Origin: a virus
Direction: 5' to 3' (one strand)
Length of the DNA stretch: 40,327 nucleotides
IMG/VR virus record: IMGVR_UViG_3300020477_000060
Coordinates: 1-40,327 of that record
Within the stretch, counting starts at the first letter, position 1. Every line of letters begins with the position of its first letter. Below, piece after piece: positions 1 to 40,327 of the stretch. The notes beneath the pieces are model-generated. The model was not told where the DNA came from. It saw only the letters and a program-made list of their open reading frames with translations, and searched no databases. Both the position numbers and the translations under genes were made by a program.

Positions 1-125
1 TGAGTCTTCATTATATAATAAAAACAGAATCCAATAATAACTGCTGGCAGTCCTATTCTTTCTACCAAAAGCATTACTTGATCTATTTCCATAATTGTTT
101 CAACAGGAGGATGGTGTCCACTCAT
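1..125 (-). CDS. Small membrane protein, N-terminal part (cut by window edge)
   Basis: Translation from the ATG at 125 gives 41 residues before the left edge. It begins MSGHHPPVETIMEID and continues with a membrane segment (about residues 26-38, GLPAVIIGFCFYYI) and a basic end. The start overlaps the upstream stop codon as ATGA, which indicates translational coupling. The layout matches the gene at 39231-39536 (short polar start, membrane span after a similar VERIGLP / VMDLGIP stretch, then a charged tail), so I read it as the variant copy of that gene. The function is unknown. The arrangement resembles BhlA-type holin-like proteins, but this is weak. Confidence 0.6.
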   Translation of the reverse strand, partial: MSGHHPPVETIMEIDQVMLLVERIGLPAVIIGFCFYYIMKT

Positions 126-661
126 GGTTTAGTAGGCCAAGTGATTTTGTCAGGATCGCTATTATCTTTAGGAACATCTCTTAGCTTCTGCCTATAAGTC
201 TTCATTCCTGCACTCAACGTCTGATCTGATAATGCTAGGTAATCCGTTTCCTCTAACTTCCGATTCCGATCCGCACGAACATCCTTCCACTTCTCTGCGG
301 TTTGACAAGCTGTCAGAGCATCATCGTCTTTAACGATAACCTTCTTACTAGCATCCCATTTAAGGTGGTAGTGTTGGCCTGTTTCTATCTCTGAGTGGAT
401 GTGACCACTCTCGTTAAACGTAACTGTAATATCATTACCTTCAGAATCTTTAGTTTCGTATGAAAGAGGTGCATTAGTCTCAACTATTTCATAATCTTCA
501 CCACTAAAGTCGTAGGTTTTATGTCCGTTAGAATCCTCAGAAGTTACAGTAGCTAACCAAGTCCAGTATTCAGGTTTTGTAAGACCTTTAGCGTATCTTC
601 TGCATTGCCATTCTGTTTCGTGAATAGCTATTAGTTTTGTGTCTTTAGTTGCTATAAACAT
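122..661 (-). CDS. Phage tail assembly chaperone-like protein (left-end variant)
   Basis: A 179-residue protein whose C-terminal 60 residues look like the Phage_tail_APC family: an RADRNRKLEETDYLALSDQ stretch, then MKTYRQKLRDVPKD. The N-terminal two thirds are not recognised. It directly follows the tail fibre gene, the usual place for a fibre chaperone or fibre accessory protein, and it overlaps the next small membrane gene by ATGA. The C-terminal half is repeated in diverged form at the right end of the window (40037-40327); 77 bp inside the gene are identical to the terminal 77 bp. Bases 122-335 therefore probably come from a strain variant, and the main genome would continue from 413 into the right-end copy. 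The role in fibre folding or assembly is inferred from the family. Confidence 0.75.
   Translation of the reverse strand: MFIATKDTKLIAIHETEWQCRRYAKGLTKPEYWTWLATVTSEDSNGHKTYDFSGEDYEIVETNAPLSYETKDSEGNDITVTFNESGHIHSEIETGQHYHLKWDASKKVIVKDDDALTACQTAEKWKDVRADRNRKLEETDYLALSDQTLSAGMKTYRQKLRDVPKDNSDPDKITWPTKP
336..412. repeat. 77-bp exact repeat, internal copy
   Basis: Identical base for base to 40251-40327, the last 77 bases of the window. The base just before differs (G at 335, A at 40250). It lies inside the tail-assembly-chaperone gene. Such a repeat at a contig end is what a de Bruijn assembler running at k=77 leaves where a circular path rejoins itself. Confidence 0.9.
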
Positions 662-3600
662 TTAAACCTTCTCTATTTGAAATAAATTAGGTAATTCTGA
701 ACTATGAGTTTTCCCCTCGATTTGTACATAGTCACCTCTTTGAAGGTTTGTCACTATAGAATTGTGCCAATATGTGTAGTTTGCAGGGGAATAGTCTGCG
801 GCAATCCTGACTCCATTCACCTTAATACAACCAACGTCACCAGTTCGTGTGTGAGCATACCCTTTACTGGTTATTTGATACTGACCATCCTTCAAACAAA
901 TCACCCTATCGTAAGCTATTGCGAAATGCTTATTGTGATAATTCCTTTTAGGTGTAGTGCTAATCGCTCCTCTCCATTGGTCAAATAAATTTGCACTTGT
1001 TTCACTATCACTTGCATTAGAATCATTTGATGCAGTTAATAACGAATTCCCCAAATAACTCGTATCCCTCGAAATCTCGTCCCAACTTCGCCCATCGGGT
1101 GTGCAGATTAGATTCGTCTGCTCCATATTCCGATCCCCTCCGATTAGCTCGTGCAGGAAGGGTGTCTCGAAGCTTTGATAATGTGATGAAGAATGTGTGG
1201 GAGTAACTAAATCTATACACTCAAATGATAATTGTTTTGATGCTGTTGCTTCACTTAACTCTACCCCACCAGAACTGATTTCTGTCTTATGAACTGCACC
1301 AAAAAACTTACCTGTTAAAAAATCAGCGTGATACTCAGTAAAAGTACCATCAGTTTCCGCTGTACCATCATGATAATGGGAATAATTTGTAGTACCATTA
1401 GCTAAAGTCCCATTTATTTTAAAATTAATATTAGTGGCTTTGTCAGATGCACTTGCATAGCCGACTATTCCACCTCTCCCAAAACTAGGAATTCTAACGA
1501 TAGAAGGTGGAGAACCATCACCATCAGTAGTTAAGTATACTCTACCCAACCCTTTATAACTTGCTGAAGGAGTTAAGTCCACACCAGTAACAGATGCACC
1601 ATCATAAAAACAATCCCTACTAGCGTCTGACCTACGAACCCCTTTGCTGATGTATTGTAACCCTGTTGCTGTCTGCGGTACAAAATCTGCCATGAGCATA
1701 TAGTCACATAACACTACAGCATCTTCAGGGATTGGGGGTCTTTTGGGTTGGTGGAAGGTAAACTCCCTATATATTTCATTGAAAACATCTGGAGTTTCAG
1801 CACCCCTTTGTAATTTCACAACATGAGTGCCATAAGGTAAATTCTGTGCTAATGTTTCTCGTACTATTGCATTGGCAGTTCTTGAAATATCTCCGTCCTG
1901 TACCTGAACACCATCCACATACTTATCGTAATGATCTAAACCATTTCCATTAGCCGTTAATTCAAGAGAAAAACCAGTACCTATGAATGTGACATAAATA
2001 ATCAAATTATCAGAATTTGTATGATTCATCCCATAAGGAGTAGAACCGACTTGAACGCTTTCGCCAAATAAGCTAGTCGTACCATCATCCATTACATAAG
2101 CGATATTATCTGCACTACTACTAAGCATACTTGCATCTTGTTTTGTCCCACTTGTGGTTGACCCTTCATTGGCTGCCCCGTTTCCAAACTCTCGAAAATG
2201 AAACGTCTTAGCTACTTCTGCCTGTGAGTGGTCTATAGTGGTTGAACTGAATAATGGTTGATATTGAGTAGTCCAGCTATTAGCTTCAGGAGTGTTTGTA
2301 GCAGAGGAAACACCTATAGAAGTTCCTGCAGGAGGCATCATATTAACGGAACACTTTAGTGATCCACTTGAGTTAACCCACCACACGACTCTACCTCCGT
2401 TTACTGGCCTGTAATATTTTGAATTCTGCTCCCATGCAGATAAACCTAAAGAGGTTGCAGTATCCAGAGTATCATCGAAATACCCTGCCCCTGTTCCTGC
2501 CCATCCTGTAGCGACTGAGCCATGTGAAGTTGTATTACCTATTGCTACTGCTGTTCCTGCTTGATTTGTAGCAAAAGGGTTGTAATGCGGAGTTCCACTT
2601 ACAGTAAACTTCTTCCCATAACTAACCACATCCTGACTAGGGATCTGAATCTTTGATCGGTTTGCGGTTGATGTGGTGTCTTGGGCGATTAGTTCGATGC
2701 CGTATGTTTCAGCCCCTGCCGTTGACCCATGTGTTAATTTTACTGTATTAATACCTAAACTTATTGAACTTGAAAAAGTCACATTTACAACTGACCCTGC
2801 ATCTACATATCTGGACCCAAGTGGAGAAGTTACTGCGGATTCATAAACGTCTACTGCTGTCTGATCCGTACCATTTAATCTAGGAGTAATAGCACCCCTA
2901 CTAGCGTCTGTTTTAACTATTATATTTAATGCGTTAAAGTAACCTGTAATCTCTACAAAATCTCCAGATACATTCGCCCCAAAATGTAAAGAAACACCAT
3001 GACTATCATTTTTATAACTGGCATTTGTAGAACCAAATCTCAACCATTCCCTACCATCCACAGAGTAAATATTTGAACCATGAGTAGCAGTTTCCTGCTC
3101 AAGCAACTGTATTGACTTAAACTTGTGCCGTTGACTCCCAAAATGCCCACCGATTCGAGGGTCTTTGATTGGTTTACTGCCAGCAATATTGGTGTAGTAA
3201 TATTTCCGTCCGTCTGATTGAACAGTACCAAAATTACCTGAGTGTGAAGTTGTTCCATCTAATAGCTTATTTGAAGTCCCAGAAGCTACATAAGAAGGAT
3301 ACAGAACCCCAGGAATGATGTGTGGTTCACCCTGATACCCCATAAGAGCATCTTCTGAATTGACATAAGCTTTAACTGATTGCTGACTCGGAGGACGAGT
3401 GGCTGAATCAGTTGCCATGTTGTCTTCGTCTATAATTGAAAGACCACTACTATCAACATAAGTTTTAACTGCTTTAGCAGAAGGAATTGTATCGTCAGAA
3501 CCAGATACTGAAGATATATCCGTATCTAAAACTCCAGATTTTAAATTTCCTACATCAACATTAGTTAAACTGTTTCCAGTACCATCTGCATCAAATGTTT

Positions 3601-4399
3601 TGTTAGTTAGAGTTAAATTATCTGAAGCAATAGCAGTATCCTGAGCATCAACGTAAGCTTTAATTGCTTTTGCTGAAGCAAGGGTGTCATCACTTCCAGA
3701 AACTGAGGATAAATCAGCATCTATTGCACTCCCAGAAACCCCAGTATTTATAACAGGACTTGTAATTGTTTTGTTAGTAAGTTCTTGGCTTCCAGTTGTG
3801 GTAACAATAGTAGAACCAGAACCCATAGCTACTGAATCAACATAGCTTTTATTTGCGGCTTCGTTACTAACAGTAGGTGTATCTACTCCAAAAACTCTTT
3901 TATCGTTGCTGTCTATTTGAAGGTTATAGCGAGTGGAATCAGTTTCATCAATTGCAATACCTTCATTAGTTCTATCAATAGATTCTAATGCTAAAAATCT
4001 TGCTTGGTTGTTGGACTTATTAAGATCCGTATCAGTAAGGACAGAATCAGCACTAAAGGAAATCTCTGCGGTTGTTCTATTAGTTTGTCTATAAATTTTA
4101 AGAACTTGAGAAGAACTTAAGGTAGGAACACCATTAGTCACATAATTAGTAATATTTACATCACTATTAATAGTAATAGTTCCACCACTAGAATTACCAG
4201 TTAAGGTATATTCCACCTCTTGGACAGATCCACTATCACTAGGAACTCTATTTGTTGTGTTGTATTTACTTACACCATCATAAAGATGTTTACCACCTAC
4301 TGTGACTTTAATATTGCTGGTGTTATGTGTTACTGCATCAAAGGTGTACGCATAGGTGCGCCCATTAGCAGTTGCATGTTCATCGGATGAATAAGCCAT
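662..4399 (-). CDS. Tail fibre protein (T7 gp17-like N-terminus)
   Basis: 1245 residues. The first 140 or so match the T7 tail-fibre N-terminal domain that anchors the fibre to the tail: TYAYTFDAV, a V.V.GG.HLY strand, VLKIYRQTNRTTAEISFSA, then LTDTDLNKSNNQARFLALE. Residues about 200-350 hold degenerate repeats with the core SSVSGSDDT.xSAKA.K.YVD, probably a repetitive shaft. The remaining 900 residues are Gly/Ser/Thr-rich, beta-type and unrecognised; they should include the receptor-binding part. It is about twice the length of T7 gp17 (553 residues). It overlaps the stop of the gp16-like gene by one base and is followed immediately by the chaperone-like gene. The N-terminal assignment is firm; the receptor is unknown. 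Confidence 0.9.
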   Translation of the reverse strand: MAYSSDEHATANGRTYAYTFDAVTHNTSNIKVTVGGKHLYDGVSKYNTTNRVPSDSGSVQEVEYTLTGNSSGGTITINSDVNITNYVTNGVPTLSSSQVLKIYRQTNRTTAEISFSADSVLTDTDLNKSNNQARFLALESIDRTNEGIAIDETDSTRYNLQIDSNDKRVFGVDTPTVSNEAANKSYVDSVAMGSGSTIVTTTGSQELTNKTITSPVINTGVSGSAIDADLSSVSGSDDTLASAKAIKAYVDAQDTAIASDNLTLTNKTFDADGTGNSLTNVDVGNLKSGVLDTDISSVSGSDDTIPSAKAVKTYVDSSGLSIIDEDNMATDSATRPPSQQSVKAYVNSEDALMGYQGEPHIIPGVLYPSYVASGTSNKLLDGTTSHSGNFGTVQSDGRKYYYTNIAGSKPIKDPRIGGHFGSQRHKFKSIQLLEQETATHGSNIYSVDGREWLRFGSTNASYKNDSHGVSLHFGANVSGDFVEITGYFNALNIIVKTDASRGAITPRLNGTDQTAVDVYESAVTSPLGSRYVDAGSVVNVTFSSSISLGINTVKLTHGSTAGAETYGIELIAQDTTSTANRSKIQIPSQDVVSYGKKFTVSGTPHYNPFATNQAGTAVAIGNTTSHGSVATGWAGTGAGYFDDTLDTATSLGLSAWEQNSKYYRPVNGGRVVWWVNSSGSLKCSVNMMPPAGTSIGVSSATNTPEANSWTTQYQPLFSSTTIDHSQAEVAKTFHFREFGNGAANEGSTTSGTKQDASMLSSSADNIAYVMDDGTTSLFGESVQVGSTPYGMNHTNSDNLIIYVTFIGTGFSLELTANGNGLDHYDKYVDGVQVQDGDISRTANAIVRETLAQNLPYGTHVVKLQRGAETPDVFNEIYREFTFHQPKRPPIPEDAVVLCDYMLMADFVPQTATGLQYISKGVRRSDASRDCFYDGASVTGVDLTPSASYKGLGRVYLTTDGDGSPPSIVRIPSFGRGGIVGYASASDKATNINFKINGTLANGTTNYSHYHDGTAETDGTFTEYHADFLTGKFFGAVHKTEISSGGVELSEATASKQLSFECIDLVTPTHSSSHYQSFETPFLHELIGGDRNMEQTNLICTPDGRSWDEISRDTSYLGNSLLTASNDSNASDSETSANLFDQWRGAISTTPKRNYHNKHFAIAYDRVICLKDGQYQITSKGYAHTRTGDVGCIKVNGVRIAADYSPANYTYWHNSIVTNLQRGDYVQIEGKTHSSELPNLFQIEKV

Positions 4400-7300
4400 T
4401 AGTTAAGAAATGCTTGGTTTACTGAAGCTGGTTTTTGTCGTTGTTCACGATCAAATAATTTAAATTCTTGTATTCTCTGTCTCAACCTAGGGAATGTACG
4501 CAATAATCTTTTTTTACCTATCATTTTATGTTTCCGTAAAGTTCTCTCTATAAATAATCGTTGTTGTCCTTCTGGTCTATTTTTAAAAAGTTTTCTGTTT
4601 AGTGCTGGTTCTAGATATTTTTTATTTAACTCACCAGCAGTTTTAGCCCAGAAGTGTCTTTCTTCAGCAGTTAAAGCTATGGTGTCAGTACCAAACTTAC
4701 CCCTAACAATAAGGGATCTCCACCTAGAGGGTGGTTTTGATTGTACATTTAATTCTGTAATCTTCTTTAATAATAAAGACTTATCTTTTCGCCTTATAGG
4801 TACTGGTGACAAATATGCTTGAGCTACATGAAAATATTTATCGTCACCACTATTAAAAGTTGAGGATTTTACTGGTTCCCCTAAGTAATTTAAACGAGGC
4901 ATCAAATCACCAGTAAATCCTTTAGGTTTACCTAGTGCATGAATTGGACTTACTGGCCCCAAAATCCTTAATGCTTCTGGGTTTCTCTTATAGTAGTCAT
5001 TCCACAAGTCGGTATAGAAATCTGCTGATCCTGTTTGTCTTACAACTTTATCAAATGCTCTGGCTGAATCACCTCTTAATGCGGAATAAAAAGAAACAAT
5101 AGGGTTATAGGCATTAACAAGTTGCTTGAGTGCATCTTTCTTTCTTAAAGGGTCTTGTGAGAATACTGCTACTAAATTAGCGTAACCCCTTAACATTGCT
5201 TTATCTTCAGCAAGCGAATGTAATTGATAAACCCCTTGTGCTACAAGATCCATTAATTTGCTATTTAAAAAATCTCTTTCACCTTGTTCTAAGAATTTTG
5301 GATCATTATAAATTTTTACTAAATTATGAACATCTGCCGCCAACCCGAACATGGTTCCTATGGGGTCTAGTCTATTGAAAGGTACATAACCATCTTCTGT
5401 TACAAAAGCGTATGGAGTTACACCTTTTTCTAAAAGGTTCATACGTTGATTAAGATTCTGTGGTAACGATCCTGTGATCATTCCGTTTTCAGCTAAACTG
5501 TACGCATAACTGTACATAGCTACACCAGTAGCATTTTTAGCCAATGCAAGTTGTCTTGCTCTAGAACCTTTTGTAGCCAAATCTTTTAATGTTGTCCCTT
5601 CCATCATAAGATTAACTCCAGGTGTTCTCTCTCCAGTCCATTTAAGAATATTTAAAATAGTATTGTAAAATGGGATATACACCTGTCCTATCCCAAAGGG
5701 TAATACTTGTCTTGCTTTATCAAATGCTCTTGTTACAGGATTTTGTGCAGGGTCAGCAAATATGTTTCTTAAAGTTGCCTGTTGTGCTTCTAAATCTATA
5801 CCCTCTAAATCAGCATATTGTCTTAATTCATTGGGACTCATATTTCTAATTCTATTATAAGTCTCATTAAAAGCTTCTCGATTTAAGCTATTTTCTTTTA
5901 AGGCTTTTCTGGAGTATGCCCATGCTTGTGCATGTTTCTCCATGTTATAAGACAACCCTCTAAAAAATTCATCATTGGACAACAACAATCTTGAAGGAAG
6001 TCTGGTTGCAGTACCTACAAGATCAATAAAAGAACCGAAAGCACCCCCCACATTAAAATTCTCAGCAGTTATTACATTTCTTTGGGCAAGTTCTTGTTTA
6101 ACCCACATTTTATTTGATGTAGTATCTTTTTTAAAAGCATAAGCCATTGCATTCCAGCCTTCTGCCAAACCCATTTTCACACCATGAGCTAATGCAAATG
6201 ATTCACTTAATTCTACCCCATCACCTTTACCTCCAAATAATTTACCCATTGAATTAAGTGTTCCAGCAACTAATCTTTCTTCCAACATAGTACCTACAGC
6301 CATAATATTACCTGCACTATTAGCCATTGTACTATCAACACCACTAAGAATTCCGTTGATATATACTTGCAGAAGTCCTTGTTTAACTTTACCTCTAAAG
6401 GTAGGTTCATAACCTTTAGCTATTTTACTAGCCTTCTTTACTGAATCAGCATCATTTGCAAATCGTAACACTCTTTCTGCATCTTTTTGTATTGTCCCAA
6501 CACCGCCAAATGAATCTTGAAAGAACCTTACTTGTGCATCCTGTGCCGCTTTTGAACTAGAATCTATTTTAAGTGCATTTAATGCTCTACCAATTTCACT
6601 TTTAACTCCTAGTGCTTCTGATTGTATTCCTGCATGGATTGCCTTCTGTCTTTGGAATGCCATTTGTGTTCTGGTAATCCCATGATCTATATTGACCCCT
6701 CTAAATTCTGGAGCTACTTCATTCTTTGAAGCATACTCTGCTAATTCATATAATTTCTTTGCTGATTTCTGCATTAATATTTGTACTGCCACGGCATTCT
6801 CATGTAGCCTATCTACCCCCATGTAGGTTTTATTTATAAACTCTACAGTACCTAAAGAATTCTGAGCTAGGGATTTAACAAGTTTTTCTGCTTCTGATTT
6901 TGTCTTTTTGTGTGTTTTAGCACCAACTCTGGTTTTACCTGTTGCATCAGTTATTGTTTCAGTTGCACCAGTACCTAACCTGCCAAGCACACCTATGTCT
7001 TTAAATCTAGCTCCAATTTCAACAATGGCATTTCGTATCTGATTATCATCTTCAATGGTATTAATATTAAAATCCAAACCATCTGTATTTTTATTAAGAT
7101 AATCGTCAAACTCTACGTCACGTTTACCTAGTCCCTCTATGAATTCATCTGTGAATTGAGCAAATATTACTGGTTTACCATCCACATCCATTTTCACCCC
7201 TTCGTCTACTTGAGGTGACATACCTTCGTCTAGAGGATCTGTAATTAACTCATCAACATCTCTTAGTGTGTCTTCTTGAATAGCCTTCTGTGTTTTTCTT

Positions 7301-8004
7301 AATCCATTCCTTGTCCACTTTAATCCACTAAGAATTCCCTCAAAGGCAAATCCTAACCCTGCACCCTCAATTAAATTCTTCATCCTCCCATCTAATTCAC
7401 TATCAAGTTCCTCATCACCCTCTGGTGCAGACAAATACTCTGTGATGGGATCTCTTAAACCTCCGTACTCTCTTAGCATATTTGCTAGTCTAGGATCGTT
7501 TGCACCAAAAGAAGTGAAATCTGCAATCCCTGACTTAACCATTGTTCTAATTAAGCTGTTGCCTTGTATTACTGCTCCAGCTTTAGGTATATAAGAAAGT
7601 CCTTTTACTGCTAAACCACCTGGAATTAAAAAACCTGTTGCAAATTGTGATAAACCTCTAATGAAACCACCTACACCACTATCTGCATAGTCTGTTGTGT
7701 TTAACTGACCATCTACTGTTAAATCATAACCTGCTACAGAAATATCTGGTAAAGAGACATCAGCACCAGAAACATAATTAAACAACGTACCCATTTCATT
7801 TAAAGCATCAATAAAACCACCAGCAACTTGACCAACAGATTCACTAATTACATTACCATCTTCATCTTCATCAACATTTATTTGTTTTTCATAATTTAAT
7901 GGATTTGGTTCTTCAGATTCTTCTGGTATGTATCTTAATCTACCATCTGTTCTGTTATCTAGATGTGCTTGGTTTAAGAAGTCTTCTGTAAATGCTACTT
8001 TCAT
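4399..8004 (-). CDS. Internal virion protein D (T7 gp16-like)
   Basis: 1201 residues, placed last in the gp13-14-15-16 order and just before the fibre, as in T7. Large, mostly helical, with Gly-rich hydrophobic stretches (for example GGFIRGLSQFATGFLIPGG near residue 110) typical of ejected proteins that form the trans-envelope channel. T7 gp16 (1318 residues) starts with a soluble lytic transglycosylase domain; this N-terminus is acidic (ESEEPNPLNYEKQINVDED) and shows no transglycosylase motif, which fits the shorter length. Cell-wall cutting may be left to other genes (see 38138 and 39533). Start and stop overlap both neighbours by one base (ATGA type). Called mainly from position, size and composition. 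Confidence 0.8.
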   Translation of the reverse strand: MKVAFTEDFLNQAHLDNRTDGRLRYIPEESEEPNPLNYEKQINVDEDEDGNVISESVGQVAGGFIDALNEMGTLFNYVSGADVSLPDISVAGYDLTVDGQLNTTDYADSGVGGFIRGLSQFATGFLIPGGLAVKGLSYIPKAGAVIQGNSLIRTMVKSGIADFTSFGANDPRLANMLREYGGLRDPITEYLSAPEGDEELDSELDGRMKNLIEGAGLGFAFEGILSGLKWTRNGLRKTQKAIQEDTLRDVDELITDPLDEGMSPQVDEGVKMDVDGKPVIFAQFTDEFIEGLGKRDVEFDDYLNKNTDGLDFNINTIEDDNQIRNAIVEIGARFKDIGVLGRLGTGATETITDATGKTRVGAKTHKKTKSEAEKLVKSLAQNSLGTVEFINKTYMGVDRLHENAVAVQILMQKSAKKLYELAEYASKNEVAPEFRGVNIDHGITRTQMAFQRQKAIHAGIQSEALGVKSEIGRALNALKIDSSSKAAQDAQVRFFQDSFGGVGTIQKDAERVLRFANDADSVKKASKIAKGYEPTFRGKVKQGLLQVYINGILSGVDSTMANSAGNIMAVGTMLEERLVAGTLNSMGKLFGGKGDGVELSESFALAHGVKMGLAEGWNAMAYAFKKDTTSNKMWVKQELAQRNVITAENFNVGGAFGSFIDLVGTATRLPSRLLLSNDEFFRGLSYNMEKHAQAWAYSRKALKENSLNREAFNETYNRIRNMSPNELRQYADLEGIDLEAQQATLRNIFADPAQNPVTRAFDKARQVLPFGIGQVYIPFYNTILNILKWTGERTPGVNLMMEGTTLKDLATKGSRARQLALAKNATGVAMYSYAYSLAENGMITGSLPQNLNQRMNLLEKGVTPYAFVTEDGYVPFNRLDPIGTMFGLAADVHNLVKIYNDPKFLEQGERDFLNSKLMDLVAQGVYQLHSLAEDKAMLRGYANLVAVFSQDPLRKKDALKQLVNAYNPIVSFYSALRGDSARAFDKVVRQTGSADFYTDLWNDYYKRNPEALRILGPVSPIHALGKPKGFTGDLMPRLNYLGEPVKSSTFNSGDDKYFHVAQAYLSPVPIRRKDKSLLLKKITELNVQSKPPSRWRSLIVRGKFGTDTIALTAEERHFWAKTAGELNKKYLEPALNRKLFKNRPEGQQRLFIERTLRKHKMIGKKRLLRTFPRLRQRIQEFKLFDREQRQKPASVNQAFLN

Positions 8005-10223
8005 TAGTCCTCTCTCCTTGCTGGCATTAGATCAAAGCTTTTCCAAAAACTTTTCACCTGACCTCCAGTTACCCCCTCATCCAGTAACCTTAATTGTTCC
8101 CTAAAATCGGGATCTTCTGCTATTTTTTTCTCAAACCAAGCATTCATACTCAATTCTGGTTTATATGATGCGTTAGGTGCTTTAGGTAAATTTAAAATAT
8201 GTTTCTGCACTTCATCAACATAAGTTGTCAACTCCGATGTAGTTATTACATTATTAAATAAATTAGGAGGTGGAGGGGGATAGTCATCTTTAAACAAATG
8301 TTCCCAAGCATCTTTATTAAAAAAATAATAGGCATCTATATAAAATCTTTCAGGGATACCATTTTTATTAAGTTCACGATAGCGTTTAGGTACTGTATTC
8401 TGTAAATCTTCTAAATCTATTTTTATAACAGAGTTTTTTTCTTCATGATTTGTAATTATTTCTTTTAATTTTCCTACTACTTTATTTGATTCAGGTTCTA
8501 ATACTTCTCTATAAAATTTCAATTGATCCTGCATTTCAGGCCGATTGCGGTTGGTGTAGCCATTATCTTTCAACCATTTTGACCATGTCATATTGTAAGA
8601 TAACTGGTATTCCTCCCATACTTTTCTAAATTCTGGAATCCTTAAATTTTCCTTAAAATCATCTTTATCAAAAGCAGTTTCTCCAATTGCTTTATTTTGT
8701 ATCATTGTAAGGAAAGGTTTCTGCATTTCATGCTGGGATCTATCTTCTGGAAATAACCTTTGAAACAAAAATCTTCTTTCTTGGTCATTTAATTTAGTTG
8801 CATCCCCTAGTTTGTCAGTTTTTTGAGATAGTATGGAAGTATTGTTATGGAAGTCATCGGGGGTAAATTGACCTAAATCAATTTTATTGGCAATTTTCAT
8901 CATTAAATCATTATCCCCTACCCCACCTGACCTTTTAACAGAATTAAAAGTGCTAAGAATATCCGCAACTGGTAAAGAATAATTAAGATTCCAATCCAGT
9001 TTCTGCCATTTGTCTATTTCTGTATTAAGTTGTGCTAGTGTTGTTATTTTACCACTATATATATCTTGATAAATATCCTGCGTTACTTTAGCTCCATCCC
9101 TTTTATTTTCTCTAATACTATCAGCATCATCTTTATTATCTTTCTCCTCAAGCATTTTGTTAATCTTATCAATCCCAGGACCAGCTATTTCATCAAAAAA
9201 TGTATTACCAGCTATACTACCACCACTTTTAACAAAATGTCTTTGAGTGTCTTTTGCATCTAATGCAGACATTATTTTTACAAGTATTTCTTCTTCTTTT
9301 TCAGTTATCTCTCCTGCTTTCTGATCGTCTGTTTCTAACTTGAAGGATTCCGCATGTAACAATAGTTGTTTAATAACTACTGCTTGAGCATGGTTTTCTT
9401 TTAAACCTGAAGCTATTCCTTCTTGTAACAAATAACCCATCTGACTGTAGAAAAATTCATCATCATCTTCTAATTTTATTTCTTCACCTTCAAGTGGGAG
9501 TTTAAATGCTAGTTGTCCAGATTCTATATATGTTTGTACTAACGTAGCCAATGTATCAACTTTTTCACCTAAGTGTTGTTTTTGCAGTCTCTCAAAGAAC
9601 TTATCTTCAAATTCTCCCCATGCTTGATTATATTTTTCTAAGAAATAAGCATCAGCATCCTCTGGTAGATTTTTATATTCAAAATCTCTAAATTCTTTAA
9701 AAACTTGTTCTTCAGTAATGTTTGGATTGTAAGCAGGTTTATCATCTATCTTGTAATTTTTATCTTTTTTCCTTCGTTGTGTTTCTTCAAAAATATAATT
9801 TAGGTCTTTGTCATCTTTTAATAATCCTTTTCCTGCTTCGATACCTTTTAATCCACTTTGTATTCTTTTTACTTCTTCATCATATAGTGCATAACTAGAA
9901 TCAGTCTCTAAATGAATACTTGGATCAAAATCTGGTCCCTCTAATCGTCTTGGATCATAAAAGTTTTTAACTGCATCTGCTCTTGCTTTTAATCTAACTT
10001 CTTCAAACTTGCTTTCTCTATACGTTTGATAAGCACCAGCACCAGCTTTTAAGAAACCTTCTGTAGCTTTTAGTCTATCATCAGCCCATTGTACAAAACC
10101 ATCTAACTTATCACCTCTTGAATCTGGCCTGTGGAATGTATCTACTGGTCGTGCTGTGGGTGTTAAATTACCAAATGAAGCACGTTGCGTTACTCGTTCT
10201 GCCATTATATGTCTACTCCCCAA
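8004..10223 (-). CDS. Internal virion protein C (T7 gp15-like)
   Basis: 739 residues (T7 gp15 has 747), highly charged and helical, between the gp14-like and gp16-like genes. The first ATG is shared with the end of the upstream gene (10205-10223 overlap); a second Met at residue 7 (MAERVTQRASFGNLTPTARP) removes the overlap and gives a start close to those of related proteins, so the true start may be 10205. The role is inferred from position: in T7, gp15 is ejected with gp14 and gp16 and forms part of the DNA-translocating channel across the envelope. Confidence 0.78.
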   Translation of the reverse strand: MGSRHIMAERVTQRASFGNLTPTARPVDTFHRPDSRGDKLDGFVQWADDRLKATEGFLKAGAGAYQTYRESKFEEVRLKARADAVKNFYDPRRLEGPDFDPSIHLETDSSYALYDEEVKRIQSGLKGIEAGKGLLKDDKDLNYIFEETQRRKKDKNYKIDDKPAYNPNITEEQVFKEFRDFEYKNLPEDADAYFLEKYNQAWGEFEDKFFERLQKQHLGEKVDTLATLVQTYIESGQLAFKLPLEGEEIKLEDDDEFFYSQMGYLLQEGIASGLKENHAQAVVIKQLLLHAESFKLETDDQKAGEITEKEEEILVKIMSALDAKDTQRHFVKSGGSIAGNTFFDEIAGPGIDKINKMLEEKDNKDDADSIRENKRDGAKVTQDIYQDIYSGKITTLAQLNTEIDKWQKLDWNLNYSLPVADILSTFNSVKRSGGVGDNDLMMKIANKIDLGQFTPDDFHNNTSILSQKTDKLGDATKLNDQERRFLFQRLFPEDRSQHEMQKPFLTMIQNKAIGETAFDKDDFKENLRIPEFRKVWEEYQLSYNMTWSKWLKDNGYTNRNRPEMQDQLKFYREVLEPESNKVVGKLKEIITNHEEKNSVIKIDLEDLQNTVPKRYRELNKNGIPERFYIDAYYFFNKDAWEHLFKDDYPPPPPNLFNNVITTSELTTYVDEVQKHILNLPKAPNASYKPELSMNAWFEKKIAEDPDFREQLRLLDEGVTGGQVKSFWKSFDLMPARRED

Positions 10224-10858
10224 TAAGTTTTACTATCTGTTTTTTTAGCGTACCCATAACCTTCAAAACCAGCTACTCCAAAACCTAATAATGCACTAAG
10301 AGCATCTGGTTTTCCTGGGGTTTGATAACTAAAGATCCTATCTTTCTTCTTAGCTTCAGCTTGGAGCTTACCTATTTTTAATTGATCTGTTTTGAATGCA
10401 AGGTTCCTTACATTAATTCCTCTTTGCTCTGCTATCATCTGTCTGGATCTATCTCTATTTAAATCTATGTCTCCAGTTTTCTGTAAAATCTGTTGATCGT
10501 AATCTTGTATGATTGCATCAACTGTATTACCACTAAGCATACCAGCAGTCATTTTACCAACTTGTTTTCCTTTTGCTTTTTCTCCCTGTCTTTCTACTCT
10601 GCGTTTCATAGCAGTAGCATCAACTCCCTCATGTATATCCTTTGTAGATAGTTGTCTTTGGCTTAAAGCAAATGCTTCTTCTTCCTCGGCTTGTCTTTTA
10701 TCTATTTGAGATATGTCTAAAGCATATGCTTGTTCAGCAAGCATTTTATTTTCTTCAGCTAAACCTTGTCCTTTTTGGTACGCTTTTTCTTGTGCTATAT
10801 AATTAGCCGCACCTTGAGCTATCATTAAACTTGCGTACCAGCTTGCAGGTTCACACAT
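10205..10858 (-). CDS. Internal virion protein B (T7 gp14-like)
   Basis: 217 residues (T7 gp14: 196), beginning Met-Cys like T7 gp14. An N-terminal hydrophobic stretch (WYASLMIAQGAANYIA) is followed by a long charged helical region with many Gln, Lys and Ala and a Gly-rich hydrophobic end (LGFGVAGFEGYGYA). Position after the gp13-like and before the gp15-like gene is as in T7. Its start overlaps the 3' end of the gp13-like gene by eight bases. In T7 this protein is ejected and inserts in the outer membrane; that role is inferred here. Confidence 0.8.
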   Translation of the reverse strand: MCEPASWYASLMIAQGAANYIAQEKAYQKGQGLAEENKMLAEQAYALDISQIDKRQAEEEEAFALSQRQLSTKDIHEGVDATAMKRRVERQGEKAKGKQVGKMTAGMLSGNTVDAIIQDYDQQILQKTGDIDLNRDRSRQMIAEQRGINVRNLAFKTDQLKIGKLQAEAKKKDRIFSYQTPGKPDALSALLGFGVAGFEGYGYAKKTDSKTYWGVDI

Positions 10859-11588
10859 TTTTTATCCTCATAAATTCAACAAAAGAAGTTTTAGCATATC
10901 CGAATTCGGGTATGATTCTCACAAAAGAAAATTTTAAAAATTTTAACCATTTAATTGCCTCACAGTTATCAACATCAACATAGTTATATAACAGATCCCA
11001 ATTGGTAGACAACAAATGGTCTACCCAACTTTTACCTGTTCGTAAAAATTTTATTTCTAAACCTTTAAAATCACCATCACTCAGCATCCAAGGAATTCCT
11101 ATGCGGTCATTTATTACACTTTTATTTACACCAAACATTCCTTTAACTAAGTCATTATGAACAATTGTATACACTTCATCAGAAGCATAAAAACCAGCAC
11201 ATAACGAATCCACAGGTTTAGATCCACTTGATCTCCATATTTCTTCCTTATCTTTTTCACAGATCCTTGGAGCTAGATTAAAAACATCCTCTACTATGCT
11301 TTTACGGAAGTAACTAGTTAAGTCTTTTGGATCTGATGTGGTAAAACCCTTCCCATTCTGCACTTTGGAATTCACAGGGGAGGTGAGAAGAGGATAAGAG
11401 TTCAAGTTTGATGTTTTTGGAGTTCCCAAGCAGAGGTATTTTAAATGATCCGCTTTCGATAATTGAGGTTTGTCCAGTTTTATTATTTGCCTCTGAAACT
11501 CTTCTACCTGTGAATTTTTTTTCATCGGTATCCTCTGTAAGTCTATTAGTATGTGTGACTTTTGCAGTAAAGTTACCAGTATGAGCAA
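10851..11588 (-). CDS. Internal virion protein A (T7 gp13-like), start unclear
   Basis: The C-terminal 165 residues form a compact GNAT-like protein of the T7 gp13 type: FRKSIVEDVFNLAPRICEKD, EEIWRSSG, then DHLLSTNWDLLYNYVDVDN, which parallels T7 gp13 KYDTLWNYVWVGN. The open frame runs about 274 bases back into the tail-tube-B gene, and the only ATGs (11588, 11525) lie inside that overlap. The N-terminal 80 residues are probably not translated from this frame. No ATG, GTG or TTG lies where the family normally starts, just before FRKS near 11315. The start is therefore unresolved: rare codon, frameshift or sequence error. The stop overlaps the gp14-like start. Confidence 0.7.
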   Translation of the reverse strand: MLILVTLLQKSHILIDLQRIPMKKNSQVEEFQRQIIKLDKPQLSKADHLKYLCLGTPKTSNLNSYPLLTSPVNSKVQNGKGFTTSDPKDLTSYFRKSIVEDVFNLAPRICEKDKEEIWRSSGSKPVDSLCAGFYASDEVYTIVHNDLVKGMFGVNKSVINDRIGIPWMLSDGDFKGLEIKFLRTGKSWVDHLLSTNWDLLYNYVDVDNCEAIKWLKFLKFSFVRIIPEFGYAKTSFVEFMRIKNV

Positions 11589-13863
11589 AGTTTATATTCA
11601 TGTTTCTCAGTTGCAGTCTTGATATTGTTTGTGGTTTCTGACCTTGCCCAATAATTATTTCGCTAAACTGAAATTTAAAATCAAATGCTTGTCCTATATA
11701 AATAGGTTCACTACCACTTACTTTTGCTAGTGCTTCAGCAGATGTTAAAGGATCTCCCTTTTTATCAATATATTTAAGATTTGATCCATCAGCATAGTAT
11801 GTGGATGTAAAATTGCTAATATGACTAGCACTCGTTGCTTTCACTCTACGATCCAATAAAATTTCATGTTTATTGGTTGTGGTTCCTACTGCTTCATCCT
11901 GTGATAATTTTATTTTTTCTAAGTAGACTTTGGTCCCTCTCTGTACAACTAAAAATATTTCATCCTGCACAAAAGTAGTTGCCAGAATGTCGGCATCAAG
12001 AATCCATTTAGACCATGAGGATTGTACCTTATTTTGTCCATTCCAATAGTAGCCATACACCCACATAGTTTTACTGGAAGCACTATCATCTGTTATAAGA
12101 CACAACATATTATAGTTGCTACTAGCACTCATCTGTTTAATATTACCCACTATATACCTAGGTACATGACCTGTTATATCAGTTGCATCTTTTACTTCTG
12201 TATCTGTTTGTAGGTAAAATTCTCTTATGGTACTAAATGCACCCCCTGGACTTGCGAAAAAGACATACCTTCCAGCACCTACTGGTGTAGTACCTAAATC
12301 AGCTTCAAACTCCGTAGTTACATTTAAACTAATGTCTAGTGGACTAAGAAATTCTGCGGAGTTAAGAATGAATTGGGTTTGATCTGAGAAGATAAGGAGG
12401 GATTCAGAGAAAGGAAGGGCATGTTTCAGGATGGAAACACGATTAGTGGATACAGTTACATCAATAGGATCAGTATCAAGAAGATTTAATACAGTAGGAC
12501 GAAACCAATTTAGGAATTCCCCTGCTTCTGTAAAAATAACACTTTCTTCAGACAACACCCCCAACCTGTTTTGATGGAAGAATATATCACTAATAGTAGC
12601 CCCAACAAAACTAGGAAAGGGATTAGAAGTATCATCACCAGCACCTCTAGACTTCCAACCAGCTTGTTTAACCGAGAATGTACCATCTGTTTCTTTTATT
12701 ATTTGTAAAGGCATTGTACTAGCATCTAAACTATTTTGAATACCAGTACCTACAGTTTCTTCGTAGATCCCTTTAGCTTCATCTGTTAATTTTACATAAA
12801 AATCATCAGCAAATTTACTGTTATCACCAGTAATTTTAATAATTGTGTCCTTAGCATCTTCTGGTCCTGCACCGGGAAGTTCAGCAAACTTTTGTGTTGA
12901 ACCTTTAAAAACTTTTATAAAACCATTGGAACGAGAATCAGTTACTTTAATATCAAAATCAGTAGCATCAGAGCATTTTATATGTATAACAGAACCAGAT
13001 ACAGTAGCGGATAACTTTGGAAAAGTTCCAGCATAGTCAGTTCCACCAGTAGTTACAGTTCCAATATTTACTTGACTAGAATTCGTTGCACCTGTTTTAC
13101 TTAAACACTCCCTAATTTTTGCTACTGTTCCAGAAGCGACAGTTGAATCAAAAGCGACATTACCAAAAACAGTACCATCCAATAAAGCTTTAGCAATGCT
13201 ATCAGTAGCAATATTCGCTTCACCTTTATCGTAAGAGCTTACATCACTTGGTGCAGTTACTAGTTCTGCTACTGTAGCGTAGTTACCACTATTAATCCCT
13301 GCTTGTTTTATTTCAATAGTGTACTTAGTTGCATAGTCACCCCCTCGTATGTAGACCATAGCTTCAGGATTCCTAGCAGTTGTAACAGTTGCATCTTTAG
13401 CTACAGTTTTATTTTTATTTACGAGGTAGGTAAAGTCAGCAACAGTTGTAGCACTAAAAGCAGAAGAGGGACTACCATCAGTTAAGTAGGTTTTAATTTC
13501 GTTAAATAAATCTCCAGAGGTAATAATAGAATTAGAAGCATCTCTAGCATTGACATTTTTAGCAGTACCATCACTAGCATCATAAACCTTTACTAAATCA
13601 CCTATACTGCTAGTGTAAGAACCTGTAAATACTGCTACAAATGTTTCTGTACCTGATCTTCTAATTGGGTGAATAAATGCGGAGGAAAAAGAAGTATCTG
13701 ATAGTTTTGCTACATGCTGGGTTCCTGGCCTTTTCTTTAATCCTTTAACTGGATCACTATAGCCATTTTCTTGAACTGTACCTTGGGATTTATCTTGGAC
13801 TGTAGGTGCTTGTTGGCTTACCCCATTAAGTAATGAGGGTATCAGATCAGAAACTAATGGCAT
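11314..13863 (-). CDS. Tail tubular protein B (T7 gp12-like, tail nozzle)
   Basis: 849 residues (T7 gp12: 794). The start MPLVSDLIPSLLNGVSQQAP followed by PVKGLKKRPGTQ is the family hallmark. The middle contains the conserved IFFHQNRLGVLSEESVIFTEAGEFLNWF and SLLIFSDQTQFIL stretches. It forms the tail nozzle below the gp11 ring. The start overlaps the end of the 116-residue gene by 17 bases, with ATG at 13863. The 3' end carries the long overlap with the gp13-like frame. Confidence 0.93.
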   Translation of the reverse strand: MPLVSDLIPSLLNGVSQQAPTVQDKSQGTVQENGYSDPVKGLKKRPGTQHVAKLSDTSFSSAFIHPIRRSGTETFVAVFTGSYTSSIGDLVKVYDASDGTAKNVNARDASNSIITSGDLFNEIKTYLTDGSPSSAFSATTVADFTYLVNKNKTVAKDATVTTARNPEAMVYIRGGDYATKYTIEIKQAGINSGNYATVAELVTAPSDVSSYDKGEANIATDSIAKALLDGTVFGNVAFDSTVASGTVAKIRECLSKTGATNSSQVNIGTVTTGGTDYAGTFPKLSATVSGSVIHIKCSDATDFDIKVTDSRSNGFIKVFKGSTQKFAELPGAGPEDAKDTIIKITGDNSKFADDFYVKLTDEAKGIYEETVGTGIQNSLDASTMPLQIIKETDGTFSVKQAGWKSRGAGDDTSNPFPSFVGATISDIFFHQNRLGVLSEESVIFTEAGEFLNWFRPTVLNLLDTDPIDVTVSTNRVSILKHALPFSESLLIFSDQTQFILNSAEFLSPLDISLNVTTEFEADLGTTPVGAGRYVFFASPGGAFSTIREFYLQTDTEVKDATDITGHVPRYIVGNIKQMSASSNYNMLCLITDDSASSKTMWVYGYYWNGQNKVQSSWSKWILDADILATTFVQDEIFLVVQRGTKVYLEKIKLSQDEAVGTTTNKHEILLDRRVKATSASHISNFTSTYYADGSNLKYIDKKGDPLTSAEALAKVSGSEPIYIGQAFDFKFQFSEIIIGQGQKPQTISRLQLRNMNINFAHTGNFTAKVTHTNRLTEDTDEKKFTGRRVSEANNKTGQTSIIESGSFKIPLLGNSKNIKLELLSSSHLPCEFQSAEWEGFYHIRSKRLN

Positions 13864-14197
13864 TAGCAGGTTTATTTTTCATTTGTATTTCATAACTACA
13901 ATCACTAGCAAAACCCTCCCATAATTTTGTTGCGTTATCTGTATAGTTACGCATGTTTTCTTCTGATTGAAAGAAATTTCTACCTTTATCAATTACACAA
14001 TCACAAAGCATTACTTTCACAGGGGGAGGTATAAAAGGCATTTGGATGTTTGCAGTCTTAAAACACGCAGACCAAGCATCCCTAATGAAGTCAGTTTTAA
14101 AATGCACACCTTCATGTGCTTCTGACTCAAAGAATATCAGCAATAATAAAACCACTCCAATTACAATAAACACTATGTACTTTAGGGTTTCCATCAT
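13847..14197 (-). CDS. Membrane-anchored or secreted Cys-containing protein, unknown
   Basis: 116 residues with one strongly hydrophobic N-terminal segment (residues 5-23, LKYIVFIVIGVVLLLLIFF) followed by a soluble domain with four cysteines (C45, a C-D-C pair near residue 84, and C100). The exported part could be disulphide-bonded. It sits between the tail tube A and B genes with overlaps on both sides, so it is translated with the tail genes. I do not recognise the family. T7 has no gene at this place. It could be a minor virion component or act in the envelope during infection. Confidence 0.7.
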   Translation of the reverse strand: MMETLKYIVFIVIGVVLLLLIFFESEAHEGVHFKTDFIRDAWSACFKTANIQMPFIPPPVKVMLCDCVIDKGRNFFQSEENMRNYTDNATKLWEGFASDCSYEIQMKNKPANAISF

Positions 14198-14832
14198 ACA
14201 TAACCATAACGTAATCTTTGAGTTCCATAATTATTTCTGTTTACAACTCTAAATACACTATATTCATCAAATGTGTTGTGTCCTGCTATTTGACTCTCAG
14301 TTTCTTTTAGTTCAGCTAATGCTCTAGCTTCATCTTCCTTTTCAAATCCATACAACTGAGGATTACCAACTACTTGCTGGGTGAACCTTCTACTGGCTTT
14401 AATACCTAAGTATCTCTTAACAACCTCTGGCAGAGAATCAAATTCCTCCTGTGTTACAATGTCTATATAAATAGAAGTATGATTGTCTCCGATTTTAAAG
14501 GTGTGGTTGTAAGGGTCATAGATTTTATTTTTACCCTCACTAGTTCGTCTTTGTATAAGTCTTAGGTGACTGCTAGTACCTACACAATCAATTTTAAGTG
14601 AGTTAATGGGGAGTAGCACCTCTTTAGAAACCTCATCTGTAACATATTTCCTATTATAATCTGTATTGAACCACCATCCTTCTGACTGTGTTTCTCTATC
14701 TACTCTACCAATAATTGTTTCTGCTAATTCTGCATCTGTAAGACCAGATTCTAAATCATTTACTGGTGCTTCACCTATGCTGGCAAGCATTAAATTAACT
14801 AAGTCTAATTTGGTAGTTGGATTATATGCCAT
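14194..14832 (-). CDS. Tail tubular protein A (T7 gp11-like, adaptor)
   Basis: 212 residues (T7 gp11: 196). The signature LVNLMLASIGEAPVNDLES near the N-terminus, then VDRETQSEGWWFNTD, is typical of the gatekeeper/adaptor that binds the portal and connects to the nozzle protein. The C-terminal region KASRRFTQQVVGNPQLYGF is also family-like. The start ATG at 14832 overlaps the stop of the upstream small gene. Confidence 0.93.
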   Translation of the reverse strand: MAYNPTTKLDLVNLMLASIGEAPVNDLESGLTDAELAETIIGRVDRETQSEGWWFNTDYNRKYVTDEVSKEVLLPINSLKIDCVGTSSHLRLIQRRTSEGKNKIYDPYNHTFKIGDNHTSIYIDIVTQEEFDSLPEVVKRYLGIKASRRFTQQVVGNPQLYGFEKEDEARALAELKETESQIAGHNTFDEYSVFRVVNRNNYGTQRLRYGYV

Positions 14833-14966
14833 TAGTTACACTCACAAGGATATTCAAAACATTTATCACAAACATCATCTTCCCATCGTTTGTGTGGTTT
14901 AATTTTCGTTCTCCATCTATTGAAGGGTATCCTGCACTTTTGCTGGTCTTCCTTTCTTTTTCCCAT
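14832..14966 (-). CDS. Small basic Cys-containing protein, unknown
   Basis: The open frame extends up to a GTG at 15080, but its first half lies on top of the likelier gene at 14917-15105. From the internal ATG at 14966 it encodes 44 residues, MGKRKEDQQKCRIPFNRW..., ending in a compact cysteine motif (DVCDKCFEYPCECN) that could bind a metal. Purine-rich AAGAAGAAAATAAAA precedes this ATG. The stop overlaps the start of the tail-tube-A gene. The cysteine cluster is the reason for thinking it is real. Confidence 0.45.
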   Translation of the reverse strand: MGKRKEDQQKCRIPFNRWRTKIKPHKRWEDDVCDKCFEYPCECN

Positions 14967-15105
14967 TTTTATTTTCTTCTTGTACCTTTTGGTTAATTTC
15001 TTGTTGTAATCTAAGTTCTTCCATTGCTCTCCATACTGATTTTGATTCACCAGCAGGACAGGGTCTATATTGTTGTTCACGGATTGCTTGGGCTATGTCT
15101 GTCAT
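14917..15105 (-). CDS. Small charged protein downstream of the capsid gene, unknown
   Basis: 62 residues, first gene after the capsid terminators. The N-terminus MTDIAQAIREQQYRPCPAGE is followed by an Arg/Lys/Glu-rich helix (SVWRAMEELRLQQEINQKVQ) and a basic GKKKGRP stretch that resembles an AT-hook. The ATG at 15105 lies 11 bases downstream of a shorter version of the repeated element (TCTCTCTAAT). I do not recognise the family. It overlaps the next small gene. Confidence 0.6.
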   Translation of the reverse strand: MTDIAQAIREQQYRPCPAGESKSVWRAMEELRLQQEINQKVQEENKNGKKKGRPAKVQDTLQ

Positions 15106-15116
15106 AATAATTTTTT

Positions 15117-15126
15117 ATTAGAGAGA
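15117..15126 (-). promoter_or_regulatory. Short form of the repeated upstream element (TCTCTCTAAT)
   Basis: Minus-strand TCTCTCTAAT follows the capsid terminator and precedes the ATG at 15105. It shares ten bases with the element seen seven times at 31.7-35.4 kb but lacks the TTCTC end. This is the only copy I found in the structural region. Confidence 0.4.
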
Positions 15127-15151
15127 CAGGGGGGCAAGGGCAACCCCCCTG
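15127..15151 (-). terminator. Second hairpin after the capsid gene
   Basis: An 8-bp GC stem (CAGGGGGG with CCCCCCTG) around a 9-base loop, very strong for this AT-rich genome. In the transcript it is followed by TCTCTCTAAT rather than a clean T run. T7 has its main phage terminator at the same place, after gene 10. Confidence 0.75.
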
Positions 15152-15156
15152 AAAAG

Positions 15157-15189
15157 TAGAGTAGCCAGAGGGAGATTGTAGCTACTCTA
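15157..15189 (-). terminator. First hairpin after the capsid gene
   Basis: A perfect 9-bp stem (TAGAGTAGC with GCTACTCTA) with a 15-base loop, 12 bases after the capsid stop and followed on the minus strand by CTTTTC. Together with the next hairpin it makes a double terminator, or alternatively an RNA-processing site. Confidence 0.7.
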
Positions 15190-15201
15190 AGGGATAACAG
15201 A

Positions 15202-16185
15202 TTAATTTCCGTTATCGTAACCTAACCAGCAACATTCAGGACGAAGTACACCATGACCTACAGCCATTTTAGCTACAAGTAATGTACCTTGTCTCCTAAT
15301 GTCATACTCGCTTTCTGTTTGCAGGTTTTGTAATGATACAGTACCTACAGCACTTTTATGAAATGCCATTAAACGAGTAGTAACAAAGTTCCCTGCATTA
15401 TTAGCAGTGTTGTTACCATAATAAGTGTTATTTTCACCAGTAACGGCTGCATTAACAGTTGTTGAAGGCATGTGATTTGATACTAAAACAGTAAAACCAG
15501 CAAGCCTAGGCATATTAGCATTAGCTATATCACCTTGTGCTCCATAGTCTCTGTTAATTGCTTTAGTTGAATCAATAACATCATAAAAGTCTTCAGGATT
15601 TAATACTATATACCTGTCTTCTTTAGGGATGTCTAATTCATCAAACTTTTGAGCGGCATCAAATATACGAGCAACTTTTTTATCACCATCAGCATAATTA
15701 GCATCGGTAATAGCAAGAGCAGTACCAGCACCTGAACCTTCGCTACTAATAGTAGCACCAGTATTAGCACCAATATGTACAAGTTTAAGAAGATTTTGAT
15801 CCATCCTCTTAGCTAATGCTCGACCCATTTCAGTTGAATAGGTACTTCTTACATCATAGTGAGAACGTGCCTCATCCAACTTATCAATGAATACATGAGA
15901 AACTAAAAGATCATCAATAGTGATAACCTTTTCGTTTTGTTGAGGGAGTGTTGCACCAGCAAGTTCAGCACCTGGAACATGATATGATGCAGTTGTTTTT
16001 CCAAAAACTGGAAATTGAGCGGATTTACCACTCTTAATGGTACGTTTCATAGTACGAGAAAGCATTACATTTGCCTCTTCAAAGGCAGTAATAGTTTCTC
16101 CACTAAAAACTTTTAGAAATAGAGCATCATCTGCATTTGCAGCGTTTACTTGTCCTATTCTATTCGGAGTTGCGGCAGAAGCCAT
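15202..16185 (-). CDS. Major capsid protein (T7 gp10-like)
   Basis: 327 residues (T7 gp10A: 345). The N-terminus contains ALFLKVFSGETITAFEEANV and the GKSAQFPVFGKTTASYHVPG stretch typical of T7-type HK97-fold capsid proteins. The C-terminus carries the family-like RRQGTLLVAKMAVGHGVLRPE. It follows the scaffold gene and is bracketed by a roughly 95-bp leader upstream and two strong hairpins downstream, as expected for the most highly expressed late gene. The start ATG at 16185 is preceded by AAAAGGAAAATTAAT, a good ribosome-binding site. No slippery extension (gp10B type) was seen. Confidence 0.95.
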   Translation of the reverse strand: MASAATPNRIGQVNAANADDALFLKVFSGETITAFEEANVMLSRTMKRTIKSGKSAQFPVFGKTTASYHVPGAELAGATLPQQNEKVITIDDLLVSHVFIDKLDEARSHYDVRSTYSTEMGRALAKRMDQNLLKLVHIGANTGATISSEGSGAGTALAITDANYADGDKKVARIFDAAQKFDELDIPKEDRYIVLNPEDFYDVIDSTKAINRDYGAQGDIANANMPRLAGFTVLVSNHMPSTTVNAAVTGENNTYYGNNTANNAGNFVTTRLMAFHKSAVGTVSLQNLQTESEYDIRRQGTLLVAKMAVGHGVLRPECCWLGYDNGN

Positions 16186-16209
16186 ATTAATTTTCCTTTT
16201 GATTAATGT

Positions 16210-16271
16210 TAAGGTACGACATTAAATACACCTTAGTCATCAATCACTCTTAGTTATCTTTCCTCAGAAAG
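16210..16271 (-). promoter_or_regulatory. Capsid gene leader with two small inverted repeats
   Basis: The gap between scaffold and capsid holds TAAGGT/ACCTTA (16210-16215 and 16230-16235) and a 5-bp hairpin CTTTC-TGAG-GAAAG (16258-16271). A phage promoter or RNA-processing site would be expected here, as in T7 before gene 10. I see no host-type -35/-10 pair and no copy of the TCTCTAATTCTC element. Confidence 0.35.
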
Positions 16272-16279
16272 GCTAATTG

Positions 16280-17044
16280 CTACATGACATTGGAGTTCGC
16301 AAGTTTGTCGTGAACTTGCTTTCTAAAGCTTGGGTCATCTTGGTAACGAGGATCTCTCATATCCGCTGTTACCTGTGCCATTGAACTGTAAGAACTTGTT
16401 GCATTTGTTGGTTGACCTTGTATTAGATTAGGGGCCGATCCATTAGACATCTGGTATCGTGCATATAGGGAATTAACTGCAAACTTAGCAGTTTCTATAT
16501 TATTAAGATCAACATTAGCATTGTACACTTTAACTTCTTCTGGACTTAGATTTTCTTTAGCCCATGTGGTCATGTTATCGTAAGTATCTTGACCACCAAC
16601 AAGATTATAAACCTGTTGTTGTATTAATTCCGATCTAGCTTGTTGCCCATTTATAAAATCATCTACGAAAGTCTTTGGGATACCAGCATCTTGTAACGCT
16701 TGATATGATCCTTCAGATAATTCACCTTCTCTCGCATACTCAGCCGACAAAGCTCCAAAGTCCAATCCCTTACTCTCCACATATCTTTCAGCTTCATCCA
16801 TAAACTCTTCATTTTCTTGGGAAGAGACTTCATCATTGCTGGTATCTCCTTGAGATAGTTTTTGTTCCAGATTTTTGTAAGCATTAGCGAGATCCTCTGG
16901 GGAGTTAAATTTATCTGGCAACCATTCTGGTCTATCAAAGTTTTCTTCTACTTCTTCTCCATCTGCAAGAGAAGCCATAGCTTCATCATGACCTTCTGGT
17001 GCTTCTTGATTTTCTTCTGCTGGTACTGTTACTTGATCTGCCAT
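16280..17044 (-). CDS. Scaffolding protein (T7 gp9-like)
   Basis: 254 residues, very acidic N-terminal half (EENQEAPEGHDEAMASLADG), then FDRPEWLPDKFNSPEDLANA, a phrase characteristic of T7-type capsid assembly proteins, a helical middle and a C-terminus with DMRDPRYQDDPSFRKQVHDK. It sits directly upstream of the capsid gene. It guides procapsid assembly and leaves before DNA packaging. Confidence 0.9.
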   Translation of the reverse strand: MADQVTVPAEENQEAPEGHDEAMASLADGEEVEENFDRPEWLPDKFNSPEDLANAYKNLEQKLSQGDTSNDEVSSQENEEFMDEAERYVESKGLDFGALSAEYAREGELSEGSYQALQDAGIPKTFVDDFINGQQARSELIQQQVYNLVGGQDTYDNMTTWAKENLSPEEVKVYNANVDLNNIETAKFAVNSLYARYQMSNGSAPNLIQGQPTNATSSYSSMAQVTADMRDPRYQDDPSFRKQVHDKLANSNVM

Positions 17045-17053
17045 AATCCCTTT

Positions 17054-17884
17054 TTATTTAGTGTTATATTTACGTCCTTGCCATGTAAATGTTTTTGATC
17101 CTTTATCTTTTTCCTCCCTATATTTCTTTCTAAATGATTTTGCCATTGCAGAATCTTTACGATAGATGGGATAATCACCTTCGTAATCTACTGGGGAACT
17201 ATCCCTATCTGCTTTCATTCTTGCTTGTATTGCTTTTTTAGAATCCACTCTTTTATTAGTGTCCTTAGAAGGTACTCGTTTCTTAGGTGCAGGTTTCTTT
17301 TTAGGTTTAGGTGCAGGTTTAACAGGGGGTTTATCAGTAGTATCCCCTTTACCACCAGCAAGCATAGCACCACCAGCAATTGCAATAGCTAATGGGTTTC
17401 TTAATCGTTTAGCTATGCTGGCTACTTTGCTGGTTCGTACTGGTGCTTTCGTATTAGAATCTTTTATTCTTCCAGAGGTGTTGGCTTTTCTAGCAGTAGC
17501 AATTAATTCCTTTACTTCTTTTTGTTTCTTTTGGAAATTATCACTAGCTTTTTTTTGTGCTTGTTTATTAGCTATCTCTTGTTCTCTTGCTTGACCTCTT
17601 GGTACTTTCTCAGGGTCTTTTACACCCTTCATTCTTACATATTCTACAGTATAATGACCTGTTCCTGGCATCTTATTCCTTTTTGCTGATGCCATTTTTT
17701 CACCTAATTCCTTTTTAATAAAATCAACACCACCATCAGAATATTGCTTAAACCATCTACCTGTTGAACTTTTTTTTAATTGGAAAGTACGTCTATTTTT
17801 ACTCTCAGAGGTTGCTTTATTAACACCTTTTAATTTAACTGCTTGTGCTTTGGTGAACTCTTCAGAGTCATAATGACTAGGCAT
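17054..17884 (-). CDS. Probable virion protein between portal and scaffold, unknown
   Basis: 276 residues, strongly basic. The N-terminal domain (KLKGVNKATSESKNRRTFQL...) is unassigned. A small hydrophobic Gly/Ala segment (PLAIAIAGGAMLAGG near residue 170) is followed by a Pro/Lys-rich linker, and the protein ends with FRKKYREEKDKGSKTFTWQG. The end motif F...(R/K)...G.KTFTW.GR.Y.T is common on small phage virion and tail proteins. It lies seven bases after the portal gene and shares that transcription unit. Basic composition and a linker suggest DNA contact inside the head or an ejected protein; this is inference. Confidence 0.7.
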   Translation of the reverse strand: MPSHYDSEEFTKAQAVKLKGVNKATSESKNRRTFQLKKSSTGRWFKQYSDGGVDFIKKELGEKMASAKRNKMPGTGHYTVEYVRMKGVKDPEKVPRGQAREQEIANKQAQKKASDNFQKKQKEVKELIATARKANTSGRIKDSNTKAPVRTSKVASIAKRLRNPLAIAIAGGAMLAGGKGDTTDKPPVKPAPKPKKKPAPKKRVPSKDTNKRVDSKKAIQARMKADRDSSPVDYEGDYPIYRKDSAMAKSFRKKYREEKDKGSKTFTWQGRKYNTK

Positions 17885-17891
17885 ATTATCC

Positions 17892-19460
17892 TTATTGGGC
17901 TTTTTGTTGTGTTTGTAATCCAGCCATTTGTAGCACTTGAGGTAACAGTTGCTTACCTATTTCTGGACCCATAGTTTTAGCTATTTCCATAATCATCTGT
18001 TGTTGTCTTTGTTGTTGAGCTTGCTGTTGTTGTTTTGCTTGCTCTTCTTTAGACTTCAACAACCCTTGAGGATCTATGCCTAGGGATACCCCGACACGAT
18101 CTATAAAGTCATCTATGTTAATTTGTTGTGTGAAACCTTCTGCTCCTAGTGGTTGTAGCAATTGCATCATCTGTGTTAGTTTCCTTAAATCTTCTGATCT
18201 ACTCATTGCTTCCAAACCAGTAATAATCTGTGGTCTTATTACACCTTCAGGTAATGGAGGTACTTTTTCTTGATCAGTAAGTTTCTTCAGTATCAATCTA
18301 ACCAGAGGTAATTGAAATTCTTGGGACAACAAACTAAATATACCACCTAGTCCACTCTCTATTTCATTAGCCAGTAATCTTACTTCAGTTGCAGTAACTC
18401 TCTCAGCATCCCTTTGTACAGAACCAGACATAAGAAATGCACCAGCAAGACGATCACTAATTGTTTTAATCATGCTCTCAGCAATCCTAAAATCTACTGC
18501 TTTGTTGACTTGCAACACACTTACATCATTAGCATCCCCTTGAATTATTGCTCCGTTAGGTGATGTTGCTAATGATCTCGCTTTTGTTGTACCATTAGGA
18601 CGAACTAGAAATAACACTTTTGCTGATGATGCAGTACCTTCTACTAAGGATTGTGATAAACCCTCCAATGATCTTAAATCACCTAGATATTGTTCTACTA
18701 ATCCTCTTCCATAACTTTCACCATCTATTCTATCAAACCTAAGTACCATCCAAGGGAAGTTTTCAAATGTGTATGTACCCCTACTGTTAGGTACTTCTAT
18801 CTCTTTTACCTCTTGGTACACACTCCACTTATCTGCTTTTCTTTCTATGTGGGTGTATAGTTCTATGCTCTTATCAGAATCATCATTGTCTACTTCCTCT
18901 TGAACTTGATTTCTTATTTCTTCTGGTAGCATAAGAGGACTGACAGATTCTTTAACAACTATCTCCAGTACATTCCCCATAGAATCTCTTTCACATACAT
19001 ATCTTTCTAAGGGGAACACTCGCATACCACCTTCCTCTGGGAAGTAAACAAGAGCATTACCAGACACAATAAGATGCTTTAACATTTCAAATGCAGGTAC
19101 ACGCACCCTAGTAACTTCTATTTCAGACATTACGGCACGTTCTATTGCACCTAATGCTTCCTCTACTGCACCTCTACCTTCCTGTTTAAGTTGTGGGATC
19201 TCTAGATCATCAACCATTAATCTAAAGAAGGGACCAGAGGGGGGAAGTAGTGCTAATAGTAACTTTGAGGCTAATACATTAACTGCTCTAGCACCTACAC
19301 TTTGGTATGGTGTAGGATATATGGTACTAGCTGAATGTCCTTCTGGGGGTATAAGGTAGGGTAGAGTTAATTCTGAACAGTCTCTACTTCTGGTGAGGAA
19401 TATGTGTCTTTGGTTCTCTAGTTGGGCGTAACGTGATGAGCAATTTTGGTAATTATTCAA
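17892..19460 (-). CDS. Portal (head-tail connector) protein (T7 gp8-like)
   Basis: 522 residues (T7 gp8: 536). Family features are ASKLLLALLPPSGPFFRLMV near residue 62, PFMVLRF-type motif NFPWMVLRFDRIDGESYGRG near 235, and AGAFLMSGSVQRDAERVTAT near 345. A Gln-rich helical C-terminus (QQQQAQQQRQQQ) follows. The portal forms the dodecameric channel at the packaging vertex. Its start overlaps the upstream gene by four bases. Confidence 0.95.
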   Translation of the reverse strand: MNNYQNCSSRYAQLENQRHIFLTRSRDCSELTLPYLIPPEGHSASTIYPTPYQSVGARAVNVLASKLLLALLPPSGPFFRLMVDDLEIPQLKQEGRGAVEEALGAIERAVMSEIEVTRVRVPAFEMLKHLIVSGNALVYFPEEGGMRVFPLERYVCERDSMGNVLEIVVKESVSPLMLPEEIRNQVQEEVDNDDSDKSIELYTHIERKADKWSVYQEVKEIEVPNSRGTYTFENFPWMVLRFDRIDGESYGRGLVEQYLGDLRSLEGLSQSLVEGTASSAKVLFLVRPNGTTKARSLATSPNGAIIQGDANDVSVLQVNKAVDFRIAESMIKTISDRLAGAFLMSGSVQRDAERVTATEVRLLANEIESGLGGIFSLLSQEFQLPLVRLILKKLTDQEKVPPLPEGVIRPQIITGLEAMSRSEDLRKLTQMMQLLQPLGAEGFTQQINIDDFIDRVGVSLGIDPQGLLKSKEEQAKQQQQAQQQRQQQMIMEIAKTMGPEIGKQLLPQVLQMAGLQTQQKAQ

Positions 19461-20698
19461 GCTGGTATATTAAGACCAATTCCTGTTGTGGGTATTCTTA
19501 ATGCTCCCTGTCTAACATCTTTTTCCCTTCCTCTTCTTCTCCTACCTCTTCTTGTCATAAGATAGGGGTCATCTAACGATGGATCATAATTAGAATCCAA
19601 AGTCATTAAACCTTGTTTAGCCATTTTTCTGGTAAAATCCCTAGATATATTATGTGCAATCTGCTGAGTGATTTTATTTGTATCAGCTACAGTAGTGTTG
19701 ATTAAACTATTAGGATTATTAGGATCAAGTAAATTAGTAGCAGTCTCTTTTATATGTTCTACTGCTTTATCCCCTTTATCCTTAAAGTCACCTAGGTCAT
19801 CTTTGGCATCTTTTACACCACCTTTAGCTTCACCTGAAATTATAGAATCAACTACATCCCACATAAGTTCCCCAGCTTCTTGAACACCTTCTAGTGTTGT
19901 GTCGATGTCAGAACCTTGGTAAACCTTATCTATTTGTTTTACAATATCACCAGTGCTGGTATCAGTTATCTTAATGTCTGGTGTAACATCACTCACTACA
20001 TCACTTATAAGGTCAGTCTTCTTTTGAATACCTGTTGTTATATCAGTAATAGTCTCAGTTAGATCAGTAGGATCTATTTTAATATCCGGTAACTGGTTTA
20101 CTGCACCTTTAATACTATCGACTATATTAGAAAATAAATTACCACCTCCTGAAAGATCTGCTACATTGGCTTGCATTATTGCACCAAATTTATTATTGAA
20201 CTCAGCAGGAGTGTACTCTTTACCAAATGCCTTTACGAATTGATCAAATCCATCTGTGTTAGGGTTGTATTTAAAAACATACTCCATACCTGTTTTAGTC
20301 GGAAACTTCTCATTCAGCTTTTTAATGATTGCTTCTTGGTTAGCTTCATTAAAAGTAGGAGCCTTTTTGGATGGAGGTTTAGCAACAGTAGTTTTAGGTG
20401 GTTTTACCCCTTGTTCTTCATGAATGTAACCTTTCCCCATCCATTGACCATATTGATTATAACCTGGAGGAGGTTTGTATGGTTTTTTAGGTGGTGGTGC
20501 AACAGGTTTAAGTACAGGGCTATATGTTCTAGGTTTTTCAGGTGGAGGTGAATAATATTCTTTCAATCCTGTTCTAGGATTAGTAGTACCAGCACCCCCC
20601 AATGATTTAAGTAATGCTTTTTCATGTGGTGTTACATGAGCAAGTTCTGTGTCACCATAACGACCCATACTTGCTAAAGATTCATTACTTGCACACAT
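19457..20698 (-). CDS. Virion protein upstream of portal (T7 gp7.3-like)
   Basis: 413 residues, starts Met-Cys. The first 120 residues are Pro/Lys-rich repeats (KPRTYSPVLKPVAPPPKKPY). The middle is acidic and helical with many D-x-x-T-D turns. The C-terminus is an Arg-rich block (TRRGRRRRGREKD) ending ALRIPTTGIGLNI, similar to the short gp7.3-type proteins next to the portal in T7-like phages, whose ends also read ...SLSVARSSGGGINI. T7 gp7.3 has only 99 residues, so this is a large version. In T7 it is a virion component needed for adsorption and tail function; this role is inferred. Confidence 0.65.
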   Translation of the reverse strand: MCASNESLASMGRYGDTELAHVTPHEKALLKSLGGAGTTNPRTGLKEYYSPPPEKPRTYSPVLKPVAPPPKKPYKPPPGYNQYGQWMGKGYIHEEQGVKPPKTTVAKPPSKKAPTFNEANQEAIIKKLNEKFPTKTGMEYVFKYNPNTDGFDQFVKAFGKEYTPAEFNNKFGAIMQANVADLSGGGNLFSNIVDSIKGAVNQLPDIKIDPTDLTETITDITTGIQKKTDLISDVVSDVTPDIKITDTSTGDIVKQIDKVYQGSDIDTTLEGVQEAGELMWDVVDSIISGEAKGGVKDAKDDLGDFKDKGDKAVEHIKETATNLLDPNNPNSLINTTVADTNKITQQIAHNISRDFTRKMAKQGLMTLDSNYDPSLDDPYLMTRRGRRRRGREKDVRQGALRIPTTGIGLNIPA

Positions 20699-20699
20699 T

Positions 20700-21071
20700 T
20701 TAAGTCAGTATTGTTGTTGTCCCAGAAGTTTTAAGTGAATCAGTATTTGCCGTATCCGATATGTCCTCTCTTATTCGTAGGCTATTTCTGTTCCTTCTCT
20801 TTTTTCTTAAAGAAGGATCACCTTCACCCTGTTTTGTATCCAAACTAGTTATTGGTGTTTCTTCTATTTCTAAAGGGGTTTGCTCACTAGATGAAGGACT
20901 ATCAGATTCAGGCATGTAGGTATTTATATTTAAATTACGAGCAAGTAAACCTAAACCTGTTCTACTTTGAAAAGGATTAATTAAATCGTCAATTGCATTA
21001 GCAGTTACAGATATAGCACTCTGGTCACGCCCATGTCTTTCAGCAGATTCAGCAGTATCATACTGGCACAT
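20700..21071 (-). CDS. Small virion protein candidate (T7 gp6.7-like)
   Basis: 123 residues, starts Met-Cys like T7 gp6.7. Hydrophilic, Ser/Thr/Asp-rich, predicted largely disordered, with a basic patch (LRKKRRNRNSLRIRED). It lies one base upstream of the gp7.3-like gene and overlaps the stop of the preceding small gene. T7 gp6.7 is ejected with the DNA; the match here rests on position, size, the Met-Cys start and composition, not on clear sequence similarity. Confidence 0.55.
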   Translation of the reverse strand: MCQYDTAESAERHGRDQSAISVTANAIDDLINPFQSRTGLGLLARNLNINTYMPESDSPSSSEQTPLEIEETPITSLDTKQGEGDPSLRKKRRNRNSLRIREDISDTANTDSLKTSGTTTILT

Positions 21072-21280
21072 TAGCTTTCAAACTCCTGTGCTTCTCTACG
21101 TTCAATCAACCAATCTACCATCTCTCGTTGACCTGCATAAAACCATATTTCTTTTTCTGACATATTTATTGAAGGACATTTGTGAGGGAATAAATCATCT
21201 AGATCCCTTACCAATTGTTCTGGGATGTCTAGTAATAATTCTGTAGCTGGAGCAAGTTTCATAAAAAATTGGTTTTCCAA
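21071..21280 (-). CDS. Conserved small phage protein, unknown
   Basis: 69 residues. The second half reads LFPHKCPSINMSEKEIWFYA, then GQREMVDWLIER. A (C)PS...IWxxAGQR.lVxwL signature is common in small genes beside the exonuclease of T7-like phages. No function is known to me. A second Met at residue 7 (MKLAP) is an alternative start. It is part of the exonuclease-to-portal run of touching genes. Confidence 0.65.
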   Translation of the reverse strand: MENQFFMKLAPATELLLDIPEQLVRDLDDLFPHKCPSINMSEKEIWFYAGQREMVDWLIERREAQEFES

Positions 21281-21285
21281 CGTAA

Positions 21286-22083
21286 TTAAAAAATGTTTCC
21301 TATGGGGTCCAGTAGATAATCGATGTCATCACCATCCCTTTGTATCCTTGTAAGTCTTGCCATCATCTTGGCGTAGCCTTCTGTATAATCATGTTCTTTG
21401 TAGGTTTCCATTACTAGTTTCCACAAGTATTTTAATTCAGTTACCCCTTGTAATATTTTCTCTGCTCTTTTCACCCCCAATCCTTTAATACCACTTATGT
21501 TGTCTACGGAATCCCCTGCTATTGTTTGACACATCCAAGTAAAGTTTGCTTGGTCTTCTGTTATAGTTACTAATTCATTATTTATATAATGTAACCCCGG
21601 AACTGTTTTTAAATCTTTATCTATGCTTACACATACTGCTCTATTGTTTTGTGTCTTTACTGGTTCGTCTAATTCCCATAGTTTTGCGTAGGGATCTTTA
21701 CAAGTAATGAACTCACCTATAACATCATCAGCTTCATAACCTTCTTGTTCAATATTGAACTGGTAGGCATGGTGTAACCTCTCTTTAATTCTTCTAAGAC
21801 ATAAAGGTTTTCTTTGGCTCTTTCTGTTTGCTTTGTAATCGGGCCATAGGTTTTTCCTAAAACTGCTTTTACTTGACCAACACAACACAACTAAACAAGT
21901 AGGATCACTATACTTTTCTCTGAATGATTCATATATCTCAGTAATTTTATTTATGGCTATGCTTGTTGCTTCTTCTTCATTACTCCAGAGGGTCCAAAGA
22001 TCCTCGTCCCATTTAACTTCTTTTTCAGCAACAAAAGCTGATTGGTAGGCTATAATGTCTGCATCAATTGCTAGTATTGTCAT
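21286..22083 (-). CDS. 5'-3' exonuclease (T7 gp6-like, FEN family)
   Basis: 265 residues (T7 gp6: 300). FEN-family acidic motifs are visible: LAIDADIIAYQSA at the N-terminus, YKANRKSQRKP (basic arch), YEADDVIGEF, VSIDKDLKTVPG, and the helix-three-turn-helix AGDSVDNISGIKGLGVKRAE near residue 215 that binds DNA. In T7 it degrades host DNA and removes RNA primers. The start overlaps the 3' end of the zinc-ribbon gene by about 20 bases. Confidence 0.92.
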   Translation of the reverse strand: MTILAIDADIIAYQSAFVAEKEVKWDEDLWTLWSNEEEATSIAINKITEIYESFREKYSDPTCLVVLCWSSKSSFRKNLWPDYKANRKSQRKPLCLRRIKERLHHAYQFNIEQEGYEADDVIGEFITCKDPYAKLWELDEPVKTQNNRAVCVSIDKDLKTVPGLHYINNELVTITEDQANFTWMCQTIAGDSVDNISGIKGLGVKRAEKILQGVTELKYLWKLVMETYKEHDYTEGYAKMMARLTRIQRDGDDIDYLLDPIGNIF

Positions 22084-22246
22084 TTTCTTCCTTAAATTTT
22101 AGTTGTACACCTTTCTGTACTTGTTCACCTGAACAACATTCATAATTATTCATCCCACAGTTAGAACAATGATAATGTCCATGACAAAAGACCATTGAGT
22201 TTCTTTGGTGACAAAAAATACATACTTCAGTAAATTCTTTTTCCAT
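22064..22246 (-). CDS. Small zinc-ribbon protein, unknown
   Basis: 60 residues from the ATG at 22246, which overlaps the DNA polymerase stop as TAATG; an upstream ATG (22264) would add six residues read inside the polymerase gene. Two pairs, CIFC and CSNC, 18 residues apart form a likely zinc ribbon, with extra HGHYHC residues between. The tail is Lys/Glu-rich. Position between polymerase and exonuclease suggests a DNA-related role, but this is only context. Confidence 0.65.
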   Translation of the reverse strand: MEKEFTEVCIFCHQRNSMVFCHGHYHCSNCGMNNYECCSGEQVQKGVQLKFKEENDNTSN

Positions 22247-23970
22247 TAATGTGTCTCCATCCAAGAATTTCCAATTTTATATTCTCCATCCAGAGGACAT
22301 CTAAAATCGTAATATCGTTCTGTCTCAAAAATTTTCTCAACAAAACTTTTCCCTACTTCATCTAAATCTAGTTCTTCACTCACAGACACTTGTATTTCAT
22401 CATGCACCCAAAGGACTATCCTTGCTAATCCATTATAGGATTTTAAAATTTCATCATTAACTAAGGTTATCCATTTCTTACATAATATTGCCCCAGCAGA
22501 TTGTATTAAGAAATTAAGTGCAGAATGAGTAGATCGTACTGGTATGGGTCTACGATCCAAACCCCTTAAATAATTTTTATTTTCTAGCTTTTCAGCTATC
22601 TTAGAATTTAACTGTTTGAAACCATCAATATTCCGCATGAACTTATTTCTAAGTTTAGCACCCTCTTTTTTACCACCACCTACTATAGAACCTAATTTTT
22701 CTGATCCAGCACCATAAAGAAGTGCGTATATAAATGTCTTTGCTTGATCTCTAGTTTCTAAGCCAGCATATTTCTGGTTTACTGTATGGATGTCTCCTTC
22801 AACTATCTTTTTACCATAAGCACCACCATCCCAATTTGACATGTAGTGAGCAAGCACACGCAATTCTAAACCACTCATATCTATACCAATAAACTTACAT
22901 CCCTCATCTGGTATAAACAGTTCCCTGCATTCTTTACCAAATGGTGATCTAACTGCTGGTACTTGACCTAAATTAGGATGGGTATGAGTTGCCCTGCTGG
23001 TGTATGTACCTAAACTGTTTGTCCTGTTATGTATTCTATGACAATTACCTTCTTCTACTGCCAGTTTCAACCATGCTTGATTACCCTCTTTAAGTTGAGC
23101 AATTCTTTTTTGTATTAGAAGATAATCAGCTATTCTCTTAGAATCTTCTGTACCTATTTCTCTTAAAGTTGCTTCATCAACAATAGGATGTCCTAGTGGA
23201 GTAGTCTTAGAAGGTTTCCAACCTCTATCTATAAGGACTTTGGCAATGTGTTGTCTAGATCGGGGATTAAAATTAACTACCTTTATTTTTGTGTAATCAG
23301 CTTTTTTTCTGGTTCTACCATCACCATTACCTACAACCCAAGAACCAAAAGTTTTAGTTAAAACATCCTCATAACCAGATCGTTCTAAATACAACCTCTG
23401 TTCTAATTCACTTGCTTTTTTATGATTAAAATTTACCCCTACATGTCTCATATCAGAACATATATTTTGCATGGTATGTTCTAATTTTATTGCCCCCTTT
23501 AATTTACCATCTTTTGATCCTTCTTTTAATTTTTCCCACAGTTTAAAATTTAACTTTACATCATTGATACAATATTTTAACATCTCTTCAGAGAATTCAG
23601 CAAAGTTAGGACTTTCTGCTTTTAGAAAACCTAAATCTTTACCCCATGCTTCTAAAGCGTGTGATTCTCTAGTAGGATGAATAAGTCTACTAAATATTAA
23701 TGTATCATATATGCGACTTTTAGGAGTCCATTGATATAACTTATTAATAAACGGAATATCAAAGTCTATTATGTTGTGACCAATTAGAGCAAAAGCATTA
23801 TCTAGGTGTTCTATCCCCTCTTGAATTTGTTCCGGCCCAAAACTTTTAACTTCCCAAGTTTCGGTATCCATCGTAACAATGCAATGGATAACTTTGCCCT
23901 GTTCATAAAAGTTATCTGTCTCTATATCAAAAACTAGTTGTGTCTTCTTCGTCTTCAAAGACTTCCTCAT
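22246..23970 (-). CDS. DNA polymerase, family A (T7 gp5-like) without thioredoxin-binding loop
   Basis: Counted from the GTG at 24027 the frame has 593 residues; T7 gp5 has 704. The ATG at 23970 puts the start close to the exonuclease motif LVFDIETD (Asp34, Glu36 in the long numbering), as in T7. Exonuclease motif IGHNIIDFD and palm motifs follow: A GIDMSGLELR (381-390), B KTFIYALLYGAG with Lys430 and Tyr434 (the equivalent of T7 Tyr526), C VHDEIQVSV. Between FGSW (227-230) and FNPRSR (253-258) there are 22 residues where T7 has about 70: this is the thioredoxin-binding insertion, lost here. The longer GTG start has an AGGAG six bases upstream but overlaps the helicase gene by 101 bases. Confidence 0.93.
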   Translation of the reverse strand: MRKSLKTKKTQLVFDIETDNFYEQGKVIHCIVTMDTETWEVKSFGPEQIQEGIEHLDNAFALIGHNIIDFDIPFINKLYQWTPKSRIYDTLIFSRLIHPTRESHALEAWGKDLGFLKAESPNFAEFSEEMLKYCINDVKLNFKLWEKLKEGSKDGKLKGAIKLEHTMQNICSDMRHVGVNFNHKKASELEQRLYLERSGYEDVLTKTFGSWVVGNGDGRTRKKADYTKIKVVNFNPRSRQHIAKVLIDRGWKPSKTTPLGHPIVDEATLREIGTEDSKRIADYLLIQKRIAQLKEGNQAWLKLAVEEGNCHRIHNRTNSLGTYTSRATHTHPNLGQVPAVRSPFGKECRELFIPDEGCKFIGIDMSGLELRVLAHYMSNWDGGAYGKKIVEGDIHTVNQKYAGLETRDQAKTFIYALLYGAGSEKLGSIVGGGKKEGAKLRNKFMRNIDGFKQLNSKIAEKLENKNYLRGLDRRPIPVRSTHSALNFLIQSAGAILCKKWITLVNDEILKSYNGLARIVLWVHDEIQVSVSEELDLDEVGKSFVEKIFETERYYDFRCPLDGEYKIGNSWMETH

Positions 23971-25552
23971 CGAGGACTTCAAACATTCTCCCTGTTTCAT
24001 GTCTGTATCTAAGTTTCCCTGCTTCACCTTGTTCTCCTGAATATCTGTTTTTTAATACCCTTACAGTAGTAATGTCCCTATCATCCCCTTGTTGATCTCT
24101 TTCTAATCCAATTACCATGTCTGATAATTGAGCTATTGTTTGTGATCCTCTTAGATGACTGATACTTACTTGCCCTCCATCTTCATGCCCCCTACCATTA
24201 CTATTTCTTTTTAAATGCGATACTAAGAGCATTGCACATTGGGTTTCCTCAACAAACTCCCTAAGATTGGTCATGAGATTGTCAATTTTTCTTCTCTCAT
24301 CCCCTTCACTATCTCCTGAGATAACTATAGATATGTGGTCAAGGATAATTAAGTCACAATCCAACCCTTTAATGAAATACCTTAACTTACCAGTAAGTGA
24401 TTTGTCAGACCCCCAAGCTTTATCAAATACAATTTTTTCCCCTAAATTTATTTCCTCATAAAGCCTTTTCCACTCCTCAAAATCTATTGCTTCTTTTGAT
24501 ACTAAATGAAGTGGTTTATTCGCCTGAAGTGACATAATACCTAATGCTGACCTTCTGGTATTCTCTTCTAGTGCGTAATAAGCTACTTTCTTACCCTCTT
24601 TTATTGAATTAAATGCTACTTCTCTACAAAATTGAGATTTACCAATACCAGTACCAGCAGTTATGGTTACAATCTCTCCACATCTAATACCATGAGTCAT
24701 TTCATTTAACTTAGGGAAAGGATAAGGGATGCTGATGTCATCGTAATCTTTTATTACTTCTTCCCATATAGCATCACCTGTTACTACACCTTCTGGCTTG
24801 TAAGGTTTTGCATTATAAATTGCATTAACTAAATCTTGTGTTCTGTTTTGTGACAAAAGCTCATTAGCATCCTTTACTGGTAGTGTAGCTATACTACATT
24901 TTCCAGGTTTTATTAAAGGTGCTACCTCTAGTAGAGCATCCTGACCAGCTTCATCACTATCAAAACATAATATTACTGAAGGAAAACTATCTATGTATTC
25001 ATAGTTATCTTTTATGTTTTTTACTGCACCACCACATCCTTTAGTAATAGATACAACAGGTCGTGATAAATTAAATGCTTGTGCTATGGATAAACAATCT
25101 ATTTCACCTTCAGTTATTATTAGTGGTGCGTCCCACTTCTTGTTCGGTTCCCATACCCATTGTCCGTAGAGAATCGATGTGTTCCCCCTCCACTTGAACA
25201 CTTTGCTCTTGTCCCGAATCTTCTGGGCTATGACGATTCCGTTCTCCATATAATTTGCGATTTGTACGCTTTCCTCTCCTATAAATCCTTTCTGGTAATT
25301 GTAATGTCGGCATGTTTTCTCACTTATGTTTCTTCTGGTTAATTCAGTACACTCTCCAGTTACAAAATTAGTGTTTTCATACTTTGGTTCTTCTGCTATT
25401 ACTTGCCCTTCCATATCTCTCCTTTTTTTACATGAAAAACAGTAAGATGATCCATCATCATAAACTGCTTTGTTATCCCTACTACCACAAACTTCACAAG
25501 GTTCATGCCTTACAAAGTTTGCATCCCTATACTTCCTTGGTAACATCCTCAT
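23927..25552 (-). CDS. DNA primase-helicase (T7 gp4-like)
   Basis: 541 residues (T7 gp4A: 566). The N-terminal zinc finger has Cys19, Cys22, Cys38 and Cys41. TOPRIM primase motifs are ITEGEIDCLS (Glu148) and ILCFDSDEAG (Asp198, Asp200). The helicase Walker A is TAGTGIGKS (about 298-306) and the Walker B is LIILDHIS (Asp405), followed by LLVSHLKRN and the QLSDMVIGLERDQ region. The C-terminal tail is very acidic (EDEEDTTSF) and ends in Phe, the T7 gp4 feature that contacts the polymerase. The start overlaps the amidase-like gene by 26 bases. Confidence 0.95.
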   Translation of the reverse strand: MRMLPRKYRDANFVRHEPCEVCGSRDNKAVYDDGSSYCFSCKKRRDMEGQVIAEEPKYENTNFVTGECTELTRRNISEKTCRHYNYQKGFIGEESVQIANYMENGIVIAQKIRDKSKVFKWRGNTSILYGQWVWEPNKKWDAPLIITEGEIDCLSIAQAFNLSRPVVSITKGCGGAVKNIKDNYEYIDSFPSVILCFDSDEAGQDALLEVAPLIKPGKCSIATLPVKDANELLSQNRTQDLVNAIYNAKPYKPEGVVTGDAIWEEVIKDYDDISIPYPFPKLNEMTHGIRCGEIVTITAGTGIGKSQFCREVAFNSIKEGKKVAYYALEENTRRSALGIMSLQANKPLHLVSKEAIDFEEWKRLYEEINLGEKIVFDKAWGSDKSLTGKLRYFIKGLDCDLIILDHISIVISGDSEGDERRKIDNLMTNLREFVEETQCAMLLVSHLKRNSNGRGHEDGGQVSISHLRGSQTIAQLSDMVIGLERDQQGDDRDITTVRVLKNRYSGEQGEAGKLRYRHETGRMFEVLDEEVFEDEEDTTSF

Positions 25553-26045
25553 ACCTATTCGGGTCCAACATAAGAAACCTTAATTTTTTGTACTCCACTA
25601 CATCCAAGTAAGGTTTTTCATCTAAAGACAAATGATTTTGACTAGTAACTTCTGCATCTGGATAAAAACCTTTTACATAAGTAAGTAGTCTCACTAATGC
25701 TTCTAGTTGTTCATCAAAATAACTTTGGAATGTTCCTAAACCCTCTGTATTTCTACCACCACACAAACATATACCTACAGAGACATCATCATACCCCCAT
25801 GTATGGCAACCATGTTCTTCAAGTTCTCTCCCTTTTTGTATTTCACCAAATTTGTTTATTAAAAAATGATAACCTGCTTTAGTCCAACCTAATCCTCTAT
25901 GAAGTTTATCAATGTCTTTTATGTTTAGTAGTTTATCTGGTTTTGTATCGGTACAAGTGACAATTATGTGATCAGTTTGCTTCCTCTTTTTTAGGTTCAC
26001 TAAACCATGAGGTAGGTATTCTTTTATTTGCGTAGATAAATCCAT
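25527..26045 (-). CDS. Amidase-fold protein (T7 gp3.5 lysozyme-like) lacking zinc ligands
   Basis: 172 residues (T7 gp3.5: 151). The match to T7 lysozyme is clear: THIIVTC.DTKP region, GWTKAGYHFLI (catalytic Tyr46 equivalent = Tyr59), GRELEEHGCHTWGYDDVSVG, GICLCGG. However, all three zinc ligands are replaced: T7 His17 by Thr30, His122 by Gln136 and Cys130 by Lys144; Lys128 becomes Asp142. The C-terminal alignment is gap-free over 33 residues, so this is not an alignment artefact. It should not cleave peptidoglycan. In T7 the same protein binds RNA polymerase and represses it, and that role may be what is kept. The first 20 residues overlap the endonuclease gene. Confidence 0.85.
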   Translation of the reverse strand: MDLSTQIKEYLPHGLVNLKKRKQTDHIIVTCTDTKPDKLLNIKDIDKLHRGLGWTKAGYHFLINKFGEIQKGRELEEHGCHTWGYDDVSVGICLCGGRNTEGLGTFQSYFDEQLEALVRLLTYVKGFYPDAEVTSQNHLSLDEKPYLDVVEYKKLRFLMLDPNRYEDVTKEV

Positions 26046-26427
26046 GCTTTTCGGCCCATTGCTGATTTGTCCTTGTTGATCCTTGGTAAGTTTGTTTTAT
26101 ATTTGCAAAGACAAACCTTAAATCAATATTTGGATTTTGTTTTTTAAAGTTTTCATATTTTCTCCTAGCTTCTGCTCTTAGAAAACCTTTTAATTCTACA
26201 TAGATACCATTTGGTAGGATTAAGTCAGGTGTATAAGAAGTAGGGATGTAAACAAAAAACTTTTTAGGTTCGTATTTCCATCCCTTTTGTTTAATTGATG
26301 TTATTACTTCTTCTTCAAACTTGGATCTAAAAATCGTCTTCTTCTTCTGAGAAGATTTTTTGACCTTCGTTTTCCGTTTGCCCTTGTTCCCATTCAAATC
26401 CCTCTTCTTCTTCAAAGTCGAATCCAT
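25972..26427 (-). CDS. Endonuclease I, Holliday-junction resolvase (T7 gp3-like)
   Basis: 151 residues (T7 gp3: 149). FRSKFEEEVITSIKQKG, YTPDLILPNGIYVELKG (catalytic Asp, Glu, Lys of the PD-(D/E)XK fold) and RFVFANIKQTYQGS match the family, as does EKHGFIYANKRIPTSWF. The N-terminal 30 residues are almost all Lys, Arg and Asn and are read out of frame through the acidic 3' end of the SSB gene (101-base overlap), so translation may begin later. In T7 it resolves branched DNA before packaging and breaks host DNA. Confidence 0.92.
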   Translation of the reverse strand: MDSTLKKKRDLNGNKGKRKTKVKKSSQKKKTIFRSKFEEEVITSIKQKGWKYEPKKFFVYIPTSYTPDLILPNGIYVELKGFLRAEARRKYENFKKQNPNIDLRFVFANIKQTYQGSTRTNQQWAEKHGFIYANKRIPTSWFSEPKKEEAN

Positions 26428-26932
26428 CTGAATTTGCTGAATATGGAACTAAGTTAATAACTTGTACTGCCATAGGTGACAGTGTTACACCACAACCATT
26501 ACCTGCTACGTTCCAAGGACGAACTTTATAGGCAATTTTAACTACTGAACCATTACCAACTGCAAAATTAGGATCAGTTATTGGTGTACCTTTAGCATCG
26601 AAAATAGCAGGTTTTTGTCTCACAACATCCCCCTTTCTAGTTTCGTACTTTGCTTTCATTTTAAACCTGAAGGAAACACCATCCTCTTGACCTTCATCAT
26701 CAATAAAAGTCTTATAAGGTGGTTTAGCCTTTTTAGGTTTTTTACCATCTTTGGTGTTTTCTTTTACTGCTTCAGTTATGTGAGCATCTATAACTCCCTT
26801 AAACTGTTCAGCTTCTTCTCCACGAAGAATCAACTCTCCTTCATATAAACCAACTGCATCAAACCTTGTGTCGGGTTTGACTATTTTTAAATAACGTGCA
26901 GTACCCTTTGGTGTTTTTGCTAATTTACTCAT
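26327..26932 (-). CDS. Single-stranded DNA-binding protein (T7 gp2.5-like)
   Basis: 201 residues (T7 gp2.5: 232). It begins MSKLAKTPKGTARYLKIVKP and has an OB-type central domain with RPWNVAGNGCGVTLSPMAVQ. The C-terminal tail is highly acidic and ends EEEDDF; an acidic tail with a terminal Phe is the T7 gp2.5 hallmark used to contact polymerase and helicase. It follows the RNA polymerase gene by seven bases. Confidence 0.92.
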   Translation of the reverse strand: MSKLAKTPKGTARYLKIVKPDTRFDAVGLYEGELILRGEEAEQFKGVIDAHITEAVKENTKDGKKPKKAKPPYKTFIDDEGQEDGVSFRFKMKAKYETRKGDVVRQKPAIFDAKGTPITDPNFAVGNGSVVKIAYKVRPWNVAGNGCGVTLSPMAVQVINLVPYSANSDGFDFEEEEGFEWEQGQTENEGQKIFSEEEDDF

Positions 26933-26938
26933 AATTTT

Positions 26939-29407
26939 CTATGCGAAAAAGAAAGGTGAATCTCTCACCATGTTAATATCCAAGTCTCCCTTCATGGGTG
27001 GACTAGGTAATGCTCCTTCTGGTACTACCATTGAAGCATCTCTGAGAAACTCATCACAAACATCCCAACTGTTGTACATTTCAACAAAGGACTCTCGTAA
27101 GAGTTTCTGCATTAATGGCATTTGTGCCACTAATGATCCGTAGGAATCATGAATCATTGTTACTTGATTTAATCCTTGATCCCTGCATTTCTTTAAAGTG
27201 AGTGTTAGATGACTTGCATCAAGACTATGTATTAGATTTGGTGGAGTTGCGTTACCTACTTTCCAGCTATCTTGCTTATTACCTACTGGTGTTCCTTGGA
27301 TGTGTGCCATTATTAATTTACCATCCAGAACTGTTTTAATTTTTCTTGATCTAACCTCTGGGTAATTTTGGACTACTACAAAACCACTAGGTGTTCTCCA
27401 TTGAACAGGTACTCCCTTTGCTATAACTTTCCTTGATACTTCTTTAATCCATTGCATACCAATAGTTGCCGCTTTTACTTTTTCTTCTAATGCTTTCTTT
27501 ATTGGTGTAACTAACCATCTTGATTCTTTAAAAGCATCAGCAACTCTTTTACCACTTTTGAAAGGCCAATATTCCCCAGTATTTTCCACTACATAACTAT
27601 TTAGATACTCTGTGTACATGTGACTAGTTCCACCATAGGGAAATGTCATAACTATTTTCTTCAACATCTTCCTATTAATTAAACTACTCTCTAACCAATC
27701 TCTTGCTAGTGGTTCATTGGAATTCTTTAGCTCATCTATAACTGCATCGGCAACTTGCTGGTACAAATCCTGTGGTTTATCTGTTTCGGTGAGATTACAA
27801 TAAAAACCTGTCTCAGCATCACTTAGAATAGCTGAATAATGTTGAATACCATTTTGTGAACCATCTGTGTGTATCCAATAATTTGATTTATAACCTAATC
27901 CATTATTTTTGTATTTTTTCCATTCCTTGCAGAACGCTAAAAATTGCCAAGGTTCATCTGCTTCTGTCCAAAACTTACAATCAAAAGGATGCTTAGAACT
28001 TTCTAAAATTGCTGGTGTGTTATGCTCTACCCATCCTACTCTTTGTTTTATTGAAGCTTTATCAAAACCATATAAATTTGCTCCTGCAACTGCTAGAGCA
28101 TCCACTTGATCTTGTTCTGTAACAGGCATTCCTACTGCACTTTGTAAAAGTGACTTAGACCAATCTGGACCCTGTGGATGTAAGAAGTTGTGCATGAGGT
28201 AATATCTACCTCTGTAATCACATTGGGCTACATAGTTAAATCTTTTGTGTTGCATTAAATCCTTTGCCATTTGCAAACCCCTGACAAACTGCAACCTTCT
28301 AGAGTAAATCTGATTGTTTTTCCTCATTAACATGGCATAAGGTTTAGCCCACTCATCCCATATTATTTTTTGTTCATCTGTTAATGTTTTTTTAGGTGTG
28401 CCAGGAAAAGGACATTGTGGTAATTGGTAAGGATCTCTAGTAGGTATTCCTTCCCAAGAATCCCCACTTTCATAAGCTCTTTCCATTACCTGAAACATAG
28501 AAGTATTTATACTGAATTCAGTTTGTTGCATTTGGTTCAATGCTTCATAAACCAAAGGCATTTCTACATTGTCTAAATCTTGATATCCAGATTTCTTGTG
28601 TAGCTTAATTGCTCTCAAACCTTTTAAATGACTAGTGTAATAACCACCACCTAGTGTTTTCTCTTGCCAATCCCTAGGTGTTACAACACAAGGCATGTAT
28701 TGAGTTGCAATCTTCTCTTTATGTTTCTCAAGTTTTTCAATCCAATCAATTGCTGATGGATTAGCTACAACCATATTTATGGTTTTCTTTTTATTTACAT
28801 AATTAGGTATTATGTTTATAAGTCCTGTTTCTCTATGAATTAGGTGAATTAAAATTTTACCCAACATGACCTTATCGGCATCATCCAACGTAAGTTCATG
28901 TAAATTTAATTCTGTTTTTCTAGAGAGTAGCCAAGTCATAGCATTTTTCTTGCGATACCTTGGGTTTCTTTTCTGATGCTCTGACTCTAAGACTTTCTTA
29001 AAATAATTTGGATTCTCTGCACGGAAAATACGCAACCTATATTCATCTTGTATAGAATTACCTATAGTTCTGGCAACTCTCATTTCAGGATGTTGTTGTG
29101 AAATGCTATCTAAAGTACAAATCAATGCTAGGTAGGCTATTGTTTCATCTTCTAGTCTTAAAGAATCAACAACATCTATTAGGTGAGTAGCGTATGCTGG
29201 ATGTCCTTTTATTCTCCTTAGTTTCCAATTATAAAAAGCAGTAGCTACTGGTTGTACTGCTTCTGACATAATAAAACGTACAGAGGGGAGTCTAGTCCAT
29301 GACTCTGAATTCTTCGCATCTTGTGAACCCCTCTGGTAACGCTTTTGACCTATGCGTTTACCTTCTAGTTCAAGGCTTAACTGCTTTTCCAGTACGTTTT
29401 GATACAT
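26939..29407 (-). CDS. Single-subunit DNA-directed RNA polymerase (T7 gp1-like)
   Basis: 822 residues (T7: 883). Catalytic residues are in place: Asp515 in HTDGSQNGIQHYSAILSD (T7 Asp537), Arg579, Lys583 and Tyr591 in INRKMLKKIVMTFPYGG (T7 Arg627, Lys631, Tyr639), and Asp754 in MIHDSYGS (T7 Asp812). The protein ends SPFFFA, keeping the C-terminal Phe-Ala foot. The promoter-specificity region (about 690-710, KTVLDGKLIMAHIQGTPVG) differs from T7, so its promoter cannot be read from T7 rules. Its start overlaps the zinc-ribbon gene by 38 bases. A host-type promoter at 31456-31484 is the likely driver of this gene block. Confidence 0.97.
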   Translation of the reverse strand: MYQNVLEKQLSLELEGKRIGQKRYQRGSQDAKNSESWTRLPSVRFIMSEAVQPVATAFYNWKLRRIKGHPAYATHLIDVVDSLRLEDETIAYLALICTLDSISQQHPEMRVARTIGNSIQDEYRLRIFRAENPNYFKKVLESEHQKRNPRYRKKNAMTWLLSRKTELNLHELTLDDADKVMLGKILIHLIHRETGLINIIPNYVNKKKTINMVVANPSAIDWIEKLEKHKEKIATQYMPCVVTPRDWQEKTLGGGYYTSHLKGLRAIKLHKKSGYQDLDNVEMPLVYEALNQMQQTEFSINTSMFQVMERAYESGDSWEGIPTRDPYQLPQCPFPGTPKKTLTDEQKIIWDEWAKPYAMLMRKNNQIYSRRLQFVRGLQMAKDLMQHKRFNYVAQCDYRGRYYLMHNFLHPQGPDWSKSLLQSAVGMPVTEQDQVDALAVAGANLYGFDKASIKQRVGWVEHNTPAILESSKHPFDCKFWTEADEPWQFLAFCKEWKKYKNNGLGYKSNYWIHTDGSQNGIQHYSAILSDAETGFYCNLTETDKPQDLYQQVADAVIDELKNSNEPLARDWLESSLINRKMLKKIVMTFPYGGTSHMYTEYLNSYVVENTGEYWPFKSGKRVADAFKESRWLVTPIKKALEEKVKAATIGMQWIKEVSRKVIAKGVPVQWRTPSGFVVVQNYPEVRSRKIKTVLDGKLIMAHIQGTPVGNKQDSWKVGNATPPNLIHSLDASHLTLTLKKCRDQGLNQVTMIHDSYGSLVAQMPLMQKLLRESFVEMYNSWDVCDEFLRDASMVVPEGALPSPPMKGDLDINMVRDSPFFFA

Positions 29408-29591
29408 ATATCCCTAACTTCCTGTCTAGGATAAGCTCATCCGTTACTTTTAACGATTCTACTTCTAATTGCACTCTTGCAATTGCTATATACTTATTAC
29501 TACAAGAGCATTCAATAATACTACTACCAGAATGTTCCCTGTGTTCTATGTGTCTTTTACCACAATGAGGACACTTACTTTCTACTCTCAT
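29370..29591 (-). CDS. Small zinc-ribbon protein, unknown
   Basis: 73 residues starting MRVESKCPHCGKRHIEHREH; the pair CPHC and the pair C-S-C at residues 28-30 with intervening His residues suggest a zinc ribbon, followed by a beta-type domain (KYIAIARVQLEVESLKV). It is the gene just upstream of the RNA polymerase and overlaps its start. Its stop-start neighbour is the Na/Pi transporter (29591). A nucleic-acid-binding role is possible but unproven. Confidence 0.65.
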   Translation of the reverse strand: MRVESKCPHCGKRHIEHREHSGSSIIECSCSNKYIAIARVQLEVESLKVTDELILDRKLGIYVSKRTGKAVKP

Positions 29592-30070
29592 TAAAACCTT
29601 CCTATTAACTTAGATATTTGATTAACAAAAGGTAATAAACATATTGCCATTAATGTGTTAACTCCTGTGTGTACAATAGCAACTTGTTTAGTTATTCCTG
29701 TTGGCATACCATCTGATACAAGTAATCCTGCCAACCATATAGTTCCAGTAGTACCTATATTAGCCCCAAGTATACAAGCAATAGCAGAAGGTAAAGGTAA
29801 GATGCCACTAGCAACTAAACCAATTATAGCAGTTGTACTTAGTGAACTAGATTGCCAAAGTAACGTACACACAATCCCCCCGATAAACATATAATATGGG
29901 TTAGACATAAAGTATTTAAGTTGTTCTACATCACCTAAAGACTTCATGCCACTAGCAAACATTTTTAAACCTATGTAGAACACAACTAATCCAACAACTA
30001 TACTTACAACTGGACTATCCAATAGTAGTTTCCTCATATACTGCTGGTTTAAAGTTTCTGTCATAGTCAT
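29591..30070 (-). CDS. Na+/phosphate cotransporter, single-repeat (PF02690-like)
   Basis: 159 residues, about four or five membrane segments. The repeat signature of the NptA/PNaS family is unmistakable: GLVVFYIGLKMFASGMKSLG, then WQSSSLSTTAIIGLVASGIL with the QSSS motif (73-76), LGANIGTTGT (101-110) and HTGVNTLMAICLLPF. Cellular proteins carry two such repeats (often plus a PhoU domain) in about 300-550 residues; this one has one repeat and would have to work as a dimer or modify a host carrier. ATGs at 30070, 30064 and 30037 are possible; an AGGA five bases before 30064 favours that one. It looks host-derived, an auxiliary metabolic gene for phosphate uptake. Confidence 0.88.
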   Translation of the reverse strand: MTMTETLNQQYMRKLLLDSPVVSIVVGLVVFYIGLKMFASGMKSLGDVEQLKYFMSNPYYMFIGGIVCTLLWQSSSLSTTAIIGLVASGILPLPSAIACILGANIGTTGTIWLAGLLVSDGMPTGITKQVAIVHTGVNTLMAICLLPFVNQISKLIGRF

Positions 30071-30362
30071 CCTGTTCTTCTTTTTTTATAAACAGTTCCC
30101 TTTGCTTATCATGTATCATCTGTACACACGCAGAATAACCAGCAAGATCAACTAAGTTGTCTTCTTTATGTCTGTACACTTCTCTGGCTATTTTCATACC
30201 TGCTAACATAAGTGCTACTTTCTCTGGTGGTACTGCATCTGTATCTAGTATGACACCCCAAATAGTTCCTATTCTTTCACAATTATCTAATGGGTGATCA
30301 TAACTCCATTGTCTATCACCATTAACTAATCGTTCTGCTTGTTGATTAACTGACTCTTTCAT
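30015..30362 (-). CDS. DUF6378-like conserved phage protein
   Basis: 115 residues. A GDRQWSYDHPLDNCERIGTI start and a VALMLAGMKIAREVYRHKED...DLAGYSACVQ core match the small all-helical phage family (R..YG.......iW, K.aR, D..iD.aGY) that I know as DUF6378. No biochemical function is established. It overlaps the transporter start by about 50 bases and the upstream gene end by 17. Confidence 0.75.
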   Translation of the reverse strand: MKESVNQQAERLVNGDRQWSYDHPLDNCERIGTIWGVILDTDAVPPEKVALMLAGMKIAREVYRHKEDNLVDLAGYSACVQMIHDKQRELFIKKEEQDDYDRNFKPAVYEETTIG

Positions 30363-30636
30363 TCCCAGTTTTTAATCTTTCTATTTTATGTTTTTTATAT
30401 AATGCTCGTGTTTCTTTTCCCTTTTTTTCTCTTTCCTTCCAATAAGGATCATCTATGTGTCTAGGGTCACCATCTACATATCCTAGTACCATGTTATATT
30501 CATTTTGCAGATCATGAATCCAATCTAAAAGAAGATCCAATTTGAGTAAGTCTCTTTGATTTCTGTAATCATCAGACCATTTAATACTTCCGTATTTTTT
30601 ATTAAATAGTAGTGTTACTGCTTTGTATCTAGACAT
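30346..30636 (-). CDS. Hypothetical early protein
   Basis: 96 residues, charged and helical: LKLDLLLDWIHDLQNEYNMV in the middle and a Lys/Arg-rich tail (KEREKKGKETRALYKKHKIE). I do not recognise the family. Overlapping ends on both sides place it firmly in the early operon, which supports a real gene. Confidence 0.6.
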   Translation of the reverse strand: MSRYKAVTLLFNKKYGSIKWSDDYRNQRDLLKLDLLLDWIHDLQNEYNMVLGYVDGDPRHIDDPYWKEREKKGKETRALYKKHKIERLKTGNERVS

Positions 30637-31126
30637 AGTGTCCTCCTATAAATTTTTTACCTTTATTAGGTGCTTCTCTTTCTCTTAATGATTCTACTTC
30701 ACCATCTAATCCATGATAAAGTGCAGTTAGTTGTCTCATAAACTGCTTTTCATACTTAGCTACTTCATTTTCTGCTACAAACTTATGTTTAATTTCACCA
30801 TCAACTAATACATCTACTCTCTTTTTACCTTTGTTAAGTGGTGATCTACCCTTACAAGACTTTAAATGATTCTCTCTTCTCTTTTTGTCATACTTGAGCA
30901 TCCTTTTATAAGCAATAGGTTGATACTCTTTTTGTAAACAACCACAACTCTTAGTATTTAACTGTACAACTGCTTGATGGTATACCTTAGTGTAGTTACC
31001 GCAATCACACCTATATACATTAATTCTATGTCCAAATTTATCTCTATGAGAGAATCTAACCATAGTAAGTCTACTACCATCTATTTTACCAGTAAGTTGC
31101 CCTTTATCCTTCACCATGTTCTTCAT
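30629..31126 (-). CDS. Zinc-binding DNA-associated protein (CxCG...SCGC type)
   Basis: 165 residues. The N-terminal 60 read GKIDGSRLTMVRFSHRDKFG...YRCDCGNYTKVY...TKSCGCLQ: paired CDCG and CGC cysteines of the small zinc domain frequently found in phage homing-endonuclease-like (AP2/HNH) proteins. The rest is basic (RMLKYDKKRRENHLKSCKGR) with no HNH catalytic residues that I can see. Likely binds DNA; a free-standing nuclease is not supported. Confidence 0.6.
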   Translation of the reverse strand: MKNMVKDKGQLTGKIDGSRLTMVRFSHRDKFGHRINVYRCDCGNYTKVYHQAVVQLNTKSCGCLQKEYQPIAYKRMLKYDKKRRENHLKSCKGRSPLNKGKKRVDVLVDGEIKHKFVAENEVAKYEKQFMRQLTALYHGLDGEVESLREREAPNKGKKFIGGHYV

Positions 31127-31376
31127 TTGTAAGAGAATCTACTTTACAAATACCATGTCTCCTAACACTATCAAAAGTCCAAGAGTAAACTTTAGCGTAT
31201 TCTTCACCAGCAACTAGTTTTCTACTAAATGAATCACTTAATGAAGATAGTTTTTTTATTGTACCACCATTATTTTTATAAGCTTCTATTGCTTTATTTA
31301 ACTCATCTCTGGAAATTTCATTAACTTTAGATTTCCAATGATGTGCTAATGCCCTTGAAGCAAAAGTATTTCTCAT
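31104..31376 (-). CDS. Hypothetical protein, first gene after the host-type promoter
   Basis: 90 residues: basic N-terminus MRNTFASRALAHHWKSKVNE, then DELNKAIEAYKNNGGTIKKL, a helix-turn pattern also common in small cyanophage proteins. Function unknown. It is the first gene after the predicted promoter at 31456-31484 and would head the RNA polymerase operon, the place of early host-takeover genes in T7-like phages. Confidence 0.6.
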   Translation of the reverse strand: MRNTFASRALAHHWKSKVNEISRDELNKAIEAYKNNGGTIKKLSSLSDSFSRKLVAGEEYAKVYSWTFDSVRRHGICKVDSLTNEEHGEG

Positions 31377-31455
31377 AATAAACTTACATATAAGTGGATT
31401 AACCTAGTGAACCAGCCCTTTGCTGACAACCGCTAATCCAAAGGAAGGATAGGGG
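31377..31455 (-). promoter_or_regulatory. Structured 5' leader of the RNA polymerase operon
   Basis: The untranslated stretch between the predicted promoter and the first early gene contains nested inverted repeats on the minus strand: ATCC/GGAT around TTCCTTT, GGATTA/TAATCC about 30 bases apart, and inside them CAGC-AAAGG-GCTG. No riboswitch or tRNA consensus was recognised. Confidence 0.35.
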
Positions 31456-31484
31456 AGTATTCCACACCCCCCAAACCCTGTCAA
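31456..31484 (-). promoter_or_regulatory. Host sigma70-type promoter for the early/RNA polymerase block
   Basis: Minus-strand TTGACA (31484-31479), a spacer of exactly 17 bases, then AATACT (31461-31456). The -35 is consensus and the -10 matches four of six, close to T7 A1 (TTGACT-17-GATACT). It overlaps the stop codon of the ribbon-helix-helix gene and points at the operon 31376 to 21 kb. Confidence 0.65.
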
Positions 31485-31648
31485 GAATTTTTTTTATCCC
31501 TTTCAATTTTTTCTATAACTGCCAATTCCACAAAAGCTTTAAGGGACATGTCCAGATCGTTCTGTAGAATAAACATTTTGGCTTCTTTAACAAGTTTTCG
31601 GGCCAAGACTACGTTAATTACCTCTTTTGCTTGCATTTGCATTCCCAT
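31481..31648 (-). CDS. Small ribbon-helix-helix (CopG/Arc-like) DNA-binding candidate
   Basis: 55 residues from ATG 31648: MGMQMQAKEVINVVLARKLV then KEAKMFILQNDLDMSLKAFV. A short beta strand (EVINVVLA), helix, Asp-x-Asp-x-Ser turn and second helix (KAFVELAVIEKIERD) is the ribbon-helix-helix pattern. A frame stop just upstream rules out a longer version. The only good Shine-Dalgarno (AGGAG, 31671-31675) is 22 bases away and better placed for an overlapping 16-18-codon leader ORF, suggesting coupled translation. It lies directly downstream of the integrase and is the best candidate for the regulator that binds the AGTTTTCGGG repeats. The fold is inferred by eye. Confidence 0.55.
   Translation of the reverse strand: MGMQMQAKEVINVVLARKLVKEAKMFILQNDLDMSLKAFVELAVIEKIERDKKNS
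31593..31602 (+). repeat. AGTTTTCGGG repeat, copy 1
   Basis: Exact ten-base copy inside the regulator gene. It is one of six within 775 bases and all lie in the same orientation. A given ten-mer is expected well under once in the whole window. Confidence 0.8.
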
Positions 31649-31670
31649 GGTTATATTTTGACATTCTCAT
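31614..31670 (-). CDS. Possible leader peptide overlapping the regulator gene
   Basis: An 18-codon frame MRMSKYNHGNANASKRGN, or 16 codons from the second ATG at 31664. The second ATG is six bases after AGGAG, a better site than the regulator gene has. It ends inside the regulator gene in another frame. Either a coupling device or chance. Confidence 0.3.
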   Translation of the reverse strand: MRMSKYNHGNANASKRGN

Positions 31671-31692
31671 CTCCTGTTACCTTTCTGGAGTT

Positions 31693-31704
31693 GAGAATTA
31701 GAGA
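31693..31704 (-). promoter_or_regulatory. Repeated upstream element, copy A (regulator gene)
   Basis: Minus-strand TCTCTAATTCTC immediately after the integrase terminator hairpin and 45 bases before the ribbon-helix-helix ATG. It is one of seven copies at 31.7-35.4 kb and is extended upstream to TCTCTCTAATTCTC here. Confidence 0.7.
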
Positions 31705-31706
31705 GA

Positions 31707-31731
31707 GGGGCAAGCCTGAGAAACTTGCCCC
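31707..31731 (-). terminator. Integrase terminator hairpin
   Basis: GGGGCAAG and CTTGCCCC form a perfect 8-bp stem with a 9-base loop, five bases after the integrase stop codon on the minus strand. It is followed by TCTCTCTAATTC instead of a plain T run. Confidence 0.7.
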
Positions 31732-31736
31732 GACTA

Positions 31737-32312
31737 CTACATAATGTTTAGTGCTTCAGCTTTATTAAGTGCATCCTCTGCACTTATATTTAAATAAAGA
31801 CTTGTTGAAGCAACATTACTATGTCCCAGTAGTTGCCTACAAGTCTCAATATCTCTAGTTTCCCTATAAACAAGATAAGGTTTTGTCCTTCGCAAGCTAT
31901 GACTACTGTATAGTTCCCAATCTAATCCAGCAGAATAAGCAATATCTTTTACAATATTTCTATATTGTGGTGCTGAAATAGGTTTAAGATTGCCAGTTTT
32001 CGGGCAAGCTTTTCTACTTGGGAATAAAGGGTCATCGTGCTGGAGTTTTCGGGCATGAAGATAATTGCGAACTAGATCCATAGTGTAATCTGACAATCGA
32101 CAATTAACTTTTCTAGATGTCTTCTTTTGCTTAACTTCTAGATTTTTTCGGATTCTTCCATGAACATCTACAATATCACTTACTCTTAAAGCAATAAGAT
32201 CACAACATCTAAGGCATGTATCAACATGAACACAAAAGAGAAGTTGATTCCTACCAATAAGTTTATTTCTAATAGAATGAATTTGCTCTTTTGTGAAAGG
32301 TTGCTTTTGCAT
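31737..32312 (-). CDS. int: Tyrosine recombinase / integrase (catalytic domain only)
   Basis: 191 residues. The catalytic set is visible: Arg35 in DTCLRCCDLIALR, His138 and Arg141 in HSLRRTK, His164 in QLLGHSN, and nucleophile Tyr173 in STSLYLN. There is no N-terminal arm-binding or full core-binding domain, so it is shorter than lambda-type integrases (about 350 residues). Pelagiphages of the HTVC019P type carry an integrase at this place, upstream of the RNA polymerase, and integrate into host tRNA genes; no tRNA-derived attP core was recognised here. It has its own host-type promoter (32417-32444), and five of the six AGTTTTCGGG copies lie in or just upstream of it. Confidence 0.92.
   Translation of the reverse strand: MQKQPFTKEQIHSIRNKLIGRNQLLFCVHVDTCLRCCDLIALRVSDIVDVHGRIRKNLEVKQKKTSRKVNCRLSDYTMDLVRNYLHARKLQHDDPLFPSRKACPKTGNLKPISAPQYRNIVKDIAYSAGLDWELYSSHSLRRTKPYLVYRETRDIETCRQLLGHSNVASTSLYLNISAEDALNKAEALNIM
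31995..32004 (+). repeat. AGTTTTCGGG repeat, copy 2
   Basis: Exact copy inside the integrase gene. It encodes part of ACPKTG, a different reading frame from copy 3 (ARKL), so the conservation is not due to shared protein sequence. Confidence 0.8.
32044..32053 (+). repeat. AGTTTTCGGG repeat, copy 3
   Basis: Exact copy inside the integrase gene, followed by CAT as in copy 6. The extended consensus is AGTTTTCGGGCA. Confidence 0.8.
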
Positions 32313-32315
32313 GGT

Positions 32316-32367
32316 GGTTTTCGGGGAGAGAATTAGAGAGATACCAAGTTTTCGGGAAGTTTTCGGG
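32316..32367 (+). repeat. AGTTTTCGGG repeats 4-6, cluster in the integrase leader
   Basis: Copies at 32316-32325 (GGTTTTCGGG, one change), 32347-32356 and 32358-32367 (both exact) lie between the integrase promoter and its ATG. Copies 5 and 6 are spaced 11 bases apart, one helical turn, which suits side-by-side protein binding. Copy 4 reaches to four bases from the integrase start codon. Confidence 0.85.
32328..32339 (-). promoter_or_regulatory. Repeated upstream element, copy B (integrase)
   Basis: TCTCTAATTCTC on the minus strand, 15 bases before the integrase ATG and lying between repeat copies 4 and 5. No hairpin directly precedes this copy, unlike most others. Confidence 0.7.
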
Positions 32368-32403
32368 CATAGGCATTATTCCTCGCTGGAGAAAGCATTT
32401 AAA

Positions 32404-32444
32404 ATTTTAGGATCGGATTTTAAGATCCAAAAACTAAATGTCAA
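32404..32444 (-). promoter_or_regulatory. Host sigma70-type promoter for integrase with operator-like repeats
   Basis: Minus-strand TTGACA (32444-32439), 16-base spacer, TAAAAT (32422-32417; five of six to consensus). The -10 is embedded in a near-perfect direct repeat, ATTTTAGGATC / ATTTTAAGATC (32404-32414 and 32417-32427), and flanked by GGATC/GATCC inverted repeats, a layout typical of a repressor site. Confidence 0.65.
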
Positions 32445-32476
32445 ATTTAATTTTAATTTTCTAGAAAAAAATAGAA

Positions 32477-32518
32477 AACCCTTGAACCATGAAAAAATTA
32501 TAGCATGTTCCAAGGGTT
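32477..32518 (-). terminator. Intrinsic terminator after the GP88-like gene
   Basis: A 15-position stem (AACCCTTGAACCATG against CATGTTCCAAGGGTT, 13 pairs) with a 12-base loop, followed on the minus strand by TTTTCTATTTTTTTC. Confidence 0.85.
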
Positions 32519-32539
32519 GAAGGAAAGGAAAACTTAATT

Positions 32540-33199
32540 TTATTGTACAAATTGGGAATTAGATTTTCTGGCTGGACCTTTAGCTCTCAAACCAATTATT
32601 ACTGAAGGTTTATCGAACATTCTTAAATCATTTTTATCACCATTGATAACTGGAAAACCTTTCCAAGTTTCAGGAATTTGCTTAAATACAACTGCAATTT
32701 GACCACCTTGAATTATAAAAGAGCGGATCCAATTTATTTTAGTTTTCTCATTAAAACTGTAAATTAAATGATAATTGTTTGGGAGTTTGCCATTGAGAAA
32801 GTCGGAAAATAGGTCAGGGTTTTTTGTATAGTCATAAAAGAAAACTTCAGGATTATTATTAATTATATCAAACTGTGTCCAATCAATGTCAGACGTTCCG
32901 TTCAATCTTACCAGCGGTTTTTTACCTTTTTTAATTGCTAATCTAGAGAGTTCTTTTATTTCAACATGAAGTTTCATTAAAAATAATTCCCTATCCTGAA
33001 AAAATAGCTTTGTCCGTTCCAATCTTGCGTTCCTGCTATTTTTAAATTTCATCCTGCCAATTTGTTTTAAACATAAATGCATACAATCCCCCGAATTGGG
33101 ACAAAGTATTTTATTAGGTTCAAGGTACAGCATTTTAGAAATAAATTTTCCCTGTATATCGTTTTTTAAAGATTTGTGGCTTTCTGAAAGTAGATACAT
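32540..33199 (-). CDS. GP88-like protein (PF17338 type), unknown function
   Basis: 219 residues. Family features are LLSESHKSLKN, LYLEPNKILCPNSGDCMHLC (paired cysteines), GRMKFKNSRNARLERTKLFF, VRLNGTSDIDW and EVFFYDYTKNP, then NYHLIYSFNEKT. These match the gene-product-88 family of phages and plasmids; its function is not known to me. The ATG at 33199 is only seven bases from the repeated element and has no Shine-Dalgarno, yet the start is right for the family, so the message may be leaderless. It has its own terminator and element, a self-contained cassette. Confidence 0.8.
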   Translation of the reverse strand: MYLLSESHKSLKNDIQGKFISKMLYLEPNKILCPNSGDCMHLCLKQIGRMKFKNSRNARLERTKLFFQDRELFLMKLHVEIKELSRLAIKKGKKPLVRLNGTSDIDWTQFDIINNNPEVFFYDYTKNPDLFSDFLNGKLPNNYHLIYSFNEKTKINWIRSFIIQGGQIAVVFKQIPETWKGFPVINGDKNDLRMFDKPSVIIGLRAKGPARKSNSQFVQ

Positions 33200-33206
33200 A
33201 AGTTTT

Positions 33207-33218
33207 GAGAATTAGAGA
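33207..33218 (-). promoter_or_regulatory. Repeated upstream element, copy C (GP88-like gene)
   Basis: TCTCTAATTCTC, then AAAACTT and the ATG. It lies just after the T-rich tail of the preceding terminator. Confidence 0.75.
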
Positions 33219-33233
33219 AGTGACAAAAAACAA

Positions 33234-33271
33234 AAAACCCTAGAAATATAAAAGTATATCCCTAGGGTTTT
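33234..33271 (-). terminator. Intrinsic terminator after the 74-residue gene
   Basis: A 17-position stem with 15 pairs (AAAACCCTAG...TATA against TATAT...CTAGGGTTTT), a 4-base loop, and then TTTTTTGTTTTTTG on the minus strand. A textbook rho-independent terminator. Confidence 0.9.
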
Positions 33272-33295
33272 AATTAAATATCTTTTTAGAGTTTA

Positions 33296-33520
33296 TTAGA
33301 ATTCCCCCCTCATGAATGGTTCATCAGTTTGGGGAACTTCAAGCATTCCATCATTTACAAAAATATAGTTTCGAGTAAATTTATTTTTAAAAGGTATTGA
33401 ACCTTCTATATTTTCACTCATCAACATAAATTCCGATGGGTCCAGGTATGAGTATTTATCACTTTTTTTTATTGCTTCTGTTAATTCATTAAAAGCAATA
33501 TGTACAAGGTTTTTATCCAT
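33296..33520 (-). CDS. Hypothetical accessory protein
   Basis: 74 residues from ATG 33520 (MDKNLVHIAFNELTEAIKKS). This start follows GAAAGG by ten bases, the same ribosome site as at neighbouring genes; an upstream ATG at 33538 has none. The C-terminal half is beta-like (NKFTRNYIFVNDGMLEVPQT). No family recognised. It is the last gene of a three-gene cassette with 33513-33686 and 33688-33819. Confidence 0.6.
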   Translation of the reverse strand: MDKNLVHIAFNELTEAIKKSDKYSYLDPSEFMLMSENIEGSIPFKNKFTRNYIFVNDGMLEVPQTDEPFMRGEF

Positions 33521-33686
33521 TGTTAGTTTTCCTTTCATAATGTTGCTCGTTCATCAGCTTGCACTCATCTTGTACAATTGGATGCCAAACTCCTTTAATA
33601 GGGTCCAAGGGTTTATAATTATCTTTTGCCCATTGTCTAAATTCTTTTTCCTCACTAGCATTTAAGTGCCTGAATAAATCAATCAT
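33513..33686 (-). CDS. Small conserved-looking phage protein
   Basis: 57 residues, MIDLFRHLNASEEKEFRQWA, then KDNYKPLDPIKGVWHPIVQD. The pattern (F)R.WA...Y.P...I.gVWHP.vq.Ec..mN recurs in small marine phage proteins as I remember them; function unknown. The ATG is preceded by AGGAAGGAAATTAAA, a strong ribosome site, and its end overlaps the next start. Confidence 0.65.
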   Translation of the reverse strand: MIDLFRHLNASEEKEFRQWAKDNYKPLDPIKGVWHPIVQDECKLMNEQHYERKTNNG

Positions 33687-33687
33687 T

Positions 33688-33819
33688 TTAATTTCCTTCC
33701 TGAAATGGTGAATAATATTTATTATAAATGTCTCTTTCTATTCTCATCACTTCGCAAATAATTCCAATCCCTAAAATTACAATTCCAACCACTATCAGCA
33801 TTTCAATTTTTCTTTGCAT
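33688..33819 (-). CDS. Small single-span membrane protein
   Basis: 43 residues: MQRKIEMLIVVGIVILGIGI, a membrane segment (residues 7-22), then EVMRIERDIYNKYYSPFQEGN. It starts ten bases after the repeated element with AAAAGG as ribosome site, and is directly followed by the 57-residue gene (one base between stop and ATG). Function unknown. Confidence 0.6.
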   Translation of the reverse strand: MQRKIEMLIVVGIVILGIGIICEVMRIERDIYNKYYSPFQEGN

Positions 33820-33829
33820 GTTACCTTTT

Positions 33830-33841
33830 GAGAATTAGAGA
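33830..33841 (-). promoter_or_regulatory. Repeated upstream element, copy D
   Basis: TCTCTAATTCTC between a terminator T run (TTTTTTTTATT) and AAAAGGTAACATG. It heads the three-gene cassette 33819-33296. Confidence 0.75.
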
Positions 33842-33852
33842 AATAAAAAAAA

Positions 33853-33880
33853 CCTAGGGAATTAGAATTAACTCCCTAGG
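33853..33880 (-). terminator. Intrinsic terminator after the 56-residue gene
   Basis: CCTAGGGA pairs with TCCCTAGG (8 bp) around a 12-base loop, followed on the minus strand by TTTTTTTTATTT. The loop contains TTCTAATT, resembling the nearby repeated element. Confidence 0.9.
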
Positions 33881-33891
33881 GAAAAGATTAA

Positions 33892-34062
33892 TTAATAAAC
33901 ACCATAACTAGGCTTGCCCCACAGAATTTCCATTCTTGCCCTACCAAGTTTAGTTTTCAAACTGTGGATTTCTTTTTTCAATCGGCTATTTTCATCAATA
34001 TTCTGAATTACCGATTTTAATAATAATTCATTTGTTTGCGTTGCTGTTTGATCAACTGACAT
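33892..34062 (-). CDS. Small coiled-coil protein, unknown
   Basis: 56 residues. After MSVDQTATQTNELLLKSVIQ comes a probable coiled coil (NIDENSRLKKEIHSLKTKLG) and the end MEILWGKPSYGVY. The ATG follows GAAAGGTATTT, identical to the ribosome site of the DUF932 gene. Single-gene cassette with element and terminator. Confidence 0.65.
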   Translation of the reverse strand: MSVDQTATQTNELLLKSVIQNIDENSRLKKEIHSLKTKLGRARMEILWGKPSYGVY

Positions 34063-34081
34063 AAATACCTTTCATAAAAAT

Positions 34082-34093
34082 AAGAATTAGAGA
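34082..34093 (-). promoter_or_regulatory. Repeated upstream element, copy E
   Basis: TCTCTAATTCTT, one base different from the other copies, 19 bases before the ATG at 34062 and directly after the T run of the preceding terminator. Confidence 0.7.
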
Positions 34094-34097
34094 AAAA

Positions 34098-34123
34098 CTA
34101 GGGAAACTTTATTGCTTCCCTAG
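34098..34123 (-). terminator. Intrinsic terminator after the 78-residue gene
   Basis: CTAGGGAA pairs with TTCCCTAG (8 bp), 10-base loop, then TTTTTC on the minus strand. Confidence 0.85.
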
Positions 34124-34131
34124 AAAAGATA

Positions 34132-34368
34132 TTAATTTGTAGGAATAGCTCGAACGCTATTACCTACAAACTCATTGCCAAAATTCTGTCCTGAAGCAAT
34201 AGCACTTTCTAAATCTAATTCATTACTACTAGATTTAAATTGTTTTATTGCATCAGTTCTGGTTTTTGCTTCAACAACTGTTTCAGCCAGCACTCTTTTT
34301 TTAACTTCAAATTGAAGTCTAAAAGTTTTAAGTGCAGTTTCTAGGGTTTCAACTTTATCTTTTCCCAT
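34132..34368 (-). CDS. Hypothetical accessory protein
   Basis: 78 residues, MGKDKVETLETALKTFRLQF then EVKKRVLAETVVEAKTRTDA: an amphipathic strand-helix start typical of small phage proteins in which a V.A.t..eA pattern recurs. Polar C-terminus (ESAIASGQNFGNEFVGNSVR). Not recognised. The ATG at 34368 is preceded by GAAAGGAACATATT. Single-gene cassette. Confidence 0.65.
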   Translation of the reverse strand: MGKDKVETLETALKTFRLQFEVKKRVLAETVVEAKTRTDAIKQFKSSSNELDLESAIASGQNFGNEFVGNSVRAIPTN

Positions 34369-34389
34369 AATATGTTCCTTTCAAGTTAT

Positions 34390-34401
34390 GAGAATTAGAG
34401 A
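34390..34401 (-). promoter_or_regulatory. Repeated upstream element, copy F
   Basis: TCTCTAATTCTC, 21 bases before the ATG at 34368, after a series of three hairpins. Confidence 0.75.
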
Positions 34402-34404
34402 GTT

Positions 34405-34491
34405 CAAGAAAACTTAATTGCTTTCCTGAAGGATACACTATTATTAATGTATCCTTGCGGAAACCCTAGGATTCTAATTTGAACCCTAGGG
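34405..34491 (-). terminator. Three consecutive hairpins after the DUF932 gene
   Basis: In transcript order: CCTAGGG...CCCTAGG (34464-34491), a perfect 9-bp AAGGATACA/TGTATCCTT stem (34429-34456), and a 9-position stem with seven pairs (34405-34428). Only the last is close to a T-rich stretch. It is stronger than needed for simple termination, so mRNA 3'-end protection is possible. Confidence 0.7.
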
Positions 34492-34499
34492 AATTAAAA

Positions 34500-35405
34500 T
34501 TAAACTGTTTCTTCTATACGTTCTTGTATTTCTAAATTTGCTCTTTCTTGATCAGACATATCACTAGGCATTACTTCAACTGGCATTGCTTCAAATTCAT
34601 CATCGGTAAGTTCAATTATATTGCTGGTATCTAAACCTACGATGTTATCCATTAGACCACATAGCTTGATGTTTCGAGTTGTCACTTGATCAAGATTTTT
34701 ATAGCACTTGAAGCTTTCTGTAAAAGCGTTATTAAGTGACCACAAGTTCCTAGGTTCAAACTCTTGATGCGTTGAACTTTGACTTCCTTCTTCACTTCTC
34801 CACTCGTTTAAAACTTTATAGATATTTGATGGTGAAAGAATATCCGCATCACAGGCTTTTATAATAAAGTCATGAACCCATGATTCACTCTTAATTTCCC
34901 TACCCTTGTATGCTTCTATTCTTTTATCATTTATTTCATCAAGAAATTTTAATTGCTGGACAGCCCTTAAAATTAAGTTTGGTAACCTTGAAAAGACATT
35001 TTTTGTATGTCTTGTCTTAATTACAATCTCACCACTAAAAATTAAATTGTCACATATTGTTACTCTTGATCCTCCAGCTAGTGCTATTGGGAATTTTTTG
35101 TCATGGCTATTTCTGAATGCCATTATTCCTTTATAATCTGCGTTGTGCTTATCAAAAAAGACATCACAAATTCCAAACAATCTATTATGGTTATGAGTTG
35201 TTCCAGTTTTAAAATTGTCTAGTTCAATACCGATGTTATTAGCACTCTCTATAATGTTATTAATGACAGTACTGTGAGGGACTGTTTGATGAGTGATAAC
35301 ACCCTGTTCATTAAATCCCGGTGGTGGCGTTGGTATGGTTTCGAGTTCAGCCAATGAAATATCAAGACCTAAACCATAATTTGTTAGCTGTGTTGAGTTT
35401 GACAT
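34500..35405 (-). CDS. DUF932-family protein, first gene of the accessory region
   Basis: 301 residues. The family core is visible: AFRNSHDKKFPIALAGGSRV (96-115), TICDNLIFSGEIVIKTRHTK (116-135), RIEAYKGREIKSESWVHDFI and RNLWSLNNAFTESFKCYKNL. DUF932 (PF06067) proteins occur in phages and plasmids; the activity is unproven, though some have been discussed with anti-restriction or defence contexts. The C-terminus is acidic. It is the first gene after the presumed genome-end region, the place of the anti-restriction gene 0.3 in T7, which makes an early host-takeover role plausible but not shown. The start follows GAAAGGTATTT. Confidence 0.75.
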   Translation of the reverse strand: MSNSTQLTNYGLGLDISLAELETIPTPPPGFNEQGVITHQTVPHSTVINNIIESANNIGIELDNFKTGTTHNHNRLFGICDVFFDKHNADYKGIMAFRNSHDKKFPIALAGGSRVTICDNLIFSGEIVIKTRHTKNVFSRLPNLILRAVQQLKFLDEINDKRIEAYKGREIKSESWVHDFIIKACDADILSPSNIYKVLNEWRSEEGSQSSTHQEFEPRNLWSLNNAFTESFKCYKNLDQVTTRNIKLCGLMDNIVGLDTSNIIELTDDEFEAMPVEVMPSDMSDQERANLEIQERIEETV

Positions 35406-35424
35406 AAATACCTTTCTTTATAAT

Positions 35425-35436
35425 GAGAATTAGAGA
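35425..35436 (-). promoter_or_regulatory. Repeated upstream element, copy G (DUF932 gene)
   Basis: TCTCTAATTCTC, 19 bases before the ATG at 35405. A hairpin (35440-35461) directly precedes it although no gene lies upstream that would need terminating. Confidence 0.75.
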
Positions 35437-35439
35437 ATC

Positions 35440-35461
35440 ACGTTATCAAAATGAATAACGT
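35440..35461 (-). other. Hairpin ahead of element copy G
   Basis: Perfect 7-bp stem ACGTTAT/ATAACGT with an 8-base loop, with no T run behind it and no upstream gene. It suggests that hairpin plus element may form one functional leader module. Confidence 0.5.
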
Positions 35462-35586
35462 AAAGTCATGTTTTCATGTTTCCCTATGAATGTAAATACC
35501 TAAGTGAATTTATTTACAAAACAGTTGAAATCATTGAGGAAATTTTTTTATTGATCAAAAACCCCGATATTCACTCATTAAATGTA

Positions 35587-35643
35587 TTATGTCTTATATA
35601 AGAATTTCCGCAGCACTCCACAAAATAAATGTATAAGACATAA
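35587..35643. repeat. 12-bp inverted repeat with GC-richer centre
   Basis: TTATGTCTTATA (35587-35598) is the exact reverse complement of TATAAGACATAA (35632-35643), 33 bases apart, with CCGCAGCACTCCAC between. The left arm also contains the palindrome CTTATATAAG. Confidence 0.75.
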
Positions 35644-35676
35644 GAATATAATTTGAAACCTAGGGATTTAGAATTA

Positions 35677-35728
35677 AATGATGGATTATGGTTTGGGATA
35701 TTTATAAATGAATGATGGGTTATGGTTT
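35677..35728. repeat. Direct repeat AATGATGG(A/G)TTATGGTTT
   Basis: Copies at 35677-35694 and 35711-35728 match in 17 of 18 bases. They follow a CCTAGGGATTTAGAATTAA stretch at about 35661 that resembles the terminator loops of the cassettes, perhaps a remnant of a lost cassette. Confidence 0.65.
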
Positions 35729-35957
35729 TATTCATTTAGTTTTATTTTGTACAATGAAAATTAAAATGATTAATAATATTGTCAATCATCATAATGAAAA
35801 ATCGATAGTATATAAAAATGAATGAAATTCTAATTTTTAATTTCCAGAAAAACAATTAAGTTGAAATTACAAACTAATTGGCTCCTGCTAACTAATTGAA
35901 ATCATTACTTTTCTAATTAGCGAAACAATAAAAACCGCAAATTCAGGATTCAGAAGA

Positions 35958-35983
35958 GGGGGGTAAGGGGGGATTTCGGGGGG
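35958..35983 (+). repeat. Three G6 runs
   Basis: Six-G runs at 35958-35963, 35967-35972 and 35978-35983, separated by TAA and ATTTC, are very unusual in this AT-rich genome. On the transcribed strand they are C runs. They lie between two AT-rich blocks in the presumed genome-end region. Confidence 0.7.
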
Positions 35984-36089
35984 AGCATAACGTAGTCAAC
36001 TACACAAATTTTTCTACCAAAAGTTTACGAGTGGACCCCATAGGATATACCTAGGACACACCATAACTATCTACAAACTATATAATAAC

Positions 36090-36107
36090 TATAATACTAG
36101 TATTATA
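36090..36107. repeat. 18-bp perfect palindrome
   Basis: TATAATACTAGTATTATA reads the same on both strands. It shares TACTAGTA with the 20-bp palindrome at 36144-36163. Confidence 0.8.
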
Positions 36108-36143
36108 TTTATAATAATATTTATAATAATAATAATTAATAAG

Positions 36144-36163
36144 TACTAGTATTAATACTAGTA
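36144..36163. repeat. 20-bp perfect palindrome
   Basis: TACTAGTATTAATACTAGTA reads the same on both strands and contains TACTAGTA twice. With the copy at 36090-36107 this makes three TACTAGTA units in 75 bases. Confidence 0.8.
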
Positions 36164-36191
36164 TAATTATAACTATAATAATAAATATATA

Positions 36192-36221
36192 CTGGTATAA
36201 TAATTATTATAATAATACCAG
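36192..36221 (-). terminator. AT-rich hairpin just downstream of the large terminase gene
   Basis: CTGGTAT and ATACCAG close a 15-position stem with 12 pairs, ending six bases after the terminase stop. No T run follows, so termination is uncertain; it may belong to the palindrome cluster. Confidence 0.45.
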
Positions 36222-36226
36222 CACTA

Positions 36227-37930
36227 TTAATGATTCATAGTATTAATATAATTATAACTAACCTCACCTAAACTTCCCTTCTTAGCTATACTAGCACCAG
36301 CCCCATCAATAAACTTCTCCAGTTCCCTATCTAATGCTTCTTGTTTTTGTCTTCCTGTTTCATCCTGCTGGTCAGCACTCATTTGTTCTACCCAGTAACC
36401 TACTGCCATTGCTAAAGCATCAACTCTATCATCATGTCTTAAAGAACCTCTATCCCTAGTTATCCTTGTCATTTGATACAACAACATCTTCCTTAAGGAA
36501 TCCTCTGCAACATACTCTTTAGTTGAGTTGTAATCATCATTAATAACCTTTGGGTCAATAATAAGCCTGTGTTGCATCATTACTGGTTCTAAAATATCTA
36601 TTATTCTTCTTTCTTTTTGTGTAGTGCTACGCACCTCTTCAACATCAACAGGATAAATACGTCTTAGGTGTGGTTTCAGCAACTCACTAAACATCCCATC
36701 ACCAAAATTACTCTCAGTAATAATAAGATTAACTTTGTAAGCTTTCGCTAGGGTTGCAAGTGTCTTCATGGTGTCATCACTATAACCCCCTTGAAAACCT
36801 CCAGCTTTACAAAGATAAAGATTACCATTAAGCATCTTCACTATTGCATAAGCAGTTTCATCCTTTCCTCTACCACTAGGATCAACACTCATAACTGAAC
36901 CAGTAAACTCCTCCCATCCACTAGGTAGATCCAAGGGACCATACCAACCATCCCCAGCAAGTCCCACATTAGGTAAGTCAGTTAGTTTTGTATGATTAAG
37001 TTTTCCTGCAATGACTTCTTGTGGTCCCTTCTCTTGAGGGATGTCCATAACTACAAGATCATGTAGCTTAAGAGGATACCTGTCAGCATCCGATAAGCTG
37101 GTATCCAGCATGAACTGTAAACTAAAACCTGCTCTCCCATAACTTAATTCCCTTTCCTCAAGATCGTACTTATCAAATCTATCTGGATCTGTAGGATCTC
37201 CTACCTCTCCCTTATGATTATGTATGTAGTCACTAAGCCTTGCCCCATACCTTTCCTTCAGTTTTTCATCGGGAACCCTAGCACACCATATCTTTAACTC
37301 ATAACCTCTGTCAGGGAGTACTTCATAGAGTGTTTGTTCACTTTGTGGAGTTCCTAAAAATATAATTCTTCCACTTGGTTTTAATATGGCATCAAATTCT
37401 TTAACACTTTCAGCAATACGATCCCTCATACCTTGGGTCATACTGTTATTTGGTACTTCTACATCATCAGCAATAATTAAGTCAGCACGACTACCTGCCA
37501 TTTGACCACTTATACCCACACTTTTTACAGATGGTGCGTGAGCAGGGGTAGAAGGGCCGACATCGAAAGAAATTTTAGAGTGCCTCTGGTGGTCCCGTGA
37601 CTTTAAAAAGTTCAGCACAGGCATTTCTAAGATCAATCTCTGGGTAAATGTGCTAAAGTCATCACTTCTTATCTTACTTGCACTCACAACTAAGATTTTA
37701 GTCTCAGGATCTTTAAGGAGACAATAACAACAATATGCAGAGGTGATGTAACTTTTACCTATTCCTCTAAATGCTTCAATGACTAGTCTTCTAGGACCAT
37801 CCTCAAGGTATGTAGCTATATCTTGTTGGATTGGTGTAGGAGAAGGGAGGTGCAGGTGCTTCCAGACATGTGTAAGGAAGAGGGGGAACGTAAGTCTATT
37901 TAGTAGTTCTGCTTCAGTTGCAGGATTCAA
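36227..37930 (-). CDS. terL: Terminase large subunit (T7 gp19-like)
   Basis: 567 residues (T7 gp19: 586). ATPase Walker A is EAFRGIGKS (about 52-60) and Walker B is ADLIIADDVE (about 155-164), with the coupling motif GRIIFLGTPQSEQTLYE. The C-terminal nuclease shows SVDPSGRGKDETAYAIVKML and the acidic LIITESNFGDG. It packages concatemeric DNA through the portal. It overlaps the small subunit gene by 17 bases. The end of the gene borders the palindromic non-coding region. Confidence 0.96.
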   Translation of the reverse strand: MNPATEAELLNRLTFPLFLTHVWKHLHLPSPTPIQQDIATYLEDGPRRLVIEAFRGIGKSYITSAYCCYCLLKDPETKILVVSASKIRSDDFSTFTQRLILEMPVLNFLKSRDHQRHSKISFDVGPSTPAHAPSVKSVGISGQMAGSRADLIIADDVEVPNNSMTQGMRDRIAESVKEFDAILKPSGRIIFLGTPQSEQTLYEVLPDRGYELKIWCARVPDEKLKERYGARLSDYIHNHKGEVGDPTDPDRFDKYDLEERELSYGRAGFSLQFMLDTSLSDADRYPLKLHDLVVMDIPQEKGPQEVIAGKLNHTKLTDLPNVGLAGDGWYGPLDLPSGWEEFTGSVMSVDPSGRGKDETAYAIVKMLNGNLYLCKAGGFQGGYSDDTMKTLATLAKAYKVNLIITESNFGDGMFSELLKPHLRRIYPVDVEEVRSTTQKERRIIDILEPVMMQHRLIIDPKVINDDYNSTKEYVAEDSLRKMLLYQMTRITRDRGSLRHDDRVDALAMAVGYWVEQMSADQQDETGRQKQEALDRELEKFIDGAGASIAKKGSLGEVSYNYINTMNH

Positions 37931-38156
37931 CAGACTCAGGAGGTGGTAATGATTCTAGGAGGTTTTTTAATGGACTATCTTCTACTGGAGAAGCTTCTAT
38001 ATGATTATCTCTAAGGAATTGTCTGGCAACATTAAGATCACCAGCAGTTGCTTCACCACTACGAACTCTATTTAAAAGTTCTTGTGTAAGAACTGTATGA
38101 AGTGACTCTAAACCTAGGCTATTTTTTTCCATGTTCACTAATAACTCCAAATCCAA
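37914..38156 (-). CDS. terS: Terminase small subunit (T7 gp18-like)
   Basis: 80 residues (T7 gp18: 89). LHTVLTQELLNRVRSGEATA followed by GDLNVARQFLRDNHIEASPV is the typical helical pattern of T7-type small terminases, with an acidic/Pro end (SPLKNLLESLPPPE). Overlaps the peptidase gene upstream and terL downstream. It recognises DNA and regulates the large subunit. Confidence 0.88.
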   Translation of the reverse strand: MDLELLVNMEKNSLGLESLHTVLTQELLNRVRSGEATAGDLNVARQFLRDNHIEASPVEDSPLKNLLESLPPPESVESCN

Positions 38157-38524
38157 GGACGAGGTTTACTCATATTAGGTATCAGCATGTCTAAATGAAG
38201 GAATCTTTTACTGTGATCCCCTTTTTGTGACACACCAATACCTGTCATCCCATGTTTAATGGCAAGTTCAACTACTTTAAAAGCATCACCACCATTAACA
38301 ACTACATCTACTGCTCTACCAGTAGTATGTGGACCAGTTAAACCACTACTAGACACTTCATCATTGTATTCAGGACATCTATAACCACTTGAAACAATTA
38401 ATGGTTTGCCTAATTCAACCCTAATGGTTTCTAATGCTTCCATGAACTCAGGAACCATTTTACAATCACCAGAACCCTTACATTTCATCTCATTTTCTGA
38501 GAAATGATCTGTAATCATCCCCAT
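38138..38524 (-). CDS. M15-family peptidase, endolysin candidate
   Basis: 128 residues of the Peptidase_M15 (VanY/D-Ala-D-Ala carboxypeptidase-like) fold. SSGYRCPEYN, then GPHTTGRAVDVVV with zinc ligands His66 and Asp73, and FLHLDM with His110, are all intact. Such small M15 proteins are known endolysins that cut peptide cross-links. It sits next to the holin candidate and terminase. Because the gp3.5-like protein seems inactive, this enzyme and the SleB-like hydrolase are the best candidates for lysis. The start overlaps the upstream gene by ten bases. Confidence 0.9.
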   Translation of the reverse strand: MGMITDHFSENEMKCKGSGDCKMVPEFMEALETIRVELGKPLIVSSGYRCPEYNDEVSSSGLTGPHTTGRAVDVVVNGGDAFKVVELAIKHGMTGIGVSQKGDHSKRFLHLDMLIPNMSKPRPWIWSY

Positions 38525-38703
38525 ATTAGTTCCTTCAAGGATTTGTGGGCATTATCTTTCATTGCTTCTACTTTTTTATCAATATCTTTAATCTCTTTAG
38601 AGGACATTGTTTGTTGCATAATATTTTCTGCTTGATTAGCAGTAAGTTCAGTAAACTTTGATGCAATCATGTTTTTTACAAAGTTAAGTAGTAGTGTTTC
38701 CAT
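38515..38703 (-). CDS. Small helical protein of the lysis region, unknown
   Basis: 62 residues, METLLLNFVKNMIASKFTEL then a charged amphipathic helix (KEIKDIDKKVEAMKDNAHKS). No membrane segment of full length. Overlaps the holin candidate (20 bases) and the peptidase (10 bases), so it is coupled with lysis genes. Function unknown. Confidence 0.65.
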   Translation of the reverse strand: METLLLNFVKNMIASKFTELTANQAENIMQQTMSSKEIKDIDKKVEAMKDNAHKSLKELIWG

Positions 38704-39025
38704 CTGTTTCTTCTTTCCTTGGTTGATGTTGTGGTGCTTTGTCTTCCATTAGATCAGAGTCACCATTAAAATAAAACGTAGCTATACCCGAAATCACACT
38801 AATAAAGCTACCGATTAAAATATTAAGTAAATCACGACTACTTTGTGCCATCTCTACATCAGCAATTAACATCATGTGAACAATGTAAAGAAATATACCA
38901 AAAGCAAAGAATGAAATTACTAATCTTCCATAAAATCGTGCAACAGTTATCTGTTCATTAACAGTCATCTTTTTTGGTGGAGAAGGGTTCCCCTTAACTG
39001 TTTTTTTCTCTATTATTTCTTCCAT
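38684..39025 (-). CDS. Two-span membrane protein, holin candidate
   Basis: 113 residues. Charged N-terminus (KKTVKGNPSPPKK), membrane segment 1 (GRLVISFFAFGIFLYIVHMM, about 33-53), short loop with Asp/Glu/Arg, membrane segment 2 (LLNILIGSFISVISGIATFY, about 67-86), then a hydrophilic tail with Lys, Arg and Glu. Two spans with both ends inside is the class II holin layout, and the gene is next to the M15 peptidase. Called from topology and context only. Confidence 0.65.
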   Translation of the reverse strand: MEEIIEKKTVKGNPSPPKKMTVNEQITVARFYGRLVISFFAFGIFLYIVHMMLIADVEMAQSSRDLLNILIGSFISVISGIATFYFNGDSDLMEDKAPQHQPRKEETDGNTTT

Positions 39026-39234
39026 TAGTTCATTGTTCCTTGCATTTCAATTTCTAGTTTATCAATAGAGTCTGCCATGTCTCTCATGATCTTAATAGCA
39101 TTAAACCAATGCTCTATCAGACCATTTTCTTTGTAAAGATTAAGTTCATCCTTAAAAGTTTCAAAACTTTTCTCTATTGTGTCACACAATTCCTCTGTGT
39201 CTACAGTTTCCTCATTAGGAATTGCTTGGATCAT
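39025..39234 (-). CDS. Small acidic helical protein, unknown
   Basis: 69 residues: acidic start (NEETVDTEELCDTIEKSFET), then two amphipathic helices (HWFNAIKIMRDMADSIDKLE). It overlaps its neighbours by one and four bases, which supports translation. No family recognised. Confidence 0.65.
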   Translation of the reverse strand: MIQAIPNEETVDTEELCDTIEKSFETFKDELNLYKENGLIEHWFNAIKIMRDMADSIDKLEIEMQGTMN

Positions 39235-39536
39235 TTTTGTTGTTTAATTAATTCTCTAATAGCTTGAGTATTTTGCTCTAGTGCTATTTTTATTGACATA
39301 ATAGCATCTGAAGATTTTTCAACAAGTTGCATTATTTTAGCATCATTCTCTGCATCTTTTTTCCAAAATTCTTCTCGTTCTTTTCTAGATTGATCAGTTG
39401 TGTATTTAATAAACCAGAAAGAAGCTATAATAACACAAGCAGGGATGCCAAGATCCATTACCATACTATATAAAGTATTTACTTCAGGCATAGGCATAGG
39501 TTTTCCGTGAATATATTGATAATCTGCTGGATTCAT
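39231..39536 (-). CDS. Membrane protein with coiled-coil tail, holin- or spanin-like
   Basis: 101 residues: polar start, one membrane segment (LGIPACVIIASFWFIKY, about 30-46), then a long charged helix (TTDQSRKEREEFWKKDAEND ... ALEQNTQAIRELIKQQK). The layout resembles BhlA-like holins or an inner-membrane spanin. ATG overlaps the SleB-like stop (ATGA). The partial gene at 1-125 is a variant with the same layout. Function inferred from topology and neighbours. Confidence 0.65.
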   Translation of the reverse strand: MNPADYQYIHGKPMPMPEVNTLYSMVMDLGIPACVIIASFWFIKYTTDQSRKEREEFWKKDAENDAKIMQLVEKSSDAIMSIKIALEQNTQAIRELIKQQK

Positions 39537-40030
39537 CTATAAAATATGTGGTGGTCAATTTGAAGTGTTCTACGTTTAGTTTTATTCCATTTTGGAGAAA
39601 CATAATTAGCATGATAAAACAATGCACCATCAGTAAGGTCAGGTAACCATTTATTAGACACAATCAACCATTGGGCTATTTCGGTTGATTTATTATATGC
39701 TAAAACATTTGTAGGTTCATCATCTTTACCATCACAATACCAAGAAAATTGACAACGATTTTTACTGGGAAATCCATTGCGATGAATTCCTTGATAAACA
39801 ACACTACAAATATTAGAAGGGAAAAATTCAGATTTTACTCTATTTAAAACAACTTGACCTACTGCTATTTGTCCAGCCGTACTCTCATTTCTTGATTCAT
39901 GGTATATATTAAGAGAAAGGCAACGTAGTTCATCAGCTTTAAAAAAATTGACTGCACTTTTTACTGTTAAGTAAGAAAAAACAAGTGCTGGCAGTATTAA
40001 AAGTGTTTTGAGTAAAGTTCCTATAAGCCA
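39533..40030 (-). CDS. SleB-like cell wall hydrolase (Hydrolase_2), no standard start codon
   Basis: About 165 residues with an N-terminal membrane segment (LLILPALVFSYLTVKSAV) then CLSLNIYHESRNESTAGQIA, VGQVVLNRVKSE, NICSVVYQG and RCQFSWYCDGK: the SleB/Hydrolase_2 signature with the glutamate in YHESRNE. The frame begins after the double stop TAATAA of the preceding gene and has no ATG, GTG or TTG before the domain. An ATG at 40031-40029 is one base out of frame. A one-base sequence difference or a non-standard start (for example CTG at 39994) must be assumed. The stop overlaps the next gene as ATGA. The left-end variant locus lacks this gene. Confidence 0.7.
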   Translation of the reverse strand, partial: WLIGTLLKTLLILPALVFSYLTVKSAVNFFKADELRCLSLNIYHESRNESTAGQIAVGQVVLNRVKSEFFPSNICSVVYQGIHRNGFPSKNRCQFSWYCDGKDDEPTNVLAYNKSTEIAQWLIVSNKWLPDLTDGALFYHANYVSPKWNKTKRRTLQIDHHIFYR

Positions 40031-40036
40031 TTTTTA

Positions 40037-40327
40037 TTAAGGTTTACTAGGCCAAGTGATGTTATTAGGATCGCTATTATCTTTAGGAACATCTCTTAGC
40101 TTCTGTCTATAAGTCTTCATCCCTGCACTCAACGTCTGATCTGATAATGCTAGGTAATCCGTTTCTGCTAAACGCCTATTGCGATCATTACGGACACTTT
40201 TCCAACTCTCTGCGGTTTGACATTCGGTTAATGCAGTATCGTCTTTTACAATAACCTTCTTACTAGCATCCCATTTAAGGTGGTAGTGTTGGCCTGTTTC
40301 TATCTCTGAGTGGATGTGACCACTCTC
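40037..40327 (-). CDS. Tail assembly chaperone-like protein, C-terminal part (cut by window edge)
   Basis: 96 residues plus stop, continuing past the right edge: GHIHSEIETGQHYHLKWDAS then RNDRNRRLAETDYLALSDQ and MKTYRQKLRDVPKDNSDPNN. It differs from the left-end copy at scattered positions (for example DDTALTECQTAESW against DDDALTACQTAEKW), while its last 77 bp are identical to 336-412. If the assembly is circular, this is the true C-terminus of the gene whose N-terminus lies at 413-661, and the frames join correctly. Confidence 0.8.
   Translation of the reverse strand, partial: ESGHIHSEIETGQHYHLKWDASKKVIVKDDTALTECQTAESWKSVRNDRNRRLAETDYLALSDQTLSAGMKTYRQKLRDVPKDNSDPNNITWPSKP
40251..40327. 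repeat. 77-bp exact repeat, terminal copy
   Basis: Identical to 336-412. Upstream of it the two loci remain similar but diverge at scattered bases for about 210 bp. Confidence 0.9.

Follow-up and report, generated by a model that had tools for sequence, protein, structure and literature searches.

Why would a T7-like phage keep a homolog of T7 lysozyme (gp3.5) that has lost every zinc ligand of its amidase site? The question is raised by IMG/VR virus record IMGVR_UViG_3300020477_000060, a stretch of 40,327 bases that we analyzed at its full length and refer to as the window. Its 172-residue gp3.5 homolog (Table 1) matches the T7 lysozyme structures in sequence (1aro, E = 1.3e-20; 1lba, E = 6e-20), as well as Pfam Amidase_2 (4.6e-10) and PHROG 822, labeled "amidase" (5.8e-32), scores that place its homology to T7 lysozyme far above chance level. 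The surrounding genes follow the T7 order of RNA polymerase (RNAP), gp2.5, endonuclease I (EndoI), gp3.5, primase, and DNA polymerase, and the placement of gp3.5 between EndoI and primase is kept across all lineages that carry the gene, with extra genes ahead of the primase in Votkovvirus. The closest named phages are pelagiphages, at 60 to 80% nucleotide identity confined to short stretches.

Table 1. Window features that bear on the gp3.5 homolog and on lysis (positions in the window).
Feature	Position	Strand	Evidence
gp3.5 homolog (predicted pseudo-amidase), 172 aa	25527..26045	-	Sequence and profile matches; conserved in 7 relatives
Codon of Thr30 (T7 His17 zinc ligand)	25956..25958	-	Alignment; Thr in 8/8 clade members
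Codon of Tyr59 (T7 Tyr46, catalytic)	25869..25871	-	Alignment; Cys or Val in 7 relatives
Codon of Gln136 (T7 His122 zinc ligand)	25638..25640	-	Alignment; Gln in 8/8
Codon of Lys144 (T7 Cys130 zinc ligand)	25614..25616	-	Alignment; Lys in 8/8
74-base overlap, gp3.5 N-terminal extension within EndoI 3' end	25972..26045	-	EndoI synonymous changes fewer inside
Endonuclease I (T7 gp3 homolog)	25972..26427	-	Pfam Phage_endo_I 3e-29
ssDNA-binding protein (T7 gp2.5 homolog)	26327..26932	-	Profile matches (Pfam, PHROG)
Single-subunit RNA polymerase, 822 aa, presumed gp3.5 partner	26939..29407	-	Profile matches (Pfam, PHROG)
Primase-helicase (T7 gp4 homolog), overlapping gp3.5 3' end	23927..25552	-	Profile matches (Pfam, PHROG)
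Small terminase subunit, adjoining M15 gene	37914..38156	-	Profile match
M15 peptidase, likely endolysin	38138..38524	-	Pfam Peptidase_M15_3 7.8e-15; PHROG 894 endolysin
SleB-type cell-wall hydrolase (Hydrolase_2) open frame, start uncertain	39533..40033	-	E 1e-27

When the window protein is aligned with T7 lysozyme, the zinc ligands His17, His122, and Cys130 correspond to Thr30, Gln136, and Lys144, as an earlier sequence-only reading of this DNA had claimed, and the same triplet recurs in all seven of the window's closest relatives. Other details of that reading need correction. The alignment it described as gap-free has a small gap near window residues 100 to 110. Its replacement of Lys128 by Asp is seen in the window (Asp142), but the assignment of Asp or Glu to this position depends on the alignment, the relatives having one extra residue before Lys144. 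The catalytic Tyr46, said to remain, does so in the window (Tyr59) but is Cys in six of the seven relatives and Val in the other. Because eight sequences with intact frames agree on Thr/Gln/Lys, we rejected chance and sequencing error as sources of the ligand loss. Y46F abolishes the amidase activity of T7 lysozyme, and C160S leaves the zinc site of PGRP-LB empty (PMC8124813). With all three ligands gone in eight phages and the catalytic Tyr not conserved, the earlier designation as a pseudo-amidase holds: judged by its residues, the window protein is a T7-lysozyme pseudoenzyme, with the fold predicted to be kept and the zinc site gone, and the loss of its amidase activity is near certain. Without the zinc site, it cannot be the T7-type zinc amidase of lysis.

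A hydrolase that is still active, using a different metal site or no metal at all, might draw on Cys31, His49, His60, His78, and His81, all of which are invariant within the eight sequences of the clade. Only His78 is new relative to T7, however, and the other four occur in T7 lysozyme, where they are not ligands of zinc. Given also the unconserved catalytic Tyr and the intact M15 endolysin in the genome, we regard continued hydrolysis as exceedingly improbable.

The clade consists of the window and seven IMG/VR contigs found by RNAP search, whose RNAPs are ~80% identical to that of the window. Searching IMG/VR with the window gp3.5 protein alone found no relatives, and a search by primase returned unrelated phages without EndoI. 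In all seven contigs, gp3.5 is full-length and 66 to 72% identical to the window protein. Over residues 26 to 148, pairwise dN/dS of gp3.5 is 0.27 to 0.33 between the window and its relatives and 0.12 to 0.49 among the seven relatives (mostly 0.12 to 0.30, with the highest values at small distances), compared with 0.04 to 0.14 for RNAP. gp3.5 is under purifying selection, weaker than that on RNAP. Its faster evolution would fit a decaying remnant heading for loss, as would the absence of the gene from Foussvirus and the missing C-terminal helix of gp3.5 in Votkovvirus. Such a fate is nevertheless very unlikely in view of the purifying selection, the synonymous-site constraint in the overlap with EndoI described below, and the intact frames in every sequence read from four lineages with complete ligand loss (n = 33).

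The gp3.5 start sits 74 bases inside EndoI, and the protein is ~12 residues longer than T7 lysozyme at the N terminus. EndoI synonymous changes amount to 0.07 to 0.19 within the overlap versus 0.23 to 0.33 outside it, on small counts, which is consistent with both frames being translated. A GTG at gp3.5 codon 16, conserved in all clade members, is a possible alternative start. In the Votkovvirus S28C10, a homologous N-terminal extension is required to include the first strand. The annotated lysozyme/amidase start in this record (L041, AP013540; 31159-31557) is too late, as are those of HTVC200P and HTVC119P (L048 and L049, near 4001-4411). All three frames are open upstream into EndoI and, when extended, take in the first strand, with Asp in place of His17.

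How far the loss of the zinc site reaches beyond this clade can be seen from the ligand positions in marine relatives. We aligned the gp3.5 homologs of T7-like isolates and IMG/VR contigs, keeping redundant sequences (no dereplication) and leaving out of the residue survey eleven HTVC019P-group sequences whose translated start fell on a stop. The His/Tyr/His/Cys set is intact in T7, KP32, PPPL-1, ICP3, HTVC168P, HTVC011P, HTVC025P, S30C28, EXVC018P, and KM23C739, plus some 15 contigs of greater distance. Partial loss, in which His122 to Cys or Cys130 to Ser is joined by Tyr46 to Phe, is common in Pelagivirus. Tyr46 to Phe is the sole change in 32 sequences and accompanies Cys130 to Ser in 49, and His122 to Cys, mostly combined with Tyr46 to Phe, occurs in about 64. 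The resulting His/Cys/Cys variants might still bind zinc. Complete loss is seen in at least four lineages with differing replacement residues: the window clade (n = 8, Thr/Gln/Lys), Votkovvirus including isolates HTVC200P and HTVC119P (n = 5, Asp or Arg at His17, C terminus truncated), the roseophage CRP-118 group (n = 16, Asp/Arg/Gly), and a fourth lineage, L237-L240 (n = 4, Cys/Leu/Glu). Foussvirus relatives have no gp3.5 gene, and none lies between EndoI and primase in HTVC134P, HTVC309P, and S46C10; a family search of the whole record found gp3.5 absent from HTVC134P and S46C10 as well. This recurrence across marine Autographiviridae, as read from the residues, goes beyond what had been proposed for the window itself.

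In gp3.5 trees with the active-site columns masked, each complete-loss lineage forms a separate clade with a support of 100, and the intact HTVC168P is nested among decayed Pelagiviruses, although several deep nodes have a support of only 69 to 91. The RNAP tree splits the window clade, Votkovvirus, and Pelagivirus likewise. Provided that ligands are never regained, this placement requires several independent losses, with the caveat of gene exchange into the HTVC168P lineage. The lineages resemble the window to different degrees. Pelagivirus gp3.5 (HTVC168P, HTVC019P, and HTVC109P) shares the gene and its position, with graded active-site decay and a separate GH24 endolysin, but retains His17 and, in most cases, at least one of the remaining two ligands, is fully intact in HTVC168P, and is annotated without an N-terminal extension of this kind. 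Votkovvirus gp3.5 (HTVC200P, HTVC119P, and S28C10) shares the loss of three ligands and an N-terminal extension inside EndoI and differs in its Asp or Arg at His17 and its truncated C terminus. The CRP-118 group likewise lacks all three ligands but has Asp/Arg/Gly in their place, keeps Tyr46, and has a CHAP protein as its likely endolysin.

With the fold retained and the zinc site lost, gp3.5 would no longer serve as the lytic amidase, and lysis would have shifted to the M15 endolysin, whose gene in the late cluster adjoins those of the terminase. The sequence-only reading had assigned lysis to both M15 and SleB enzymes, of which the first fits the clade and the second does not. The M15 protein contains the motif residues HTTGRAVD and HLD and is 86 to 90% identical in three relatives, those with contigs spanning the terminase region; for relative L010, a search of 40 kb of its contig matched no terminase, and its missing M15 carries no information. 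It is therefore the M15 endolysin that likely performs lysis in the window. The SleB frame was found in this phage and in none of its relatives, has two stops just upstream, and contains no ATG, GTG, or TTG within its first 121 codons, so that its start or frame is uncertain. Restricted to the window and without a standard start, it cannot account for a clade-wide loss of the zinc site, and we ruled it out as the clade's replacement lysin.

GH24 lysozymes are present in HTVC168P, HTVC019P, HTVC021P, HTVC105P, HTVC109P, HTVC200P, and HTVC119P, and the CHAP protein of CRP-118 is encoded in the late cluster, one gene away from direct contact with maturase A. GH24 was searched for without success in T7, ICP3, HTVC011P, S30C28, EXVC018P, HTVC025P, and KM23C739, all with intact sites, and M15, SleB, and CHAP were likewise not found in those of the seven that were searched for them. 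In seven of eight intact-site genomes, no M15, GH24, or CHAP enzyme was found, the exception being HTVC168P with its second lysin, whereas most decayed genomes examined contain another wall hydrolase of these three types. No known hydrolase was found in the decayed S28C10, and the search of the L239 genome was limited to GH24. As the genomes are phylogenetically non-independent, we give these counts without a p-value.

If lysis is performed elsewhere, what is gp3.5 kept for? Because the gene is kept next to the replication genes and under purifying selection, the second function of T7 gp3.5 is the one most likely to have been retained. Inhibition of T7 RNAP by lysozyme does not require zinc, and the RNAP-binding region comprises residues 2 to 52 (PMC5445346). 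Four further T7-like phage lysozymes inhibit their own RNAP, with the N terminus tuning inhibition (PMC10138996). Given that zinc is not needed and that these other lysozymes act in the same way, a zinc-free gp3.5 is most simply an RNAP regulator. The window phage encodes a T7-type RNAP, as judged by profile matches, and by analogy with T7 biology gp3.5 would bind it, restraining transcription when replication and packaging take over. Compared with T7 lysozyme (PDB: 1LBA and 1ARO), the window shares the sequence, the inferred fold, the EndoI–primase gene order, and a single-subunit RNAP, but its gp3.5 is without zinc ligands, its clade is without a conserved catalytic Tyr, and it has a 12-residue N-terminal extension overlapping EndoI, Leu at Arg3, and a separate M15 endolysin. 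We consider RNAP inhibition the best explanation for the retained role of the zinc-free protein, with a confidence slightly better than even. It is plausible that the regulatory half of a two-function protein survives in the window phage, as the earlier reading had suggested.

Some features speak against RNAP inhibition. Arg3 of T7 lysozyme, which influences that inhibition, corresponds to Leu15 in the window protein, and the N terminus is extended by 12 residues. The T7 RNAP contact positions are conserved in no marine RNAP, whether the site of the paired gp3.5 is intact or decayed, and the RNAP 720s loop is shortened across all marine relatives. The ratio of N-terminal to C-terminal conservation in gp3.5 is 0.61 in the window clade versus 0.39 to 0.70 in intact groups and gives no signal. 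In a mirror-tree comparison over 66 Pelagivirus-type loci, the partial correlation between gp3.5 and RNAP is 0.59 but vanishes within subgroups; hence, this value reflects the split between groups. The existence of Foussvirus without gp3.5 further indicates that such regulation is dispensable in some phages. An unconserved T7 interface could also accompany a new target unrelated to RNAP, either another phage replication protein (EndoI, primase, or polymerase) or a host protein. The N-terminal extension, which is new and conserved, would fit such a change, and within Pelagivirus subgroups gp3.5 distances track EndoI or primase no worse than RNAP. However, linked, co-transcribed genes share their history, which makes this correlation weak evidence, and with no positive lead toward any specific partner we think a new target rather unlikely. 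In Fussvirus-type phages, the RNAP is annotated as two genes (L022 3432-6051, L024 4336-6955, and L025 1-2931).

Alternatively, the window protein could be a zinc-free binder of peptidoglycan or muropeptides that times or aids lysis or shields the wall. The model here is the non-catalytic animal PGRPs (PGRP-SA and PGRP-LC), which belong to the same superfamily, have the Amidase_2 fold without zinc, and are of a family found among the sequence matches of gp3.5. We take PGRP-SA His42 and Ser158 to be the equivalents of T7 His17 and Cys130. Although without the same ligands, non-catalytic PGRPs still bind peptidoglycan (PMC8124813 and PMC515366). Unlike the window clade, these eukaryotic immune receptors keep the Tyr (PMC8124813), which is Cys or Val in seven of the eight clade members, and the Ser/His dyad with which PGRP-SA acts as a carboxypeptidase (PMC515366) is replaced by Thr/Lys in the window. 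The gp3.5 gene, moreover, lies within the replication cluster and outside the late lysis cluster, and we judge a role as a wall binder to be unlikely.

Returning to RNAP regulation, the same split of functions probably arose several times in marine T7-like phages. The full proposal, that marine gp3.5 shed its amidase several times independently, turning into a dedicated RNAP regulator while lysis passed to unrelated late endolysins (M15, GH24, and CHAP), has in our estimate an even chance of being correct. Many marine T7-like phages, including SAR11 and Roseobacter isolates, carry a gene whose annotation reads lysozyme or amidase but whose residues rule out an amidase of the T7 type, and we found no paper in the open-access literature that describes zinc-site loss in marine gp3.5. 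If RNAP control is retained, these genes would be naturally occurring separation-of-function alleles of a protein known from textbooks for its two functions. They might then supply expression systems with RNAP inhibitors that are not toxic, and would reveal the gp3.5 function worth retaining once lysis moves elsewhere.

The window also holds several minor features on the minus strand. A 159-residue protein between RNAP and the early genes (29591-30070) matches a Na/Pi cotransporter (PF02690, 1.9e-17) and is possibly a phosphate-related, host-derived gene. A 115-residue protein (30015-30362) matches phosphofructokinase-labeled PHROGs (5e-22) but is very short, which makes the label doubtful. 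An early protein of 90 residues (31104-31376) resembles the RNAP-binding domain of SutA (PF20661) weakly, at a sub-threshold 3e-4, and is a candidate effector of host RNAP. Finally, like many pelagiphages, the window phage encodes the catalytic domain of a tyrosine integrase (PF00589), here in a 191-residue frame (31737-32312).

Follow-up and report, generated by a model that had tools for sequence, protein, structure and literature searches.

The window analysed here spans the whole of a 40,327-base virus record. Its minus strand carries a tightly overlapping operon that includes, in this order, a DUF6378 gene, a half-size open reading frame with an ATG start, a 73-aa ORF and an RNA polymerase gene. 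The DUF6378 gene ends at 30015, and the 3' end of the half-size ORF is a TAATG at 29591 that overlaps the start of the 73-aa ORF. The features of this region are as follows.

30015-30362, minus strand: upstream flanking gene, DUF6378, 115 aa (PF19905, E 2.9e-21)
29591-30070, minus strand: single-repeat PF02690 ORF, 159 aa (profile match and model)
30020-30070, minus strand: residues 1-17 of this ORF, overlapping the 3' end of the DUF6378 gene
29594-30019, minus strand: transporter core, residues 18-159, the exchanged cassette (comparison with relatives L308-L314)
29942-30013, minus strand: predicted membrane helix 1, residues 20-43 (model)
29810-29899, minus strand: predicted re-entrant hairpin, residues 58-87 (58-72/75-87; model)
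29843-29854, minus strand: QSSS motif, residues 73-76 (sequence)
29717-29794, minus strand: predicted membrane helix 2, residues 93-118 (model)
29747-29767, minus strand: GANIGTT motif, residues 102-108 (sequence)
29600-29698, minus strand: predicted helix 3, residues 125-157, with H134 and N138 (model)
29370-29591, minus strand: downstream flanking gene, 73 aa, CxxC-containing and Zn-ribbon-like (weak Lar-like match, PF14354, E 5.5e-4, below the cut-off)
26939-29407, minus strand: T7-like RNA polymerase, 822 aa (phrog_414, E 2.4e-206)

The window also encodes a T7-like DNA polymerase, a primase/helicase, head, tail and terminase proteins, and an integrase. The initial annotation had placed the half-size gene in the early operon just before the RNA polymerase; the operon was borne out by our analysis, and the direct adjacency was not, as the 73-aa ORF lies between the two genes.

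The PF02690 profile matched the window protein once, over residues 31-131, with E 1.9e-17 and a score of 64 bits (cut-off 29.1). The NCBIfam model NF037997 scored 54.3 against a threshold of 50 and was covered only at positions 3-93 of its 294, and a comparison with the PHROG families gave no match. In a sequence search, both repeats of zebrafish SLC34A2a matched the phage protein (i-Evalues 6.7e-11 and 2.6e-6), while the phage halves share approximately 22-31% identity with the sampled cellular repeats. The QSSS and GANIGTT motifs are strictly conserved. On this sequence evidence, the window gene encodes a real, intact single repeat of the PF02690 (SLC34/NptA) fold, in agreement with the earlier description of one complete repeat with both motifs in place.

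The AlphaFold2 model of the window protein, whose input alignment combined phage halves and cellular repeats, had a mean pLDDT of 92.3 and a pTM of 0.77. The modelled order is a helix, a short helix (residues 48-56), a broken hairpin whose tip holds QSSS, a helix carrying GANIGTT, and a helix carrying H…N. In a modelled cellular two-repeat homologue, repeat 1 has the same order of elements, which recurs in the second half without the short helix and with an extra C-terminal helix; the two repeats are inverted and are predicted to have three membrane helices each. This is the architecture of the Na/Pi cotransporters of PF02690 (SLC34; NptA/YjbB-type), to whose sequence family the phage half belongs: a helix, a QSSS re-entrant hairpin, a G(A/T/S)NIGT helix, and an H..(F/V)N helix. 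The phage chain consists of a single repeat where SLC34, NptA and YjbB have two, and it is too short for the extended C-terminal part that the common bacterial forms of 500-600 aa possess. A Foldseek search against the PDB and viral models returned nothing below E 0.001. Among the weak matches listed by VIA-align, the best row was 9x2m (Z 7.8), and the anion transporters 4r0c YdaH, 8uvc NaDC3, and 8zl2 INDY had Z scores of 3.6-5.1; SLC34A2a was absent from the weak matches of both fold searches, and these matches, which are not decisive, are not counted as evidence for the fold.

The early-operon slot of the half-size gene (29591-30015) is exchangeable, with intact genes on both sides. In the seven nearest relatives of the window (L308-L314), whose RNA polymerase is about 80% identical, this slot holds no PF02690 gene; six of them have a Zn-ribbon-like CxxC...CxxC ORF of 67-73 aa there, and one has nothing, indicating that the half-size gene is an accessory cassette. 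Similarity to these relatives ends at the DUF6378 stop codon and returns where the next gene begins, the approximate limits of the cassette, so the core was exchanged as a clean unit. The first 17 residues of the window ORF, which overlap the DUF6378 gene, are resident sequence and correspond to the opening of the small ORF that relatives have in this slot. Thus, the transporter proper begins near residue 18.

The half-size form was found in all of approximately 270 viral loci, some overlapping, on several kinds of phage backbone. These scans were ranked subsets, the wider ones keeping the best 80 of more than 500 relatives per scan, and a rare two-repeat phage gene may exist. In one scan of viral contigs with 43 relatives, every complete ORF was half-size with a common end point, and one repeat was present in every complete copy of the first set of viral ORFs (114 loci) and in 152 further complete ORFs of 142-214 aa. 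When two-repeat cellular proteins served as the query, viral contigs still yielded only half-size genes. A second PF02690 half was sought in the fetched viral loci (up to about 16 kb) and was not seen, and a 177-kb virus record had a single PF02690 match and no partner half. Purifying selection on the core is strong, the codon comparison giving a median dN/dS of 0.057 over 349 pairs.

The ordinary cellular PF02690 genes among the fetched ORFs have two repeats. A first scan of genome contigs with a single protein as the query returned no relatives. In the cellular genomes scanned, 52 of 190 genomes of one bacterial class and 26 of 60 of another carried PF02690, and the ORFs were of two-repeat size except for one partial frame of 153 aa and one MAG contig that resembles a phage. 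The contrast drawn in the initial annotation between two cellular repeats and a single phage repeat therefore holds for these genomes, apart from those exceptions, and for all complete viral ORFs examined, and the search of viral contigs that it proposed gave half-size genes throughout. It had also named relatives with a full-length gene at this place as evidence that the ORF is a broken end, and the relatives carry no such gene. That the cellular relatives have two repeats is the sole point in favor of a broken remnant; with the uniform size and end point of the viral copies, the purifying selection and the cassette comparison against it, a broken or artefactual gene was ruled out, and we regard the chance of a remnant as negligible. 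In addition, half-size genes with about 69% identity were present in two contigs binned as Chloroflexi NAT137 (L045) and Flavobacteriales SZUA-1004 (L046), which look like phage contigs binned with bacteria. Unannotated records named as Listeria or Staphylococcus phages (H1-H8, e.g., OR844989.1 and OR846721.1) have PF02690 matches with less than 60% identity and may be bacterial contigs.

A single repeat with three membrane helices would need an inverted partner to rebuild the transport site, which favors an antiparallel homodimer. Two copies would insert in opposite orientations and pair, and the dimer would restore both QSSS hairpins and both GANIGTT helices, which in cells come from a single chain, and would import phosphate with sodium during infection. 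We consider that an antiparallel homodimer carrying Na+ and phosphate has about an even chance of being the working form; the substrate could also be another anion. The homodimer and the aid to phosphate supply suggested in the initial annotation are plausible. Lone repeats with fused inverted-repeat relatives or analogues are likewise found in EmrE/SMR, Fluc, and DUF606, which differ from the phage half in being unrelated in sequence and fold (PMC3962082, PMC3755343, PMC9574504). In DUF606, homodimeric, heterodimeric, and fused inverted-repeat forms coexist (PMC3962082). Unlike these systems, relatives of the phage half may produce two isoforms of opposite bias from the two starts of one gene.

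Many relatives carry a Lys-rich N-terminal extension (MKKKDRKLYDSWKYK..., MKVSKKAKLIKKV..., or M..LWKKV..), after which a Met immediately precedes the core. The extension is translated, as judged from pN/pS values of 0.20 and 0.33. In KKV-type extensions, 35 of 42 clusters use AAG for the Lys codon within the SD-like AAGGT; AAG occurs at 45 of 134 (34%) other Lys codons of the extension and at 116 of 311 (37%) Lys codons before GTN in neighboring genes (Fisher p ~1e-8). Synonymous shuffles gave z scores of -5.5 and -8.4 at the internal Met for two extension types, indicating SD-like sequence beyond the amino-acid need, and from -2.7 to +8.3 at nine core Met sites. The related sequences are not independent and these statistics overstate certainty, an effect reduced by 92% clustering and within-gene controls. 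A first Shine-Dalgarno test comparing the internal Met with core ATGs was not significant (p 0.066) because core Met codons often follow SD-like Gly codons, and it was replaced by the codon-level tests. At core Met 45 and 68 (P0001 numbering), SD-like sequence is avoided in the preceding codons (z +8.3 and +5.9), as would fit selection against internal starts at these sites. Taken together, these codon patterns suggest that two start codons yield a long and a short product in most relatives, the window gene not being one of them.

The median K+R bias is +3 for the long form and -2 for the short form, and the sign changes in 72 of 78 two-start clusters; by the positive-inside rule, the two products are therefore predicted to insert oppositely. 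In most relatives, long and short products could thus give both orientations from one gene. We regard as possible, at a tentative level, that one gene supplies both partners of an antiparallel SLC34-type dimer, with the long Lys-rich product N-in and the short internal-start product N-out. The window gene has a K+R bias of -2 and lacks the combined signature of extension and internal start, and the 28 single-start clusters among 126 also lack it, so the two-start pattern is not the mechanism of every member. As a precedent, the dual-start N-terminus of the lambda S holin carries extra positive charge that alters its topology (PMC9636201). As in the relatives, the charge is added by the upstream start (PMC9636201); lambda S differs from the half-size protein in being a lysis protein, with no known sequence relation. 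A holin-like role in lysis timing or superinfection exclusion with a dual start of this kind would suit the small size, the three membrane helices, and the start pattern of the relatives. However, the transporter motifs are conserved at the dN/dS noted above, and the neighbors of the half-size genes are replication, nucleotide or nutrient genes and, in the window, DUF6378, the Zn-ribbon-like ORF and the RNA polymerase, rather than lysis genes, which makes such a role highly improbable.

The K+R bias of the single-start clusters is one-sided (-4 to -1), and this speaks against a dual topology that arises simply from balanced charge. SemiSWEET-type transporters are parallel dimers of one repeat, and the consistently negative bias of the short-form core and the single-start members predicts one orientation, as expected for a parallel oligomer that serves as an ion leak or channel or carries another anion. 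In contrast, the two-repeat relatives have inverted repeats of three membrane helices each, and both motifs are strictly kept, as expected if the repeat supplies both halves of one site. We consider a parallel oligomer unlikely on balance. Small membrane proteins often regulate transporters, and the half-size protein might join or modulate a two-repeat Na/Pi carrier of the host as an extra subunit, activator or inhibitor. That precedent and the many bacteria with such carriers, according to the counts given above, are in line with this action; however, the family is absent from most scanned genomes, the low identity to the sampled cellular repeats is unlike that of a part matched to a host protein, and the binding motifs are intact. 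Action on a host carrier is therefore doubtful, and the antiparallel homodimer is kept as the preferred reading.

Among the carriers of the half-size gene are T4-like myoviruses that are relatives of Pelagibacter phage HTVC008M and Methylophilales phage Melnitz, T4-type phages that encode gp59 and gp32, others whose DNA polymerase resembles that of large phages, and phages with ribonucleotide reductase genes. In other carriers, the half-size gene lies beside an HMO-2011-like primase, helicase, and DNA polymerase, and the annotated neighbor clusters contain replication, nucleotide, and metabolic genes. PF02690 genes have been reported in eight HMO-2011-type genomes (subgroup I), with a proposed role in phosphate uptake (Qin et al., 2022; PMC9038755). 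The passage on these genes calls the product a sodium-dependent phosphate transport protein and is silent on its size (PMC9038755). They very probably belong to the same half-size family because half-size genes adjoin the HMO-2011-like replication genes; the window phage itself is T7-like with an integrase and not of the HMO-2011 type. Phage PF02690 genes as such are already known (PMC9038755); the start-site pattern is new here. No description of the half-size nature or of the start-site pattern was found in the literature searched, which covered few subscription papers.

A full-length ammonium transporter gene (L007:6500-7654; PF00909, E 1.3e-100) adjoins the half-size gene in one carrier, and this cluster recurs in four other loci (L046, L081, L097, and L135), which suggests a phage nutrient-uptake pair. 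The cyanophage genes pstS and phoH have been proposed to aid phosphate supply, and they code for a binding protein and an ATPase and not for a Na+-coupled carrier. The phage half may likewise serve phosphate supply and differs from them as a predicted Na+-coupled carrier; none of the cyanophage records in the phage collection searched with the half-size protein matched. Several unrelated phage groups may carry a minimal Na+-coupled nutrient importer, unlike pstS and phoH. Pho-box-like sites upstream of the half-size genes showed no excess over shuffles.

Many secondary transporters consist of two inverted repeats fused in one chain. The origin of such chains is an old question for which few extant single-repeat cases are available, and phages seem to make from a single small repeat what cells assemble from two fused ones. 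The half-size form was found here almost only in phage contigs, unlike the cellular SLC34, NptA, and YjbB proteins, and a large single-repeat relative of SLC34 that is apparently confined to phages makes the repeat-fusion question testable for a medically important fold. The internal-start pattern offers a specific mechanism, open to checking, by which a single gene could provide both orientations; if true, a one-gene, two-topology transporter would represent in living form the stage that preceded the fusion of repeats.

In an unrooted tree from approximately 115 alignment columns, the phage halves formed one group (100/98), as did the cellular N-halves (94/90) and C-halves (100/96). This three-way split means that the single repeat could predate the fusion or could have arisen when one half was lost long ago. 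The tree did not support a recent origin of the phage halves from any sampled cellular transporter. When the zebrafish SLC34 repeats were added, the phage group stayed and the clean N/C split was lost. The two SLC34A2a fragments fell together on long branches, a placement judged unreliable, in a tree without the extra cellular loci intended for it, which the motif filter had missed.

Two further features were observed around the half-size genes. A CTATATA-like motif lies about 10-16 nt before the outer ATG in L003, L031, L077, and L134, and is possibly the promoter of a short-leader transcript; it was dropped as a general feature, being present only in some T4-like carriers. In phage contigs, a tryptophan-halogenase-like gene (L104:8454-9983; PF04820, E 3.8e-94) comes immediately after the half-size gene, and the same contig region is present in L008 and in L009/L107.

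Follow-up and report, generated by a model that had tools for sequence, protein, structure and literature searches.

A tyrosine recombinase gene of a T7-like marine phage, a virus of bacteria, contains and is surrounded by copies of one ten-base word that all point the same way. The window, by which the whole analysed stretch of 40,327 bases is meant, is the record of this phage, and its main genes are carried on the minus strand. In the order of transcription, the region consists of the gp88 gene, a T-tailed hairpin, a promoter-like box (P1), a leader, int, rhh, a second promoter-like box (P2), a gene for a 90-residue protein and an HNH-like gene. The gp88 gene, which matches PF17338, directly precedes int (31737..32312, minus strand), and int codes for a tyrosine recombinase of 191 residues. 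The rhh gene (31481..31648, minus strand) codes for a protein of 55 residues, a putative ribbon-helix-helix-like regulator. A T7-like RNA polymerase gene is located at 26939-29407 (minus strand), with at most 32% identity to its relatives in pelagiphages and other T7-like phages. With the SutA RNA-polymerase-binding domain, the 90-residue early protein (31104-31376, minus strand) gave a match that falls short of the gathering score (E 3e-4), and a homologue in the relative L001 gave a weaker one. The early region also contains a Na/Pi-cotransporter-like gene of 159 codons (29591-30070, minus strand; PF02690, 1.9e-17), which is possibly a host-derived phosphate gene.

Read along the genes, the word is CCCGAAAACT, corresponding to AGTTTTCGGG on the plus strand. 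Five exact copies were identified in the 40,327-base record, all within 775 bp and in a single orientation; reverse copies of AGTTTTCGGG were absent from the whole record, and a control read backwards also gave none. When one mismatch was allowed, AGTTTTCGGG gave six matches, all on the plus strand, of which those starting at 31593, 31995, 32044, 32347 and 32358 are exact and the one at 32316 reads GGTTTTCGGG. Seen in the direction of transcription, on the minus strand, the first copy past the promoter-like box lies at 32358..32367, a second exact leader copy follows at 32347..32356, and the one-change copy, CCCGAAAACC, is found at 32316..32325, immediately 5' of the int ATG. Two copies are located inside int, at 32044..32053 over the codons A-R-K-L and at 31995..32004 over the codons P-K-T, and one inside rhh at 31593..31602, also over codons A-R-K-L. 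The first-pass annotation had described such a cluster, with one altered copy beside five exact ones and all of them in one orientation, and its description was borne out. Three copies lie, as it had said, between the integrase promoter, here the best promoter-like match, TTGACA-16-TAAAAT (32444-32417), and the ATG at 32312, two of them being spaced by 11 bp; the two copies in int occupy different codon frames (CGA-AAA-CT and CCG-AAA-ACT), one copy is inside the regulator gene, and the count of the ten-mer over the entire record gave no further exact copy. For matches with at most one mismatch, dinucleotide shuffling gave an expectation of 1.35, and six were reached in none of 100 shuffles. 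In 60 first-order Markov simulations, the commonest ten-mer had at most three copies per 800 bp (two in 56 simulations, three in four), compared to the five observed. Chance was ruled out by these shuffles and simulations, none of which reached the observed counts.

The repeats were found to be conserved in all seven relatives, which goes beyond what the first-pass annotation knew. Of the two results that it had named as refuting, many copies elsewhere in the genome and repeats not conserved around related integrases, neither was observed. These relatives are viral contigs with integrases 77-78% identical to that of the window, and their whole records contain 6, 8, 5, 6, 6, 5 and 5 exact copies, the counts for L006 and L007 being minima since these contigs start within the leader. 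Together with the window, 46 exact copies are present in the eight records; all 46 are codirectional with int transcription, none is reversed, and all fall between -512 and +714 relative to the int start. A comparison of 37 distinct 36-base contexts, with copies cut by contig ends dropped and identical contexts merged, revealed that the ten-mer is invariant over exactly 10 bp, with unconserved bases on both flanks. Kept positions are -52 in all seven relatives, +256 in all eight phages (32044..32053 in the window) and the site in rhh, also in all eight; other copies have been gained or lost. New sites at non-homologous places were identified at +305 within int, for the window only (31995..32004), and, for L001 and L002, inside gp88; their orientation is always the same.

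For the copies inside genes, it was possible to compare the word with the surrounding coding DNA. Between the window and the relatives, shared third codon positions amount to 0.49-0.54 in int and 0.45-0.55 in rhh, a comparison that is effectively one deep split, because the relatives differ little among themselves. In int, 5 of the 561 ten-base windows are invariant, and in rhh 3 of 171; in both genes the word forms an exactly bounded invariant run, which in rhh holds for all eight phages. The arginine codon in the -R-K-L- copies is CGA, a codon used for 7.3% of the 423 arginines in 15 window genes. The residue preceding this arginine varies (A, T or S), and the third base of its codon is always C. 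Judged from these sequence patterns, the constraint on the in-gene copies is one acting on DNA or RNA, not on protein.

Two sigma-70-like promoters were assigned in the region by consensus match: P1 (32417..32444, minus strand; TTGACA-16-TAAAAT, 11/12) upstream of int, and P2 (31456..31484, minus strand; TTGACA-17-AATACT with TG) at the 3' end of rhh. They are among the best of 33 promoter-like matches in the whole region, for which shuffles gave 32.0. From the start of TTGACA to the first copy, the distance is 77 bp in the window, L002, L004 and L005 and 75 bp in L001, that is, in five of six readable leaders. From the first copy to the int start it ranges from 58 to 222 bp, so the leader length is variable. 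In L003, the sites are kept and the TTGACA box is absent, which counts against the explanation preferred below. The T-tailed hairpin 3' of gp88 (32477..32518, minus strand), a likely terminator, is conserved in all six records reaching there. In the same six records, the hairpin loop contains TATAAT with an upstream TG, and the hairpin might also serve as an extended -10 promoter. After P2, a leader of about 100 nt is well conserved in the relatives (L001 5848-5987; homologues in L002-L007) and folds into a long hairpin, with both-side changes in 2 of 34 pairs and an unfavourable covariation term; the window's leader at this place (31380-31462, minus strand) differs from that of the relatives. 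A TCTCTCTAATTCTC box is found on the minus strand at 32328..32341, between the array and the int ATG, and again at 31693..31706, upstream of rhh. A second oriented repeat, TCTCTAATTCTC, is present on the minus strand of the window at 31693, 32328, 33207, 33830, 34082, 34390 and 35425. It precedes seven early genes, mostly just after a hairpin, has no reversed copy in the window, is kept in the relatives, and is possibly a processing site, a terminator tail or part of a phage promoter.

The explanation tentatively preferred here is that a sequence-specific regulator of the int-rhh unit recognizes CCCGAAAACT, with the 55-residue protein as putative binder and with repression resembling that by stoperators. 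The unit would be bounded by the terminator-like hairpin after gp88 and transcribed from P1, so that int and rhh would share one transcript. Sites would begin about 42 bp past the predicted transcription start and recur within int and then within rhh. The putatively ribbon-helix-helix protein encoded 3' of int would bind the asymmetric sites and, once bound, stop or slow transcription through the int-rhh unit, and this repression would limit the supply of the integrase and of the 55-residue protein itself. A bound protein hindering transcription is proposed because the sites are exact, asymmetric, codirectional and irregularly spaced and because the first of them keeps a constant spacing from the promoter-like box. 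The irregular spacings between copies, from 11 to 457 bp, are no sign of cooperative packing and count against this explanation. By appearance, the array looks like an on-off control of the integrase gene, and by this route it may take part in the lysogeny decision. Because no site is present at P2 or in the RNA polymerase gene, the map does not in itself imply a lysogeny switch, and a control of lytic genes is not evident from the map alone.

The likeliest candidate for the binder is the neighbouring 55-residue protein. It is present in all eight phages, with a nearly invariant VINVVL[A/S]RKLV stretch. Searches against Pfam, NCBIfam and PDB sequences gave only sub-threshold and unrelated matches, short proteins being often missed in such searches. 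In two AF2 monomer models, the protein consists of two helices (pLDDT 89-90), and the strand expected for a ribbon-helix-helix protein is drawn as a helix. The weak structural neighbours of the first model are for the most part ribbon-helix-helix domains, namely NikR, CopASO, CdbA and Arc (Z 4.2, 3.5, 3.1 and 2.6); for the second model, unrelated helical proteins lead the list and Arc, the one ribbon-helix-helix entry, is fourth (Z 2.7). Nothing in the structure searches was significant, all Z being below 5. From these models the protein is possibly a member of the ribbon-helix-helix group, an assignment held as a weak lead. Proteins of this group mostly bind in pairs, and isolated single sites with hundreds of bases between them would be atypical.

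Since the sites surround int, a function in recombination has to be weighed, and the first-pass annotation had named recombinase arm sites beside an operator array. The integrase matches PF00589 (1.3e-21) starting at residue 8, and its start aligns with that of the catalytic domain in XerA-like structures (PDB 4a8e, residues 104-276). According to the Pfam match and the structure alignment, both the arm-binding and the core-binding domain are lacking, which confirmed the earlier view of an integrase with only a catalytic domain, a view from which a separate binding protein had been favoured. The residues R35, H138, R141, H164 and Y173 are invariant in all eight integrases; R, H-x-x-R, H and Y are presumably the residues of the tyrosine recombinase catalytic domain. 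When attP was sought, neither a tRNA nor a tRNA-like T-loop nor any other candidate was found. With neither an arm-binding domain in the integrase nor an attP found, recombinase arm sites are less likely. Of the two earlier proposals, an operator-like protein-binding array was supported by the conservation, the 10-bp limits, the single orientation, the turnover and the fixed box distance, and classical arm-type sites were not, in view of the catalytic-domain-only integrase. It is unlikely that the sites serve recombination in another way, with a small accessory protein (the 55-residue protein or a host factor) binding them and either building an attP intasome or directing excision. Such a protein would make up for the missing arm-binding domain, and the directionality of an integrase without extra domains would need a stand-alone partner. 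However, the sites span up to 1.2 kb, reach into coding sequence, occur in one orientation only as direct and not inverted repeats, and begin with a constant spacing from a promoter-like box; the absence of any attP candidate also speaks against this role.

The word might also act in the mRNA, where CCCGAAAACU would be bound by an RNA-binding protein or paired with a host small RNA to control translation or decay of int-rhh. Every one of the 46 copies has the sense orientation of the putative transcript, the near-copy adjoins the int ATG, the leader copies lie in weakly structured RNA (folding at those of the window was no better than in shuffles, z 0.61), and an exact, non-degenerate word fits base pairing. 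Nevertheless, we consider this improbable. The reverse complement is absent from all eight records, so that an antisense RNA is not encoded by these phages and a self-antisense RNA was excluded; the gp88 copies of L001 and L002 lie upstream of the terminator-like hairpin, and in the one leader that was folded no shared hairpin was identified around the copies.

Signals for replication start, partition, Chi-like recombination or packaging are typically exact, oriented and clustered words, and the copies share these properties. A DNA-processing signal of the host or the phage, be it a replication start, a partition-like cluster, a Chi-like site or a packaging site, is nevertheless quite improbable, since the copies are confined to the gp88-int-rhh region and track it, with none elsewhere in the records, and the distance from the promoter-like box is fixed. 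That the repeats are functionless, arising by chance or mere shared ancestry, is hardly credible: the seven relatives are mutually close, but neither the shuffles nor the simulations reached the observed counts, the copies are conserved exactly amid diverged coding DNA, and new copies have appeared at new places.

The distribution of the array was analysed in wider searches. In all viral contigs, 18 stretches with the paired word were identified, the seven known relatives among them. Neither int nor the 55-residue protein has a relative in the remaining 11, and the eight of these that were examined turned out to be repeats, either tandem or coding, or unrelated loci. Accordingly, the word alone defines no wider system. 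In genome contigs, at least 120 stretches carry the paired word, and among 80 loci examined no int-plus-array locus was present, with one weak int-like match (L090, E 0.01); no prophage was found in genome contigs with int as query. Wider queries of viral contigs with int or the 55-residue protein gave the same seven records among the matches listed, and a search for the array-to-box spacing gave these seven only. The array is absent from the distant integrase relatives L038 and L039. In open-licence full text, no report of the word in phages was found.

The proposed repression of int-rhh through CCCGAAAACT bears on the control of integration and lysogeny in integrase-bearing T7-like phages, which is poorly understood. 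With a defined 10-bp site and a single adjacent candidate protein, it is testable with one gel shift and one reporter, and the codon-embedded sites would be a clean natural example of regulatory DNA constraining a protein sequence. For T7-like cyanophages, the available parts of one report describe integration without stable lysogeny, with no repressor recognised (PMC8776855).

The closest parallel is offered by the stoperators of Cluster A mycobacteriophages (L5, Bxb1, TipsytheTRex), for which the orientation relative to transcription matters, according to excerpts of two papers (PMC9283540, PMC6550527). The stoperators described there are short, asymmetric and highly conserved; they keep one orientation with respect to transcription, lie close to the regulator gene and occur both at promoters and within transcribed regions. 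The array analysed here shares these features. In contrast, the sites here are of 10 bp, with 5-8 copies in about 1.2 kb, compared to 13 bp and 20-30 copies genome-wide in Cluster A; they also lie inside coding sequence, and the candidate binder has 55 residues, compared to about 183 for the two-domain repressor.

A ribbon-helix-helix protein that binds 10-bp direct repeats is ParR. Like the array described here, the parC iterons are asymmetric direct repeats near a promoter, and ParR also represses, as far as the available sections state (PMC5016525). The window copies are irregular and widely spaced, however, unlike the regular tandem parC repeats, and a partition role is not indicated.

In all nine integrase-bearing T7-like phages compared, a MarR-family gene is found directly before a larger integrase gene and the RNA polymerase gene. 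This MarR-integrase module (LUZ100, HTVC120P, CRP-125) was proposed to control lysogeny, the control by MarR in LUZ100 being a hypothesis in the consulted part of the report (PMC10134795). It resembles the locus described here, as far as that part goes, in having an early integrase before the RNA polymerase gene and a small regulator gene adjacent to it. However, the window integrase has 191 residues and those of the module about 290-360, the candidate regulator of the window is encoded behind int and not before it, and the repeats differ. None of the 15 early window proteins scanned gave a MarR match, and the position before int is occupied by gp88.

To compare arrays as such, 12 other T7-like phage regions were surveyed, without a shuffle control or formal cut-off. 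In all five Foussvirus-like pelagiphages, AGGGGCGA arrays of one orientation were identified in early leaders (L049 1700-2419; L051 5353-6064; L052 5266-5909; L054 1494-1630 and 3378-3523; L056 1324-1460). The integrase-less Eistla has a comparable single-word array with a different word in an intergenic position, and none was present in HTVC031P, HTVC168P, HTVC109P, LUZ100, CRP-125 and CRP-171. On this survey, such arrays are neither universal among nor exclusive to integrase carriers. Other direct-repeat arrays, of ACACCAGGCAA and TATACTTAGG (L051 2883-3008, L052 2869-2965; L047 4765-4823), occupy long intergenic stretches after maturase or lysozyme genes and are perhaps linked to genome ends. 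Like the window, the Foussvirus-like phages are integrase-bearing T7-like marine phages whose early leaders contain one short asymmetric word, always facing the same way; their word and genes differ, and their array precedes a swapped small-gene or methylase cassette and is not in int. The AGGGGCGA arrays hint that such arrays are used more widely, set against four other integrase carriers without one. It is a speculative and rather unlikely extension that the lineage of the window dropped the MarR-integrase module and controls its catalytic-only integrase by the 55-residue protein and codon-embedded 10-bp stoperators, with the Foussvirus-like phages using the same principle through AGGGGCGA. 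If this were true, temperate T7-like phages would commonly use arrays of a single orientation for control.

Follow-up and report, generated by a model that had tools for sequence, protein, structure and literature searches.

A nearly invariant 12-base element heading the exchangeable early genes of a temperate T7-like phage lineage: a possible short promoter core

In T7-like phages, the early region is usually read by the host RNA polymerase (RNAP) and the remainder of the genome by the phage's own enzyme. The locus described here raises the question of what a short sequence is doing when it recurs seven times, always in one orientation, in front of the early genes of such a phage. The stretch of DNA analysed (hereafter, the window) was a virus record of 40,327 bases in which nearly all genes lie on the minus strand; it belongs to a T7-like podovirus with its own RNAP, a T7-type terminase and a 191-aa integrase. 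Over nearly the whole protein, the RNAP was 31% identical to that of LUZ100 and 32% identical to that of Pelagibacter phage Eistla. IMG/VR contained a small, isolated lineage with an RNAP 80% identical to that of the window; no IMG/VR relatives were found between 80% and ~34% RNAP identity, where a joint change of motif and RNAP was sought. There was no near annotated phage by DNA comparison and no relative by RNAP among the prophages of bacterial genomes, while TerL relatives in bacterial genomes reached at most ~62% identity and included none with multiple copies of the element.

A scan of the whole window identified six exact copies of TCTCTAATTCTC and a seventh, TCTCTAATTCTT, with one change at a place where relatives have the exact 12-mer; all seven lay within 31,693–35,436, on the minus strand (Table 1). 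Dinucleotide shuffles of the window gave an expectation of 0.00 exact matches by chance, and TCTCTAATTCTC was the window's most-repeated 12-mer. Elsewhere in the window there was no further match with one mismatch or fewer, and five additional matches with two mismatches lay on the opposite strand, at chance level. Each copy stood 7–44 bases before a start codon, and it was the first gene of a unit that was headed in this way; internal operon genes had no element, as seen in the three-gene operon at 33.3–33.8 kb. All separately terminated early units carried the element, with the exception of the RNAP operon. A preliminary description had reported seven copies (one with a single change) in the same orientation, shortly before start codons and with no full copy outside this region, and was borne out on each point. 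It had also reported a short form after the capsid terminator; this sequence exists (TCTCTAATAAAA, minus strand, 15124), but it is not conserved, and is probably a coincidence given that relatives read CTTAAATAAAA at that place.

Table 1. Positions of the element and associated features in the window
Feature	Position	Strand	Remarks
Hairpin, slot 1	35440..35461	-	Directly upstream of element; pairing kept in relatives, sequence differs; no U-tract
Element, slot 1	35425..35436	-	TCTCTAATTCTC; 19 nt before DUF932-like gene; kept in G001 (tail variant), G006, G007, G008 and L044
Slot 1 gene, DUF932-like (weak Pfam match), 301 aa	34500..35405	-	Swapped alleles among relatives
Hairpin, slot 2	34403..34430	-	Upstream of element; 10-bp stem, 6-nt loop
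Element, slot 2	34390..34401	-	21 nt before 78-aa gene
Slot 2 gene, 78 aa	34132..34368	-	
Intrinsic-terminator-like hairpin, slot 3	34098..34123	-	Upstream of element
Element, slot 3	34082..34093	-	TCTCTAATTCTT, one change; 19 nt before 56-aa gene
Slot 3 gene, 56 aa	33892..34062	-	Relatives carry two types of allele
Strong intrinsic-terminator-like hairpin with U-tract, slot 4	33853..33880	-	Upstream of element
Element, slot 4	33830..33841	-	10 nt before 43-aa gene, first of three-gene operon
Slot 4 operon, three small genes	33296..33819	-	Genes after the first differ between relatives; no internal element
Strong intrinsic-terminator-like hairpin with U-tract, slot 5	33234..33271	-	Upstream of element
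Element, slot 5	33207..33218	-	7 nt before gp88-like gene; no intervening Shine-Dalgarno sequence
Slot 5 gene, Pfam GP88	32540..33199	-	Unrelated gene instead in several relatives
Element, integrase	32328..32339	-	15 nt before integrase gene; no hairpin, CCCGAAAAC repeats instead
Integrase, 191 aa	31737..32312	-	Pfam tyrosine-recombinase match, residues 8-177
GC-rich hairpin	31707..31731	-	After integrase gene, upstream of last element
Element, post-integrase	31693..31704	-	44 nt before 55-aa RHH-like gene; last copy before RNAP operon
55-aa gene, possibly ribbon-helix-helix DNA-binding protein (weak evidence)	31481..31648	-	
Sigma-70-like promoter of RNAP operon	31456..31484	-	TTGACA-N17-AATACT, TGN before -10
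Single-subunit T7-like RNA polymerase gene	26939..29407	-	

Conservation was assessed for 47 sites at orthologous positions in ten genomes or fragments, including the window. The 8-mer TCTCTAAT was intact in 47 of 47 sites, an invariance owed in part to how the sites were chosen, because they were gathered by searching for TCTCTAAT itself. The exact 8-mer filled all seven slots in each complete early region (those of the window, G001, G006 and G007). Between orthologous sites, identity was 1.00 across the 8-mer, 0.85–0.90 across the tail that follows it, and 0.4–0.7 at most flanking positions; information content in the site alignment was limited to ~13 bp, with no upstream block. The base preceding the 8-mer was a pyrimidine in all sites, while the tail took the forms TCTC, TTCTC, CTCTC, TCCC, CTC and TCTCTC, with A usually the next base. 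The relatives form two clusters (the window and the rest), and the conservation therefore rests on few independent lineages, even though divergence in the flanks is strong. When all of IMG/VR was searched for the element together with a ribosome site, multi-copy matches came from the window's lineage only, and the single matches scattered elsewhere were about as numerous as those obtained with a scrambled control. The element is, then, an almost invariant 12-base signal of a temperate T7-like lineage known only from metagenomes; the lack of conservation in relatives that the preliminary description had named as grounds for dropping its proposal did not occur, as the element was present at the same slots in related IMG/VR contigs.

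A hairpin preceded six of the seven copies, the exception being the integrase copy. That the copies stand mostly straight after a terminator hairpin, as had been described, was correct for the presence of hairpins, but the U-tract of an intrinsic terminator was observed in only three of them (34123-34098, 33880-33853 and 33271-33234). In relatives, the pairing of the upstream hairpins was retained while the sequence had changed; among the slot 2 and slot 3 leaders examined, all had a 10-bp stem with a 6-nt loop. The distance from hairpin to element was variable (0–16 nt). Because of this variation, and because the integrase copy has no hairpin, the element was rejected as the U-tract of the terminators. 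A hairpin promoter of the N4 type was likewise rejected, since the spacing is not fixed.

The genes behind the element have been swapped between phages while the element stays. G006 and G007 were 98% identical in RNAP and TerL and 95% identical in integrase; their slot 1 proteins were 55% identical, and their slot 4b proteins 16%. In the slot 1 alignment, identity drops right after the leader containing the element and rises again once the next hairpin and element are reached. The occupant of slot 5 is a gp88-like gene in the window, G001 and G002; an unrelated gene takes its place in G006 and G007, as well as in G005 and G008 when judged by their start sequences. These patterns give good support to the earlier impression that units of hairpin, element, ribosome site and gene resemble independent morons: the same slots recur in relatives, only the first gene of a unit is headed, and the genes are exchanged. 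With an invariant core and variable hairpins at the cassette borders, and a small tyrosine recombinase beside them, the locus might bring to mind a recombination core at which the minimal integrase moves cassettes in the manner of an integron. This we consider very unlikely. Slot order was constant in all genomes, without duplication, deletion or reordering at the elements, which argues for homologous exchange through the shared leaders rather than site-specific movement; such exchange explains the swaps, there is no inverted partner core, and the variable distance between hairpin and element also counts against a recombination site.

The reading that we prefer, and to which we give about an even chance, is that the element is the core of a short promoter, lacking a -35 box, that heads each terminator-insulated early cassette. 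The strict TCTCTAAT block would be followed by a pyrimidine stretch of 3–6 bases and then, usually, by an A at which we infer that transcription starts, with the ribosome site and gene directly after it; TCTAAT, 3–6 pyrimidines and A succeed one another as a -10 box and a start site would. The upstream terminator hairpins would insulate the units from each other, so that a gene could be swapped without disturbing its neighbours. In slots 4 and 5, the strong terminator stem ends only ~33–35 nt before the ATG and the element is the only conserved part of that stretch; if these units have transcripts of their own, the start must lie at the element. The promoter reading is also suggested by the RNAP operon, which has no element and, in its place, a TTGACA-type promoter whose TTGACA was conserved in seven of seven aligned genomes.

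A sigma-70 promoter has a -35 box near TTGACA, 16–18 nt before a -10 box with A at its second position and T at its sixth. Upstream of the 47 sites there was no conserved -35 box, TGN or AT-rich block, and the second position of TCTAAT was C in all 47; this C would replace the critical -11 A, which suggests that a promoter of the sigma-70 kind is not present and counts against the promoter reading. A TTGACA was observed further upstream in the integrase leader and, in several relatives, at slot 1, so that the element may simply lie within the leader there.

If the element is a promoter, it is necessary to ask what reads it. The preliminary description had proposed the phage RNAP; a promoter of some kind stays the best reading, but its use by the phage's own single-subunit enzyme, a sub-case counted within the promoter reading, now seems rather unlikely. 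The phage enzyme is recommended by the rank of the element among 12-mers, no other multi-copy promoter-like motif having been found in the window, and by a rough similarity between TCTCTAAT and the core shared by T3/T7 promoters (CTCACTAAA/CTCACTATA). As a yardstick, T7-like loci with 31–33% RNAP identity were examined for their most-repeated 12-mer, and at several it was an RNAP promoter or a look-alike: at L064, L065/L084/L086/LUZ100, L072, L078 and L080, the repeat was a ~20-bp promoter-like motif, [AG]ATTA..ACAG..TAT.GGA and variants, with an AT-rich block and, usually, a GGA-like start after it; copies stood immediately on either side of the RNAP gene and deeper among the middle genes. 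L104 was unlike the other loci in that its repeat was a tandem array. The LUZ100 copies are experimentally mapped phage promoters (PMC10134795), and by analogy the motifs at the other loci are presumably phage promoters too.

The LUZ100 and T7-type promoters (PMC10134795) resemble the element in that a multi-copy motif occurs in a T7-like phage carrying an integrase, but they are longer, are AT-rich upstream, and occur both on the flanks of the RNAP gene and farther downstream. Neither the shape of a T7-type promoter (~17–23 bp, AT-rich from -17 to -13, with a purine-rich start) nor its placement (beside the RNAP gene and downstream, ahead of the middle and late genes) was seen here, nor the GGA-like start of the comparison motifs. 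The element is short and followed by a pyrimidine stretch, its start bases would be pyrimidines when aligned to T7, and, in the window and relatives alike, the placement differed, with all copies upstream of the RNAP operon. The T7 specificity-loop residues R746, N748, R756 and Q758 are not kept in this RNAP, where they correspond by alignment to K, K, I and A. No multi-copy motif that might represent a hidden phage promoter was found beside the RNAP gene or before the capsid gene, where a block is strongly conserved but single-copy.

As the reader of the putative promoter, the host RNAP with an unusual specificity factor is somewhat favoured over the phage RNAP, albeit tentatively. Single-element promoters occur among phages, as in the late promoters of T4 (TATAAATA). 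The phiEco32 gp36 promoters (tAATGTAtA) are also single-element, lack a -35 box and have a strict short core (PMC8948821), and by analogy they indicate that a strict short block may suffice when a special factor reads the promoter. These phage sigma-factor promoters share with the element a strict block of 8–9 bp without a -35 box and a start a few bases downstream; they differ in sequence and serve the middle or late genes of phages that rely on the host RNAP. A bolder version, which we regard as improbable, is that an undiscovered phage factor redirects the host RNAP to an 8-bp, -35-less class of TCTCTAAT promoters, making each cassette an autonomous transcription unit. No sigma factor was found in this phage. 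A weak candidate for such a factor is the conserved 90-aa protein encoded first in the RNAP operon, for which four of five homologues scanned gave a sub-threshold match to the SutA RNAP-binding domain.

The element might act not as DNA but as RNA, and this alternative we judge possible, if doubtful. Transcribed UCUCUAAUUCUC would function in the 5' untranslated region, in translation, mRNA stability or processing, and may be bound by a host or phage protein while being kept single-stranded beside the hairpin. The preliminary description had also named an RNA-processing site and a leader used in lysogeny, and RNA processing or a use specific to lysogeny is likewise possible. The element always lies in an untranslated leader, near the ribosome site and oriented with the transcript; the upstream hairpins are conserved as structures rather than sequences; and in predicted folds the element is mostly unpaired (27% of bases paired), although strong hairpins nearby may be enough to account for this. 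The upstream TTGACA would place the slot 1 and integrase elements inside the transcript, and read-through from upstream promoters would transcribe the element. At comparable places in their early regions, moreover, pelagiviruses have hammerhead-like sequences together with a AACAAACAAACAAA leader that is unstructured. Against an RNA role, the transcription of units behind strong terminators stays unexplained, and the element is missing from the RNAP operon, which likewise has a start of its own. An Rfam scan of the window and relatives gave no family match at the gathering score and only weak, chance-level matches, which likewise does not favour a known leader; a hammerhead or other ribozyme at the element was rejected on this basis. 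A BoxA antitermination site was rejected for sequence misfit. The element also has a 9-nt complementarity to the 790 loop of 16S rRNA, which we take to be a chance match.

The presence, in a temperate phage, of short and asymmetric repeats that all point the same way also recalls the stoperators of cluster A mycobacteriophages (PMC9283540), and the element could be an operator or stoperator bound by a lysogeny repressor in the early region. This is quite improbable. Stoperators share the orientation relative to transcription, but they are repressor sites spread through the genome; the element is confined to the early region and always stands before the first gene of a unit; none was found inside early-region genes. 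The CCCGAAAACT repeats (5–8 copies, in one orientation, also inside coding sequence) fit the role of operator better.

The arrangement of the promoter-headed units that we propose has precedents. In the promoter-early-stem-loop (PeSL) cassettes of T4-related phages, a stem-loop and an early promoter stand at the borders of exchangeable small genes, much as in the units described here, although T4 early promoters are of sigma-70 type with recognisable -35 and -10 boxes. In layout and distribution, the closest analogue is the start-associated sequence (SAS) and its extended form (ESAS) in cluster K mycobacteriophages (PMC3203893, PMC11373665). The SAS is a 13-bp, asymmetric, family-restricted repeat just upstream of the start codons of non-structural genes, almost always in one orientation; it stands before genes of different families, within larger-than-usual intergenic gaps, and often has an inverted repeat directly upstream (the ESAS). 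The element has the properties of a start-associated sequence as a kind, being short, asymmetric, family-restricted, and placed in one orientation before non-structural start codons. It is not a member of the cluster K family, because it has another sequence and is placed differently with respect to the ribosome site: the SAS consensus GGGATAGGAGCCC contains the Shine-Dalgarno sequence AGGAG, whereas TCTCTAATTCTC is rich in pyrimidines and precedes a distinct ribosome site. The two also occur in different types of phage and, presumably, in different hosts. The ESAS arms share a consensus with putative -35 and -10 boxes, while the hairpins of the present lineage resemble terminators and vary in sequence.

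Judging by its sequence context, the element appears to work like a start signal at cassette borders. If this is true, an invariant, family-wide start signal on swappable, terminator-insulated single-gene cassettes would add a second level of regulation to a temperate T7-like lineage. The element also provides a simple handle for recognising the accessory genes of phages of this sort, and a case in which it can be tested how cassette borders let phages exchange their early genes.

A second repeat, CCCGAAAAC(T), was present in the integrase region. All copies in the window shared one orientation, and were situated 5' of the integrase gene, within it, and within the 55-aa RHH-like gene. The relatives carried 5–8 copies each, of which the last before the integrase was separated from the 12-base element by 7–8 nt. 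This arrangement resembles that of stoperators or arm sites.

Other features were seen beyond the window. On L188, a terminase-bearing contig from a Neomarinimicrobiota MAG, the TGTCCCGAGGGGACA hairpins frequently stood a short distance 5' of genes, and may represent a further start-associated repeat. In L055, L056 and L057, the loci of the Pelagibacter phages Eistla, HTVC168P and HTVC031P, stretches that from sequence resemble complete hammerhead ribozymes stood 5' of small early genes, with AACAAACAAACAAAGGA coming after each ribozyme-like stretch; none of them matched an Rfam model at gathering score.

At the end of the scaffold gene, 47 bases that include a GCAAGTT..AACTTGC hairpin showed no difference among the compared genomes; the conserved block extending into the pre-capsid gap is perhaps a late promoter or an RNA structure. 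Within the RNAP operon, the SutA match of the first gene recurred in the relatives' copies, there also weak and sub-threshold. The PF02690 gene of this operon is possibly a host-derived metabolic gene.

Positions of the repeats, conserved block and operon genes
Feature	Position	Strand	Remarks
Second repeat, CCCGAAAAC(T)	31594-32367	minus	6 copies
TGTCCCGAGGGGACA hairpin repeat	L188, 11241-13494		eight copies, one orientation
Na+/Pi-cotransporter domain (PF02690) gene	29591-30070	minus	inside RNAP operon
RNAP operon, first gene	31104-31376	minus	SutA RNAP-binding-domain match, weak, sub-threshold
Scaffold gene end and pre-capsid gap	16186-16327	minus	very strong conservation
Hammerhead-like sequences	L055, L056, L057; e.g. 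L056 about 491-590		early intergenic regions
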